Virus record (IMG/VR): IMGVR_UViG_3300027522_000008 | Location: 1-43,115 of that record | Length of the DNA stretch: 43,115 nucleotides | Strand: one strand, 5' to 3' | From: a virus | Shown: positions 1-43,115 of the stretch, in pieces | How the letters are laid out: the number at the start of each line of letters is the position of its first letter | Numbering within the stretch: the first letter of the stretch is position 1 | Translations under genes and position numbers: made by a program | Notes under the pieces: generated by a model | Seen by the model: the letters and a program-made list of their open reading frames with translations, nothing else | Told to the model about the DNA's origin: nothing | The model's database searches: none

Positions 1-3000
1 CGTCTTCTACGCCTTCTTGCAAAAATTTAGTAATATCGCTTTTAAATTGATCTGGGTCTAAAAAGCCTTTTTCGCGTTTGGATTTTTTCACTGCCTCTTG
101 TGCTTTTCTCATCGCCTCAGCCAACTCTGTGATGTCGTCACCCGCGATTTCTCCATCCGCAGCGACACTCCTTAGTACAGTACCCAAGTTGCTCATCGCG
201 TTCGTAGCCACTTCACCCTCAATACCATATTTCGACATCTGTAACCTTAGGTCCTGCATCGAGGAGGAGGTCTCAAGGATTACGTCTCTTGCATCGATAC
301 TACCCTTAATTGCCGCAGACTCTTTATCCCTAGCCTCAGAAAGTTTGAGCAATTGGTCGATTTGTTTGGTTAAATCAACCTCGGTCTTTTTACCCTTAGC
401 ATCATTGACTAGCGCATCCATGGTTTTCGAAATACCATTTTGTACTTCTTCAAAATTTTTCCTGCCAGCCGTGAATGACGACATATTAATGGTATCTTGG
501 AAGAGCATTATTTCTTTTCGAGCTTGCTTAAGCTTCTCTGCCATAAGTGCAGGGTCTATATCTTTTAAATCAAGATCTTGTCCTTTCTGATTTTTAAACA
601 ATGAGTCACTCAGCTCTGTCATGAATTTTTCAACTTTTTCCCGTTCTTTGTCGGGTAAAGATCTATTCGACCCACTAAAATCTTGGACAGCCTTCGCTAT
701 ATTCTCCATATTAGCCGCACGACTTGGAGCAGCGATTGTCTCGACCTTGTCCCGAGCTCTTCCCGCTTGAACCGGGTTCAGTGGATTACCGTCCCCAAAG
801 GGTGCGGACGTCTCACCCAAGGATATCATCTGTGCCTTAGTCTTTATCTCTTCAAGTGAGTCTTTAAGTTGTTTCATATCTGCGGCAGAAAGTACACCAT
901 CATCATCAGTAAGCCTCGTAAGTAGTTCGTTCATGTCATAAAAGCCATCAACAATCATTTGGTCACCTTCTTTTGTGCCTGCGAAACCCTTAAGATTTGA
1001 CATCTCGCCAAACGCCTTGCTGATCATCGTCGTCATCGACCCTACATTTTCCCTGCTCTTCTCCATGCCCCCCTTATCCAGCTGGTTGAGCGCTGTAGTC
1101 AACTTACCTAGACTAGTTGTATTGTTCTGAAGTTCGGTTTTTAGCTGACCGATTTCTTTATTATATTGTGTGATCGCCTTCTCCTGCGAGGCCTTCGCCC
1201 TTTCCAGATTCGCAATACTCTTCTCGGCAGCTACTCTCTTTTTGGTGGCTTCATCCGCAGCGCGCTGCCAAGTTGATTCATTCGCCAACATAGCATCATA
1301 CTCTCGAGTGTTCTCACGCTTGTTACTCGGAAAATCGGGCTTTCCCGCTCTGAAGGCCTCCTCGTACATTGGTGTACCGTATTTGTGGCCCGCCGGCAGT
1401 GCTTTGCCCTCCTCGGGTGTTCGCCCCCAGCGACCAGTGTCCTTGTCACCGATCCAAGTCCCTCCTCTGGCATTCTTTTCAAAAGCTTCGCGGGCTGCCC
1501 TTGTTGTTTCTTTATTTTTCAGTGAAGTTTCTTCGTTTTGTTTCAAAAGAGCCAACCCCTCAATAGTTTTAGTAAGGGCGGCACTGGTTCTGGCAAAGGC
1601 TTCTGCCGCGACGCCGCGGGCGTGCTCGCGCCCTTTTAAAGTTTGCGCGATTTTGTCCCCTTCGGCTCCCCCTCCAGCATATTGTTTTTGTAATCTTTGA
1701 AGTTCCTTTGACTGTTCACTCCCGGCTGAGAAAGCTGCCATTGGATTACCCAAACCCCTTCTCGCTGCCCAATTGGCTCTGGGTTGCCCGGGGATGCTAC
1801 CGCCCCCACCAAAGCCCGGGCCGCGATCACCACCGACGCCGCCCTGCGCGCCAATGGGCAGCCCGGTGACAGGGTCAGTTCCCCCTCCCCCTTCTTTACC
1901 AGCATCCTGCCAATTTGCAATAAACACCTTTAAGTTGTTTTTGCCATCAAATGAGAATCTCTCGTTTTGAGAAAACAGATCTTTTATCTCTCTGTCAGGT
2001 TTAATTAAATTTTTAGCTTGAGTTCTTGAAATGTCTTCTAGTTTTTTGTTGCTGAAGATTTGCTCCGACGACCCACCGAGCATTTTATCTAAGAATAACC
2101 TATGATTCTTTTGAAGTTGCTGGGTTAAGGGTTCAACATAGGCATTAGCGGGGTTATTGCCACCGGGGTCGGTAAGGCTTCTGAGCATTTTAAGATTGGC
2201 TATCATGCCGCTCGTTTGTAAATCCCTGCCCGAATCCCCAAGCATATTTCCTTGTTTATAATTTAATTTGTTAGATTCCCAGTCTTTAAAAGCTTTGATG
2301 GGGGCTCCGGCAGCGCCCCCGATACCACCTGCAAAACTTATTTGCTGAGCTAATTTCAACTGAGCCGTAGCAGCTACTTTCATCGCTTTCGCGTAGTCCA
2401 TCTCTGCCTTCTGCTTAGCCCTCATCACTGTAATTTCTCGAGATGTTGCGGAAGTGAGGTCCTCTAACGCTTCCCGATGCTTCTTCATATTAGCGACAAC
2501 AACTCTATTCTCCGCACCACCGGCGGGGCCCTTTGCCATTTTAATGGCATCAGCGATAGCCTTGTCTGCCCCTGATAAATCTGCATTTCTTATTGCTTCA
2601 AAAAATGCTGGGCCAAACTTTTTATTTATTTGGTTCTGAAAGTCTTTACCCATGAAGCCGCCCTTCTGAGGAGTAAGCTTTTCAGTCCCCCTTACCTTAC
2701 TAAGAAGATGTGTTTCGAGATCCGACATTAGAGCTTCTTGTTTTTTAACCTGAAGGTCATTTAGCTCGTTCGCATGTTTTATTCTGAGCCTGCGCTCTTC
2801 TGAAGCGGCGTTAAATTCTATTAGCGTTCGTTCTGAAGCTGTTTTAGAAAGATTATCTACTAGAGTCTTAGTTCCAAGGTCAAACATCTTAAGAGTCTGA
2901 TCTTCGAAAAGTTTAGTTAGTGATTTTTTTAATGTTATTTGATTTTTAAGACCCTTAAGGTTGTTTTTGAATTTTTGAATTTCGTCATGAAGAAGACTAG

Positions 3001-6000
3001 TTTCCTTCGCAAATGCATCCTCTTCTTTAATCAAGCCCTCTTCCATAGTGGCCCGCCGCTTTAAAATTGGAAGTAATTTTCCATTGATGATCATGTGCAA
3101 TCTCATGAAGTCATCTTCATCTAGATTAACTTTTTGATCCATTTCCTTGAGTGATTCGAGAAGATCCTTCTGCTCTGCTGAAAGACCGTCAAGGGAAGAG
3201 AGTTGTGCCACCACCTTCCTATTGTAGGCTTGCGCTTCATCTTGGGAGATATTATACTCATCTGAGAGACTCTTACCACTGTCCTTCAAATTAGTAAACT
3301 CCTTCAACATTTCTCTAGCCTTCTTCTGACCCACACCATCCAGCATACTTGCAAACCCCTGTGCCGCCTTAGCCATGTTTTCTGCAGAGGTATCCTTTGA
3401 ATATAGCATACCTTGATTTTGAGCGAAGGCATCTAGTGCCGTTGCTGAAGCCCCTGCCCCTTGGGCCATTTGATTAAATCTCGATGCGGCACTTTTTATA
3501 GCTGCATTAAGCTCTCGAATATCTTCTACACTCGTATTAACATCTTGGATTTTTGAAATAACCTCGGCCTTGGTGTTTAACTTATCTTTGCCAACAGTAA
3601 CACCACCACTCCTCTTCATTGTGTCGCCAATGCCGGCGAGATTCAGGCTTCTGATTATGTCATTCTTTGCAGCCGCGACCCCAGCCGCGTCCCCTTTACC
3701 AAGGGCTTTACCAAACGCAGAGGTTGCCTCACTGGCTTTGGACATGTGTTCATTAAGATTTTTAAAAGACTCGGCAGATTTTTTTGCAGCCTCTTGTACT
3801 CGTTTACGGGCAGCCGCTCCCTTTGCGTCATAAGCCCCCTGCATTAGCTTATTAACCCCGATTCCAACCGCCGCTACTGCGAGAGCAATTGCAACCGCTG
3901 GGTTAGCCGCTGCTGCGGCATACGCAGCGCGCCCGCCACGTGCAATTCCGCCGCCCATCCTAGCTCCCAGACCCTTCGTGCCACCCCCCTTATTAGCTTT
4001 AAAACGCATATCCGGCTTTCCGGACTTAGTAAGAGGCCCACTGAAGGCACTTTTTCCCATACTGACTTTCGCAGAGGCGATGACGCTTTTAGTCCATACA
4101 GCCAACCCTGCGATGCTGGCGCTAATCCCTGTACCAAGTTTACTAAGAGCGCCCAATATTCCCCCGTAGCTTTGGGTAGCCATTGCAATCATGGGATAAT
4201 ACATCGCAAAAGAGGCCGATAAATCCAGTACACTGCTACTAAATGTAGAGACACCCTCATTTGTCTCTTTTAGTCTATCACTCATGACGCTCAGTTGACT
4301 ACCGACCATCATCATGCCCATTGACATGCCCATGCCCATATCATCGCCGCCACCTTGTTTTTTCTGTGCAAAGTTAGGAATATAACCATCCGCTTTTCCC
4401 TGTCTTTGGATGCTTTTCATGGTCGCACCGGAAGCTAGATGCATATTAATTGCATTACCTAGTGAACCCTCTTTGGTATTGTAAACCCCTGTACCGCCGT
4501 TCAAGCGATCATCATGACCCACGCGTACCTGATCTCTTCTTACTCCAGCGCGGTCTTCTCTATCTATAGCTGCTCCAAGCCCTCCAAGTGCGAAGTTTGG
4601 AATAAAACCTCCCGCCTTGGTTTTTTTGGACAGGAGCCCTGTATCGGCTCTTGCAGACGTATTGTTTGTCGGCCTAGAAATTAAGCTCTCAAACACAACC
4701 TTATTCCGACGAAGCCCGTCAACAACAACTTCCTTTGGCATACTGCCTACCATACCTTGAAGCTGTTTTAAGCTTCTAAATTTTTTCTCTGGCCCCACTT
4801 CAGGCATTGAGAGGATGCCAGATGTGACCATGTTCGGTCTCATTCTGTGTCGAAGCTGGGGAAACGCAACTTTACTCATCCCTTCGAAAGGTGACATGCG
4901 GCCTAATAATTCAGATTTTCTTTTCTCAGGTGACTGCGAAGGGAGACCGGCCCAAAGTTGATTGATTAACTGGCTTGAATATATTGGTTTGCCTGTCTCT
5001 TGGCTGACATTAGCTAACTCTTTAAATTGTTGAAATCCCCTTCCTTTTCGTTTTGACATGTTATATTGAATCTGAAGGGCCTCCTGCCCGGCAAGCCCTG
5101 AAGAACGCGAGTGCATCTTGCCCGATGTGTAATCCATCCTCCCACCCTCATCACCACCAATATACTTCATGCCCCCGCGCTCGCCATCATCCCAACGCCG
5201 CAAGCCCGGTGCTAGCTTGTTCTTATTGAGCGTCTTAGCTAGGTGAGCCCTCTGTTTCTCCGCCCAAGGGTTGGCTCTTGGGGCCATAAAATTAGGAACA
5301 AAACCGAGTGCCGAAATTGCCTTCTGCATTCTAGTCGCCGTACTCAGCTTTTGTTTTTGAGTCATTTTCCGCGCACCAGACGAACCGGGTCCAGCCTTCA
5401 GATTTTTTCCAAGCCCGGGTAACTCTGTCGCGAACCTCGCCCCCAGCCCCATATCATCAAGAAGACCCTCGGTATATGCCTTATTTATAAGACTTTGCTT
5501 GGCCTCACCCGTAGCTGACCTTTTTGCATCAGCCTTCTTTAATTGGGAACCGAATTTAAAAGTTTTTATAAATTTAGAGTTTGCTTTCTCCCCTCTCCCC
5601 TCTTCAAAATCAAACGGAGCCTTAAAGCTTCCGCCCGCCTCCGATAGCTCATCTAGCTGCCCGGGGGTATTGGTGGCAATCCTTGCTAGATTTTCAAATA
5701 TGTCTCCCTCCGTACCGGGGGATAAAAAGGCATTTGATTTTTTAAGTGAATCTACTAGCCCTTTCTTGTCTTTAAGTCTGCCTTTATGGTTAAGTCCTGT
5801 ATGCTTAAGAAACTGCTCAGTTAAACTTACCATTGGCCCTGCCATGTGATCTGAGATTTGTTGAGAAAACTTTTTCGAAGTTTCATCTCCTTTTTTTGGC
5901 ATACTTTGAAGAGAGCTTATCTGCAAACCTGTAAATTTTATCGAATCATTTGATAAATCATTACTCTTCATTAGGTCCGAAAGTGCAGGTATTTTCTTAA

Positions 6001-8230
6001 TCGGCAGTTGAGCGTGGTCTGACTTATTCGGCGTTCCATAATAAGATAAAAGACCTATTGCTCCCTGCGTATTATATGTATGTATATTTCGGGGATTTTT
6101 GGGCTCTCTGCCAGCCTTAGATTCTTTTATATTTTTTTGTGTACCATAACTATAACCCTGACCCGACGCCACATGACTAGGGTCGAGTTTTCCCTCATTT
6201 ATTTTTCGAGTAATAGTGGATTGAGACATAGACCCTTTGCCCATTATGCCTGCCCCTAGCGATGTAAGTTTTAAGTTAGCAAAATTCGGAACAAATCCAC
6301 CCGCAGAATTATAAGGGTCATACCCATGTACACCCTTAAATGAGTCTCTGTAATTATTGCCCGCAGAAGACGTTCGTGGTGGCATAATGCCCGGCTGTTG
6401 TAATCCCGGAAATTTCTTTATTTCTTCATTACCATTATAAGTAACTTTTCCTACCCCCGGAATGGTGGCTTCTTTTATTTTGCCCGCTTGGTAGCCGCCA
6501 GCTTTCGCGAGCCTTTTTTCTTGAACTTCTTGACTAAAGTTAGGAACAAATCCAGAAGCAGCGCCCATATTGAAGCTGGGAATAAAACCGCCTGCCTTGG
6601 GTTTTTTGCCCCCCGTTCTCTTTGCGCCCCCCTGCATTGCTAATACCGCTGGCGCAGCCTTTTGTGCAGCCAGCGTAAGTTTTTCCATTTCTGCTCTAGA
6701 TTCTTTAATTTTCTGAGCCAACACACGAGCGACTGCCACCATCCCCTCTTCTGAAGCTGTGGCTTGATTAATAAGCGCGGGGCGTTGAGCTAAAATATTT
6801 TGAATTATATTTTGTGTACTTGCTAGTTTTTGGGAAGCAGTTTCCATTCCCATGAAACCCGCAGCAGCGTCTTTGACAAATACTGCTAACTTAGCTCCTA
6901 TTTTGACAAGCACAAAACCAAGCAATGCTAGCCCCGGACCGCTTATGATTTTCCCCATGCCCTCATACACAGCGGTACCAACTGTTTCACCCAAACCAAA
7001 AAAGTTTTTAGGGCTTATCAAATCAGCAAAGCCATTTACCATTTTAAGAATTCTATCTAAAGCGGGTTTAACAGTAAGGGCACCTACCTCTGTTGCAAAC
7101 TTGGTTAAATTAACCATCGTTTTATTTACCATACCTTCAGTGGTAGAAGTCAAAAGTCCCATGCGTTGAGTAGCTTCATTAGTAGTTTCATTGGCTACCA
7201 TTAATGCTTTTTGATATTTTCCTGTCTCATTAGCTAGTTCAGGCAGAACAGCTTTTAAAACGTTTACCTGAAAAACACCCGCTAACATTTCAGAAGAGGT
7301 AGCTCTAAGTGATGGAGCTAGTGAACCATAAACTTTTGCATAGTTTTCTAAAACTTTCATAGCAGGAAGTAGCTCCCCGCTTGTTTTTCGTACAGCCACG
7401 CCAAGAGATTCTAGTTGACGCAGGGTTTCTGGTCTCTGAATCCTCGTAAAAATAGTTTTAAAGCTATTACCAATAACCGCACCACCCCGAGCAGTCTTTT
7501 CTTGAGCGGTGGTTACAATCGAAATCAATTCCTCGAAACTAACATTCGCACTATTAGCCGCAGCACCCGTCCTTTTGATAGCTTCTGCCAAATCACCAGA
7601 GCTAACAGCAAATTTAGCATCTACCTGAGCCATCTTATTAACAATCTGCGTTGAGTTACCAGCAGCTTTACCAAAGGTGTTTATGGCGGCGGTTAGTGAT
7701 TCCGTTGCATTTTTAACATCCATACCACCTAATTTTGCAAGGGTCATGGCGGCGGTTGTTCTTTTTAGTGACTGTTCAACATTTAAACCCTGCCTAGCAA
7801 ATTCTTCCGCAGATTCAGCAACCTCATAAAAACTATGCCCCGTGGCTTTGGCAGCCTTGAAAAGTCCATTTGAAAATCTTTCGAAATCTTTACCGGTGGC
7901 ATTCAGAAGGACTTGAATATTTGTGAGTTGCTGCTCTACTTTGATAGTCGTCTTAACGAGCTCTGACATCGCTTTTTGAACAGCAAAAATAGCACCAGCC
8001 GAAGCACCGAATGCAATGACACGAGCGTTAGAAGCTTCTAGTGATTTATTGAACTCATTTGCCGCCCCAGTAATACGTCCAAGGGGCTGTGTAAAATTCT
8101 TGGCAACAATGGGGTTTTTATTGAAGGACTGAGTTTTATTGAAAAGGGCTTGAAGCTGCTGCTCCGCCTTCCGCATTTCTGAAGCGGGGACGTTGATTCC
8201 AATATCAATTGTTGCACTATTCCTAGCCAT
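1..8230 (-). CDS. Tail tape measure protein, 3' end beyond window
   Basis: An open frame runs from ATG at 8230, behind an AAAGGA ribosome site, past the left edge without a stop (at least 2,743 residues). The protein sets tail length and sits in the tube lumen. Residues about 60-350 resemble the TP901-type tape-measure core (alpha-helical, Ala-rich, with GASAGAIFAVQKAMSELVK and the segment FARQGLNVEQSLKRTTAAMTLAK). Two hydrophobic Gly/Ala-rich segments lie near residues 420-450 and 1360-1460. Six GF(V/I)PNF-type repeats lie between residues about 545 and 1285. Long coiled-coil-like stretches follow. It comes after two tail-assembly genes, the standard order. An AGTGTAAT promoter-like motif lies 22 nt upstream. 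Very long for the family; at about 1.5 angstrom per residue it implies a tail of roughly 400 nm or more. Confidence 0.93.
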   Translation of the reverse strand, partial: MARNSATIDIGINVPASEMRKAEQQLQALFNKTQSFNKNPIVAKNFTQPLGRITGAANEFNKSLEASNARVIAFGASAGAIFAVQKAMSELVKTTIKVEQQLTNIQVLLNATGKDFERFSNGLFKAAKATGHSFYEVAESAEEFARQGLNVEQSLKRTTAAMTLAKLGGMDVKNATESLTAAINTFGKAAGNSTQIVNKMAQVDAKFAVSSGDLAEAIKRTGAAANSANVSFEELISIVTTAQEKTARGGAVIGNSFKTIFTRIQRPETLRQLESLGVAVRKTSGELLPAMKVLENYAKVYGSLAPSLRATSSEMLAGVFQVNVLKAVLPELANETGKYQKALMVANETTNEATQRMGLLTSTTEGMVNKTMVNLTKFATEVGALTVKPALDRILKMVNGFADLISPKNFFGLGETVGTAVYEGMGKIISGPGLALLGFVLVKIGAKLAVFVKDAAAGFMGMETASQKLASTQNIIQNILAQRPALINQATASEEGMVAVARVLAQKIKESRAEMEKLTLAAQKAAPAVLAMQGGAKRTGGKKPKAGGFIPSFNMGAASGFVPNFSQEVQEKRLAKAGGYQAGKIKEATIPGVGKVTYNGNEEIKKFPGLQQPGIMPPRTSSAGNNYRDSFKGVHGYDPYNSAGGFVPNFANLKLTSLGAGIMGKGSMSQSTITRKINEGKLDPSHVASGQGYSYGTQKNIKESKAGREPKNPRNIHTYNTQGAIGLLSYYGTPNKSDHAQLPIKKIPALSDLMKSNDLSNDSIKFTGLQISSLQSMPKKGDETSKKFSQQISDHMAGPMVSLTEQFLKHTGLNHKGRLKDKKGLVDSLKKSNAFLSPGTEGDIFENLARIATNTPGQLDELSEAGGSFKAPFDFEEGRGEKANSKFIKTFKFGSQLKKADAKRSATGEAKQSLINKAYTEGLLDDMGLGARFATELPGLGKNLKAGPGSSGARKMTQKQKLSTATRMQKAISALGFVPNFMAPRANPWAEKQRAHLAKTLNKNKLAPGLRRWDDGERGGMKYIGGDEGGRMDYTSGKMHSRSSGLAGQEALQIQYNMSKRKGRGFQQFKELANVSQETGKPIYSSQLINQLWAGLPSQSPEKRKSELLGRMSPFEGMSKVAFPQLRHRMRPNMVTSGILSMPEVGPEKKFRSLKQLQGMVGSMPKEVVVDGLRRNKVVFESLISRPTNNTSARADTGLLSKKTKAGGFIPNFALGGLGAAIDREDRAGVRRDQVRVGHDDRLNGGTGVYNTKEGSLGNAINMHLASGATMKSIQRQGKADGYIPNFAQKKQGGGDDMGMGMSMGMMMVGSQLSVMSDRLKETNEGVSTFSSSVLDLSASFAMYYPMIAMATQSYGGILGALSKLGTGISASIAGLAVWTKSVIASAKVSMGKSAFSGPLTKSGKPDMRFKANKGGGTKGLGARMGGGIARGGRAAYAAAAANPAVAIALAVAAVGIGVNKLMQGAYDAKGAAARKRVQEAAKKSAESFKNLNEHMSKASEATSAFGKALGKGDAAGVAAAKNDIIRSLNLAGIGDTMKRSGGVTVGKDKLNTKAEVISKIQDVNTSVEDIRELNAAIKSAASRFNQMAQGAGASATALDAFAQNQGMLYSKDTSAENMAKAAQGFASMLDGVGQKKAREMLKEFTNLKDSGKSLSDEYNISQDEAQAYNRKVVAQLSSLDGLSAEQKDLLESLKEMDQKVNLDEDDFMRLHMIINGKLLPILKRRATMEEGLIKEEDAFAKETSLLHDEIQKFKNNLKGLKNQITLKKSLTKLFEDQTLKMFDLGTKTLVDNLSKTASERTLIEFNAASEERRLRIKHANELNDLQVKKQEALMSDLETHLLSKVRGTEKLTPQKGGFMGKDFQNQINKKFGPAFFEAIRNADLSGADKAIADAIKMAKGPAGGAENRVVVANMKKHREALEDLTSATSREITVMRAKQKAEMDYAKAMKVAATAQLKLAQQISFAGGIGGAAGAPIKAFKDWESNKLNYKQGNMLGDSGRDLQTSGMIANLKMLRSLTDPGGNNPANAYVEPLTQQLQKNHRLFLDKMLGGSSEQIFSNKKLEDISRTQAKNLIKPDREIKDLFSQNERFSFDGKNNLKVFIANWQDAGKEGGGGTDPVTGLPIGAQGGVGGDRGPGFGGGGSIPGQPRANWAARRGLGNPMAAFSAGSEQSKELQRLQKQYAGGGAEGDKIAQTLKGREHARGVAAEAFARTSAALTKTIEGLALLKQNEETSLKNKETTRAAREAFEKNARGGTWIGDKDTGRWGRTPEEGKALPAGHKYGTPMYEEAFRAGKPDFPSNKRENTREYDAMLANESTWQRAADEATKKRVAAEKSIANLERAKASQEKAITQYNKEIGQLKTELQNNTTSLGKLTTALNQLDKGGMEKSRENVGSMTTMISKAFGEMSNLKGFAGTKEGDQMIVDGFYDMNELLTRLTDDDGVLSAADMKQLKDSLEEIKTKAQMISLGETSAPFGDGNPLNPVQAGRARDKVETIAAPSRAANMENIAKAVQDFSGSNRSLPDKEREKVEKFMTELSDSLFKNQKGQDLDLKDIDPALMAEKLKQARKEIMLFQDTINMSSFTAGRKNFEEVQNGISKTMDALVNDAKGKKTEVDLTKQIDQLLKLSEARDKESAAIKGSIDARDVILETSSSMQDLRLQMSKYGIEGEVATNAMSNLGTVLRSVAADGEIAGDDITELAEAMRKAQEAVKKSKREKGFLDPDQFKSDITKFLQEGVED
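4370..6604 (-). repeat. Six dispersed GFxPNF peptide repeats inside the tape measure gene
   Basis: Short near-identical peptides recur: AGGFIPSFN (about 6604-6567), SGFVPNFS (6560-6535), AGGFVPNFA (6303-6278), ALGFVPNFM (5312-5286), AGGFIPNFA (4616-4591) and ADGYIPNFA (4395-4370). The spacing is irregular (about 13 to 330 residues), so this is not a simple tandem duplication. Each is preceded by Ala/Gly/Lys-rich sequence and followed by a stretch with a different composition. Function unknown. Confidence 0.9.
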
Positions 8231-8252
8231 ATAATCCTTTTACCGACTATAA

Positions 8253-8260
8253 TTACACTA
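8253..8260 (-). promoter_or_regulatory. AGTGTAAT late-promoter-like motif before tape measure
   Basis: The minus strand reads TAGTGTAATTATAG, 22 nt before the tape measure ATG and about 10 nt after the previous gene's stop. It matches the motif seen at several other late-gene starts (35742, 35815, 37936, 21184). A ribosome site (GGTAAAAGGA) lies between motif and start. Confidence 0.55.
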
Positions 8261-8268
8261 AAAAAAAG

Positions 8269-9234
8269 CTATTCGCCGTGTAATTTTATTAAGTCATCCA
8301 TGTCCAAATGACCGCCCTTTTCAGCAGCAGCTTTGGCTAAGGATATGCCTCCATCCGGTGCACCAGATGTAAGACCCATGCGCTTCATGTCTTCCTGTGT
8401 GGCACCCACTACGGTAGTAGCCGAAGATTCGTCCATTTTTTGCTTTATTTTGTCACTGTTTTTACTGACATTGAATAAGTCAATTAGCTTATCTGGATCT
8501 GACATCGTTTCTGGGTCTGGGTCATGTTTAAGCTCAGAAAGTATATGTTTAAAGTATTTACCGAAACTAAAGAGTTCGTTTTGATTAAATGTTAATTCCA
8601 CAACAGGTCTTCCATAAAAAATAAATGGATTGTCCTCACATAAATAAAAAGAATTAAGAAAAAATCCCGAAAGAGCAACCCTTTTAAGGTTGTGGTCAGA
8701 ATACATCTCAGAAAGGACGTTGTAATTAGCAATTAATAAAAGGATATCTTTTTCATGAATTTCCTCGAAAACTTCTGCACTAAAAAGTGGCACCTTGCAT
8801 TCTGCGTCTTTATAAGAGGTTGTATATATAAAAAATTCATTTACTTTTTTTGTAGCATAAGACTCTACCGTGTATCCGACTAACTCGAGTTTCTCTGAAG
8901 CGATCTCTGCATGTTCTTGTTGTACATCATTAATCTGCTTCTGAATAGAGTCCATATCAGCCTGCAATATGAATTTAGATTTTGTTATCTTTAAGGCTGA
9001 TGCTTGTTGTAAGCACTCTTTTATTCGAGTATCTTTTTCAGAAGACCACAAACCTTCCTTTTCTAGATCTTTTAGTTTTTCCTCTTCAGTTGGAAGACCC
9101 TTACTTTTTGCATGATTTTCATATTCTTTTTTTCTTTCATCAATCTCCTCTGAAGAGAAGAGATCTATATGTTTTAGATAAAAGGTGCCAAATTTTTCTA
9201 AATAAGATTTATTATACCCACGGATTACATCCAT
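8269..9234 (-). CDS. Putative tail assembly protein (hypothetical, 321 aa)
   Basis: Not recognised by sequence. It lies between the tail tube and tape measure, where tail assembly chaperones normally sit, and is soluble and highly charged with a predicted coiled-coil around residues 30-130. A longer reading could start at 9276, but that start follows a terminator U-tract with no ribosome site. ATG at 9234 has a near-perfect AGGAG 5 nt upstream and is preferred. The C-terminal 60 residues are Gly/Ala-rich and look flexible. No slippery frameshift junction with the upstream gene is evident because the terminator separates them. Confidence 0.75.
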   Translation of the reverse strand: MDVIRGYNKSYLEKFGTFYLKHIDLFSSEEIDERKKEYENHAKSKGLPTEEEKLKDLEKEGLWSSEKDTRIKECLQQASALKITKSKFILQADMDSIQKQINDVQQEHAEIASEKLELVGYTVESYATKKVNEFFIYTTSYKDAECKVPLFSAEVFEEIHEKDILLLIANYNVLSEMYSDHNLKRVALSGFFLNSFYLCEDNPFIFYGRPVVELTFNQNELFSFGKYFKHILSELKHDPDPETMSDPDKLIDLFNVSKNSDKIKQKMDESSATTVVGATQEDMKRMGLTSGAPDGGISLAKAAAEKGGHLDMDDLIKLHGE

Positions 9235-9279
9235 GTATACTCCTCTTAATAGATGTGGTTCAATTTTTTTAGACATTAC

Positions 9280-9305
9280 AAAAAAGGCCCCATTTTCATG
9301 GGGCC
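9280..9305 (-). terminator. Intrinsic terminator
   Basis: On the minus strand an 8-bp stem GGCCCCAT / ATGGGGCC closes a GAAA loop and is followed by six T. It lies after the stop at 9325 and before the start at 9234, separating the two tail-assembly genes into different transcripts or damping read-through. Confidence 0.88.
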
Positions 9306-9324
9306 CGTGTGTTCTTTTTATAAC

Positions 9325-10326
9325 CTATGCATTGTTATCAGAACTTTCTTGTGAATCTTCGGTTGACCCCGAGTCTTCCACGGGAGGCTCTTCCACGGGA
9401 GGCTCTTCCACGGGAGGCTCTTCCACGGGAGGCTCTTCTACGGGGGGCTCTTCTACGGGGACTTTCTTTTTTGCCTTTTTCTTTTTAGCAGTTTTCTTTT
9501 GAGGGGGATCTGCCTCTTCAGTAGATTCTTCTTTTTTATCTCCAGCTTGCGCGAGTGCTTCCATTGAGGCATCCTCCAGTCCTGAAGCTTCTAGTTCTCC
9601 CAAAAGCTTCTTAAACTCTTCTTCGGTTTGAGCATTACCCACGTACCAATAGCTTACATAATAAATCAACTTCCTAAGAAGCTCTTCATAAAAAGGATCA
9701 TCCGACTCCTCCAAGGAGTCATAGGAGCTTAGTCTTTCCTCATGAATATCACCCGGAAAAACGTTTATAGGATTTTCTCCATTGTCATCTGTCAGATAAG
9801 CGAGATTTAACACCCACCATAAAATGGTTTTATTGCGTGCTCGATTTTCTGCAGTTTGTTCAAATAGAGATGCCTGAGCTAATTCAAAATCTTGAATTTT
9901 TCTTTTAAGAATACCACCCTCTTTCACAAAGGTAGCAAATTGACCCTTTTGCTCTTCGCTTCGGTTGTCAGACTTAACTGCTGAAAGCCTCTCTATTTCT
10001 CTTTGATTTTCAAATAACTCTAGATAAAGATCAGCGTATTCCTCTTTATCGTCATCACTCATCACTCCGCCATCATTAGAAAATCTTTTAGCTAAAAGAG
10101 CTCTTGTCAAAAGCCCAGCTTTAATGCCTTTGGAAAGAATTACGCCATAGTAAAGCTCCGCGTCATCAAACATGATTCGATTGGGTTTACGCAAGATAAC
10201 GTGTTGCTCTACCTCAACTTCTACCTCTTTGCTGACAGTGACCTCGTTGCCTTCTGAGTCTTTGCTTTTTTCTTCTACTTTCGTAGTTGAACTTTTTTTC
10301 AGAACAAACTGATATAATCTTTTCAT
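9325..10326 (-). CDS. Putative tail assembly protein with acidic Pro-Val-Glu repeat tail
   Basis: 333 residues, not recognised by family. Residues 1-35 are charged and residues 35-230 look like a folded helical domain. The C-terminal third has a Lys/Ala-rich stretch (KKTAKKKKAKKK) followed by PVEEP repeats and an acidic Ser-rich end. ATG at 10326 has the ribosome site GGTAAAAGG and begins 5 nt after the preceding stop, so the two genes are cotranscribed. Position between tail tube and tape measure suggests a tail chaperone or tail accessory role (inference). A strong terminator follows it. Confidence 0.75.
   Translation of the reverse strand: MKRLYQFVLKKSSTTKVEEKSKDSEGNEVTVSKEVEVEVEQHVILRKPNRIMFDDAELYYGVILSKGIKAGLLTRALLAKRFSNDGGVMSDDDKEEYADLYLELFENQREIERLSAVKSDNRSEEQKGQFATFVKEGGILKRKIQDFELAQASLFEQTAENRARNKTILWWVLNLAYLTDDNGENPINVFPGDIHEERLSSYDSLEESDDPFYEELLRKLIYYVSYWYVGNAQTEEEFKKLLGELEASGLEDASMEALAQAGDKKEESTEEADPPQKKTAKKKKAKKKVPVEEPPVEEPPVEEPPVEEPPVEEPPVEDSGSTEDSQESSDNNA
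9376..9461 (-). repeat. 15-bp tandem repeat encoding PVEEP
   Basis: Four exact copies of a 15-bp unit (plus-strand ttccacgggaggctc) start at 9376, 9391, 9406 and 9421. A fifth unit with two changes starts at 9436, and a partial sixth at 9451. They encode PVEEP in frame. Identity at the DNA level indicates recent slippage expansion. Confidence 0.92.
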
Positions 10327-10331
10327 ACCTT

Positions 10332-10562
10332 TTACCTTAGTTTAATATCAAAATTATCTAAATAATCTTCGATTTCCCGAGTAGCATCGTTACCGTGATC
10401 GAGCACTCTTTTTCGGAGTTTTTGATAAGTTTCCTCATCAATATTATAGTCTTTATCTTTTAAGTCTTCTAAAATAAATAAGAAGCTTTTATAAAGATTT
10501 TTAACTTTTCTATTGATCTGGAATTCAAGGAAGTCCTTTTCCCTATTACCTTTTTCCTCCAT
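10332..10562 (-). CDS. Small hypothetical charged protein
   Basis: 76 residues, predicted helical, acidic and lysine-rich, no recognised domain. It starts at ATG 10562 with the ribosome site GGTAAAGGG. It is the first gene after the tail-tube terminator and is cotranscribed with the gene at 9325-10326 (5-nt gap). A GTGTAA motif lies 22 nt before the start, so it probably opens a transcript. Position suggests a small tail-assembly factor; this is inference. Confidence 0.7.
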   Translation of the reverse strand: MEEKGNREKDFLEFQINRKVKNLYKSFLFILEDLKDKDYNIDEETYQKLRKRVLDHGNDATREIEDYLDNFDIKLR

Positions 10563-10582
10563 AACCCTTTACCTTCATATAG

Positions 10583-10604
10583 ATTTACACGAAAGTATGT
10601 GTAA
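10583..10604 (-). promoter_or_regulatory. GTGTAA late-promoter-like motif, locally palindromic
   Basis: The minus strand reads TTACAC, 8 nt, GTGTAAATCTATA. The GTGTAA copy lies 22 nt before the ATG at 10562 and just downstream of the tail-tube terminator. The TTACAC...GTGTAA inverted repeat is unusual among the motif copies in this window. Confidence 0.45.
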
Positions 10605-10610
10605 GAGAAC

Positions 10611-10638
10611 AAAAAAAAGCACCCCAAAAGGGGTGCTT
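10611..10638 (-). terminator. Intrinsic terminator after tail tube gene
   Basis: The stem AAGCACCCC / GGGGTGCTT with a TTTT loop is followed by a T8 tract on the minus strand. It lies 22 nt after the stop of the abundant tail-tube-like gene. Confidence 0.9.
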
Positions 10639-10659
10639 GTATTTATTAATATAAGTTTT

Positions 10660-11850
10660 TTAGTGAGCTAGACCACTAATGAATAGTCCGACAGTACTTT
10701 GCTTCGGTCCACCAACCTGAGCCGAGAAGGACAGGGAAACGGATTTGTTTGAACCAATGTCAGAAGTGTACTCTTGACTGTCAAGCTTACATTTCTTCAG
10801 TACGTAGCGAGCCATAACATTATCAGCGTTAGAGGTGCCCGGGGCATTGAGCTTGATGTCAAGATCATATGCGCTATCAGCATCAATAATGTCAGCCAAA
10901 CTACCAGTCGTAATATCACCAAGGTTTGCATCTACCGAGCACGTCACGGTCACAGGGAAGGTAATTTCCCGCGCGAACGCGAAGCGTGAACCAAGCTTTT
11001 GCAGTGGGTCACGAGCAAGGTCGAAGGACAAGCTGTAGCTTTGAATCTTAGCGTCACTAAGACTTACACCGGTTAATTCGGTAATCGCAGTCGTTCCACC
11101 ATTGGGATACCAACTTAACGTAATGTCGCCCGGACGAAGGGCACTTACACCAGATACGTTATTACTGGCTTCGCCAGAGGCCAACGCATACTTGGTAGCA
11201 GTGATCTTAGCGCCATCTGCGGGTGTAATTGCGGGAATAGCATTACCCGATACACCTTTGTCAAATTGCATATTCAGACCCTCAATACTTACCGAGGCTG
11301 TTGGGAAATCACCAACTGCGCCTTCAGTCGTATACGAGCTAATAAAGCCGTTACCAATACCAATTACACTGGTATTGCTAGTGGTGCTCGGGTCTAAAAC
11401 ATCCGAGTCACCTAAGGCGTCATTACCCTCTGGGACTGTTTTAATAAAGTAATTTCTTTCATCCGACTCTTTATTTAGAAATCCAGAGAGAGCAGCAAAT
11501 ACAGCTGTGCTTCCACTGGGCGTCATAGAGAAGCCGAGGATGTCTTCGTTCTCTAAAGATCCGAGGATATAAGAAGTGTCCAACGAAACCGTGGGAGACT
11601 CCAAAATAACCCGGTCAATAGCAGCTAGCTCGCCAAACTGATTAACGTCTTGGCGGGTGATGTTGAAACTGTAATTAGCAGTTTGTACTCTTTGAAGTTG
11701 TTTAACCTTGCTTCGCCCATCATTGGTCGTGGTTATGGAATTGACGCCCGTCCACACAGTTGTGGTTGTTTGCTCTAGGTGGAAACCTGTAGAGGGAGAA
11801 GGTCCAGCATAAACTGCTTCACTTTGATAAATAATTCTATTTCTTGGCAT
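10660..11850 (-). CDS. Probable tail tube (major tail) protein
   Basis: 396 residues, beta-rich, Thr/Ser/Asp-rich, no membrane segment. It lies immediately upstream of tail-assembly genes and the tape measure, the usual place for the tube subunit. The N-terminus (MPRNRIIYQSEAVYAGPSP), the core around LQRVQTANYSFNITR, and the C-terminus (SLSFDLARDPLQKLG, then YTSDIGSNKSVSLSFS) all have counterparts in the protein at 26638-28068, so the two are paralogues. The start has an AAGGAAAAA ribosome site. It stands as its own unit: 66 nt of leader containing TGTAATTATT upstream, and a strong terminator downstream, consistent with high expression. Tube rather than another tail part is inferred from position and size. 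Confidence 0.78.
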   Translation of the reverse strand: MPRNRIIYQSEAVYAGPSPSTGFHLEQTTTTVWTGVNSITTTNDGRSKVKQLQRVQTANYSFNITRQDVNQFGELAAIDRVILESPTVSLDTSYILGSLENEDILGFSMTPSGSTAVFAALSGFLNKESDERNYFIKTVPEGNDALGDSDVLDPSTTSNTSVIGIGNGFISSYTTEGAVGDFPTASVSIEGLNMQFDKGVSGNAIPAITPADGAKITATKYALASGEASNNVSGVSALRPGDITLSWYPNGGTTAITELTGVSLSDAKIQSYSLSFDLARDPLQKLGSRFAFAREITFPVTVTCSVDANLGDITTGSLADIIDADSAYDLDIKLNAPGTSNADNVMARYVLKKCKLDSQEYTSDIGSNKSVSLSFSAQVGGPKQSTVGLFISGLAH

Positions 11851-11916
11851 AGGTTTTTCCTTATATTATGTCAATAATTACATTTTTTTTGGTTATATGT
11901 GAAATTTATTTTTAAC

Positions 11917-12807
11917 TTATCTTACTTTTTGTAGTTCAAAATCAACTAAGGCACTGTAGGTGTTGGGGTTCACATTATTAATCCCGGCAAAGGATGCCCC
12001 TCCGATCTTACTTACACGTATATTTTCAATAAAGCACGCATTATTTGTACTTTTTGCTGCTACGATATTAGTATAATTATAGCCATTTTTAGGGTCACTT
12101 TGATCTTGAAAATCGCCTAAATTATTAAAGGGCATTTCATTTTCCGCGAGAAGATCAATATATTTATCTTTTTGATCCCTAAACACAGAGCAAGCTCCAT
12201 CTAACAAAAATTGTGAATCAGCCACAATAATTGCCCTTACATCCATATTGGTTTGCTGGGTTCCCCCTAGCTGAAATGGGTTATTTTGGCCGCCCATATT
12301 CTTAAGAAATATAGCTGGATAAGTCAATGAGTCTGGGGGAAGACCCGTGGCAGTTAAACCCATTTTATTTTTTAAGGTAAATTGAGTTTCAAAAAGTAGC
12401 TTCTCTTCAGTTTGATTGGTTAAATAAATATTATAATCTTTTACTGCATAATCACCGCTAACTGTTTTTGATGATAAAGCTCCACCGGCACCCGTAAAAA
12501 AGGACTGCCCTTTACTGTAATTAATTCCACTCAATAACCCTGACCCACGCAGGTTAAAATCCGCATCTGTACCAACAGTTCCTTTATCGGTTACGTACAC
12601 ACCACTCATAACCGTGGCCCCCGCGATAGAGCTATCAGCAACAAACTGCCTAAATGGAGATCCATGAATGTAATAATTTTGATAAATATTATTAACAGGA
12701 AAAAGCTCAGACCCAAAATTTGAATAGGCCTGACCAACACTTAATAAGGTGTGATCAGCCCACAAATAAAAGCTTGACATAGCCTGATTGTCAAATTGTC
12801 CTATCAT
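11917..12807 (-). CDS. Hypothetical structural protein near tail terminator position
   Basis: 296 residues rich in Asn, Gly, Ser and aromatic residues, typical of beta-structured virion proteins. No family recognised. The start overlaps the preceding stop as ATGA, so translation is coupled to the gene at 12804-13451. It sits between the connector genes and the tail tube and may be a tail completion or virion surface protein (inference from position only). Confidence 0.7.
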   Translation of the reverse strand: MIGQFDNQAMSSFYLWADHTLLSVGQAYSNFGSELFPVNNIYQNYYIHGSPFRQFVADSSIAGATVMSGVYVTDKGTVGTDADFNLRGSGLLSGINYSKGQSFFTGAGGALSSKTVSGDYAVKDYNIYLTNQTEEKLLFETQFTLKNKMGLTATGLPPDSLTYPAIFLKNMGGQNNPFQLGGTQQTNMDVRAIIVADSQFLLDGACSVFRDQKDKYIDLLAENEMPFNNLGDFQDQSDPKNGYNYTNIVAAKSTNNACFIENIRVSKIGGASFAGINNVNPNTYSALVDFELQKVR

Positions 12808-13451
12808 CCTTTAATTCTTCTCCCCTGTAATCTTCGTATATAATGATTAATCATTTCAGACATATATTTAGATGGTTTATACATTGCACCGCTATGCACT
12901 GAGTTGCGAGACTGAATACCTTGTCCTGATCTGCCTTGCCCCATCTGTCGAGCTAGGTAATAACTTAACCCAGAGATTCCTCGCTCAATTGCCCTAACCC
13001 AGCTTCGTCCACCCTCCCAAGGCATTGGGGTAAAACCCTCGATTTGGTTCATATTAGGAACCTCTACCTTGAAGGCATAAGAACCACGACGGGTACCTTT
13101 TCTCTGAAGCCTTGTTCTTTTAGAAACATGTCCTGTAGATTTAAGATAACTTTTCACTTCTGACGTTGGATTTGAACTGTTATCAAATCCAATAAATCCA
13201 AATAAAGAGCCCTCTCCATAAGGTAATCCCAATAAATTTCTACTAATATTTTTTGTGTTAGAAGCCCCCGCATCAATTTCTTTGGTTATCGCGTGAGAGT
13301 CAAACTCTTTTACTAATTCATCCCTAGCGTTTTTAGCAGTCTCCTCTGCCTTATCATAAGCCTTATCCTTGATACTTTTAGCGTCAAGACCTCTAGAAAC
13401 TTGTCTCTCAAAAGTCCCTTTGTTAATTTTTAATTTAAAAAATTTACCCAT
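12804..13451 (-). CDS. Putative head-tail joining / tail completion protein
   Basis: 215 residues, strongly basic, with Arg/Gly-rich segments (KRTRLQRKGTRRGSYAFKVE) and a helical N-terminus. Position after two connector-like genes and before the tube fits an HK97 gp10-like tail completion protein, but sequence similarity is not certain. The start overlaps the preceding stop by 1 nt (TAATG), and its own stop overlaps the next ATG, so it is embedded in a tightly packed connector operon running from 14750 to 11917. Confidence 0.65.
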   Translation of the reverse strand: MGKFFKLKINKGTFERQVSRGLDAKSIKDKAYDKAEETAKNARDELVKEFDSHAITKEIDAGASNTKNISRNLLGLPYGEGSLFGFIGFDNSSNPTSEVKSYLKSTGHVSKRTRLQRKGTRRGSYAFKVEVPNMNQIEGFTPMPWEGGRSWVRAIERGISGLSYYLARQMGQGRSGQGIQSRNSVHSGAMYKPSKYMSEMINHYIRRLQGRRIKG

Positions 13452-13900
13452 TAGTCTGTCTTCTCTAGGTAAAAAATATAATAGTACAAGCCAAGATAGT
13501 TTTGTACTTGTTCGCTAGAATACTTATTAAAAGTATTTCCATCAATTTTTATTGATTCAGTTTTGGTTCCATCCAGAATAAAGTCGCGGGCGCTTTGTTC
13601 AACTTTTATTTTTACTGACCCTTTGTTAATGATAACATTTCCGATATTGTCTCCAAGCTCTGGAGTCTGATCTGAATAATAACTCACGATAGCTGAATAA
13701 ACCCCTGAAACTGGGATGTATGTAAATTCAATTGGGTTAGAGCTTTCACCGTAGCCCGCGTAATTGTTATTGGAGTACACATTACTTATGACTTTAATGG
13801 GTTCTTTGAATATCACGACGTCCCTCTTAAAGGTATCGAAATGATCCCCCAACGCCCCTGTGAGCGCCAGCTTGTCACTAGATGTTACTAGGCTGGCCAT
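13451..13900 (-). CDS. Putative head closure / connector protein
   Basis: 149 residues, beta-rich, with tyrosine-rich segments. Not recognised directly. It lies 2 nt after the preceding gene and overlaps the next, in the block between major capsid and tail tube where head-closure and stopper proteins are encoded. Function is assigned from position only. Confidence 0.6.
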   Translation of the reverse strand: MASLVTSSDKLALTGALGDHFDTFKRDVVIFKEPIKVISNVYSNNNYAGYGESSNPIEFTYIPVSGVYSAIVSYYSDQTPELGDNIGNVIINKGSVKIKVEQSARDFILDGTKTESIKIDGNTFNKYSSEQVQNYLGLYYYIFYLEKTD

Positions 13901-13902
13901 TA

Positions 13903-14400
13903 TTAGATTTTATAACGATTTATGTAGCTTTCTAAACGGGTGTCCTCGTTCTCTGCAATGGTGTCATCACCGGCGACCTGTAAGGGTTCGCTCGCAGTAA
14001 TTCGATAAGCGGTTATCAACCTAGTGAGTTCTTCCTGCTCTGCACTCCTAGCGGCTAACCATGTTTTACTTAATTCATTTTTATTGATTTTACGGACCCG
14101 AGCTCCATCTGAGGAAACTTCGATTACAGAGTCTGTTCCCGCAGCGCCAAGTGTCGAGCGGATTTTTAAATCATAAAAATGTATAAAATATAACTTCTTG
14201 AAAATTACTGCTTGATCAGCAGTTAGTCCGGTGCCGCTAAGTTCAAGAGTGACACCATCTATTTCTATACTTATATTGAGCAGGTTGTTAAGTTGTCCTA
14301 AATTTGTACGCAACCAAAAAGAAATGGTAGCAATTGACATATCTGTAGGATTTCCTAACTCTCGATAAATTTCATCTGAAATTGAAACAATTTTAGCCAT
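13903..14400 (-). CDS. Putative head-tail adaptor
   Basis: 165 residues. The N-terminal half is helical and resembles head-tail adaptor proteins in composition (ISDEIYRELGNPTDMSIATI, then FWLRTNLGQLNNLLN). The C-terminal part is charged and ends in ESYINRYKI. It is the second gene of the connector operon with 2-nt gaps on each side. The adaptor role is inferred from location after the capsid gene and from size. Confidence 0.62.
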   Translation of the reverse strand: MAKIVSISDEIYRELGNPTDMSIATISFWLRTNLGQLNNLLNISIEIDGVTLELSGTGLTADQAVIFKKLYFIHFYDLKIRSTLGAAGTDSVIEVSSDGARVRKINKNELSKTWLAARSAEQEELTRLITAYRITASEPLQVAGDDTIAENEDTRLESYINRYKI

Positions 14401-14402
14401 AA

Positions 14403-14750
14403 TTAAAAACGTATGCTTGGGTTAATATTGATATATCCCTTAACTGCTTCCACTCTACTTTTCTGAGTGGAACTGTCTATAACCTGAATGTCATAAACGC
14501 CCTGTGTCGCTGCTAGGCCCGTTATAAGGCTACCTGTGAGGCTAATATCCACAACGCCGTTAGCGTAGCCTGATACTACCCTCATGGGGTTTAAATCAAG
14601 AAGAACACCAGAAGCACCATAAGTTGATCGGGCTTGACCACTAACTAAATAGTTAGTTAAGTTAATGAAAGTACCGCCCGCACCAGTTAAATGAAACTGG
14701 TGGTAGAAATCCGTTCCCGCCGATAAATTTATGTCAAAAGAAGCAGCCAT
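14403..14750 (-). CDS. Small beta-sandwich virion protein (BppU-N-like)
   Basis: 115 residues with the layout common in small phage beta proteins: an opening AGTDFYHQFHLTGAGG, a middle INLTNYLVSGQARSTYGA, and an ending GVYDIQVIDSSTQKSRVEAV. This recalls the immunoglobulin-like fold at the N-terminus of baseplate BppU-type proteins and related small neck proteins. It opens the connector operon, with GTGTAA 13 nt before the ATG. Fold assignment is by eye and moderate; its role in the particle is unknown. Confidence 0.6.
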   Translation of the reverse strand: MAASFDINLSAGTDFYHQFHLTGAGGTFINLTNYLVSGQARSTYGASGVLLDLNPMRVVSGYANGVVDISLTGSLITGLAATQGVYDIQVIDSSTQKSRVEAVKGYININPSIRF

Positions 14751-14763
14751 AATACATCTAGTA

Positions 14764-14771
14764 TTACACCT
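14764..14771 (-). promoter_or_regulatory. GGTGTAAT late-promoter-like motif before connector operon
   Basis: The minus strand reads TAGGTGTAATACTAGATG, with the GTGTAA 13 nt before the ATG at 14750 and no clear ribosome site between. It matches the late motif in core but lacks the leading A. Confidence 0.4.
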
Positions 14772-14792
14772 ACTTCTGTAACTTTATAAGAT

Positions 14793-15191
14793 TTATCTTC
14801 CTTCCGCTAAAATATCTTTAGCTTTTTGAGAAAGCGGCTTTGAACGGGTTTTGATTTGCGGCATCCTATAGGTAGCCGTGTGCTTTGTGAATTCCCCTAT
14901 GAGACGTTTATAAAGATTTTCTTTATTGTCTATAGGGATGATACCCATCTCAGCGGCGTGACGATGTAAATCAGTTTTATTTAAAGAATCTAAATAACCT
15001 TTATATTCGCCCGCATCTAATGTCCGGTATTTACTGAGACCTGTATCGCCCCACACTTGATCAAGAGTGGAAGGGATAACCTTTGGAGTTTCCTCTCGTT
15101 TGCCGTGGGTTTGCTCTAGATCTGTTACCTTTTTTACCCTCTTAGCCGTAGCCTTTTTAGTACTTTTTTTATTAGTTTTTTTAGCTGCCAT
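14793..15191 (-). CDS. SAP-like domain virion protein
   Basis: 132 residues. Residues 1-25 are almost all Lys, Thr and Ala (basic tail). Residues about 85-113 (LNKTDLHRHAAEMGIIPIDN and following KENLYKRLIGEF) resemble a SAP/HeH helix-extended-loop-helix nucleic-acid-binding unit. Such small basic proteins next to capsid genes are often head-completion or DNA-contacting proteins (inference). The start has GAGGTAAAAGG upstream. It is the first gene after the major-capsid terminator, with GTGTAA 21 nt before the ATG. Confidence 0.7.
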   Translation of the reverse strand: MAAKKTNKKSTKKATAKRVKKVTDLEQTHGKREETPKVIPSTLDQVWGDTGLSKYRTLDAGEYKGYLDSLNKTDLHRHAAEMGIIPIDNKENLYKRLIGEFTKHTATYRMPQIKTRSKPLSQKAKDILAEGR

Positions 15192-15212
15192 AACCTTTTA
15201 CCTCATTGAAGC

Positions 15213-15220
15213 TTACACAT
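15213..15220 (-). promoter_or_regulatory. GTGTAA motif after capsid terminator
   Basis: The minus strand ATGTGTAAGCTT lies 21 nt upstream of ATG 15191 and downstream of the capsid terminator. Weaker match to the late motif because the TA-rich part is missing. Confidence 0.35.
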
Positions 15221-15248
15221 TTGCCTATTTCTTGTGAAGTTATATAAT

Positions 15249-15274
15249 AAAAAAAACCCAGCCTTTCGGCTGGG
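15249..15274 (-). terminator. Intrinsic terminator after major capsid gene
   Basis: On the minus strand the stem CCCAGCC / GGCTGGG with a GAAA loop is followed by a T-tract of eight or more. It lies 25 nt after the capsid stop. Confidence 0.9.
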
Positions 15275-15298
15275 CTTGTTTTAATTGTGAATATCGGT

Positions 15299-16420
15299 TT
15301 AGTTGTTATCAACAGTGACACCAACCACAGCGCGAGAATCGATACAAACACGACCCTCCTCGAGATAACCGTAGAAGCCAGTCTTTTCTTGACGGGCAAC
15401 AAACTGATCATCAGGAATCGCAGTGAAGGTGCTTCCACCGCCGTCTTGACGAGCAATCGGACGAATGAAGGCCTCACGACCCATGTCAACTCCAACGAGA
15501 ATTTCGTCAGTAGCTGCACTCCAGTTACCACTTGATCCAGCACCCGGAATAGTTACGCCAGAACCACTAACCATCTCGTCAAAGAGGGTGTTGTACTTCT
15601 TGCCAATTCCAAGTTCGAGAAGCTCATGCAACACGATACCAAAGATTTCTTGCATACCAGAGGCACGGAAGATTTCTTCACGAATGGTGTAGGGAAGAGC
15701 AACAGGACCAGCGCTAAGACTACCTGTAGTATTAACAGGGTTGTAAGCGAAGCCGCGTACATATCCCATAATCTCAGGACTCACGAATAGATCCGTCACG
15801 CCCTTGCTGTCCCAATCAGAGGGGGTACCGTTAGCAAAAGAGGTATTAATTCTTTTAGCGCGGGTCATCAAGGTAGATAGATCACCGGGTTTAAACGAGC
15901 TATTTGCATCAGCGCCAACAACATGTGTTAAACCGTTCGTGCTGGCCTCAGCCAACGCCTTAAGGATAACGGCCCAAGCATTGCGCTCTTGCTTAACAAG
16001 AACTTCTTGCGCCATTCTTTCAACAGCCTTGCTAACCACGTCCAAACGACCACGACGAGCGTAGCGTTTGAGGAAGCTAACTGCACTGTCCAAACGATAA
16101 GTGGCAATCTTCATTTCTGAGAGACCGCTTACCTGACTAGTGGGAAGACCACCGGCTACCGCTTGGGACCAAACACTGACGTAATCTACGCCCGCGTCAT
16201 AAAAGAGGTCCAACGGAATGCTGGGGCTATCATCTTCATCATACAGACTATCATGATAAATCATGCCAGCTGTACCAGCTTGAGATAGTACCTTCTGAGC
16301 GACGGGTGCGATAAAAGCGGCGAACGCTTCAGCAGCCTGTGCTTGCTCCAGCGGGTTCTTGGAACCCAAAGCTTTGATAAGCTCTACCTGTTCTGGTGTT
16401 TCTTTTAATTTTAATTTCAT
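15299..16420 (-). CDS. Major capsid protein (HK97-like)
   Basis: 373 residues. It follows a protease-scaffold gene and a decoration-like gene and precedes connectors, the standard position. Helical N-terminal arm (residues 1-50), then a P-domain-like helix-rich centre (ATYRLDSAVSFLKRYARRGR, VERMAQEVLVKQERNAWAVI) and an A-domain-like part (TDLFVSPEIMGYVRGF). This is the pattern of HK97-fold shells. The N-terminal arm may be processed by the upstream protease, but no cleavage site can be called. The ribosome site is AGGAG, 8 nt before the ATG. A strong terminator follows, as expected for the most abundant virion protein. Confidence 0.9.
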   Translation of the reverse strand: MKLKLKETPEQVELIKALGSKNPLEQAQAAEAFAAFIAPVAQKVLSQAGTAGMIYHDSLYDEDDSPSIPLDLFYDAGVDYVSVWSQAVAGGLPTSQVSGLSEMKIATYRLDSAVSFLKRYARRGRLDVVSKAVERMAQEVLVKQERNAWAVILKALAEASTNGLTHVVGADANSSFKPGDLSTLMTRAKRINTSFANGTPSDWDSKGVTDLFVSPEIMGYVRGFAYNPVNTTGSLSAGPVALPYTIREEIFRASGMQEIFGIVLHELLELGIGKKYNTLFDEMVSGSGVTIPGAGSSGNWSAATDEILVGVDMGREAFIRPIARQDGGGSTFTAIPDDQFVARQEKTGFYGYLEEGRVCIDSRAVVGVTVDNN

Positions 16421-16448
16421 TTTAAAATACTCCTATTTATTTAAAGGT

Positions 16449-17024
16449 TTACAGTTCGAGCTTGAGCATGATAAGACCATCGCTGGAATTACCACCTAAT
16501 GCCATACCAACCTTTGTTGATTTTGCAATGTGAGCAGCACTCGTTGAGAGTTCTCCATCACCAGCAGCATAAACTGCAAGCCCGGGGGTAACAGCATCAG
16601 CCTTAAGGGTCGCTCCGCTATAAAGCACAATTCCGCGTGTAAGGACGGGGCAGGCTTGTCCGCTGATTACCCAGTCATTCTCCGCAGCTTTACGGGGATG
16701 ATAGAGCAGCTTCTCGCCGTTCTCGTCAGTTTCACGCACATCATATAAAAGCATACCAAGTGGGATATCTTTCACGCCAGCTGAGCCTGAACCACAAGCA
16801 ACAACTTGAGCCTGAGTCCGATATCGTTGGGACACTGTGTTTCCATACGCATTTCCTGCAGCACCAAACATTTCCACTGGATCGGCTGCACCGGCTTGGA
16901 AGCCAGTAGCAGTAGCGATTTTTACCATCAACCCTTTGGTTGCTGGAACCGCTCCGCTCCACGAAAATAAATTGATCACATCATGCGGATCATAATCATG
17001 TAATGGTTTTAATGTAGTAGCCAT
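16449..17024 (-). CDS. Putative capsid decoration protein
   Basis: 191 residues, rich in Gly, Ala and Val, beta-predicted, no membrane segment. It sits directly upstream of the major capsid gene, where head-decoration or stabilisation proteins are common. The segment with PATKGLMVKIATATGFQAGA and the closing LGGNSSDGLIMLKLEL resemble the open beta-barrel decoration style seen in other phages (by eye). The start has AGGAG 9 nt upstream. The same AGGAG leader precedes the capsid gene, suggesting both are strongly translated. Confidence 0.65.
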   Translation of the reverse strand: MATTLKPLHDYDPHDVINLFSWSGAVPATKGLMVKIATATGFQAGAADPVEMFGAAGNAYGNTVSQRYRTQAQVVACGSGSAGVKDIPLGMLLYDVRETDENGEKLLYHPRKAAENDWVISGQACPVLTRGIVLYSGATLKADAVTPGLAVYAAGDGELSTSAAHIAKSTKVGMALGGNSSDGLIMLKLEL

Positions 17025-17048
17025 ATTATTTTACTCCTATTCTTTTAA

Positions 17049-18533
17049 TTATCTTAATTCAAATTGATCCAAATCGAAAGCACTTTTGTACTTTTCAAAA
17101 ATGGTAGGTTCAGCAGCTTCCATGACATTGGGAATATCAGCCTCTTGAGGCTCAGAGTTCTCAATAGCCTCTTCGACTACATCTTTAGCAGAAGCTTCAA
17201 CCGCCTCTTGCGACTCTTGAGCCGCGGCAGCTTCTTCTTCTGCTTTTTTCTGTTCCTCCATCGCCTCAACGATCTCGCGGCGCTTAGTTTTCATAAGCAC
17301 GTTAAGTTTGTCTTGGTATGAAGAAAAGTCTTCGTCACCCATGTCTTTAATGTCAGCGGCGATAAGCTCGCGCTCTTCATCCTCAAGGACAAACTCCTCA
17401 TCCATTAGAGACATGCGTTGTGTAAACTGCTCTTCCGATTCCTTGGCAGCCTTTTCGGCTTCCAATTTGTGGAGGACAGTTTGTACTCTATCGAGGGACT
17501 CACGTACTTCGGCGTGTTCCTTTTCCAAGGCTTCGTGCTTTTCATTGGCTTGTGTTAGCTCAGAGTCGAATCTCTTCTTTTCTGTGCTAAATTGTTCCGA
17601 AGCCGATTTAAGCTGCTCTTGAATAAAGTCACTTACGGCAGAAGCTTCAAGTACCTTGACGCTTTCTTCGGTAATATCTTCAAGTTTTGTAATTTTCATA
17701 GCTTTACTCGTATTGTTTTTTACATTATTATTTGGGGTTTGTGAAATACTTTCTTCACTAGTTTTAACTATTTTTTCTGTTTTTGGTGATTTGGTCTTAT
17801 GAGTGCAAACCCCTTCGACTTCTGCCGCTGGAGCTTCCGTTAGACCAATGCCTAGCGGGATGACGTCATTGAACACCTGTCGATAGACCTTTCGGCCATC
17901 TTCCAGAGCCCCAGAGCCGCCAAGACCCTGTAAATTCTCACTTAATTCCTCAATTATCTCAGGGTTCTCGATGATTTGGGCGTCTTCAAGGTTTTTATTA
18001 TTTCCTATTAGAACTGCAAGCTTGTATTCAGAGAATCCCAGTTCCCAGCTAGCAGAAATCTTATTGTAATTTTCATCTTCAGGATCGCTTGAATTTTCAA
18101 TTAATTCTGCAAGATCCGTATTTACCACTTTCCAGATAACTCCACCCAAGGTGACATTAAATGGTCTTTTTATATCTTTTACCTGATCCTCTGTTAGGGG
18201 CTTGTCAGTTCCAAATTCACTAAATCCAGCTGTCAAAATCGTTCCGATTACACGACTACGATTATGTTCAATATTAATTGGTTTATTAATAAAGTTTTTA
18301 TAAATTTCTAATGCTGTCCCTGTATTAATTACATCCCCATTTTTATTAACACGATTAGCCACGAAAGCATTGAAGGCCACAGGCAGTAAATCTACGTTAG
18401 ATGCAGTATCAATCTCAGGGATAAAATCTCCGATATCCACCAAGCTAGCCATAGCTAGGTACTTGTCTTTCTCCTCCGAAACTAAAGGTTTGACTATCGA
18501 ACTAAAACTTGTTTTATATTTAAATTCCTTCAT
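17049..18533 (-). CDS. Prohead protease-scaffold fusion
   Basis: 494 residues. Residues 1-235 look like a phage prohead serine protease: INIEHNRSRVIGTI around H90 and NKISASWELGFSEY around S160/S162 fit the conserved His and Ser blocks. A Ser/Thr/Lys/Asn linker spans 245-278. Residues 279-494 form a long charged coiled coil (Glu/Lys/Ala-rich), typical of scaffolding. An in-frame ATG at residue 279 (position 17699) starts exactly at the scaffold, so a separate shorter scaffold product may be made, as with lambda C and Nu3; its ribosome site is weak. It is two genes upstream of the capsid. Catalytic residues are assigned by eye. Confidence 0.78.
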   Translation of the reverse strand: MKEFKYKTSFSSIVKPLVSEEKDKYLAMASLVDIGDFIPEIDTASNVDLLPVAFNAFVANRVNKNGDVINTGTALEIYKNFINKPINIEHNRSRVIGTILTAGFSEFGTDKPLTEDQVKDIKRPFNVTLGGVIWKVVNTDLAELIENSSDPEDENYNKISASWELGFSEYKLAVLIGNNKNLEDAQIIENPEIIEELSENLQGLGGSGALEDGRKVYRQVFNDVIPLGIGLTEAPAAEVEGVCTHKTKSPKTEKIVKTSEESISQTPNNNVKNNTSKAMKITKLEDITEESVKVLEASAVSDFIQEQLKSASEQFSTEKKRFDSELTQANEKHEALEKEHAEVRESLDRVQTVLHKLEAEKAAKESEEQFTQRMSLMDEEFVLEDEERELIAADIKDMGDEDFSSYQDKLNVLMKTKRREIVEAMEEQKKAEEEAAAAQESQEAVEASAKDVVEEAIENSEPQEADIPNVMEAAEPTIFEKYKSAFDLDQFELR

Positions 18534-18548
18534 AAAAAATTCCTTTCA

Positions 18549-18821
18549 CTAAGCAGAGTATGGGGATTTAGCTTCGTAATAAACGATGGACATCGCGGCG
18601 TGACCGGGCGTGAAGCTAGAACACATAATCGGTGGGTTTAAGGTAATAGAGCCGACAGGAGCTTCCAAGACTGCCAGATCACCATCGTCCGCAAAAGTTA
18701 AAGTGCTTGCGGCGGAATGAGAATTGGTTACGGCGGTAACTAGAATCTTATAATCGGTGGCAGCCGAGACTTTAGCAACTCCATTATTTGATATTTTATT
18801 GGCGAAATATTGTGCGGGCAT
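18549..18821 (-). CDS. Small hypothetical beta-rich protein
   Basis: 90 residues, no charge clusters, Ala/Ser/Thr-rich with alternating hydrophobic residues that suggest a beta structure. No family recognised. It lies between the Cys-rich mini-protein and the protease-scaffold gene in the head-gene operon, with AAGGAAAAT before its ATG, so a small head or decoration protein is plausible by location only. Confidence 0.62.
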   Translation of the reverse strand: MPAQYFANKISNNGVAKVSAATDYKILVTAVTNSHSAASTLTFADDGDLAVLEAPVGSITLNPPIMCSSFTPGHAAMSIVYYEAKSPYSA

Positions 18822-18837
18822 ATTTTATTTTCCTTTT

Positions 18838-18951
18838 TTATTTACTCTCTTCTTGGTGACAGGCGCATTCGCAACCGACATCTGTGCCATCACAGCATTC
18901 ACATACTTGGTTGTTACAATTACATTCTTTATTTTCACATCCACATTCCAT
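18838..18951 (-). CDS. 37-residue cysteine-rich mini-protein (metal-binding candidate)
   Basis: A short frame from ATG 18951 to TAA 18838 encodes 37 residues, ten of them Cys. It opens MECGCENKECNCNNQVCECC and closes with CECACHQEESK. Cys sit at positions 3, 5, 10, 12, 17, 19, 20, 27, 29 and 31, mostly as CxC pairs, with one His at 32. This density recalls metallothionein-like metal-cluster proteins, though no known family is identified. It fits exactly between the stop at 18963 and the start at 18821 (11-nt and 16-nt gaps), on the same strand, so it looks like a real operon member. The upstream AAAGAA is a weak ribosome site. Confidence 0.72.
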   Translation of the reverse strand: MECGCENKECNCNNQVCECCDGTDVGCECACHQEESK

Positions 18952-18962
18952 AATTATTCTTT

Positions 18963-19586
18963 CTACCAGACAAAGCCAAGGGGTTTGTAGTCTTCTAAAT
19001 ACAATTCATCTATGTTTTCAAAATCATAATTTAATCCGTGTTCTTTTATATCCTCGGAAGCTTGTTCAAAGTCTCCATCTCTAGGGGTTAATGCGCCAGT
19101 TAAATCAAACTCCTCTTCTTTAGTTGGCAACTCTTTGGAAAGAACAATATCCATTTGAAAAGTTGGTGATTTTGCTTTGGGGGTAAGCGAAGCTTTCTCT
19201 GCATTAATTTTTGATTTGTTACTTTTTATTTCCAAAAACATATTCACTCGAGCCAACGCCCATTGTCCCCTCGTTTTACCTAGGGACTCAGAAGGTGAAA
19301 AAGCGTTTGCGCCTCCTCGGTAAACCGTTTTTAATTGGGACAAGGTGACTTTGTTAGAAGGGTATTTTTTATTGTGCCCTTTGAGTTTGCCCTTTAAGAG
19401 AAAAACAACCTTTGAAGAAAAAGCGATAGCTAGGTTGGTTTCACGAGTGGTCTCTGAAGGCTCAACCTCGGGAGAGACAGAGACAAAAGTAGCCGACGCA
19501 TTCTTATCGGCTGTAGACTTTTTTTCAGGTGCTCCAAAGTCTTCAAAGCCGAAATTCTGATTATTTAAGTTTATATCTTTAGCCAT
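18963..19586 (-). CDS. Hypothetical protein, likely virion-associated
   Basis: 207 residues, no recognised family. N-terminal 60 residues are Asn/Ser/Thr-rich and look disordered, a middle Lys-rich domain follows (KGKLKGHNKKYPSNKVTLSQ), and the C-terminus is acidic. It opens the head-gene operon after the lipoprotein terminator; its leader contains GTGTATTTAGTA, a variant of the late motif, about 20-30 nt upstream. Role unknown. Confidence 0.65.
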   Translation of the reverse strand: MAKDINLNNQNFGFEDFGAPEKKSTADKNASATFVSVSPEVEPSETTRETNLAIAFSSKVVFLLKGKLKGHNKKYPSNKVTLSQLKTVYRGGANAFSPSESLGKTRGQWALARVNMFLEIKSNKSKINAEKASLTPKAKSPTFQMDIVLSKELPTKEEEFDLTGALTPRDGDFEQASEDIKEHGLNYDFENIDELYLEDYKPLGFVW

Positions 19587-19602
19587 TATGGATGCGCCGC
19601 CT

Positions 19603-19614
19603 TTTCAGTACTAA
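19603..19614 (-). promoter_or_regulatory. Late-motif variant GTGTATTTAGTA
   Basis: Just downstream of the terminator at 19651-19678 and 17 nt before the ATG at 19586, the minus strand reads TTGTGTATTTAGTAC. It matches the late motif in the GTGTA core and the following TA-rich run, as does the 35742 copy (AGTGTATATTATA). Confidence 0.4.
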
Positions 19615-19650
19615 ATACACAAAAAGGAAAGGGTTTAGAAAAAAAGAAAC

Positions 19651-19678
19651 AAAAAAGCTCACATTTTTAATGTGAGCT
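19651..19678 (-). terminator. Intrinsic terminator after lysis region
   Basis: The minus-strand stem AGCTCACAT / ATGTGAGCT with a short A/T loop is followed by six T. It sits 33 nt after the stop of the small lipoprotein gene. Confidence 0.88.
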
Positions 19679-19710
19679 GTGATCTTAGTAATTTAGATGT
19701 ATATATCTAA

Positions 19711-19926
19711 TTATTCTTTATCAACCTTTAGAGTAGGCAGTGGGACATTAATATCCACGAGCGGTACGGTGACCGTAAGGGCCTCCTTGCTAACCGTAGC
19801 CCCTAAAACGGACTTATGGTTAGCTGCTCCTCCGACTGTTACTGAGGGTAGTTTCTGTGAAATAGCACAACCCATTGTAAAAGTGGTCATAAGTGCTCCG
19901 ACTGCAATCAACTTAATAGTTTTCAT
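19711..19926 (-). CDS. Small lipoprotein
   Basis: 71 residues: a basic start (MKTIK), a hydrophobic core, then a lipobox-like TMGC at Cys20, which predicts a lipid-anchored periplasmic protein of about 50 residues. The mature part is Val/Thr/Pro-rich and beta-like. It is the last gene of the lysis-type unit before a terminator and may be an outer-membrane spanin or moron lipoprotein; no homologue recognised. The ATG lies after 70 nt without an obvious ribosome site. Confidence 0.62.
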   Translation of the reverse strand: MKTIKLIAVGALMTTFTMGCAISQKLPSVTVGGAANHKSVLGATVSKEALTVTVPLVDINVPLPTLKVDKE

Positions 19927-19997
19927 AGTTTAAAAAGAGCCATACTGTGACTCAGAACAAGAGTATAGGACAAATCTGAAAATAAGTCAAATCTTTT

Positions 19998-20501
19998 TTA
20001 GTTAGGTTTTATTAAAAAAATAATCTTCACTAAGGTTGAATCTCCCCAATAAGTAAGAATGTCAGAATCAACAGGGAAACACACCCAGTGGTAATAAATC
20101 GTATTTTTCTTTTTTATCAAAATAATAGATATATCGGTCTCTTTAAGTTGCTTAAAATTTTTAATCTTTTTAATTTGAAAGCCCCGAGACTCAAAATACC
20201 TAATAATTTCACTAGGCATTGTTATTTCCCTAGCTTTATAGGTAAAAACAGAAAGAAGGCTCCTAGCCCAGTTTCCGTGGTCTAATATCTCCTTACTGAT
20301 GCTCGAACTAAAAACATTTCCCCCAAGGGCGTCGTGGGCTTTTCGGATAGCTATGGGGCCGCAACTATAAACATGAAGGGGGTCAAAACCGTTGGCCCTT
20401 TTTTCGCGCGCGAACTTACTCTCACTAAGGTTATATAGTGTGCCGCAGCCAACAGAAAAAAACAAAAGATTAAAAATAAGAATGTTAATTACATTCTTCA
20501 C
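19998..20501 (-). CDS. Putative lipoprotein cysteine peptidase (C39-like)
   Basis: 167 residues. A signal sequence ends in SVGC (Cys19), suggesting lipidation. The mature domain has YSCGPIAIRKAHDALGG (Cys47), a YYHWVCFPVDSD segment (His138, Asp145) and a later YWGDS, which fits the Cys-His-Asp layout of papain-like C39 peptidases (CGPxA motif, HWV motif). It could cleave peptides in the host envelope during lysis or block superinfection; both are inference. The start overlaps the preceding stop (ATGA). Identification is by motif, not by alignment. Confidence 0.55.
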   Translation of the reverse strand: MKNVINILIFNLLFFSVGCGTLYNLSESKFAREKRANGFDPLHVYSCGPIAIRKAHDALGGNVFSSSISKEILDHGNWARSLLSVFTYKAREITMPSEIIRYFESRGFQIKKIKNFKQLKETDISIILIKKKNTIYYHWVCFPVDSDILTYWGDSTLVKIIFLIKPN

Positions 20502-20800
20502 TTTGGCATGAGGTCAATATATGATTTTAAAAGCACATACTGGTAAAGATTCAAGGCAACGCTTATTCCCAATAAAAAAGAAAAAGTCATTGCCCACAAG
20601 TTTTCCTTGGAAAAGAATGCACTTAAAAAATCAAGCTTTTTCTTATCTAGGTTCTCAATGGGATTTACACATGAACTCATCGTCTTTTTTTTGTTTCCTT
20701 CCGTATCTTTTATTAACCACCAATCTCCGTTTTTATCTTTATAAGCCCACTCTTTTTCTGAACTTATCCACCATTTTGTATTTTTATCTATGATTTTCAC
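20498..20800 (-). CDS. Small membrane protein with C-terminal anchor
   Basis: 100 residues starting with GTG at 20800, immediately after the previous stop. The N-terminal 60 residues are polar with repeated Trp and Lys (NTKWWISSEKEWAYKDKNGDWW). A single hydrophobic segment lies at residues 69-90. It is coupled to the C39-like gene downstream. It may be part of the spanin/lysis set; no family recognised. Confidence 0.6.
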   Translation of the reverse strand: MKIIDKNTKWWISSEKEWAYKDKNGDWWLIKDTEGNKKKTMSSCVNPIENLDKKKLDFLSAFFSKENLWAMTFSFLLGISVALNLYQYVLLKSYIDLMPK

Positions 20801-21184
20801 TCACGCATCACTCCTTGATGGATTCGGGGTCTCGTATCCGTTAAGCTTATTAAGCTCATCTACCAGTTGTTGAATAATTGCTCTATATCTAAAAATAATT
20901 TCACTAGCTCTTTCTATTAGCTGTTTTTGAGAAGCGTTAACTATTTCTGTGTTATAGACTCGTCGCTCTAATCCCTCAGTTTGTTTTTTATGGTATTCTC
21001 CTTGTGCAGCCATAGCCGCATCAGTGCTTTCTACTAGTTCTACTATTTTTTCAGTATACTGAATATCCCGGAGATTGATAAAAATACCTGTACAAGTTAT
21101 AGATGTAACTAGAACTCCCGCAAAAAAGCTACTAAAAAACATTTTTTTTGCGCCATCTTTTATCTTAAGAAGAAAAGCTTTCAT
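20801..21184 (-). CDS. Putative inner-membrane spanin-like protein
   Basis: 127 residues: a short basic N-terminus, one membrane segment (about residues 15-36), then a coiled-coil periplasmic part rich in Glu, Gln and Arg. This is the architecture of Rz-type i-spanins. It lies beside a holin-like protein and small lipoproteins. The stop abuts the GTG of the next gene. A very good late motif (AGTGTAATTTAATATACAG) lies 14 nt upstream of the ATG with no ribosome site, so it probably opens a transcript after the terminator at 21214-21246. Confidence 0.6.
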   Translation of the reverse strand: MKAFLLKIKDGAKKMFFSSFFAGVLVTSITCTGIFINLRDIQYTEKIVELVESTDAAMAAQGEYHKKQTEGLERRVYNTEIVNASQKQLIERASEIIFRYRAIIQQLVDELNKLNGYETPNPSRSDA

Positions 21185-21189
21185 AGCTG

Positions 21190-21206
21190 TATATTAAATT
21201 ACACTT
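21190..21206 (-). promoter_or_regulatory. AGTGTAAT late-promoter-like motif before spanin-like gene
   Basis: The minus strand AGTGTAATTTAATATACAG matches the copies at 37936, 35815 and 35742 almost base for base and lies immediately downstream of a terminator. Motif-to-ATG distance is 14 nt. Confidence 0.65.
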
Positions 21207-21213
21207 ATTTTAA

Positions 21214-21246
21214 TAAAAAAAGAGGAGAAACCTTTCGGTTTCCCCC
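21214..21246 (-). terminator. Intrinsic terminator in lysis region
   Basis: The minus-strand stem GGAAACC / GGTTTCTCC with a GAAA loop is followed by seven T. It separates the o-spanin-like gene from the i-spanin-like gene. Confidence 0.82.
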
Positions 21247-21303
21247 CTTAGTGGGTGATATCGCACTAGTTACATATATAAAGTACCAACGCTTTGTGGG
21301 TAA

Positions 21304-21525
21304 TTAGTCTTCTTCTCTTGGTATACCTCCAGCATACCAACCTTCAGGTAGCTTCACTTTATTTTTAGAAAGAACCCATTCTCCGTTTTTTAGTACGTAA
21401 ACACGAGCCTCAGAATCAGGGCCAATTCTTACTAGGTCTGACTGTGTATCCACGAAAACAACCCTAGTTGAACCACACCCAGCTAAAAAGAGTAAACTAC
21501 TCAGAAGTATTATCATCTTCTTCAT
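21304..21525 (-). CDS. Small lipoprotein (o-spanin-like)
   Basis: 73 residues with a classic lipobox LAGC (Cys17) after a hydrophobic signal (MKKMIILLSSLLF). The mature part, VRIGPDSEARVYVLKNGEWV then WVLSKNKVKLPEGWYAG, resembles short phage lipoproteins seen next to holins in several aquatic phages. An outer-membrane spanin role is inferred. The gene overlaps the preceding one by 29 nt in another frame, so both are probably real and coupled. Confidence 0.68.
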   Translation of the reverse strand: MKKMIILLSSLLFLAGCGSTRVVFVDTQSDLVRIGPDSEARVYVLKNGEWVLSKNKVKLPEGWYAGGIPREED

Positions 21526-21685
21526 TTTTCTTTACTTTCTTTACTTTCTTTTCTTGTTCTTCTATTCTTTTTCGCCATCTGTCCTTTAGGGACTTGGGCA
21601 TAGAATCTCCGTCACTTGCCTTTGTATCTTCTTTAACAAGTGCGGTTAACCAATCTAGCAGAGCCTTAATAAAGGCAACCCACAT
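21497..21685 (-). CDS. Small lysis-cassette protein with amphipathic N-terminus
   Basis: 62 residues. The first 18 are hydrophobic and amphipathic (MWVAFIKALLDWLTALVKED), followed by a highly charged Lys/Glu tail. It directly follows the holin-like gene and overlaps the lipoprotein gene. It may be a peripheral membrane partner of the holin or spanin system; no homologue recognised. Confidence 0.6.
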   Translation of the reverse strand: MWVAFIKALLDWLTALVKEDTKASDGDSMPKSLKDRWRKRIEEQEKKVKKVKKNEEDDNTSE

Positions 21686-21688
21686 AAA

Positions 21689-21907
21689 TTAGCTACCTTT
21701 CTTGGCAAGACCTCTTGAGATAGTATAACCCAGAGCGGCAGCAGCAGAGCAGACAAATCCAAAGATTTTATCAGCATTCGATGCACCTTCTGGGTCTACG
21801 ACTCCCGCTCCCCATGCTAGAGAACACACAGTGACGGTAACCGTAACCCAAAACTCAGTCGTCTTCCAACCGGGTTTTACTTCATTTGTTTTTTTTGTAG
21901 TAGCCAT
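21689..21907 (-). CDS. Holin-like small membrane protein
   Basis: 72 residues: a polar, basic N-terminus, the conserved-looking KPGWKTTEFWVTVTVTVCSL opening of a first membrane segment, a short loop with Asp/Glu (VVDPEGASNADK), then a second membrane segment and a lysine end. Two-segment small proteins of this style in aquatic phages are annotated as holins. It leads the lysis-type cassette (holin-like, amphipathic protein, lipoprotein, spanin-like). No lysozyme or amidase is visible in the window. The start has an AAGGAAAT leader. Confidence 0.75.
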   Translation of the reverse strand: MATTKKTNEVKPGWKTTEFWVTVTVTVCSLAWGAGVVDPEGASNADKIFGFVCSAAAALGYTISRGLAKKGS

Positions 21908-21925
21908 AGCTTTTTTATTTCCTTA

Positions 21926-23116
21926 TTATTCTAAATCGCCAAGTTTTTTCAATTCTTCTAATTTGGCATGAGGTTTTTGTATTCCCCCAATTGCCGTGTA
22001 GACTGTTAGATCGGGTTTGTCCCCGCTATAAATTCCACGATGGACAACGCTCCCCTTTGTTAGCATGCGGGAGAATTGATCAAAAGCCCTATCAAGATTC
22101 TGTTGTGGTAATGTCTCTAAAATTTGTTTTCCGCCAACGATAACTACACCAGCAGAGTTACCACTACTTAAATCAACACCACCAGAAAGCATGTTGTTTT
22201 TTAAATTATCTCTAACCACTTTGCTAATACTGGAGGGACCATCCCAGTCGCTAACGCCAGCGGCACCAAAAACAATTAACCCAGTATCTAACACCTGTTT
22301 ATAGTCATTGGAATCAAAAGCAGAATAGCTGCTATTTTTAGCTGCGGTATGATTAAATAGGTGAAATAATCCCGCAATACTCATGTTAGCGGTTTCCCAG
22401 AAAGTCCCCACTGGTAACCCCGGATAAAGAGTATTGATTTTTTCGTTGTCTAGTATTATTAGAGGAGATACTATTCCGCGCTCAACCAGATCCCAAACCT
22501 TAACCAAGGTGGCATAAGCATTTGCATTAACCTTTTTTCCTTCGGAATGTTTTGGTAATGCAAGCACAACGCCTACTTTATCAGTGGGAGCCTTAATGGT
22601 CCGTTGCATTTCTTGGGCGGTCTCAACCAATGGACAAACAGTTCCTGCACCCGAGCCACCGCCAGCCCCAGCACAAACAAAAATTCTATCTACTGACTCC
22701 CCAAAAGAATCATACATGAAATCGAGAACATCTTCTCTATGATCAGTATATAGTCTTTCAGCAATATCGGGGTTTTTTCCAGCCCCTCCATTACCAATAC
22801 AGAGTTTATTATCAAGATTAATTGTATTTAAATCCTGCTGAGCTGTGTTAAGAACGGCAATTTTTCTATAGCCTAATTTATGAAAAGATTCTGCAATTCT
22901 AGAGCCTCCCTGCCCCGCACCGATAAAAGCAAAGTTAAAAGCGACATTGCAATTATCCTTATTTTTATCTTCCTTTTCCGCCACCACTTTAGGCATCGGG
23001 ATAGGAATTTCAGGCATAGAAATATCGACACTAGAATCTGTATTCATATAAGAATCTAGATCATCAACGGGGGGTTGATTATCTGGCGTGGGAGAATTTA
23101 GATTTTCAGTATTCAT
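21926..23116 (-). CDS. FtsZ/tubulin-like GTPase
   Basis: 396 residues. The first 55 are Pro/Asp-rich and probably disordered. The GTPase fold follows: FIGAGQGGSRIAESF near residue 64 (first loop), NGGAGKNPDIAERL near 109, and the tubulin signature AGGGSGAGT at 151-159 (FtsZ GGGTGTG loop). The T7 loop aligns as SAFDSNDYKQVL (residues 265-276) with FtsZ INVDFADVRTVM, so both Asp are present (268 and 271) but the first Asn is Ala266. Phage tubulins such as PhuZ and TubZ form filaments that position DNA or capsids; that role is inferred here. It lies between a small acidic gene and the holin, in the same operon. Confidence 0.85.
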   Translation of the reverse strand: MNTENLNSPTPDNQPPVDDLDSYMNTDSSVDISMPEIPIPMPKVVAEKEDKNKDNCNVAFNFAFIGAGQGGSRIAESFHKLGYRKIAVLNTAQQDLNTINLDNKLCIGNGGAGKNPDIAERLYTDHREDVLDFMYDSFGESVDRIFVCAGAGGGSGAGTVCPLVETAQEMQRTIKAPTDKVGVVLALPKHSEGKKVNANAYATLVKVWDLVERGIVSPLIILDNEKINTLYPGLPVGTFWETANMSIAGLFHLFNHTAAKNSSYSAFDSNDYKQVLDTGLIVFGAAGVSDWDGPSSISKVVRDNLKNNMLSGGVDLSSGNSAGVVIVGGKQILETLPQQNLDRAFDQFSRMLTKGSVVHRGIYSGDKPDLTVYTAIGGIQKPHAKLEELKKLGDLE

Positions 23117-23129
23117 TAGTGATTACTAA

Positions 23130-23327
23130 TTACACGGGCTTTTCTTCTTGAGTCTCCTCTTTTTCAGACTCCGCCTTATTTAAGGCTTCTAAGACCGTTT
23201 GAACTGACTGCTCCAGAACAAGATGTTCTTTGTGACTTAACTTCATTTCTCGTGCAATTCCAACCAGATTGTTGAAAGCCGTGTCGATAGTCATTTCGTT
23301 TTGATTTGTGGGATTTTCTTCACTCAT
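23130..23327 (-). CDS. Small acidic protein
   Basis: 65 residues, Glu-rich, helical, C-terminus ESEKEETQEEKPV. Not recognised. It ends 13 nt before the FtsZ-like gene and could be a small partner or regulator of it (inference). The stop codon region GTG TAA coincides with a GTGTAA match, probably by chance. Confidence 0.62.
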   Translation of the reverse strand: MSEENPTNQNEMTIDTAFNNLVGIAREMKLSHKEHLVLEQSVQTVLEALNKAESEKEETQEEKPV

Positions 23328-23368
23328 AATTAATAACCATTATAGTATCATCTAAATAAAAAATCAAA

Positions 23369-23890
23369 TTAATTAATAATGTCTTTTAAAACTAAATGGC
23401 TAGAAACCATAAGGACTAGCCATGTTTGACGGTTATTTACTTTATTAACCCTATGTATTGTTTTGGGAGAAAATTCAATAGCGTGGTACCGAGGTACATA
23501 TGCCATAAAGTCTTCAAACTCAATAGCTCCATCACTTTCTAAAGCTATTGAAAAAAACTTCCCTATAATAGCCTTAGATTGTTGCCACATAAAATAGTCC
23601 ATCCAATCTAAAAAATCTCCGCGCTGAAATCTAAGAATGTAATTAACAAGGAGGTGCGGAGTTAAATTCAGGTCATCTGTGAGAGTGTGTAATTCTTTTT
23701 TAAGTAGACTATTTTTAAAAACTGAACGAGTATTTATGTATTCGTATTCTGAAAGATTTTCCCTCTCCATAGAGTTCCCGGTCCGTCTACCAAAGCCAGA
23801 AGCTCTCTTAAATTTTTGTCCCTTTATATAAGATGAAAAATTATCTATTTCTTCTTTATGAGACGATAGATTATGGGTTTTAAATTGCAT
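23369..23890 (-). CDS. Degenerate 2OG-oxygenase-like protein
   Basis: 173 residues. The end (TIHRVNKVNNRQTWLVLMV, H146 and R154) matches the second-His and 2-oxoglutarate-binding Arg pattern of prolyl-hydroxylase-like proteins. The first-strand segment RFQRGDFLDWMDYF resembles RYEVGDFIPPHKD of the neighbouring gene but lacks the iron-binding His (Trp or Met there). It may be a catalytically dead or altered partner of the next gene, which it overlaps by 11 nt. The family call is moderate and by eye. Confidence 0.5.
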   Translation of the reverse strand: MQFKTHNLSSHKEEIDNFSSYIKGQKFKRASGFGRRTGNSMERENLSEYEYINTRSVFKNSLLKKELHTLTDDLNLTPHLLVNYILRFQRGDFLDWMDYFMWQQSKAIIGKFFSIALESDGAIEFEDFMAYVPRYHAIEFSPKTIHRVNKVNNRQTWLVLMVSSHLVLKDIIN

Positions 23891-24431
23891 ATAAAAAAGT
23901 AGCGCTATACCTCTTTGACTTTACAGGAGGAACCCAGTGAACTAAGTGAACACCGTCGAACCTGTAACCGTTGCCTTTTATATCGGGAAATGATTTGGTT
24001 TTTCCTTCCTTATCAGATTCTTCTACGCTTGTGCCATTATAATAACACTCAGGGTCACCAATTACAAGTTTATTTTCGCAATCATCTTGCAGGGGTACGA
24101 TAATAGTGTGAATGGATCTCTGCATATCTTTGTGGGGCGGAATAAAATCCCCAACTTCATATCTATTAAGCTGGACTTCTTTCACCGGAAGTCCATTGAA
24201 AGTAATGTCTAGGTGTTCCTTAAAAATATCACTAAAGCAATCTCTAGAAAATTGACAAGAAAAATACTCTCCTAAATCTTTTTTTAATCCATAGTTCGGA
24301 AAAAAAGTTTTTCGTGACTTAAAAATGTCAGGATTATCTTCTGCAAAAGATACTAAAAAATCACAAGAGAAAGAAGATAAAAAATCCTTTTCTATTTTTA
24401 TATCACTGAGTATTTCCCTTGTTAGGTCCAC
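23880..24431 (-). CDS. 2-oxoglutarate/Fe(II)-dependent oxygenase
   Basis: 183 residues starting at GTG 24431 (AAAGGACTC upstream). The iron and substrate motifs are visible: RYEVGDFIPPHKD (H100, D102) and VHWVPPVKSKRY (H165, R174), the HxD...H...R layout of prolyl-4-hydroxylase-type enzymes. Substrate unknown; phage versions are thought to modify proteins or nucleic acids (family knowledge). It overlaps the upstream gene by 29 nt and the downstream one by 11 nt. Confidence 0.8.
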   Translation of the reverse strand: MDLTREILSDIKIEKDFLSSFSCDFLVSFAEDNPDIFKSRKTFFPNYGLKKDLGEYFSCQFSRDCFSDIFKEHLDITFNGLPVKEVQLNRYEVGDFIPPHKDMQRSIHTIIVPLQDDCENKLVIGDPECYYNGTSVEESDKEGKTKSFPDIKGNGYRFDGVHLVHWVPPVKSKRYSATFLYAI

Positions 24432-25098
24432 CGAGTCCTTTATTTACGAGCCAAACATTACCGGTTGAAACATCCGGAGCTTCGGCTATATCATGGTGGG
24501 GCATCTGTTGAGACTTAGGCCCCAGTTCCTCATGTAAGCCACCATCAAGCTCCCGCCCAAGTCTTGCCACCATTTCCTCTTTACTTTCATATTCAAAAGA
24601 AGGGTTATCCTTATAAGCCTCTTTAAAGTTTTTACCGGACCCACGCCGACCCTTTACATAATCTAAAATAGATTTAAAATCATCAACCTCTTCTCCCGAA
24701 AGATTATTTTTTTCAATTAATTTTTCTACCACGTCAAAGAGAACGTTCACTTGATTATGCCAATCATGTACATCCCTAATTGAATAACCTGTTTGGGTAT
24801 CTATTTCTTCCTCACTAATTCGAACAGGGGCATTAATAACTTCCACCAAGGCCCCATTATCAAAGTCTCCACGCCACTCATGAATGGTTGGGTCAAATTT
24901 AAGTCTTTTAAATTTATAATGAGTTGAGTCGTGCTCTGTGGAACCAACGTTCCCGACGGCTCGCCCCATGTATGCCCCTGATGCTTTATTAAAAATAAGC
25001 AAAAAATCAGTAGCGCCGGAGCCCTCCATTAACTCATGAAGCTTGTCGCCCTGCTCATGAATGTGACTATTTAATTGGACATTGATTGTATCGCTCAT
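24403..25098 (-). CDS. Hypothetical protein following the fibre gene
   Basis: 231 residues, soluble, acidic, with Asn/Gly/His-rich ends. It follows the VGIGT-repeat fibre gene with a short gap and may be an accessory or assembly protein for it. No domain recognised; overlaps the oxygenase start. Confidence 0.62.
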   Translation of the reverse strand: MSDTINVQLNSHIHEQGDKLHELMEGSGATDFLLIFNKASGAYMGRAVGNVGSTEHDSTHYKFKRLKFDPTIHEWRGDFDNGALVEVINAPVRISEEEIDTQTGYSIRDVHDWHNQVNVLFDVVEKLIEKNNLSGEEVDDFKSILDYVKGRRGSGKNFKEAYKDNPSFEYESKEEMVARLGRELDGGLHEELGPKSQQMPHHDIAEAPDVSTGNVWLVNKGLGGPNKGNTQ

Positions 25099-25122
25099 AA
25101 TATTTTTTATTCTATTAACTTA

Positions 25123-26622
25123 TCAACCTGCCGTGAAGTGAAGCGTCCACGTTCCATTAACTACTTGATAAAAATCCCTTCGGTGAGCAGTCGCGCCACA
25201 AGTACCATTACCGCAACCGTAAGTATAATACCAATGATAATAAACAATTACCATACCATTTTGAATTCCGCCATAGCTAGCATTGACTATGCTTTGCGCT
25301 CTAGCGACGATGTTACTGCTCCCGTTACCAATGTTAACGGCGAGAGCCTTCATGCCTACTTGACCCACAGAGCTAAAGCTGGTTCCGTCTGCAAATACAA
25401 GAGCGTTACATCTTACGGTTCCGTTTACATCAAGCTTGTACGCGGGGCTATTGGTGCCAATGCCGACTCGGCCTTGTGAATTAACATATATTCTTTCATT
25501 ACCACTAGTTCTTACCATCCAAGTATCATTCTGGAATCGCATGTATGTATCGGTGTCTCCGTTATGATAAATGTATTCATTTACAGCAACATCACCAGCA
25601 ATCTCCAAGTCGAAAGATGGTGTCTCCGTCCCGATGCCGACGTTGCCGTTTTGGGCTACGGTGACTGCGGTTCCTAATGCTGAGTCTATTTTGTACTTAT
25701 CACTATCATCTCCATCATTATAAATTTGCCATTTGAAAGCGTCGGCCTCATAAAGTCTGATTCCAGCATTGAGATTAGTTGCAGAATCTAAATCAAGATA
25801 TGCAGAAGATGTGCTTTTTATATCAAGATTTCCGTGGGGATTGGTGGTCCCGATGCCGACGTAGCCAGTGTCATTATGAATGATCATATCAGCACTGGCT
25901 CTACCACCTGCCATGAGCTCTAAATTTTTACTAGAGTCGCAATTTATCCGAGCTCCTAACGATCCACCATCATATAAATCAACGCTACTTGCACCGCCAC
26001 CTCCTGAGTCAATTCTGATCCTCGTACTTCCACCAGAGGATACTTCTAGAAGCTCACCCGGCGCATTCGTTCCGATACCGACTTTGCCACTCTCTTTGAT
26101 TCTCATGACCTCACCCCCACTGTCAGCGGAGAAGTAAATATCAGCATCATTAGAACTGTCAACCGTTGCGTCAGTTTGAATTCGAAGCCCAGTATCGGAC
26201 ATACCAAAGTTAGCACTACCATATGATGGTGCAGTAACACGTATATAAGCACCTGTACCACCTGCGCTTTGAACATGAAGCAGCTGTGATGGCGCAGTCG
26301 TCCCGATGCCGACTTTGCCACCAGCAAGGACAGTAAGACGTGTTGTATATGTATCGCTACCCGCACTAGCACCAGAAGATTGAGTGCCACTAGATATCTC
26401 CAAAGCATCACTAACCGTTTCTTGAGCCGCTATTCTAAAGTTTGTATGAGAAGCACTACTTGTTCCAAAATATAAATCAGGACTTCCTGTTTCTATTAGT
26501 AGATTACCATTTACGTGTAGCTTAGTAGATGGTGAAGCCGTCCCGATGCCGACATTCGACATCATATAGACATTGTAGTCAAATCTTGCTGGGTTTATGT
26601 TTCTTAATGAAATTGATGCCAT
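25123..26622 (-). CDS. Tail fibre/spike-like protein with VGIGTxxP repeats
   Basis: 499 residues with six copies of a VGIGT-type turn followed by Pro and a hydrophobic strand (for example NVGIGTASPSTKLHVNG, KVGIGTTAPSQLLHVQS, RVGIGTNSPAYKLDVNG). This repeat is common in phage tail-fibre and environmental surface proteins and forms a triple beta-helix-like shaft. The C-terminal 80 residues have a separate Cys/His/Tyr-rich tip (YYHWYYTYGCGNGTCGATAH). No intramolecular chaperone of the endosialidase type is visible. AGTGTAAGGAG, joining a late-motif core to a ribosome site, precedes the ATG. Confidence 0.82.
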   Translation of the reverse strand: MASISLRNINPARFDYNVYMMSNVGIGTASPSTKLHVNGNLLIETGSPDLYFGTSSASHTNFRIAAQETVSDALEISSGTQSSGASAGSDTYTTRLTVLAGGKVGIGTTAPSQLLHVQSAGGTGAYIRVTAPSYGSANFGMSDTGLRIQTDATVDSSNDADIYFSADSGGEVMRIKESGKVGIGTNAPGELLEVSSGGSTRIRIDSGGGGASSVDLYDGGSLGARINCDSSKNLELMAGGRASADMIIHNDTGYVGIGTTNPHGNLDIKSTSSAYLDLDSATNLNAGIRLYEADAFKWQIYNDGDDSDKYKIDSALGTAVTVAQNGNVGIGTETPSFDLEIAGDVAVNEYIYHNGDTDTYMRFQNDTWMVRTSGNERIYVNSQGRVGIGTNSPAYKLDVNGTVRCNALVFADGTSFSSVGQVGMKALAVNIGNGSSNIVARAQSIVNASYGGIQNGMVIVYYHWYYTYGCGNGTCGATAHRRDFYQVVNGTWTLHFTAG

Positions 26623-26637
26623 ATAGACTCCTTACAC

Positions 26638-28068
26638 TCAATATACCGGAAAAAGATCAAAAGACCTTGATTGTGATATAAAATTACCCGCGTCATCCAC
26701 CAGCCATCCTGTCGCTGAAGTTGACGAACTAGGATCATATTTTAGGTACTGGTATTGGTTTTGTTTTACATTTCCACTAACCCAAAAATTTCTATGGGGA
26801 TTATCAAAATCGATTTCAATTTCAAAATTTAAAGAGGTACTCTTATTCGCTCCAATGCTAGAGGTGTAATCTGCAGTAAGTAGTCGGGCCCCAGATATTT
26901 GGTAACTTAGCACTCTCTCCCTAACCCCTGCGGTGCCCGGAGCAACGTCGTCGGGGCCCGCATCCACAGGTAAATTAACTTTTCCATTACAATCAATTTT
27001 TAAATCATAATCAGAGTCTTTACGTAGAGATTGTAGGAAGTTGCCCGTAACATTACCGCTAGTAAGAAGACTCATGCTAACAGTTCCTTTCAGGGGTAGT
27101 TTGGTGGGTCTGTAAGTATACAGTTTATGACCAAGGTAAGCTGTGCCGGGATCTCGACTAACATCAAAAGATATCTCACAGCTTTGAACTGTATCAATTA
27201 GCCAGTTGATACCAGAGGGAGCCCTTTCAGTGATGGATAAACTTATATCCTTGGAGGAAAAAACATTAGAGGGATATTTATTCGCATCCCCGGCACCATC
27301 GACCTCCTTGAAGACTTTTGGGAAAAAAATCTGTTCGTCACGATCTACAGTTTGTCCATTTTTTGAATTCAGAGTGGGGAGCTTTAAACCGCTAGCCGTG
27401 TCATAAAAAATAGCATTATCTCCAATGTAGCTTACATCTACAGAGGCTATTTCTCCAACAGCAAATTTTACGCCATACTTGTTTAGGTAGCAATTTTGAA
27501 AAACTAAAGTATTATAATTAGGACTATTGGGATCAATAACCTCATCAATATTAATATGTCCACCGGAATCATTATCAATCGTCGGATACCCAGCCTCCTC
27601 AATGTCCTGAATTTGGTCTTCCCCTTCCTTGGTGGATATTAGGTAAACATTTCTAGCATCTGTTCCGCTCTCCATTAGCCCTGAAAAAAATGAAGTATGA
27701 GAAGTGGTAAGTTGATTATAGGTAGTTAGCCCCATGCGGGATTCATTATTAATACCATCTAACATGTAACTTAATGTTAACTGAACGGACGCGGGGGAGG
27801 TTTCTATTTTTTTAGTAAGCGGGGATACCTTTCCTAAGACGAGAGGTGAAGTCTTCGGGGCATCAAAGGTATAACTAAAGCTTTGAACCTGCTCTAGTCG
27901 CTGAAGACAACACAGAGATGCTCCAACCAAATCCCCGTCCCCCGTAAAGCCTGTAATATTAAAAGCCTTTATGGTATTGAGCGCAGGCCAAGCGGTGTTC
28001 GAATTACCAAGGGGAGAGCCTACGAATACATCTTGTACCGCATATGTTACCCTGTTCCTGTTGCCCAT
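26638..28068 (-). CDS. Tail-tube paralogue (structural protein)
   Basis: 476 residues, beta-rich. It aligns over most of its length with the tail-tube-like protein at 10660-11850: N-terminal NRNRVTYAVQDVFVGSPLG, LQRLEQVQSFSYTFDAPKT, C-terminal SFDVSRDPGTAYLGHKLYTY and YTSSIGANKSTSLNFEIEID. It is longer by insertions. It lies between portal and fibre genes, so it may be a second tube-like or baseplate/fibre-attachment component. The start follows the portal stop by 13 nt. Confidence 0.7.
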   Translation of the reverse strand: MGNRNRVTYAVQDVFVGSPLGNSNTAWPALNTIKAFNITGFTGDGDLVGASLCCLQRLEQVQSFSYTFDAPKTSPLVLGKVSPLTKKIETSPASVQLTLSYMLDGINNESRMGLTTYNQLTTSHTSFFSGLMESGTDARNVYLISTKEGEDQIQDIEEAGYPTIDNDSGGHINIDEVIDPNSPNYNTLVFQNCYLNKYGVKFAVGEIASVDVSYIGDNAIFYDTASGLKLPTLNSKNGQTVDRDEQIFFPKVFKEVDGAGDANKYPSNVFSSKDISLSITERAPSGINWLIDTVQSCEISFDVSRDPGTAYLGHKLYTYRPTKLPLKGTVSMSLLTSGNVTGNFLQSLRKDSDYDLKIDCNGKVNLPVDAGPDDVAPGTAGVRERVLSYQISGARLLTADYTSSIGANKSTSLNFEIEIDFDNPHRNFWVSGNVKQNQYQYLKYDPSSSTSATGWLVDDAGNFISQSRSFDLFPVY

Positions 28069-28081
28069 GACATTTTAGTCC

Positions 28082-30076
28082 TTAAACCTTACTTATGTAT
28101 AAAATACTTGCTAAATACTCATCGACCTGATGACGTGCAGAAATTTCCCTAATTTTAGAAATTCTTTCGTCATTCGTATCAACGGGTTTTTTAACATATT
28201 TATCTATAGACTTTCTCCAATTTTGTGGTTCTTCATTTGCGATGATAACTCCCACGATGTCGTGTGCTATAGATTTTTGTCGTTTACTAAGTCTTTTGAT
28301 TTTATGATACTTTCTCAAGGAGGCCTCTACGCCTTTAACCAAGCTATTTGCTGAAACCATATTGGTAGAAATCTTTTGTAAGCTGTACCCCTCCTTCTCA
28401 GCCTTGCTTTGCTCCCCCTCTCCAATTGGGCTAACCTTATTGGTTTCCTTCGGAACTCCTGTTCCCGGTGGACGCCCATTTTCTTGAGGCCCCTTCTGTG
28501 GTGAGGGTTGCCCACCCAGATTGGGATTATGTGGGTGCGCCCCGCCACCGACCAGAGGCTCGTAAAGACCTGATTCCTTAAGCTTTCTAAATCTCTTCTG
28601 AGATTCTTCAGATTCTTCCTGAGTCGGCAGCCTGCCAGAGTCGATAGCCGTCAAGCCCTCTTCCGCTGTCAAGATGCCAAGCTCAATGAGACGATTAATC
28701 ACTCGAGACTTGGTCGCATCATCACTCAGGCAGATGTGTTCAAAATAAGGAGTAGGATAATTCTTGAACCCCATAGTTTGAGAAACTCGTTTTATTTCAG
28801 GGAGTAAAAATTCATTTATAAAAGATTCCCTTGCCTGTCTTAATCGAGCCATGAAGACATCAATTTTAATTGATTGATTAGCAAATTTTTCTCCACTTAA
28901 CAAAATATTTTGAAGCCCACTTTGGATATCTCTATCTACTACTTCATATTTTTCGGGGCCAAGTAAATTGCCAATCTCTGGAATAACAAATTCAGCTTTG
29001 GTTGTGTAATCTGCAATTAGCACTCTTCCCACGGATTCATTTGTAAAAAGGGTTTGCATCGCTGCAAGATTTTTTTGATTTACACCGCCCTTGTCAGGCT
29101 CGGTTCCCATAGTAATAAGTAGGATAGCTTGTTGCATGGTTCTAGCAACAGCCATGTCCATTTTCTTCATTTCTGCTTTCCAGTTTATATCTTCCAATAC
29201 AGGGTAACCCATTGGAACTGAGAAGGGTTCGTAGTCTTGCTTTTTATAAAAAACTGCATTAATCTTATCAGAGTCTAAAGGAACTAAAATTAAATTACTT
29301 TTTGTATTTTTAATTTGCTCTCTTACACTAGATGGTAAAGTCGAAAGAACTTCGGCATCTTCTTCAGTTCGTGGATTCCTCAGTCGTGCAAGTTCATAAT
29401 CAGTAAGAATTTTATAGTAAAGTCCTTTTACAAAATTCAAACCGCCTTGAATTTGAATATCTGCAGGATTAAGAATTGTGTATCTTACGGGTAAGTGTTT
29501 TTCTGACCTAGAGGATCCAAAGGTTTTTGTTATCTTTTTTACATCGCTGTCTTTGAGAAGAGCGTCGAACCTATATACAAAAACATTTCCGGATCTATAA
29601 TACTCTCTAAAGAATTTGTCCATTACAGACCACAATCCAATTTTTCCAAAAAGAGCCTCAAAAAATTCTCGAGACTTTTTGCTCCCTCCTCTATAATAAA
29701 CATCAGAGGTAGAGAATTCCGTCATCATATCAATAGTGTTTCTAAATACAGCAAAGTTATAATAAGCCTTCTGACACAGGACAACAGTGTCCCGAATATT
29801 TAGGTTGGACTTATTGGAAACACCATACGTGTATTTAAAGGGAATTACTCCATCAGAAATATTTTTAAATCTATCTGTGCGATGGATATCGGCAGCAGCA
29901 TTCCTACGGGTTGACGCTCGAGTCTCATTGGCTACAAGCGGGGAAGCAGAAGAAGCCACAATCTCTTTAATCCCCTTTTCAGGAGCTACTTTTGCAGAAG
30001 CAGCCTTTTTAACAGCCGACTTTGGCTTAGCTGTTACAGCTTTTGTAACTTTTGTTTCTTTTTGCCCTTTTTTCAT
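28082..30076 (-). CDS. Portal protein
   Basis: 664 residues, directly after the large terminase. The N-terminus is Lys/Ala-rich. The body has VFRNTIDMMTEFSTSDVYY near residue 108, YYRSGNVFVYRFDALLKD near 160, and long helices in the second half, typical of portal ring subunits. The Pro/Gly/Lys-rich segment around 505-570 and the helical C-terminus are unusual but within phage portal variation. The start is preceded by two GTGTAA repeats and no strong ribosome site. Confidence 0.88.
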   Translation of the reverse strand: MKKGQKETKVTKAVTAKPKSAVKKAASAKVAPEKGIKEIVASSASPLVANETRASTRRNAAADIHRTDRFKNISDGVIPFKYTYGVSNKSNLNIRDTVVLCQKAYYNFAVFRNTIDMMTEFSTSDVYYRGGSKKSREFFEALFGKIGLWSVMDKFFREYYRSGNVFVYRFDALLKDSDVKKITKTFGSSRSEKHLPVRYTILNPADIQIQGGLNFVKGLYYKILTDYELARLRNPRTEEDAEVLSTLPSSVREQIKNTKSNLILVPLDSDKINAVFYKKQDYEPFSVPMGYPVLEDINWKAEMKKMDMAVARTMQQAILLITMGTEPDKGGVNQKNLAAMQTLFTNESVGRVLIADYTTKAEFVIPEIGNLLGPEKYEVVDRDIQSGLQNILLSGEKFANQSIKIDVFMARLRQARESFINEFLLPEIKRVSQTMGFKNYPTPYFEHICLSDDATKSRVINRLIELGILTAEEGLTAIDSGRLPTQEESEESQKRFRKLKESGLYEPLVGGGAHPHNPNLGGQPSPQKGPQENGRPPGTGVPKETNKVSPIGEGEQSKAEKEGYSLQKISTNMVSANSLVKGVEASLRKYHKIKRLSKRQKSIAHDIVGVIIANEEPQNWRKSIDKYVKKPVDTNDERISKIREISARHQVDEYLASILYISKV

Positions 30077-30098
30077 AATTTTACACTCATTTTTACAC
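30077..30098 (-). promoter_or_regulatory. Two tandem GTGTAA motifs before portal
   Basis: The 25-nt gap between the large terminase stop (30102) and portal start contains AGTGTAAAA ATG AGTGTAAAA on the minus strand, two late-motif-like copies 11 nt apart. It may drive portal transcription or be chance in AT-rich DNA. Confidence 0.4.
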
Positions 30099-30101
30099 TT
30101 T

Positions 30102-31913
30102 TCATATCATTATGGGAGCAAAAGTCTCCTCCGGACCTTCCTCCTTCGTTAGCATTATATCATAATAGCACTTTAAAGTCCACATGCCCAACATTAAAGT
30201 AGTATAGTTATCTCTTCGGGCCCTAGTAGAGGAGGTGTTTCTTTTTAAATGCTGGGGAAGGTCGAAAGTTTGAGTTCCCTTGGCCGTACTCTTCACCTCA
30301 ATGAGAGCACACTGCTTTTTTGTTTGGTGTATTAAATTATCCTGCTCTTCGATAAGGTCTAACACGGTTTCACCTTTTTTAAATTTTAGCTCAATTTTTT
30401 GATTGGTCATCCTGTTAAAAGTCTCGTTACTGGCTGTCGCCTTAGATGCAAACCACAATCTTTTATGATCAATAGATGCCTGTAATTGCTCGTTGGCTTT
30501 TCGCAACCAGTTAGATGTAAATACCTGTTTAAAGCAAATTTTTCCATCTTGTTTATTATACTGTTTGCGAGAGCTCTTAATTTCTTTTTGATAATTAATT
30601 CCTTCTGCATCACTATTAAAATCAAAAAAATCTAGCTTCTTAGTAAAGGCCCCTGATTCATTACAGCTATCAATAAATTGAAACCCTGCATTATCAATAC
30701 ATATCATTTCAAAATCAAAAGCATTACATAAATAATTAAAATATACAATGTGATCTTTTAGATCCCCACCAGCAATCGCATAACCATGGACAAGGGTTCC
30801 TGTTTGTGTCTCATTGTCAAGTTCAATTACTGACATTGCAAAAAAGTCAGAACTGGGGCTATTAGAAAAACTAGGGTCAATTGCACAGATATACTTCGAG
30901 TCTGATTCGCCCACTATTTTTGTTGTGGGGTGTTCACCATCGGGGACAGTACACTCGTGCATTTTTTTTGCACTAAAATAAGAATCACTGCCGTCAGTAA
31001 ATTGAGCACAATATTCCCGGCGAAAAGAGGCGTTGGAAGTTCCACCGCTTCTAGCCTCTTCAATAATAGTAGTATCTATCATCTCTTCTGGCAGAGCTTC
31101 ATACCCTAATTGACCTATAAAATAAGAAGACTCTTTTTTTTCTTTACTGTAAATATTTTGCATCCACTCTTTGTAAGTTTTATATAAATTTTCAAAAGTA
31201 TAAGAAGCTGACGATAGTGCTATCATTTTAGAATTGTTTTCAAAAACCATTCTATCTTTTTCTTTCATTACCCCCTCTTTTATAAGGCTGTCTTCGACCT
31301 CTCTGATCTCTAAGCGTTCCTTCATGTTTTGTGGTGCAACCAAAAAGGGCATTAGAACATTATTGATAATATCCTCCGGTAAAAGAAGGTACTCATCAAG
31401 CACTAGTATGTTTGCTCGGAATCCTCGAATTTTTTCACCGTTAAGTGGAATGGCCGTAATCGAGCCTCCATTAATTTGCCATTCAAATTGGTCATTTCGT
31501 TTTGCCTTAGAACCAAACGCTTGAGCAAGAAGTTCAGCCCCTTTAGATTCAACCATCTTCTCTAAGTTGTTAAAAATAAAACGAGCAGTACGAAAGGTTG
31601 GGCCTGCAACAAGAATTTTTGTTCCCGGTTCAAAGATGCACTGTAGAAAACAAAATACAGCAGCCAAAAAAGTTTTTCCACAACCGCGACCCAAAACAAG
31701 CATACTAAAATTATTATTTAGCATACCCTTTAACAGTACCTCTTGAAAGGGTGCAAGTTTGATTCCTGAAATAAGTTCCGTCGTAAGCCCTAGGTTAGCT
31801 CTTAAAAACTTAGCCAAAGTAATCTTGGACTCTTTATTTTCGAGCTCCCCTTTTAAGGCTCTGAACTGAGCATTAATATCAGTTAGCTTTTTTGTTTCTT
31901 GTGCGTACCACAT
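30102..31913 (-). CDS. Large terminase subunit (TerL)
   Basis: 603 residues. ATPase motifs: Walker A LGRGCGKT (about 74-81) and Walker B ILVLDE (169-174). The nuclease half begins with CAIDPSFSNSPSSDFFAM (Asp346), with ICIDNAGF near 400. It packages DNA into proheads and cuts concatemers. The start overlaps the stop of the ERCC4 nuclease gene (TAATG). Upstream lie candidate TerS, sulfotransferase and nuclease genes, downstream the portal. Confidence 0.95.
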   Translation of the reverse strand: MWYAQETKKLTDINAQFRALKGELENKESKITLAKFLRANLGLTTELISGIKLAPFQEVLLKGMLNNNFSMLVLGRGCGKTFLAAVFCFLQCIFEPGTKILVAGPTFRTARFIFNNLEKMVESKGAELLAQAFGSKAKRNDQFEWQINGGSITAIPLNGEKIRGFRANILVLDEYLLLPEDIINNVLMPFLVAPQNMKERLEIREVEDSLIKEGVMKEKDRMVFENNSKMIALSSASYTFENLYKTYKEWMQNIYSKEKKESSYFIGQLGYEALPEEMIDTTIIEEARSGGTSNASFRREYCAQFTDGSDSYFSAKKMHECTVPDGEHPTTKIVGESDSKYICAIDPSFSNSPSSDFFAMSVIELDNETQTGTLVHGYAIAGGDLKDHIVYFNYLCNAFDFEMICIDNAGFQFIDSCNESGAFTKKLDFFDFNSDAEGINYQKEIKSSRKQYNKQDGKICFKQVFTSNWLRKANEQLQASIDHKRLWFASKATASNETFNRMTNQKIELKFKKGETVLDLIEEQDNLIHQTKKQCALIEVKSTAKGTQTFDLPQHLKRNTSSTRARRDNYTTLMLGMWTLKCYYDIMLTKEEGPEETFAPIMI

Positions 31914-32887
31914 TATAAAATTTTGTTATCATAACAATATTGCAGATCAACATGTCCATGATTTGAATCTCCTAAAAATATTTTCTCGATGACCCTAGAA
32001 GCATCATCCCTGTTATTAACAAATAAAAATTGAACATGGGGATAGGCTTGAATTAAATATCTTACATTATGAAAAACATATTCTGGAGTAGCTTTAATTT
32101 TTTTCGACACCTGTGGCAAATGATTAAAAGACCGGCATTTATTTATGTTTTCTTCTACCAAGATAATTAAACTTGTACTAGCTTCCCCCGCTCTTTCAAT
32201 TTCATTTACGAATCTTTTAAAACCCCCGCTCAGAGTTCCAACAAAGTCGCTAACAGACTTTCTTTCTATATGACATGCCCCCGAGCAACCGGGGTGGCTA
32301 AATGCATAATCTCCAAATTTTAAATTCTTAACCTCAGTGTTCACACCAAACTTTAAAGGCTTTTGCTCTCTAGTATCTACATAAATTTTAAATTTCTGTT
32401 TAATAGATTTTTTATCTAATTCACGGCCATATTCTCCTTTGGGATTGCGGAATTTAGGAAGTAAGCCAATCTCCTCGCAAAGGTCATAGTAGTCTCCAAA
32501 CAGCGCATTGTAGATTTGAATTGCTGGCATCATTAGTGTTCGAAGCTCAACTTGTGTTGGCGCAAATATTAAATTCTTTTTTTCTTTTCTTATTACGAGC
32601 AACTCCCTGCAGTAGCTCTTGGCTGTCTCCTTATCTTGATCTTTAAGCCAAAGCCTTAAATTAGTTCGTGAATTAAAATCATGTTCAAAGTAATAGTCTT
32701 TACTTTTGAACTTAATAATCTTGCCATCATGTTTGTCGTGTCGTGGGTAATGCGTTTGATAATATTCAGCCATTCTCATCTTGTGGGCTTTAAGGTGACC
32801 GTGAAGCTGTCGCTCTGTGTCAAATACCTTTTCGCAAGCAGCGCACTTCTGTTTTTTAGAATTCATAATTAAAGTATTCGATGTCAT
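31913..32887 (-). CDS. C2H2 zinc finger plus ERCC4-type nuclease
   Basis: 324 residues. Residues 15-36 form a zinc finger (CAACEKVFDTERQLHGHLKAH). The second half has KIYVDTREQKPLKFGV, LKFGDYAFSHPGC and CHIERKSVSDFVGTL, the conserved GDY...ERK core of ERCC4/XPF nucleases. It could resolve branched DNA or help process ends. Being fused into the terminase operon is unusual and suggests a packaging role (inference). The start is uncertain: ATG 32887 overlaps the sulfotransferase end by 32 nt, ATG 32866 is an alternative. Confidence 0.8.
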   Translation of the reverse strand: MTSNTLIMNSKKQKCAACEKVFDTERQLHGHLKAHKMRMAEYYQTHYPRHDKHDGKIIKFKSKDYYFEHDFNSRTNLRLWLKDQDKETAKSYCRELLVIRKEKKNLIFAPTQVELRTLMMPAIQIYNALFGDYYDLCEEIGLLPKFRNPKGEYGRELDKKSIKQKFKIYVDTREQKPLKFGVNTEVKNLKFGDYAFSHPGCSGACHIERKSVSDFVGTLSGGFKRFVNEIERAGEASTSLIILVEENINKCRSFNHLPQVSKKIKATPEYVFHNVRYLIQAYPHVQFLFVNNRDDASRVIEKIFLGDSNHGHVDLQYCYDNKIL

Positions 32888-33440
32888 CTTTATATAATCT
32901 TTCTATAGTCTTTATGGAGTTAGTGTTATAAAATTTTGAATAATGAGGTTTCCCTTTTAATTTCTTTTCACTACTTAGTTTGACAGTCGGTTTGTTTATT
33001 TTTTTACAAAGAGAATTAAAATCTTTTTGCAGGCTCTCGTAGCGGCCTATGAAATTCATGTTTATATTTCCATCTAAATCCTTTAGCCAATCGACTTGAT
33101 TTGCTACCCATCTTCCCTTGTCGCAGTTTTCTAACGTGTCTGGGTATAGTTTAACATCATGGCTGTTTTTTATGTTTTTTATAAATCTATTAAATTTACT
33201 TTTGAGTTTTAAATAGGACTCCGATCTACTATCTTTAACGATGTCCCTGTTAAACCAAAAAAACCAAGACACCATTCTATCCCAAGGGTTCCTGACAAAA
33301 GAAAACTTAAAAGAAGTATACCAATCCCCCTCCCCGTTCGCATGATGCTCTTTCATCGTCATATGCAACGTCTTAGAATTAAAAGCCCCCTCTATACTTG
33401 TACCTCCAGTTTTATTTATGTGAATAAAAGTTAATTGCAT
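32856..33440 (-). CDS. Sulfotransferase-family protein
   Basis: 194 residues. HINKTGGTSIEGAF (residues 6-19) fits the 5'-phosphosulfate loop and FSFVRNPWDRMVSWFFWFN fits the 3'-phosphate block of PAPS-dependent sulfotransferases. These enzymes transfer sulfate to hydroxyl or amino groups; the phage substrate is unknown and surface or host glycans are possible. It overlaps the nuclease gene. Its late position in the packaging operon suggests a cargo gene. Confidence 0.78.
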   Translation of the reverse strand: MQLTFIHINKTGGTSIEGAFNSKTLHMTMKEHHANGEGDWYTSFKFSFVRNPWDRMVSWFFWFNRDIVKDSRSESYLKLKSKFNRFIKNIKNSHDVKLYPDTLENCDKGRWVANQVDWLKDLDGNINMNFIGRYESLQKDFNSLCKKINKPTVKLSSEKKLKGKPHYSKFYNTNSIKTIERLYKDDIEYFNYEF

Positions 33441-33445
33441 AGACG

Positions 33446-34567
33446 CTAACCATTTAGTACCTCGTCCTCACTTATACCGAGTATTCTAGCTTTAACCTCA
33501 TCCATCGACGAAAGTTTTTCTACTTCACCTTTAATAACTTTTTTGCGTAGCTCAGCTAGCTTTATAAGTTTTTGTCTAGACTCCTCTTCTTTCCATAGCT
33601 GTACTAAATTAATAATACTGGCATTTTCTTTAATTTGGTTTTTAAGTCTATCTGATCTCTTTTCTTTTAAATCATTAAGCAATTTATTTTGGCGGGTTAC
33701 AGATTGATGGTAATCAGTTTGAGCTTTACCAATAGCCTCAACCAGTGACATTGAAATCCTTCTCCCATCTGTATCTGCAGCTACGTCATCAAGTAGATGT
33801 TGGAGATGTTCTACTCGCCTCTGGATGTTCGAAGCAATTACTACCTCCGAGGCAAGAACGATATATTGATCTACCTCTTCCTGTGTTAAGTCAGATTTGT
33901 CATAAGTGTATCTTACAAAACTAGATTCAAATAAATCACGATCTATTTGACTTTCAAAATGATTTATATGATGTAGAAATCTATAAGTATGCAAATAACC
34001 TATTAAAGCCTCGACACCCCGACGCTGAAAGGCTGTGATCTTATCTTTGTTAATACCATTTAAAACATACTTGTTAATTCGACTGACTATTAAATTTAAA
34101 GTTCTAGGGGGCTTATACTCTTCCGAAGGTACCGGGTTAGAATCAGCGGGCGATACATTAGATTGTTGAATGTCATTTTCTTTTTTGAACTCGCTTACCA
34201 AGCGGGTTTCCTTATGTAGGTTCGTAAGAGTATTGTCTTCAAAAATCATACGAGCTATATCTTGGTCCGTCATAGCATGTCCATTGTTGACAATGAACTC
34301 TTCCATTTCACTGGTCAGGCTTACATCACTACGACCCACATATTCATGTGAGGCTTTCGCTTTAATATCCCTAGATACCAAAAAAGCTTTTAAACATTTA
34401 CCATACTTACTTCTTCCGTCTTGTAGTTTTTCTTCTATGTCTGGAAAAGCAATTTGAACTAGCTCCTTTAAAGAGGGAGGCGTTTTTGGGCACCTATTCC
34501 ATTCATTAATGATATCCTTTTGACGTTCGTCAGAAATAGTTAAATCTCCACTTTTGAAATCACTCAT
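33446..34567 (-). CDS. Candidate small terminase subunit
   Basis: 373 residues, helical, with an N-terminal DNA-binding-like region (SLKELVQIAFPDIEEKL and LTSEMEEFIVNNGHAMTDQD) and a C-terminal coiled coil (LNDLKEKRSDRLKNQIKENA). No family was recognised with certainty; position just upstream of the packaging genes and the helical architecture suggest TerS. It is larger than most TerS. The start overlaps the sigma-like gene stop by 1 nt. Confidence 0.45.
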   Translation of the reverse strand: MSDFKSGDLTISDERQKDIINEWNRCPKTPPSLKELVQIAFPDIEEKLQDGRSKYGKCLKAFLVSRDIKAKASHEYVGRSDVSLTSEMEEFIVNNGHAMTDQDIARMIFEDNTLTNLHKETRLVSEFKKENDIQQSNVSPADSNPVPSEEYKPPRTLNLIVSRINKYVLNGINKDKITAFQRRGVEALIGYLHTYRFLHHINHFESQIDRDLFESSFVRYTYDKSDLTQEEVDQYIVLASEVVIASNIQRRVEHLQHLLDDVAADTDGRRISMSLVEAIGKAQTDYHQSVTRQNKLLNDLKEKRSDRLKNQIKENASIINLVQLWKEEESRQKLIKLAELRKKVIKGEVEKLSSMDEVKARILGISEDEVLNG

Positions 34568-35328
34568 TAATAATCCACCTCCCCTTTATTTAAAACTTTT
34601 TTTACTTTTTCGATTATAGATTTTTTTATATTTTTAATTTGTTTGTAGCCGGGAATCCTGTTCTTTTCAGAAGTTCTATAACCCATTAGCCGTGCAACCT
34701 CTTCTTCGCTTTTATATTCTATGTAGAGATGTTTGTATACTTTCCACTCTATGGGTTTTAGTATCTCTTCCATTTTTATATGTAATTTTTTGGCAAATTT
34801 TTCTATATCAGTGTTATCGGAGTTTCTTGAAAATACTTCTTGGGGGTGATCTTCTAATGAGACAGGGAGCTTCGCGTCGTGTGCTGATTTTTTTGTTTTT
34901 TCCCAATGAGCATAAAGAGGGCATGTAGAATCTTGATCGGTGTAAATGGAGCAGGAGTTACTAGACTCAGCAGCAGCGCATCGTAAACATGGGCGCGCGT
35001 AATTGCCGTAGTTGTTTCTAATGAGGTTTTTTATTTGATTGGAGATTATCCTATTTATCCATGGGCCCAAGGGTTTGTCGGAATCATATAAATCCCATTT
35101 TTTATAAATATGAATCCTAAGAATTTGTGACACATCCTCAAAATCCATCCACGCCAGAACGGTTAAGTTCCACTTAGGTCTCCGCTTAATTATCTCTGTG
35201 TTGATTTGGTCAATTGAGTCTTCAAAAGAAGGCCCCTTTTTCTTTTTATTTTTTTTTGGTTTTTGTGATTTTTTCGGAGATTTTGTGGAATGGCCGCTCT
35301 GGCTATTTTTTGGGCGACCTCTAGGCAT
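34567..35328 (-). CDS. Sigma-factor-like protein with Cys-rich insert
   Basis: 253 residues. A basic Ser/Lys N-terminus is followed by DFEDVSQILRIHIYKKWDLY and PLGPWINRIISNQIKNLIRN, which match sigma70 region 2. A later segment (ILKPIEWKVYKHLYIEYKSE, then EEVARLMGY and KQIKNIKKSIIEK) matches region 4. Between them is an insert with CLRCAAAESSNSC and CPLY, four Cys that could bind zinc. Phage sigma factors redirect host polymerase to late promoters, as T4 gp55 does. It fits the AGTGTAAT motif described here (inference). Confidence 0.78.
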   Translation of the reverse strand: MPRGRPKNSQSGHSTKSPKKSQKPKKNKKKKGPSFEDSIDQINTEIIKRRPKWNLTVLAWMDFEDVSQILRIHIYKKWDLYDSDKPLGPWINRIISNQIKNLIRNNYGNYARPCLRCAAAESSNSCSIYTDQDSTCPLYAHWEKTKKSAHDAKLPVSLEDHPQEVFSRNSDNTDIEKFAKKLHIKMEEILKPIEWKVYKHLYIEYKSEEEVARLMGYRTSEKNRIPGYKQIKNIKKSIIEKVKKVLNKGEVDY

Positions 35329-35355
35329 ATATAAACCTTTAATAAAAAATAAAAA

Positions 35356-35742
35356 TTAGACCTTTTTCGAAGGCGGCGTGGAACCGCCACGAGCGGTACT
35401 ACCCTCCTGACGAAGCTGTCGTAAGACTTCCTCCTTAGGAATGTCATCGGATGGACGCGTGTAAACGTCTCCGGCTTTAGTGCCATTATCTTGAGAGGCA
35501 ATTCCACAGATATCTCCAAACTTTACCCCTCGAGGCTTGGGAACCTCAAGATCAACATGGAGTCCCCCTAGACGATCAAAGTCAGAGGGTTCTCTTTCTT
35601 CCTCGGCGTACTGCTCATCGGGTACAGGAGCGGTATGTTCTACTTGGGCACCAGCAAATTTATATCCACAATTTACGCAGAAATTGGGCTTTTTTGCGGC
35701 ATATTCAAGTCTATTTCCACAATCGGGGCAATAAATCTTCAT
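35356..35742 (-). CDS. Zinc-ribbon protein
   Basis: 128 residues. N-terminal zinc ribbon: CPDCGN (Cys5, Cys8) and CVNCGY (Cys22, Cys25). The rest is charged and Pro/Gly-rich with no further domain. First gene of the late minus-strand run, with AGTGTATATTATATACAT just upstream. A regulatory or nucleic-acid-binding role is plausible. Confidence 0.75.
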   Translation of the reverse strand: MKIYCPDCGNRLEYAAKKPNFCVNCGYKFAGAQVEHTAPVPDEQYAEEEREPSDFDRLGGLHVDLEVPKPRGVKFGDICGIASQDNGTKAGDVYTRPSDDIPKEEVLRQLRQEGSTARGGSTPPSKKV

Positions 35743-35814
35743 AATCTATGTATATAATATACACTAAATAATAAAATTCAATTCTTTTTATTTAATAGTG
35801 TAATATACAGTAGA
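35743..35814. promoter_or_regulatory. Divergent intergenic region with two opposed late motifs
   Basis: This 72-bp region separates the minus-strand zinc-ribbon gene from the plus-strand HExxH gene. It contains one motif per direction: AGTGTATATTATATACAT on the minus strand (35765-35748) and AGTGTAATATACAG on the plus strand (35797-35810). Between them is an AT-rich stretch with no ribosome site. Confidence 0.6.
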
Positions 35815-36147
35815 ATGAGAAAAGGGGACAAAAGACCGGGCTTTACCTTTAAAAACTCAAAAGGAGTAGAGTATGAAGTCCTTTTCTATAAGCCCAATAA
35901 AAAGATATATGATGGAGCCGTTGGGCTCTGTTACGATCCCAACGAAGATTCCCCAAAGATATATATAGACCCATATCAAAGTGATCAGGGGGAGCTTAAT
36001 ACTGCCATCCACGAATTCGCCCATGCCTTCTTCTGGGAAAAGACCGAAAAAGAAATTAGAACCTTTGCTGACACCATGAGTAGGTTCCTATACAATGAAT
36101 GTCATTGGAGAAAAAAGAGAGCCGCCAAAAAGAAAAAAAAGAAATGA
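35815..36147 (+). CDS. HExxH putative zinc metallopeptidase
   Basis: 110 residues. The motif AIHEFAHAFFWEKTEKEIRT contains HEFAH, the zincin HExxH, with a downstream acidic helix. A very basic tail (KKRAAKKKKKK) ends the protein. Small HExxH proteins of this kind recur in phages and are of unknown substrate. It opens the only plus-strand transcription unit in the window and has an AGTGTAAT motif 11 nt before the ATG with no ribosome site. Confidence 0.78.
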   Translation: MRKGDKRPGFTFKNSKGVEYEVLFYKPNKKIYDGAVGLCYDPNEDSPKIYIDPYQSDQGELNTAIHEFAHAFFWEKTEKEIRTFADTMSRFLYNECHWRKKRAAKKKKKK

Positions 36148-36332
36148 AAATGACCGAAATTAATAATATAGACTTATTAATGGATCAAATGGACCAAGTA
36201 GGAAAATTAACCCTACCCTTATGTAAGCATCCTGATTCAAAAGTCGCTGAAGCTGCAGTTCATGTCAATAAAATAGCACACAAGTGCTTTTTAGCTCTAG
36301 AAGTGCAAAAAGAACTACTACCCCCCAAATAA
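36144..36332 (+). CDS. Small hypothetical protein coupled to the metallopeptidase
   Basis: 62 residues from ATG 36144, overlapping the previous stop as ATGA, so translation is coupled. Soluble, helical (NNIDLLMDQMDQVGKLTLPL). No domain recognised. It converges on the minus-strand micropeptide at 36318-36401 with a 15-nt overlap. Confidence 0.62.
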   Translation: MKMTEINNIDLLMDQMDQVGKLTLPLCKHPDSKVAEAAVHVNKIAHKCFLALEVQKELLPPK

Positions 36333-36401
36333 AATAATTAAAACAACAATTATTCCGCCAATAAGCAAAATATTTAATCTTTCTTTATCTTTACTGTTCA
36401 T
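36318..36401 (-). CDS. 27-residue membrane micropeptide
   Basis: ATG 36401 to TAG 36318. A short basic head (MNSKDKERLN) then an unbroken hydrophobic run ILLIGGIIVVLIILFGG. It starts 2 nt after the TAA of the glycosyltransferase-like gene, so it is likely coupled to it. Matches the size and layout of the other micropeptides at 39399, 40664, 40764 and 42397. Confidence 0.6.
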   Translation of the reverse strand: MNSKDKERLNILLIGGIIVVLIILFGG

Positions 36402-36403
36402 TT

Positions 36404-37174
36404 TTATTTCCACGAAGATAAATCATCTATAATTGTATCGTCATACACAGCCCACTTAGCGAACTCCTCGTCGCCTACCCCGAGACGTCTGGAATGAATT
36501 ATAGCAACGTTATCTATGAAATGAGCTATTGGATCAATTCCTACCCATCTAGGATGTAGAGGTTTAACAACTATACCAAGACGTCCAGCGTACTCCTTGA
36601 ATGCTCGATTAAATGCAACTTGATCGTTTAGCGACGTCCAAGGACGATCTGAGAGTGATTCCCAGTCCTTCATGTTTACATCCTTATGAATTCTCGCATC
36701 CGGGTTCTTTTCCAGTTGTAGGTACGTTTCCTTAACCCGTTCAAAAAATAGATCTGTAACCCGATTCTTATTATACAAAAATGTAGCAGTACCACATATA
36801 TGCCAGTAACCGTTCCATATACTATTCTTATAGTCACACTTGGGTGCAGGTGGTGAACGGAAATCATAATCCATACCAAATAACGGCTCAGGGTCTTCCA
36901 ACACTTCGGTGTCAGCGTCTATGAAGATTGTAGACTCGTATGGTGTATGCTGCATATAGAACGTTTTATCTTTAGTATAGTCTTTTTCTGTATTGACAGA
37001 TTCTACTTGCACTACGTTAATGTCATCTCGATCACAAGGAACGTTAGTGATTAACGTAACCGGTAGCTTTGACACCTTCTGTAGAGAGTCAATGCTGTGC
37101 AGGGCCATCTTCAGGTAGTCGCCACGGTTAAAGTACTTCGATTTAGTAGCTATATACAATGCACCACGATTCAT
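36404..37174 (-). CDS. Glycosyltransferase-like protein (GT-A, DxD)
   Basis: 256 residues. FIDADTEVLEDPEPLFGM contains the DxD that binds sugar nucleotides in GT-A glycosyltransferases (residues about 84-87). Other supporting segments are YIATKSKYFNRGDYLKMALH and WNGYWHICGTATFLYNK. Substrate unknown. Phage glycosyltransferases may modify DNA, virion or host glycans. It follows PhoH by 6 nt in the same operon. Confidence 0.75.
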   Translation of the reverse strand: MNRGALYIATKSKYFNRGDYLKMALHSIDSLQKVSKLPVTLITNVPCDRDDINVVQVESVNTEKDYTKDKTFYMQHTPYESTIFIDADTEVLEDPEPLFGMDYDFRSPPAPKCDYKNSIWNGYWHICGTATFLYNKNRVTDLFFERVKETYLQLEKNPDARIHKDVNMKDWESLSDRPWTSLNDQVAFNRAFKEYAGRLGIVVKPLHPRWVGIDPIAHFIDNVAIIHSRRLGVGDEEFAKWAVYDDTIIDDLSSWK

Positions 37175-37180
37175 TTTTAT

Positions 37181-37936
37181 TTATCCCAAGTGTTTTAGTT
37201 TTCCAACAAGGAATTTAACTAGCTCAGAGCGCATAATATCTTCTTCAGTAAATTTAAAAGTATATACTCCATGCTCTAGGCTGTCTTGGTCTTCATGAAA
37301 AAGATCATACATTTTACTAAAACCACTTTTCCCCCCATGTAAATCAGTTTGCATAGGATCTGCCAGAACAAAGCACTTAGACCCTTCACCCAGACGGGTC
37401 AGGATGGTCGTAATTTCCTTTGTAGTGCAGTTTTGAGCTTCATCCATGATAATACACTTGTTCGTCCAGTTAACGCCTCTAGCGAAGTTTACGGGGAACA
37501 TTGAAATACGCTCTTCTTTTTCCAAACGCTCTGTAGTTGTGTCTGGAAGTAGCTCATCAAGTTTTTCTAAAAGAGGAATTTTATAGTAAGCCAGTTTTTC
37601 ATCTGCACTTCCCGGTAAAAAACCGATTCTTTGATCAGAAGATTCAACAGAAGACCTTAAATACACAAGATCAGAGATACATTTCATATTAAGCATCTGT
37701 AATGCACAATATACAGCGAGTAGGGTTTTACTTGTCCCTGCGGGACCATCAACAAATGTTATTTTTGTATTTCTATCTAAAGCGATACGAAAGAAATCCC
37801 TTTGTTTCTCAGTCCATTTGAACTGATTGATTTTTATTTGTCTTTTAATCGGATCGAAGGCTGTCATTTCTTCTGCGATCTCATCCGCTAACTCGATTCT
37901 CTCGCCTCTCTTGGAGGCCTTGTTTCTTTTAGCCAT
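37181..37936 (-). CDS. phoH: PhoH-like ATPase
   Basis: 251 residues from ATG 37936. Walker A TFVDGPAGTSKTLLAVYCAL and Walker B IIMDEAQNCTTKEITTILTR are characteristic of PhoH, an ATPase widespread in phages, often found with phosphate or late transcription genes; exact role unsettled. A longer reading from 38002 adds 22 unconserved residues; 37936 is preferred because AGTGTAATTATATATACAT lies immediately upstream, so translation may begin from a very short leader without a ribosome site. Confidence 0.9.
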   Translation of the reverse strand: MAKRNKASKRGERIELADEIAEEMTAFDPIKRQIKINQFKWTEKQRDFFRIALDRNTKITFVDGPAGTSKTLLAVYCALQMLNMKCISDLVYLRSSVESSDQRIGFLPGSADEKLAYYKIPLLEKLDELLPDTTTERLEKEERISMFPVNFARGVNWTNKCIIMDEAQNCTTKEITTILTRLGEGSKCFVLADPMQTDLHGGKSGFSKMYDLFHEDQDSLEHGVYTFKFTEEDIMRSELVKFLVGKLKHLG

Positions 37937-37946
37937 GTATATATAA

Positions 37947-37954
37947 TTACACTT
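37947..37954 (-). promoter_or_regulatory. AGTGTAAT late-promoter-like motif before phoH
   Basis: The best copy of the motif: AAAGTGTAATTATATATACAT ends at the ATG. Distance from GTGTAA to the start codon is only 10 nt, so a transcript starting just downstream would be nearly leaderless. Confidence 0.65.
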
Positions 37955-38264
37955 TAAATTAAAAAAGTGCCCGCCGATTTTTTGACCTTTACCCCCAAGC
38001 ATATTTAAATGTATTTAAATATATTTGAAAAAGGGGGGGGTGCCTTTATTTATATGATAAGAGATGTATATTAGAAGACTTTTGGTTTCTCGGGGAGACT
38101 CAGGATACCCCCCACGCACCGGAAAGGCAACAAAAAAAGACCGTTTTTTTTCAAAAAGGGGGTGGGGCTATATTAAAATCGCCTTTAAATATCATTTTAA
38201 ATACCATTTTAAACAATTACCTTAAACGATTACCTTAAATGATTTCACTAAAGAAATCAACGGA
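37955..38264. other. AT-rich non-coding divider with TTTAAAT and CCTTAAA repeats
   Basis: No gene is seen here. At 37990-38030 and 38180-38215 TTTAAAT-type words recur at least six times. A direct repeat CGATTACCTTAAA / GATTACCTTAAAT lies near 38205-38255. A G8 run lies at about 38032-38040 and a second G-rich run near 38157. An A7-GACCG-T8 inverted element lies near 38134-38153. It separates the early (right) from late (left) genes. Candidate origin or regulatory region (inference). Confidence 0.4.
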
Positions 38265-38519
38265 TTAAATAGGGTTGTGATTTTCTAGGCCATACATACG
38301 GGCGACACTGCCATCTGGTCTGCGGTTATCGTCAAGGTCTATCTCCTCGGGTGGTGGCGCGAGTGGGTTACCACACGCAGTAAGGAAACGCTCCGCGTCA
38401 AAGCGTGGGTTGTCCTGCTCGAACTTAGCAACGGCAAGCAGTGCGAGTTTAGAGGCTGGCGCGCCTTGATTGGCTGCGTTAATAAGAGAGGCGATGAATT
38501 CGAAATGTTGTTTAGTCAT
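38265..38519 (-). CDS. Small hypothetical early protein
   Basis: 84 residues from ATG 38519: MTKQHFEFIASLINAANQGA, then ALLAVAKFEQDNPRFDAERF with a TACG and a Pro-rich end. A short 'NPRFDxxRFL' family is common in phages, function unknown. A longer reading from 38687 overlaps the upstream gene and is rejected. No ribosome site is evident. Confidence 0.7.
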   Translation of the reverse strand: MTKQHFEFIASLINAANQGAPASKLALLAVAKFEQDNPRFDAERFLTACGNPLAPPPEEIDLDDNRRPDGSVARMYGLENHNPI

Positions 38520-38553
38520 AATATAATAAGTGTTAAGTTTAATAGTGTTAGTG

Positions 38554-38916
38554 TTAATCTCTGCATCGGATGTCATTGCCATCATTATCATCGTACCATC
38601 CGATAACGGCTGAGCCATCCGAATCACGCACAATCTCCTTGCCATAAGCGTACTCACGCGCTGGCTTGTGTGATGGTGCTTTAGCATCAGCGGTGAACGT
38701 GCGGTGGTCTTCTAAGAAGTCTTGCACTTCATCCTCGGATGCGTAAAACACATCTTCAAATGCTACCGTGTCACCGTAGCCATCACCAAAGGCATTCTCT
38801 AACCATACACCCTCACAGGCTAGGATGGTGAGAAGGCGGCAAGGCTCGCCTGTGTTTGCATTGATGTAAATTCTGCCACATTGCAGATCCGTTGCTTTTT
38901 TGTTTTGTTCTTTCAT
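38554..38916 (-). CDS. Early protein with GKE(I/V)VRDSDGSAV C-terminal domain
   Basis: 120 residues from ATG 38916 in the local AATGATTATG start context. The N-terminus is unrelated to neighbours, but the last 30 residues (GKEIVRDSDGSAVIGWYDDN then DGNDIRCRD) are nearly identical to the end of the gene at 41652-41948. The duplicated segment probably forms a small shared binding module. Driven by the promoter and operator at 38935-38971. Function unknown. Confidence 0.72.
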   Translation of the reverse strand: MKEQNKKATDLQCGRIYINANTGEPCRLLTILACEGVWLENAFGDGYGDTVAFEDVFYASEDEVQDFLEDHRTFTADAKAPSHKPAREYAYGKEIVRDSDGSAVIGWYDDNDGNDIRCRD

Positions 38917-38934
38917 AATCATTTAACTGTGTTA

Positions 38935-38971
38935 AGTATATCACACGAGGTGAGACATCCGCTGTCCTACC
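38935..38971 (-). promoter_or_regulatory. Extended -10 promoter with dyad operator, copy 1
   Basis: The -10 box TATACT (38940-38935) has an upstream TGA (extended -10). A 23-bp two-fold symmetric site at 38949-38971 spans the -35 region: half-sites GGTgaGACA and TGTCctACC around a 5-bp centre. The stop codon of the gene at 38967-39161 lies inside the operator. Confidence 0.65.
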
Positions 38972-39161
38972 TGTTAACTTTCCCAACTTTCTTTACTGTG
39001 CGGGTGAATGGCTCACTGCCATCGGAGAAGCTCCGACGCCAAGCCTTGCCGTCTACGATACGTCGAGCGTGTGCCTCGTCCATCGCTTGGATGAATATCG
39101 ATCCACCATCGGTGAAGGTTACGTTGAAAATTCTCTCTGGTTTCTTAGGTGTGTTTATCAT
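38967..39161 (-). CDS. Small early protein with EAHARR motif
   Basis: 64 residues from ATG 39161 (AAAAAGATTATG context). Residues FNVTFTDGGSIFIQAMDEAHARRIVDG align with FEVSWAYGETTFINAQNEAHARRV in the gene at 42004-42174, indicating duplicated early genes. Basic C-terminus. Function unknown. Expressed from the promoter at 39208-39236. Confidence 0.68.
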   Translation of the reverse strand: MINTPKKPERIFNVTFTDGGSIFIQAMDEAHARRIVDGKAWRRSFSDGSEPFTRTVKKVGKVNR

Positions 39162-39207
39162 AATCTTTTTAGTTTCTTCTGTTGTGTCTCTCACTTTCAA
39201 TACGAAT

Positions 39208-39236
39208 AGTATACCTGAAAAAAACGAAAAAGTCAA
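39208..39236 (-). promoter_or_regulatory. sigma70-like promoter Pa (TTGACT-17-TATACT)
   Basis: TTGACT at 39236-39231, a 17-nt spacer, TATACT at 39213-39208, then the shared leader ATTCGTATTGAAAGTGAGAG. This strong near-consensus host promoter drives the gene at 38967-39161. Confidence 0.85.
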
Positions 39237-39252
39237 TCACTTTCTTTAAAAA

Positions 39253-39284
39253 CTATTCACAAAATAAATGGCAATTGTGAATAA
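39253..39284. promoter_or_regulatory. DnaA-box-like inverted repeat, copy 1
   Basis: ATTCACAA and TTGTGAAT face each other 12 bp apart; TGTGAATAA at 39276-39284 is a perfect DnaA box (TTATTCACA) on the minus strand. Lies between hairpin R1 and promoter Pa. Confidence 0.6.
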
Positions 39285-39305
39285 CTTTTGCTTGACAGGG
39301 GGCCT

Positions 39306-39364
39306 CGGCGGGGGGACCCTCGCAGATAGTACGTGTACGTACTATCTCAGGCGGCCCGCCCCCG
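39306..39364. repeat. GC-rich stem-loop R1 with palindromic core
   Basis: The core at 39324-39347 is AGATAGTACGT, GT, ACGTACTATCT, an 11-bp inverted repeat. Flanking GC-rich arms (runs of G and matching C) extend the stem. The same core occurs exactly at 40589-40612 and 42320-42343. Confidence 0.85.
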
Positions 39365-39398
39365 ATTATATAATGCAAGCCTTTTAATAGTAAAAGGT

Positions 39399-39467
39399 TT
39401 ACCAGTCCATCCCGATGCATACGCCAAACATACACACCATAATGATAAGTAAAGGATACAATTCCAT
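39399..39467 (-). CDS. 22-residue membrane micropeptide
   Basis: ATG 39467 to TAA 39399, opening MELYPLLIIMVCMFGVCIGM. A GGAGG ribosome site lies 8-12 nt upstream inside the preceding gene, whose stop ends 1 nt before the ATG. It resembles the micropeptide at 40764-40832 (ME...LLI...MFG). Placed just before hairpin R1, as the other micropeptides are placed before R2 and R3. Confidence 0.62.
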   Translation of the reverse strand: MELYPLLIIMVCMFGVCIGMDW

Positions 39468-39468
39468 A

Positions 39469-39774
39469 CTAGGCTACCTCCTTATATACTGGGCTTGTGC
39501 GGTGTCCTTCGCCGTAGGAAGGGCACATCGCTGTGACTTTTTTGTTGCCTGTTTGGGCGAACAGCTTGCCAACCGTATAGTCAACCCAACCGCGAGAGGT
39601 TTGCTGCTCACCGATGTACTCAATCGCATCTTGCTGGGCTGCGTGGAAAGTCAGAGTACCGACCTTGGCGCGAGTGCTGAAGTGAGCGCAAACAGAATCA
39701 AATCCGCTGAACTTGTTTGTGTGGCGAAATCCCTTTGCGTGGATCTCGGTATAATAATGTTGTATGTCTCTCAT
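39469..39774 (-). CDS. Small hypothetical early protein
   Basis: 101 residues from ATG 39774 in the TTAAGATTATG context, 4 nt after the HAD gene. Basic, with Gly/Ser/His-rich stretches (HTNKFSGFDSVCAHFSTRAK, EGHRTSPVYKEVA). No domain recognised. Confidence 0.65.
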   Translation of the reverse strand: MRDIQHYYTEIHAKGFRHTNKFSGFDSVCAHFSTRAKVGTLTFHAAQQDAIEYIGEQQTSRGWVDYTVGKLFAQTGNKKVTAMCPSYGEGHRTSPVYKEVA

Positions 39775-39778
39775 AATC

Positions 39779-40222
39779 TTAATTAAATTCCTTCTGGTCT
39801 TCACTTACTAACTCACCCAGTTCACCCAGTCCATCTATGTTGCGTGGGTCATTGTCTACTAGCTTACGCATCACCCACTTAACGATACGCTGCTTGCGTT
39901 CGACTATTCTCTTGCTACTTACCTTTGCCCAATCGGCTGGCTCGTTAACGTCTACGCCTACAGTGATCACGCGCCCTACATTGAAATTCAATTTCTCAAG
40001 TGCCATCCGAATGAACCAAGCACTGTCATTGCCTCGTGCAGTGAGGATATCAACGTGCTTGCCTGAATCCCTGACCAGCTTGCCTAGTGGGGTGAGATCG
40101 CTTTCCTCTAGGTTAAGGATAGCGGCAGGATTAGTGAAATCAAATAAGCGTTTGGAGTCGCGCATCTCTTTGATGAGTGTGCCGTCTAGGTCAAATAATG
40201 GTTGTAAGGTTTCTTCTGTCAT
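39779..40222 (-). CDS. HAD-superfamily phosphatase
   Basis: 147 residues from ATG 40222. Motif I FDLDGTLIKE (Asp11, Asp13), motif II DILTARG near residue 62, and a late VDNDPRN acidic block with preceding basic residues are the HAD catalytic set. HAD phosphatases in phages often act on nucleotides or on 3'-phosphates; substrate unknown. Starting at 40240 would leave almost no leader after the promoter, so 40222 is preferred. Confidence 0.78.
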   Translation of the reverse strand: MTEETLQPLFDLDGTLIKEMRDSKRLFDFTNPAAILNLEESDLTPLGKLVRDSGKHVDILTARGNDSAWFIRMALEKLNFNVGRVITVGVDVNEPADWAKVSSKRIVERKQRIVKWVMRKLVDNDPRNIDGLGELGELVSEDQKEFN

Positions 40223-40246
40223 ATCGTTTTTAATTATCATACGTAT

Positions 40247-40283
40247 AGTATATCACACGAGGTGGGACATTTGCCGTCCTACC
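40247..40283 (-). promoter_or_regulatory. Extended -10 promoter with dyad operator, copy 2
   Basis: -10 TATACT at 40252-40247 with TGA upstream. Operator-like dyad at 40261-40283: GGTggGACA and CGTCctACC with five central bases differing from copy 1. Drives the HAD gene. Confidence 0.6.
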
Positions 40284-40285
40284 CT

Positions 40286-40450
40286 CTAACTTTCTTCATC
40301 CTCTACAGGGTGGAGGAAAGGGCCAAGGTGGGCGTTATCCCGTTGCCATTGGCGGTTGCCTTCCCGCACTTGCCGCACGGATTCGTTCCAGCGTTGCACA
40401 CGGGCATCTGCCTTGCGTTGCTCTTCTTGTACTTCTTCTCTAGTTCTCAT
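40286..40450 (-). CDS. 54-residue charged early protein
   Basis: ATG 40450 to TAG 40286, not present as a longer frame. MRTREEVQEEQRKADARVQR then WNESVRQVREGNRQWQ, mostly Arg/Glu/Gln, coiled-coil-like, with a His/Pro/Asp end. First gene of the unit driven by promoter Pb. Function unknown. Confidence 0.6.
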   Translation of the reverse strand: MRTREEVQEEQRKADARVQRWNESVRQVREGNRQWQRDNAHLGPFLHPVEDEES

Positions 40451-40474
40451 AAGTCTCTCACTTTCAATACGGTA

Positions 40475-40503
40475 AGTATATCACAAACATCCGCGAAAGT
40501 AAA
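40475..40503 (-). promoter_or_regulatory. sigma70-like promoter Pb (TTTACT-17-TATACT)
   Basis: TTTACT at 40503-40498, 17-nt spacer, TATACT 40480-40475, then the leader CGTATTGAAAGTGAGAG shared with Pa, Pc and Pd. Confidence 0.78.
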
Positions 40504-40519
40504 GAACTTTCTTTAAAAA

Positions 40520-40540
40520 CTATTAACAGGCTGTGAATAA
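40520..40540. promoter_or_regulatory. DnaA-box-like inverted repeat, copy 2
   Basis: TATTAACAG faces CTGTGAATA about a single G. TGTGAATAA (40532-40540) is a perfect minus-strand DnaA box. Confidence 0.58.
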
Positions 40541-40571
40541 CTTTCTGACCTTTACGCTTGACAAGCAGGCC

Positions 40572-40631
40572 GGCGGGGGGACCCTCGCAGATAGTACGTG
40601 TACGTACTATCTCGGCGGGTGGGCCCCCGCC
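40572..40631. repeat. GC-rich stem-loop R2 with palindromic core
   Basis: Outer arms GGCGGGGG (40572-40579) and CCCCCGCC (40624-40631) pair; the inner core at 40589-40612 is the same AGATAGTACGT-GT-ACGTACTATCT dyad as R1 and R3. Confidence 0.88.
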
Positions 40632-40663
40632 TATAAAAGTACAACTATTAAATACTAATTTCT

Positions 40664-40762
40664 TTATAATGTTTCTATGTAGATTCCTGCTACCAGTATA
40701 ATCGCGAAGGATACGATACCGATAATAAGAACAAAATAAATATCTCTGTAGTCGTCTTTCAT
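40664..40762 (-). CDS. 32-residue membrane micropeptide
   Basis: ATG 40762 to TAA 40664. MKDDYRDIYFVLIIGIVSFA then IILVAGIYIETL, a single hydrophobic span after an acidic head. Begins 1 nt after the stop of the micropeptide at 40764, so the two are likely coupled. Followed downstream by hairpin R2. Confidence 0.62.
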   Translation of the reverse strand: MKDDYRDIYFVLIIGIVSFAIILVAGIYIETL

Positions 40763-40763
40763 A

Positions 40764-40832
40764 TCACTTTATACTTAAGTAAAAGGATCCAAACATAAAT
40801 ACAAAAACACTAATAATTAATAATAATTCCAT
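40764..40832 (-). CDS. 22-residue membrane micropeptide
   Basis: ATG 40832 to TGA 40764. MELLLIISVFVFMFGSFYLS then IK. Hydrophobic throughout. Its ATG directly follows the TAA of the 55-residue gene. Resembles the 39399 micropeptide at its start. Confidence 0.6.
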   Translation of the reverse strand: MELLLIISVFVFMFGSFYLSIK

Positions 40833-41000
40833 TTAGGCAAATTCCCCCGTGCCGTGAACATACCAAACGGGATAAAGCTTCTCGTTGGCATATTGCGGAA
40901 AATGCATCTTAAAGTTTTGAAGCGCACCCGCCTTGTCAAATCCGCAAGTGTTGAATGTTTGCCCGTTGCGTAAGTTGATAGTAAATTTAAATCCTTTCAT
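40833..41000 (-). CDS. 55-residue early protein
   Basis: ATG 41000 to TAA 40833. MKGFKFTINLRNGQTFNTCG then FDKAGALQNFKMHFPQYANE. Soluble, aromatic-rich, no domain recognised. In the AAGATTATG start context, 4 nt after the preceding stop. Confidence 0.65.
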   Translation of the reverse strand: MKGFKFTINLRNGQTFNTCGFDKAGALQNFKMHFPQYANEKLYPVWYVHGTGEFA

Positions 41001-41004
41001 AATC

Positions 41005-41193
41005 TTAAAAAGTTAAAATGTCAATTGCCTCAATAAGTTGAAATCCAAAGTCTAAAATCACAGCAACAAATAAAATTGTCACAACGAACTTAATCATTGG
41101 CATAAACACTTCATCACGAAATGCTTGATTGAATGCTTCGTTTATGTCTTGCAATGTCCCGACTATGGGTAGTTTGTTTTTGTTTTTCATCAT
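41005..41193 (-). CDS. Small single-span membrane protein
   Basis: 62 residues. Amphipathic N-terminus, then a hydrophobic segment (MIKFVVTILFVAVILDFGFQ). Its ATG overlaps the previous stop as ATGA, so it is translationally coupled. Function unknown. Confidence 0.65.
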   Translation of the reverse strand: MMKNKNKLPIVGTLQDINEAFNQAFRDEVFMPMIKFVVTILFVAVILDFGFQLIEAIDILTF

Positions 41194-41372
41194 AATTCAA
41201 TTGGTCTTGCGCCCGTGAGGATGCCTTTAATGGCGGGTTGCATATGCCCCACAACGTCCAGCCTTGCGAGAGCCTTGGCTTGTGGGGTTGGGTTGTTAGC
41301 TGCCCACTCATTCCACAATGGGGATGATGGGAGGGGTTTCGGTGCGCCTGTGGCGGTCAGTAGTTTTTTCAT
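41190..41372 (-). CDS. 60-residue early protein
   Basis: ATG 41372 in AAAGATTATG context. MKKLLTATGAPKPLPSSPLW then NEWAANNPTPQAKALARLDV. Pro/Ala-rich. No domain recognised. Confidence 0.62.
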   Translation of the reverse strand: MKKLLTATGAPKPLPSSPLWNEWAANNPTPQAKALARLDVVGHMQPAIKGILTGARPIEL

Positions 41373-41377
41373 AATCT

Positions 41378-41644
41378 TTACGCCTCCGCCGTATCAAATG
41401 TGAATGTCTCGCCTTCGTCGCTTGAGTAAATCTCAAACAGTCGTTTAGTGATGGGGTTCCACACTTGCACAGTTTCAAGACCCGCGCCTTCACCATCAAA
41501 TGTGTGCCAATTCATAATATGATATGTCCCCATTTTAATAGGATGTTTCACCCGCGCATCGGTGCTGCGCCTGTGCAGAGTCACCTTGCCTTGGTTCAAG
41601 TCGTTGGGGTTGGTATCTTCGTAGGTTGCTTCGTACTGTTTCAT
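41378..41644 (-). CDS. 88-residue early protein
   Basis: From ATG 41644 (AAACGATTATG context). MKQYEATYEDTNPNDLNQGK, then a beta-rich domain with GTYHIMNWHTFDGEGAGLET and an acidic C-terminus. A longer reading from 41731 overlaps the previous gene and is rejected. Function unknown. Confidence 0.65.
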   Translation of the reverse strand: MKQYEATYEDTNPNDLNQGKVTLHRRSTDARVKHPIKMGTYHIMNWHTFDGEGAGLETVQVWNPITKRLFEIYSSDEGETFTFDTAEA

Positions 41645-41651
41645 AATCGTT

Positions 41652-41948
41652 TTAATCTCTGCAACGAATATCGTTGCCATTTTCATCATCGTACCATCCG
41701 ACAACAGCCGAACCATCAGAGTCCCGCACAACTTCTTTGCCGTGCCAAAACTCGCGAGGTGACCAAGGTTTTTCTACCTTCGCCGCAATCTCTTCAATGG
41801 AGGTTACAAATGCACCGTTTGGGAGGTTGTCCCGCTTGTCGGCGATTAAGGTTGCGAGTTCCAAATTTTCGGTTTGGATCTCATACTCTCCGAATTGACC
41901 ATAGCGGTCTTCGGTTTCTACTCTGAATTTTTTCATTTTGTCTTTCAT
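41652..41948 (-). CDS. Early protein sharing C-terminal GKEVVRDSDGSAV domain
   Basis: 98 residues from ATG 41948 in AAGATTATG context. The N-terminal part differs from 38554-38916 but the last 30 residues are nearly the same (REFWHGKEVVRDSDGSAVVG then WYDDENGNDIRCRD). Paralogous end, unknown function. Driven by Pc. Confidence 0.72.
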   Translation of the reverse strand: MKDKMKKFRVETEDRYGQFGEYEIQTENLELATLIADKRDNLPNGAFVTSIEEIAAKVEKPWSPREFWHGKEVVRDSDGSAVVGWYDDENGNDIRCRD

Positions 41949-41978
41949 AATCTTGTTTCTCTCACTCTCAATACGTAA

Positions 41979-42007
41979 AGTATACCTGAAATTCTTTAAA
42001 AAGTCAA
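41979..42007 (-). promoter_or_regulatory. sigma70-like promoter Pc (TTGACT-17-TATACT)
   Basis: TTGACT at 42007-42002, 17-nt spacer, TATACT at 41984-41979. The -35 box overlaps the end of the gene at 42004-42174. Confidence 0.85.
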
Positions 42008-42174
42008 GCACTTTCTTTAACTTTTTCTGTGGGCAATACCCACAGCACCTTACCAAGGGCCAATGCCCGACCCATACCCACCGCAACGCGGCGAGCGTGT
42101 GCCTCATTCTGGGCGTTGATAAAAGTGGTTTCGCCGTAGGCCCAACTAACTTCGAATGTTTGTTCTTTTTTCAT
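42004..42174 (-). CDS. Small early protein with EAHARR motif
   Basis: 56 residues from ATG 42174. FEVSWAYGETTFINAQNEAH then ARRVAVGMGRALALGKV, paralogous to the gene at 38967-39161. Driven by Pd. Function unknown. Confidence 0.68.
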   Translation of the reverse strand: MKKEQTFEVSWAYGETTFINAQNEAHARRVAVGMGRALALGKVLWVLPTEKVKESA

Positions 42175-42204
42175 AATCTTTAATCTCTCACTTTCGATAC
42201 GTAA

Positions 42205-42233
42205 AGTATACCTGAAAATTCTGGAAAAGTCAA
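42205..42233 (-). promoter_or_regulatory. sigma70-like promoter Pd (TTGACT-17-TATACT)
   Basis: TTGACT at 42233-42228, 17-nt spacer, TATACT at 42210-42205, then the shared leader ending GAGAGATTAAAGATTATG. Confidence 0.85.
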
Positions 42234-42250
42234 TCACTTTCTTTAAAAAG

Positions 42251-42280
42251 TATTAACAAAAAAGTTGCAAATGTTGATAA
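42251..42280. promoter_or_regulatory. DnaA-box-like inverted repeat, copy 3
   Basis: TATTAACA faces TGTTGATA with one mismatch; TGTTGATAA (42272-42280) is a near DnaA box. Same position as copies 1 and 2, between the hairpin and promoter. Confidence 0.5.
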
Positions 42281-42301
42281 AAAAGACTTGACAAGCAGGC
42301 C

Positions 42302-42362
42302 GGCGGGGGGGGCCCGTGCAGATAGTACGTGTACGTACTATCTCGAGAGGTGGGCCCCCGCC
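42302..42362. repeat. GC-rich stem-loop R3 with palindromic core
   Basis: Outer arms with GGCGGGGG and CCCCCGCC pair; the core at 42320-42343 is identical to R1 and R2 (AGATAGTACGT-GT-ACGTACTATCT). Confidence 0.87.
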
Positions 42363-42396
42363 TATAAAAAGGCAAGTATTAAATACTAGTTTTTTT

Positions 42397-42468
42397 CTAG
42401 TCGCTCCAAATATAATCGTCGGCGTTCCAACCTAGTATAATAATCGCGATAATAAATATAATAATCAT
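42397..42468 (-). CDS. 23-residue membrane micropeptide
   Basis: ATG 42468 to TAG 42397. MIIIFIIAIIILGWNADDYI then WSD. The first 12 residues are strongly hydrophobic. GGAAAGG overlaps the end of the preceding gene, whose stop is 1 nt away. Lies just upstream of hairpin R3. Confidence 0.6.
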   Translation of the reverse strand: MIIIFIIAIIILGWNADDYIWSD

Positions 42469-42469
42469 T

Positions 42470-42697
42470 TTACCTTTCCATACTTTCTTCGTAGGTAAGC
42501 ACTCGCGTGCCTTGGCTACCGATAATTTTCGAACGGTCAACGTAAACGTCAATCTCGTTTTCTGTTAGCTCTAACTCTTCACCGTCTTGATCGATCACGA
42601 TCACGGTGTCAAATTCTGTGATTTCGTCAACTGTCATCAGTTGCATTCCTACGCGAACTTCGTCGCCTACTTTTACTTGTTGGTTTTCTATTGTCAT
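42470..42697 (-). CDS. 75-residue acidic early protein
   Basis: ATG 42697 in AAAGATTATG context. MTIENQQVKVGDEVRVGMQL, then DEITEFDTVIVIDQDGEELE: a small beta-barrel-like, KOW/DUF-type composition, acidic. No exact family recognised. Driven by the promoter at 42722-42758. Confidence 0.66.
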   Translation of the reverse strand: MTIENQQVKVGDEVRVGMQLMTVDEITEFDTVIVIDQDGEELELTENEIDVYVDRSKIIGSQGTRVLTYEESMER

Positions 42698-42721
42698 AAT
42701 CTTTAATCTTTAACTGCGTCT

Positions 42722-42758
42722 ATTATAGCACGGGAGGTGAGACATCCGCTGTCCTACC
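42722..42758 (-). promoter_or_regulatory. Extended -10 promoter with dyad operator, copy 3
   Basis: -10 TATAAT at 42727-42722 with TGC upstream. Dyad at 42736-42758: GGTgaGACA and TGTCctACC. The stop of the gene at 42754-42945 lies inside the operator. Confidence 0.66.
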
Positions 42759-42945
42759 TGTTAAATTCTTTTCTGTCGAAATTGTCTTGTAGCTCATCAG
42801 TCCAACCGCGCGGAAGCGTACACCTACCGCTTGCGTGTTCCAGCAATCGGAAACAGTTTTCAGCTTCGGCTAACGAGGCGCACTGCTTTGCTTCGGCAAG
42901 GTTCATCTCGACGGTGAACACAATTTTATTTAGTTTGTTTCTCAT
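42754..42945 (-). CDS. 63-residue early protein
   Basis: From ATG 42945. MRNKLNKIVFTVEMNLAEAK, then CASLAEAENCFRLLEHASGR. Helical, Cys-containing, no family recognised. A longer in-frame start at 42963 would leave almost no leader. Follows the promoter at 42970-42975. Confidence 0.62.
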   Translation of the reverse strand: MRNKLNKIVFTVEMNLAEAKQCASLAEAENCFRLLEHASGRCTLPRGWTDELQDNFDRKEFNR

Positions 42946-42969
42946 ATCTGTTTCAATTATCATAAGTCT

Positions 42970-43006
42970 ATTATAGCACGGGAGGTGAGACATCCGTAGT
43001 CCTACC
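42970..43006 (-). promoter_or_regulatory. Extended -10 promoter with dyad operator, copy 4
   Basis: -10 TATAAT at 42975-42970 with TGC upstream. Dyad at 42984-43006: GGTgaGACA and a divergent second half ending GTCctACC. The stop of the partial gene at 43002-43115 lies inside. Confidence 0.62.
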
Positions 43007-43115
43007 TGCATCTTTCTTCATCTTTTTCTCTGTTCAATTGTTGCTCCTCCTCATCGGTGAAAAGCTTGCCTCTCTCAATGGACTGGATCTCCATGCCTTT
43101 CATGCCTTTGCCAAA
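43002..43115 (-). CDS. Partial early protein, 5' end beyond window
   Basis: Open from the right edge to TAG at 43002: a 37-residue fragment with FGKGMKGMEIQSIERGKLFT followed by an acidic DEEEQQLNREKDEERCR end. Cannot be identified. Confidence 0.5.
   Translation of the reverse strand, partial: FGKGMKGMEIQSIERGKLFTDEEEQQLNREKDEERCR

Follow-up and report, generated by a model that had tools for sequence, protein, structure and literature searches.

In the tape measure protein (TMP) encoded by the DNA analysed here, a nine-residue peptide motif that is present in several copies marks the exact boundaries at which modules, i.e., the stretches between motifs, have been gained, lost, and swapped among related proteins. 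Considered alone, the proposition that the centre of this protein consists of exchangeable cargo punctuated by the motif is one that we hold with high confidence. This role of the copies as joints between exchangeable domains is the main fact concerning them and it was absent from a preliminary description of the same DNA, which in the following is referred to as the window and comprises a whole IMG/VR record of 43,115 bases. We propose in addition that the TMP carries exchangeable effector domains between membrane-type segments and that the motif most likely serves as the processing site by which they are freed, a proposal for which the probabilities appear to us evenly balanced.

The open reading frame (ORF) for the TMP is located at positions 2..8230 on the minus strand, where it extends over 2743 aa in the window and is open at the left window end. 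Its assignment is based upon a PhageMin_Tail domain (PF10145, E-value 1.2e-28 in Pfam), which covers aa 127–314 (7289..7852, minus strand) and represents the conserved N-terminal domain of the TMP, together with the great length of the ORF (2743+ aa) and its location in the tail gene region. The N-terminus also matches, distantly, the annotated TMPs of cultured phages. A near-identical sibling of the window, L159, contains a complete TMP of 3671 aa (L159 2240-13252). The usual tape measure ratio is 0.15 nm of tail per residue, and by this ratio a protein of such length would correspond to a tail of >500 nm, unless the cargo is not counted. The stretch that follows the last motif has a median length of 1300 aa, and its length does not track that of the motif region (r = −0.11). 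No match to the window was found in Rfam.

The window TMP contains six copies of the relaxed motif, all of them on the minus strand: GFIPSF at aa 548 (copy 1; 6572..6589), GFVPNF at aa 560 (copy 2; 6536..6553), aa 645 (copy 3; 6281..6298) and aa 976 (copy 4; 5288..5305), GFIPNF at aa 1208 (copy 5; 4592..4609), and GYIPNF at aa 1282 (copy 6; 4370..4387). The preliminary description had counted six copies of GF(V/I)PNF; this number stands for the relaxed motif, but the strict form is found in only four of them, the remaining two showing an F-to-Y (GYIPNF) and an N-to-S (GFIPSF) change. The degenerate copy 1 lies 12 aa before copy 2, and this pair may have been left behind when a module was lost. 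As had been stated previously, the spacing of the copies is irregular (12, 85, 331, 232, and 74 residues), and a set of 314 non-redundant cargo spacings showed no periodicity; the conserved spacing that had been suggested as a supporting observation is refuted. The number of copies is far beyond chance, whereas copies at chance level, together with an absence of processing, had been named as the outcome that would refute the earlier reading: the composition of the protein leads one to expect 0.00018 copies versus the six observed. Similarly, a degenerate DNA pattern for the motif gave five matches in the window versus none in 100 shuffles, and 374 copies were present in the ORF set versus 0.0 in shuffles.

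In 254 non-redundant contexts, the motif has the consensus [AS]-[GS]-G-[FY]-[IV]-P-N-F-A and conservation is limited to positions −2 to +6. The segment G-[FY]-[IV]-P-N-F is near-invariant, with its P, N, and last F conserved at 98–100%, and the residues directly upstream of the motif are small and flexible. As the scan patterns fixed one motif copy per contig and left the other copies unconstrained, one copy per contig is biased and the others are unbiased. Conservation that is confined to about nine residues looks like that of a short recognition peptide. Codon usage inside the motif is largely that of the gene at large, apart from a mild third-position T bias (CCT 0.62 vs. 0.35); the synonymous sites are near background and, therefore, selection acts on the peptide and not on a DNA word.

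When IMG/VR was scanned with degenerate DNA patterns, at least 120 stretches were retrieved per scan, and a pattern requiring two motifs was found in 74 stretches. Among the loci gathered by these scans, 273 ORFs contained the motif, 233 of them in 2–8 copies. A sample independent of the motif was obtained by fetching TMPs via their N-terminal domain alone (query A9). Among those whose 3′ end is complete, all 58 have 2–9 copies (mode four), and every one of the 265 copies found in the TMPs fetched in this manner lies downstream of the N-terminal domain; the motif was not found in the other ORFs of at least 100 aa from the same loci (290,000 residues). The relatives that were fetched share at least 59% identity with the query and, therefore, this result concerns a clade and not all TMPs. 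The motif defines a large clade of TMPs from uncultured tailed phages. Four queries from the motif region yielded no match in 50,697 records of cultured phages; the earlier statement that similar peptides are found in the tape measures of other aquatic phages is thus borne out for uncultured viral contigs but not for the cultured phages searched with these queries. A scan of bacterial and archaeal genomes (257 Gb) with the pattern gave 33 stretches, which included three multi-copy ORFs on phage-like contigs; the remainder had at most one copy, and these single-copy matches give the chance background for the motif pattern. Separately, an unrelated family of ~1820-aa ORFs (L028, L066, L074, L085, and L103), for which no Pfam match was found, has one conserved GGFVPNFANQT near its C-terminus; this may be a chance occurrence or a second carrier of the motif.

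The motif region is bracketed by two hydrophobic, membrane-like segments. In the L159 protein two stretches, at 427–457 and 1439–1468, exceed a Kyte-Doolittle value of 1.5, and mapping of the L159 profile to the window places these segments at approximately aa 424–454 (6869..6961, minus strand) and at aa 1435–1464 (3839..3928, minus strand). With a Kyte-Doolittle value of >1.4, 58 of 61 relatives had a hydrophobic stretch upstream of the first motif (median distance 111 aa), 52 had one within 350 aa after the last motif, and four had one in the motif region itself. At a value of 1.6 the corresponding numbers before, after, and inside were 46, 31, and 0 of 61. The suggestion made earlier that the motif is a membrane signal does not agree with these results, as the membrane-like segments flank the motif region. 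The membrane topology considered below is a prediction from hydropathy alone. In many TMPs from the subgroup of the window, the region between the hydrophobic segments consists of a 76–79-aa unit A, a cargo slot, and a 65–78-aa unit B. In the window TMP, unit A (79 aa; 6299..6535, minus strand), which belongs to a 54-member family, lies between motifs 2 and 3, and unit B (68 aa; 4388..4591, minus strand), from an 86-member family, lies between the last two motifs. An AF2 model for the entire motif region was poor (pLDDT 39.5) and was relied upon only with reserve, unit A being its best-modelled part.

The boundaries of homology between TMPs coincide with the motifs at both the DNA and protein levels. 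The 128 TMP pairs whose DNA aligns at ≥80% identity have 230 alignment ends, of which 83% are within 15 nt of a motif centre; for positions placed at random in this region the figure is 9.6%. Of the protein-level homology breakpoints, 67% fall within 5 aa of a motif versus 7.8% by chance; BLAST extension through a conserved anchor may shift the ends a few residues toward the motif, but it cannot itself produce breaks. Individual pairs illustrate these events. L011 and L128 share 99% identity along 2220 nt, as far as a motif, where an extra module of ~500 nt follows in L128, beyond which the alignment resumes at 89%. L089 and L110 differ by a single insertion of ~587 nt that has a motif on each side, L024 and L072 by a single insertion of ~906 nt, and L069/L110 constitute another clean insertion pair. 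Cargo module 2 of the window (226 aa, aa 982–1207; 4610..5287, minus strand) is an extra module in comparison to L090 and L101, from which it is missing together with one motif, so that cargo module 1 adjoins unit B in these TMPs. The module designated m3 was found after at least six different partners. In the motif-independent set, 51% of the cargo modules in pairs with 90–98% identical N-termini had no homologue in the partner, and the C-terminal tape of such pairs showed a median identity of 69%. In the pair L331 and L335, the N-terminal parts are 95% and the C-terminal parts 88% identical, and no cargo module is shared. The low similarity outside the motif copies, which the preliminary description had pointed out, is accounted for by the exchange of the stretches between motifs among relatives. 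Such fast turnover of modules is typical of proteins in conflict with a host or with rivals, and the cargo modules may be of this kind.

Most of the 146 module representatives that were scanned against Pfam, including the two cargo modules of the window, had no match. Matches above the cut-off of Pfam itself were obtained for SNase (staphylococcal nuclease) in modules of L060 and L176, the latter also matching PDB thermonucleases by sequence (1.7e-4), for GNAT acetyltransferases in L031 and L034, and for HIGH_NTase1_ass, a cytidylyltransferase-associated region, in L027. One representative matched ART-PolyVal (1.3e-5) and another match was to DUF7178, neither of which was mapped to a named module; ART-PolyVal is an ADP-ribosyltransferase family of polyvalent proteins. 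The P-loop invariant residues are present in the A5 module family and the HAD-type invariant D.D.T in the A6 family. Different kinds of modules are combined in the TMPs of relatives such as L031 and L034, that of L031 containing a GNAT and an HExxH module and that of L034 a GNAT and a member of the P-loop family. Modules in L024 (2622-3200), L018 (596-1279), and L021 (6766-7419) contain a protein-kinase-like glycine-rich loop (e.g., LGRGIQGVFYKLG), for which Pfam gives no confirmation. PADLOC, when applied to half of the module representatives, produced only weak single matches.

The commonest kind of module is characterized by the pattern E-D-[D/E]xK (G..[FY]E, then D, then [D/E]xK), which was designed once some of the members were known and is present in 131 of 285 non-redundant modules (46%), versus 1.05 in shuffled and 1 in reversed sequences. 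This set is hypervariable and BLAST fails to connect all of its members. It includes cargo module 1 of the window (325 aa, aa 651–975; 5306..6280, minus strand), whose core lies at 5456-6094 and in which G130, E134, D162, K191, and K205 are invariant over 35 sequences. The signature E...D...[D/E]xK is that of the active site of PD-(D/E)XK nucleases, and it is present in this module. However, a search with Foldseek of PDB and BFVD using an AF2 model of module 1 (pLDDT 85, pTM 0.76) revealed no match, and hence the common fold of these nucleases was not recovered; because of this, and because the invariant D sits in a poorly modelled loop, the module was not assigned to the PD-(D/E)XK group. A putative nuclease function for cargo module 1 of the window is suggested only by the five invariant residues. 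Profile searches of PDB with the cargo 1, HAD-like, and m3 families identified nothing significant, and the hhalign comparison of two E-D-K families was likewise not significant.

In part of the genes from the window and from flanking representatives, Pfam and PHROG scans, in which a host protease or a phage head protease would escape recognition, matched no peptidase, a result that counts against processing at the motif. HExxH is absent from the TMPs of the window and L159; it occurs anywhere in the TMP in five of 69 relatives and zincin-like HExxH modules account for two of 285 modules. The HExxH cargo modules of L031 and L161 (aa 342–664 and aa 136–333 of their TMP ORFs, respectively), which resemble zincin metallopeptidases, are candidates for embedded processing enzymes in a few TMPs. 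Self-processing by a zincin was rejected as an explanation, since HExxH is rare among the modules and absent from the window TMP. The gene directly upstream of the TMP (8269..9276, minus strand) is strictly conserved beside motif-bearing TMPs. A second conserved upstream gene (9325..10326, minus strand) has a weak PHROG match to a tail protein and is, by its position, a candidate for a tail-assembly chaperone; the protein ends in a run of PPVEE repeats. Elsewhere in the window, the minus strand encodes a Tubulin/FtsZ-family GTPase (21926-23116; PF00091, 42.8 bits, E-value 9e-11), i.e., a phage tubulin, as well as the terminase large subunit (30102-31913), an ERCC4-type nuclease (31913-32887), and a PhoH-like protein (37181-38002). 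Phage tubulins centre the phage DNA in some jumbo phages. Most of the other window genes scanned had no informative PHROG match.

Tape measures are usually viewed as rulers and DNA-entry channels. They leave the tail before the DNA and enter the host envelope, where they are thought to form the channel for DNA entry. Delivery of the modules into the host with the virion is suggested by the identity of this protein as a tape measure, and we infer that the modules probably act as effectors that are delivered in this way. According to the mechanism that we propose, the TMP would reach the host envelope ahead of the DNA and its two hydrophobic segments would become embedded in the inner membrane of the host, the intervening loop facing the cytoplasm. 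The motifs would be protease-recognition sites that are cut at some stage, and each module would be freed early in infection to act on its own as an effector (e.g., as a nuclease or an acetyltransferase), the targets of which might be, for example, host DNA or defences. Processing is preferred because a loop between two membrane segments would stay tethered unless it is cut, and because recognition peptides at the module boundaries would suit release. Processing sites were among the possibilities raised in the preliminary description; the findings are compatible with this possibility and make it more likely, and our estimate for cleavage at the motif falls just short of even. More tentatively, the protein may be viewed as an effector polyprotein, in which hypervariable enzyme cassettes between membrane segments are cut at the nine-residue motif and delivered before the DNA; at the same tentative level, each infection would then yield a phage-specific set of separate cytoplasmic proteins, the cassettes for which are exchanged at the motifs.

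The main rival to processing, docking having likewise been raised in the preliminary description, is that the motif is a docking or loading site, recognized by a tail-assembly chaperone or else by the tube or tip of the tail and left uncut, by means of which the modules are kept unfolded or in register. The motif is short and sharply bounded, almost all of the exchanged modules have it at their ends, and the two strictly conserved upstream genes could encode a binding partner, all of which would accord with docking; however, periodicity and fixed spacing are absent, and general chaperone binding predicts that the motif should be spread along the tape, whereas it is confined to the cargo region. 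We consider docking to be rather unlikely, and its periodic variant along the tail tube was rejected in view of the lack of periodicity in module lengths. A lower probability is assigned to the motif being a passive linker or domain-boundary element, which tolerates insertion and is kept because other joints misfold. Although the small, flexible residues just upstream of the motif and its location in low-confidence stretches of the A1 model (itself poor overall) would suit a linker, the near-invariant G-[FY]-[IV]-P-N-F would be superfluous in one; the exact conservation of the motif across unrelated modules therefore points to recognition.

Two further explanations appear to us highly improbable, and to the same degree. 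If the motif were primarily a DNA recombination site, or a short homology promoting module exchange, the coincidence of DNA-level breakpoints with it and the mild third-position T bias would be understandable, but the other synonymous sites are at background, the DNA word is not conserved, and the reading frame is maintained. A membrane-active or translocation peptide that functions during DNA entry would be in keeping with the aromatic and aliphatic core of the motif and with the thought that TMPs form the entry channel; against this, nearly all relatives have their hydrophobic segments beyond the limits of the motif region, and the number of copies follows the modules and nothing that is channel-like.

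The processing of the TMP at the motif has partial precedents. Lambda gpH and other TMPs are proteolytically processed, and in this respect they are similar to what is proposed here; however, they are cut at a terminus or lose one internal segment, and are not cut at repeated internal sites. These cases are cited in a study of the TM4 mycobacteriophage (Piuri and Hatfull, 2006; PMC1796659), which discusses proteolytic processing of TMPs and in which the TMP inserts Mt1-Mt3 were considered, Mt3 being dispensable for viability. These inserts resemble the modules in being small enzyme-like domains inside a TMP, but they are single motifs of the peptidoglycan-hydrolase type for crossing the cell wall, and neither a repeated punctuation motif nor arrays of cytosolic-type enzymes are described for them. 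The polyvalent proteins of phages and conjugative elements, for which processing by zincins has been proposed (Iyer et al., 2017; PMC5512222), are similar to what is proposed here in that one long virion-delivered polypeptide carries many distinct effector domains (nucleases, ART, and others) and is proposed to be processed into units; as noted, one module matched ART-PolyVal. In contrast to them, the carrier here is a TMP (“tape” occurs 0 times in PMC5512222), a nine-residue separator is shared between the modules, and the window TMP lacks the zincin-like metallopeptidase typical of that class. The Sle1 protein of the contractile injection system (CIS) from Streptomyces lividans (PMC13277306) is likewise related to TMPs, has interchangeable domains, and is loaded in a tail-like particle; however, its variable domain is C-terminal and not an internal array, the system is a bacterial CIS and not a phage, and no word starting with “cleav” is present in that paper. 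In the literature searched, which was mostly open-access and without bioRxiv preprints, no paper was found that contains GFVPNF or GFIPNF, or that describes TMPs with a punctuating motif or with arrays of cargo. Thus, within the literature searched, multi-domain virion-delivered proteins, enzyme-like motifs in TMPs, and interchangeable TMP-related effectors are known, whereas the punctuating motif and the cargo arrays in TMPs are apparently new.

Phages with motif-bearing TMPs are common in IMG/VR and were not found in the cultured collection that was searched. When their TMPs are split at [AS][GS]G[FY][IV]PNFA, the result is a collection of domains that undergo rapid exchange and mostly lack a Pfam match; the motif also opens the question of processing to a direct test by proteomics. 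The same approach offers a means to seek cargo in other long virion proteins. If the modules are delivered effectors, they would represent a large unread set of proteins for early host takeover or counter-defence.
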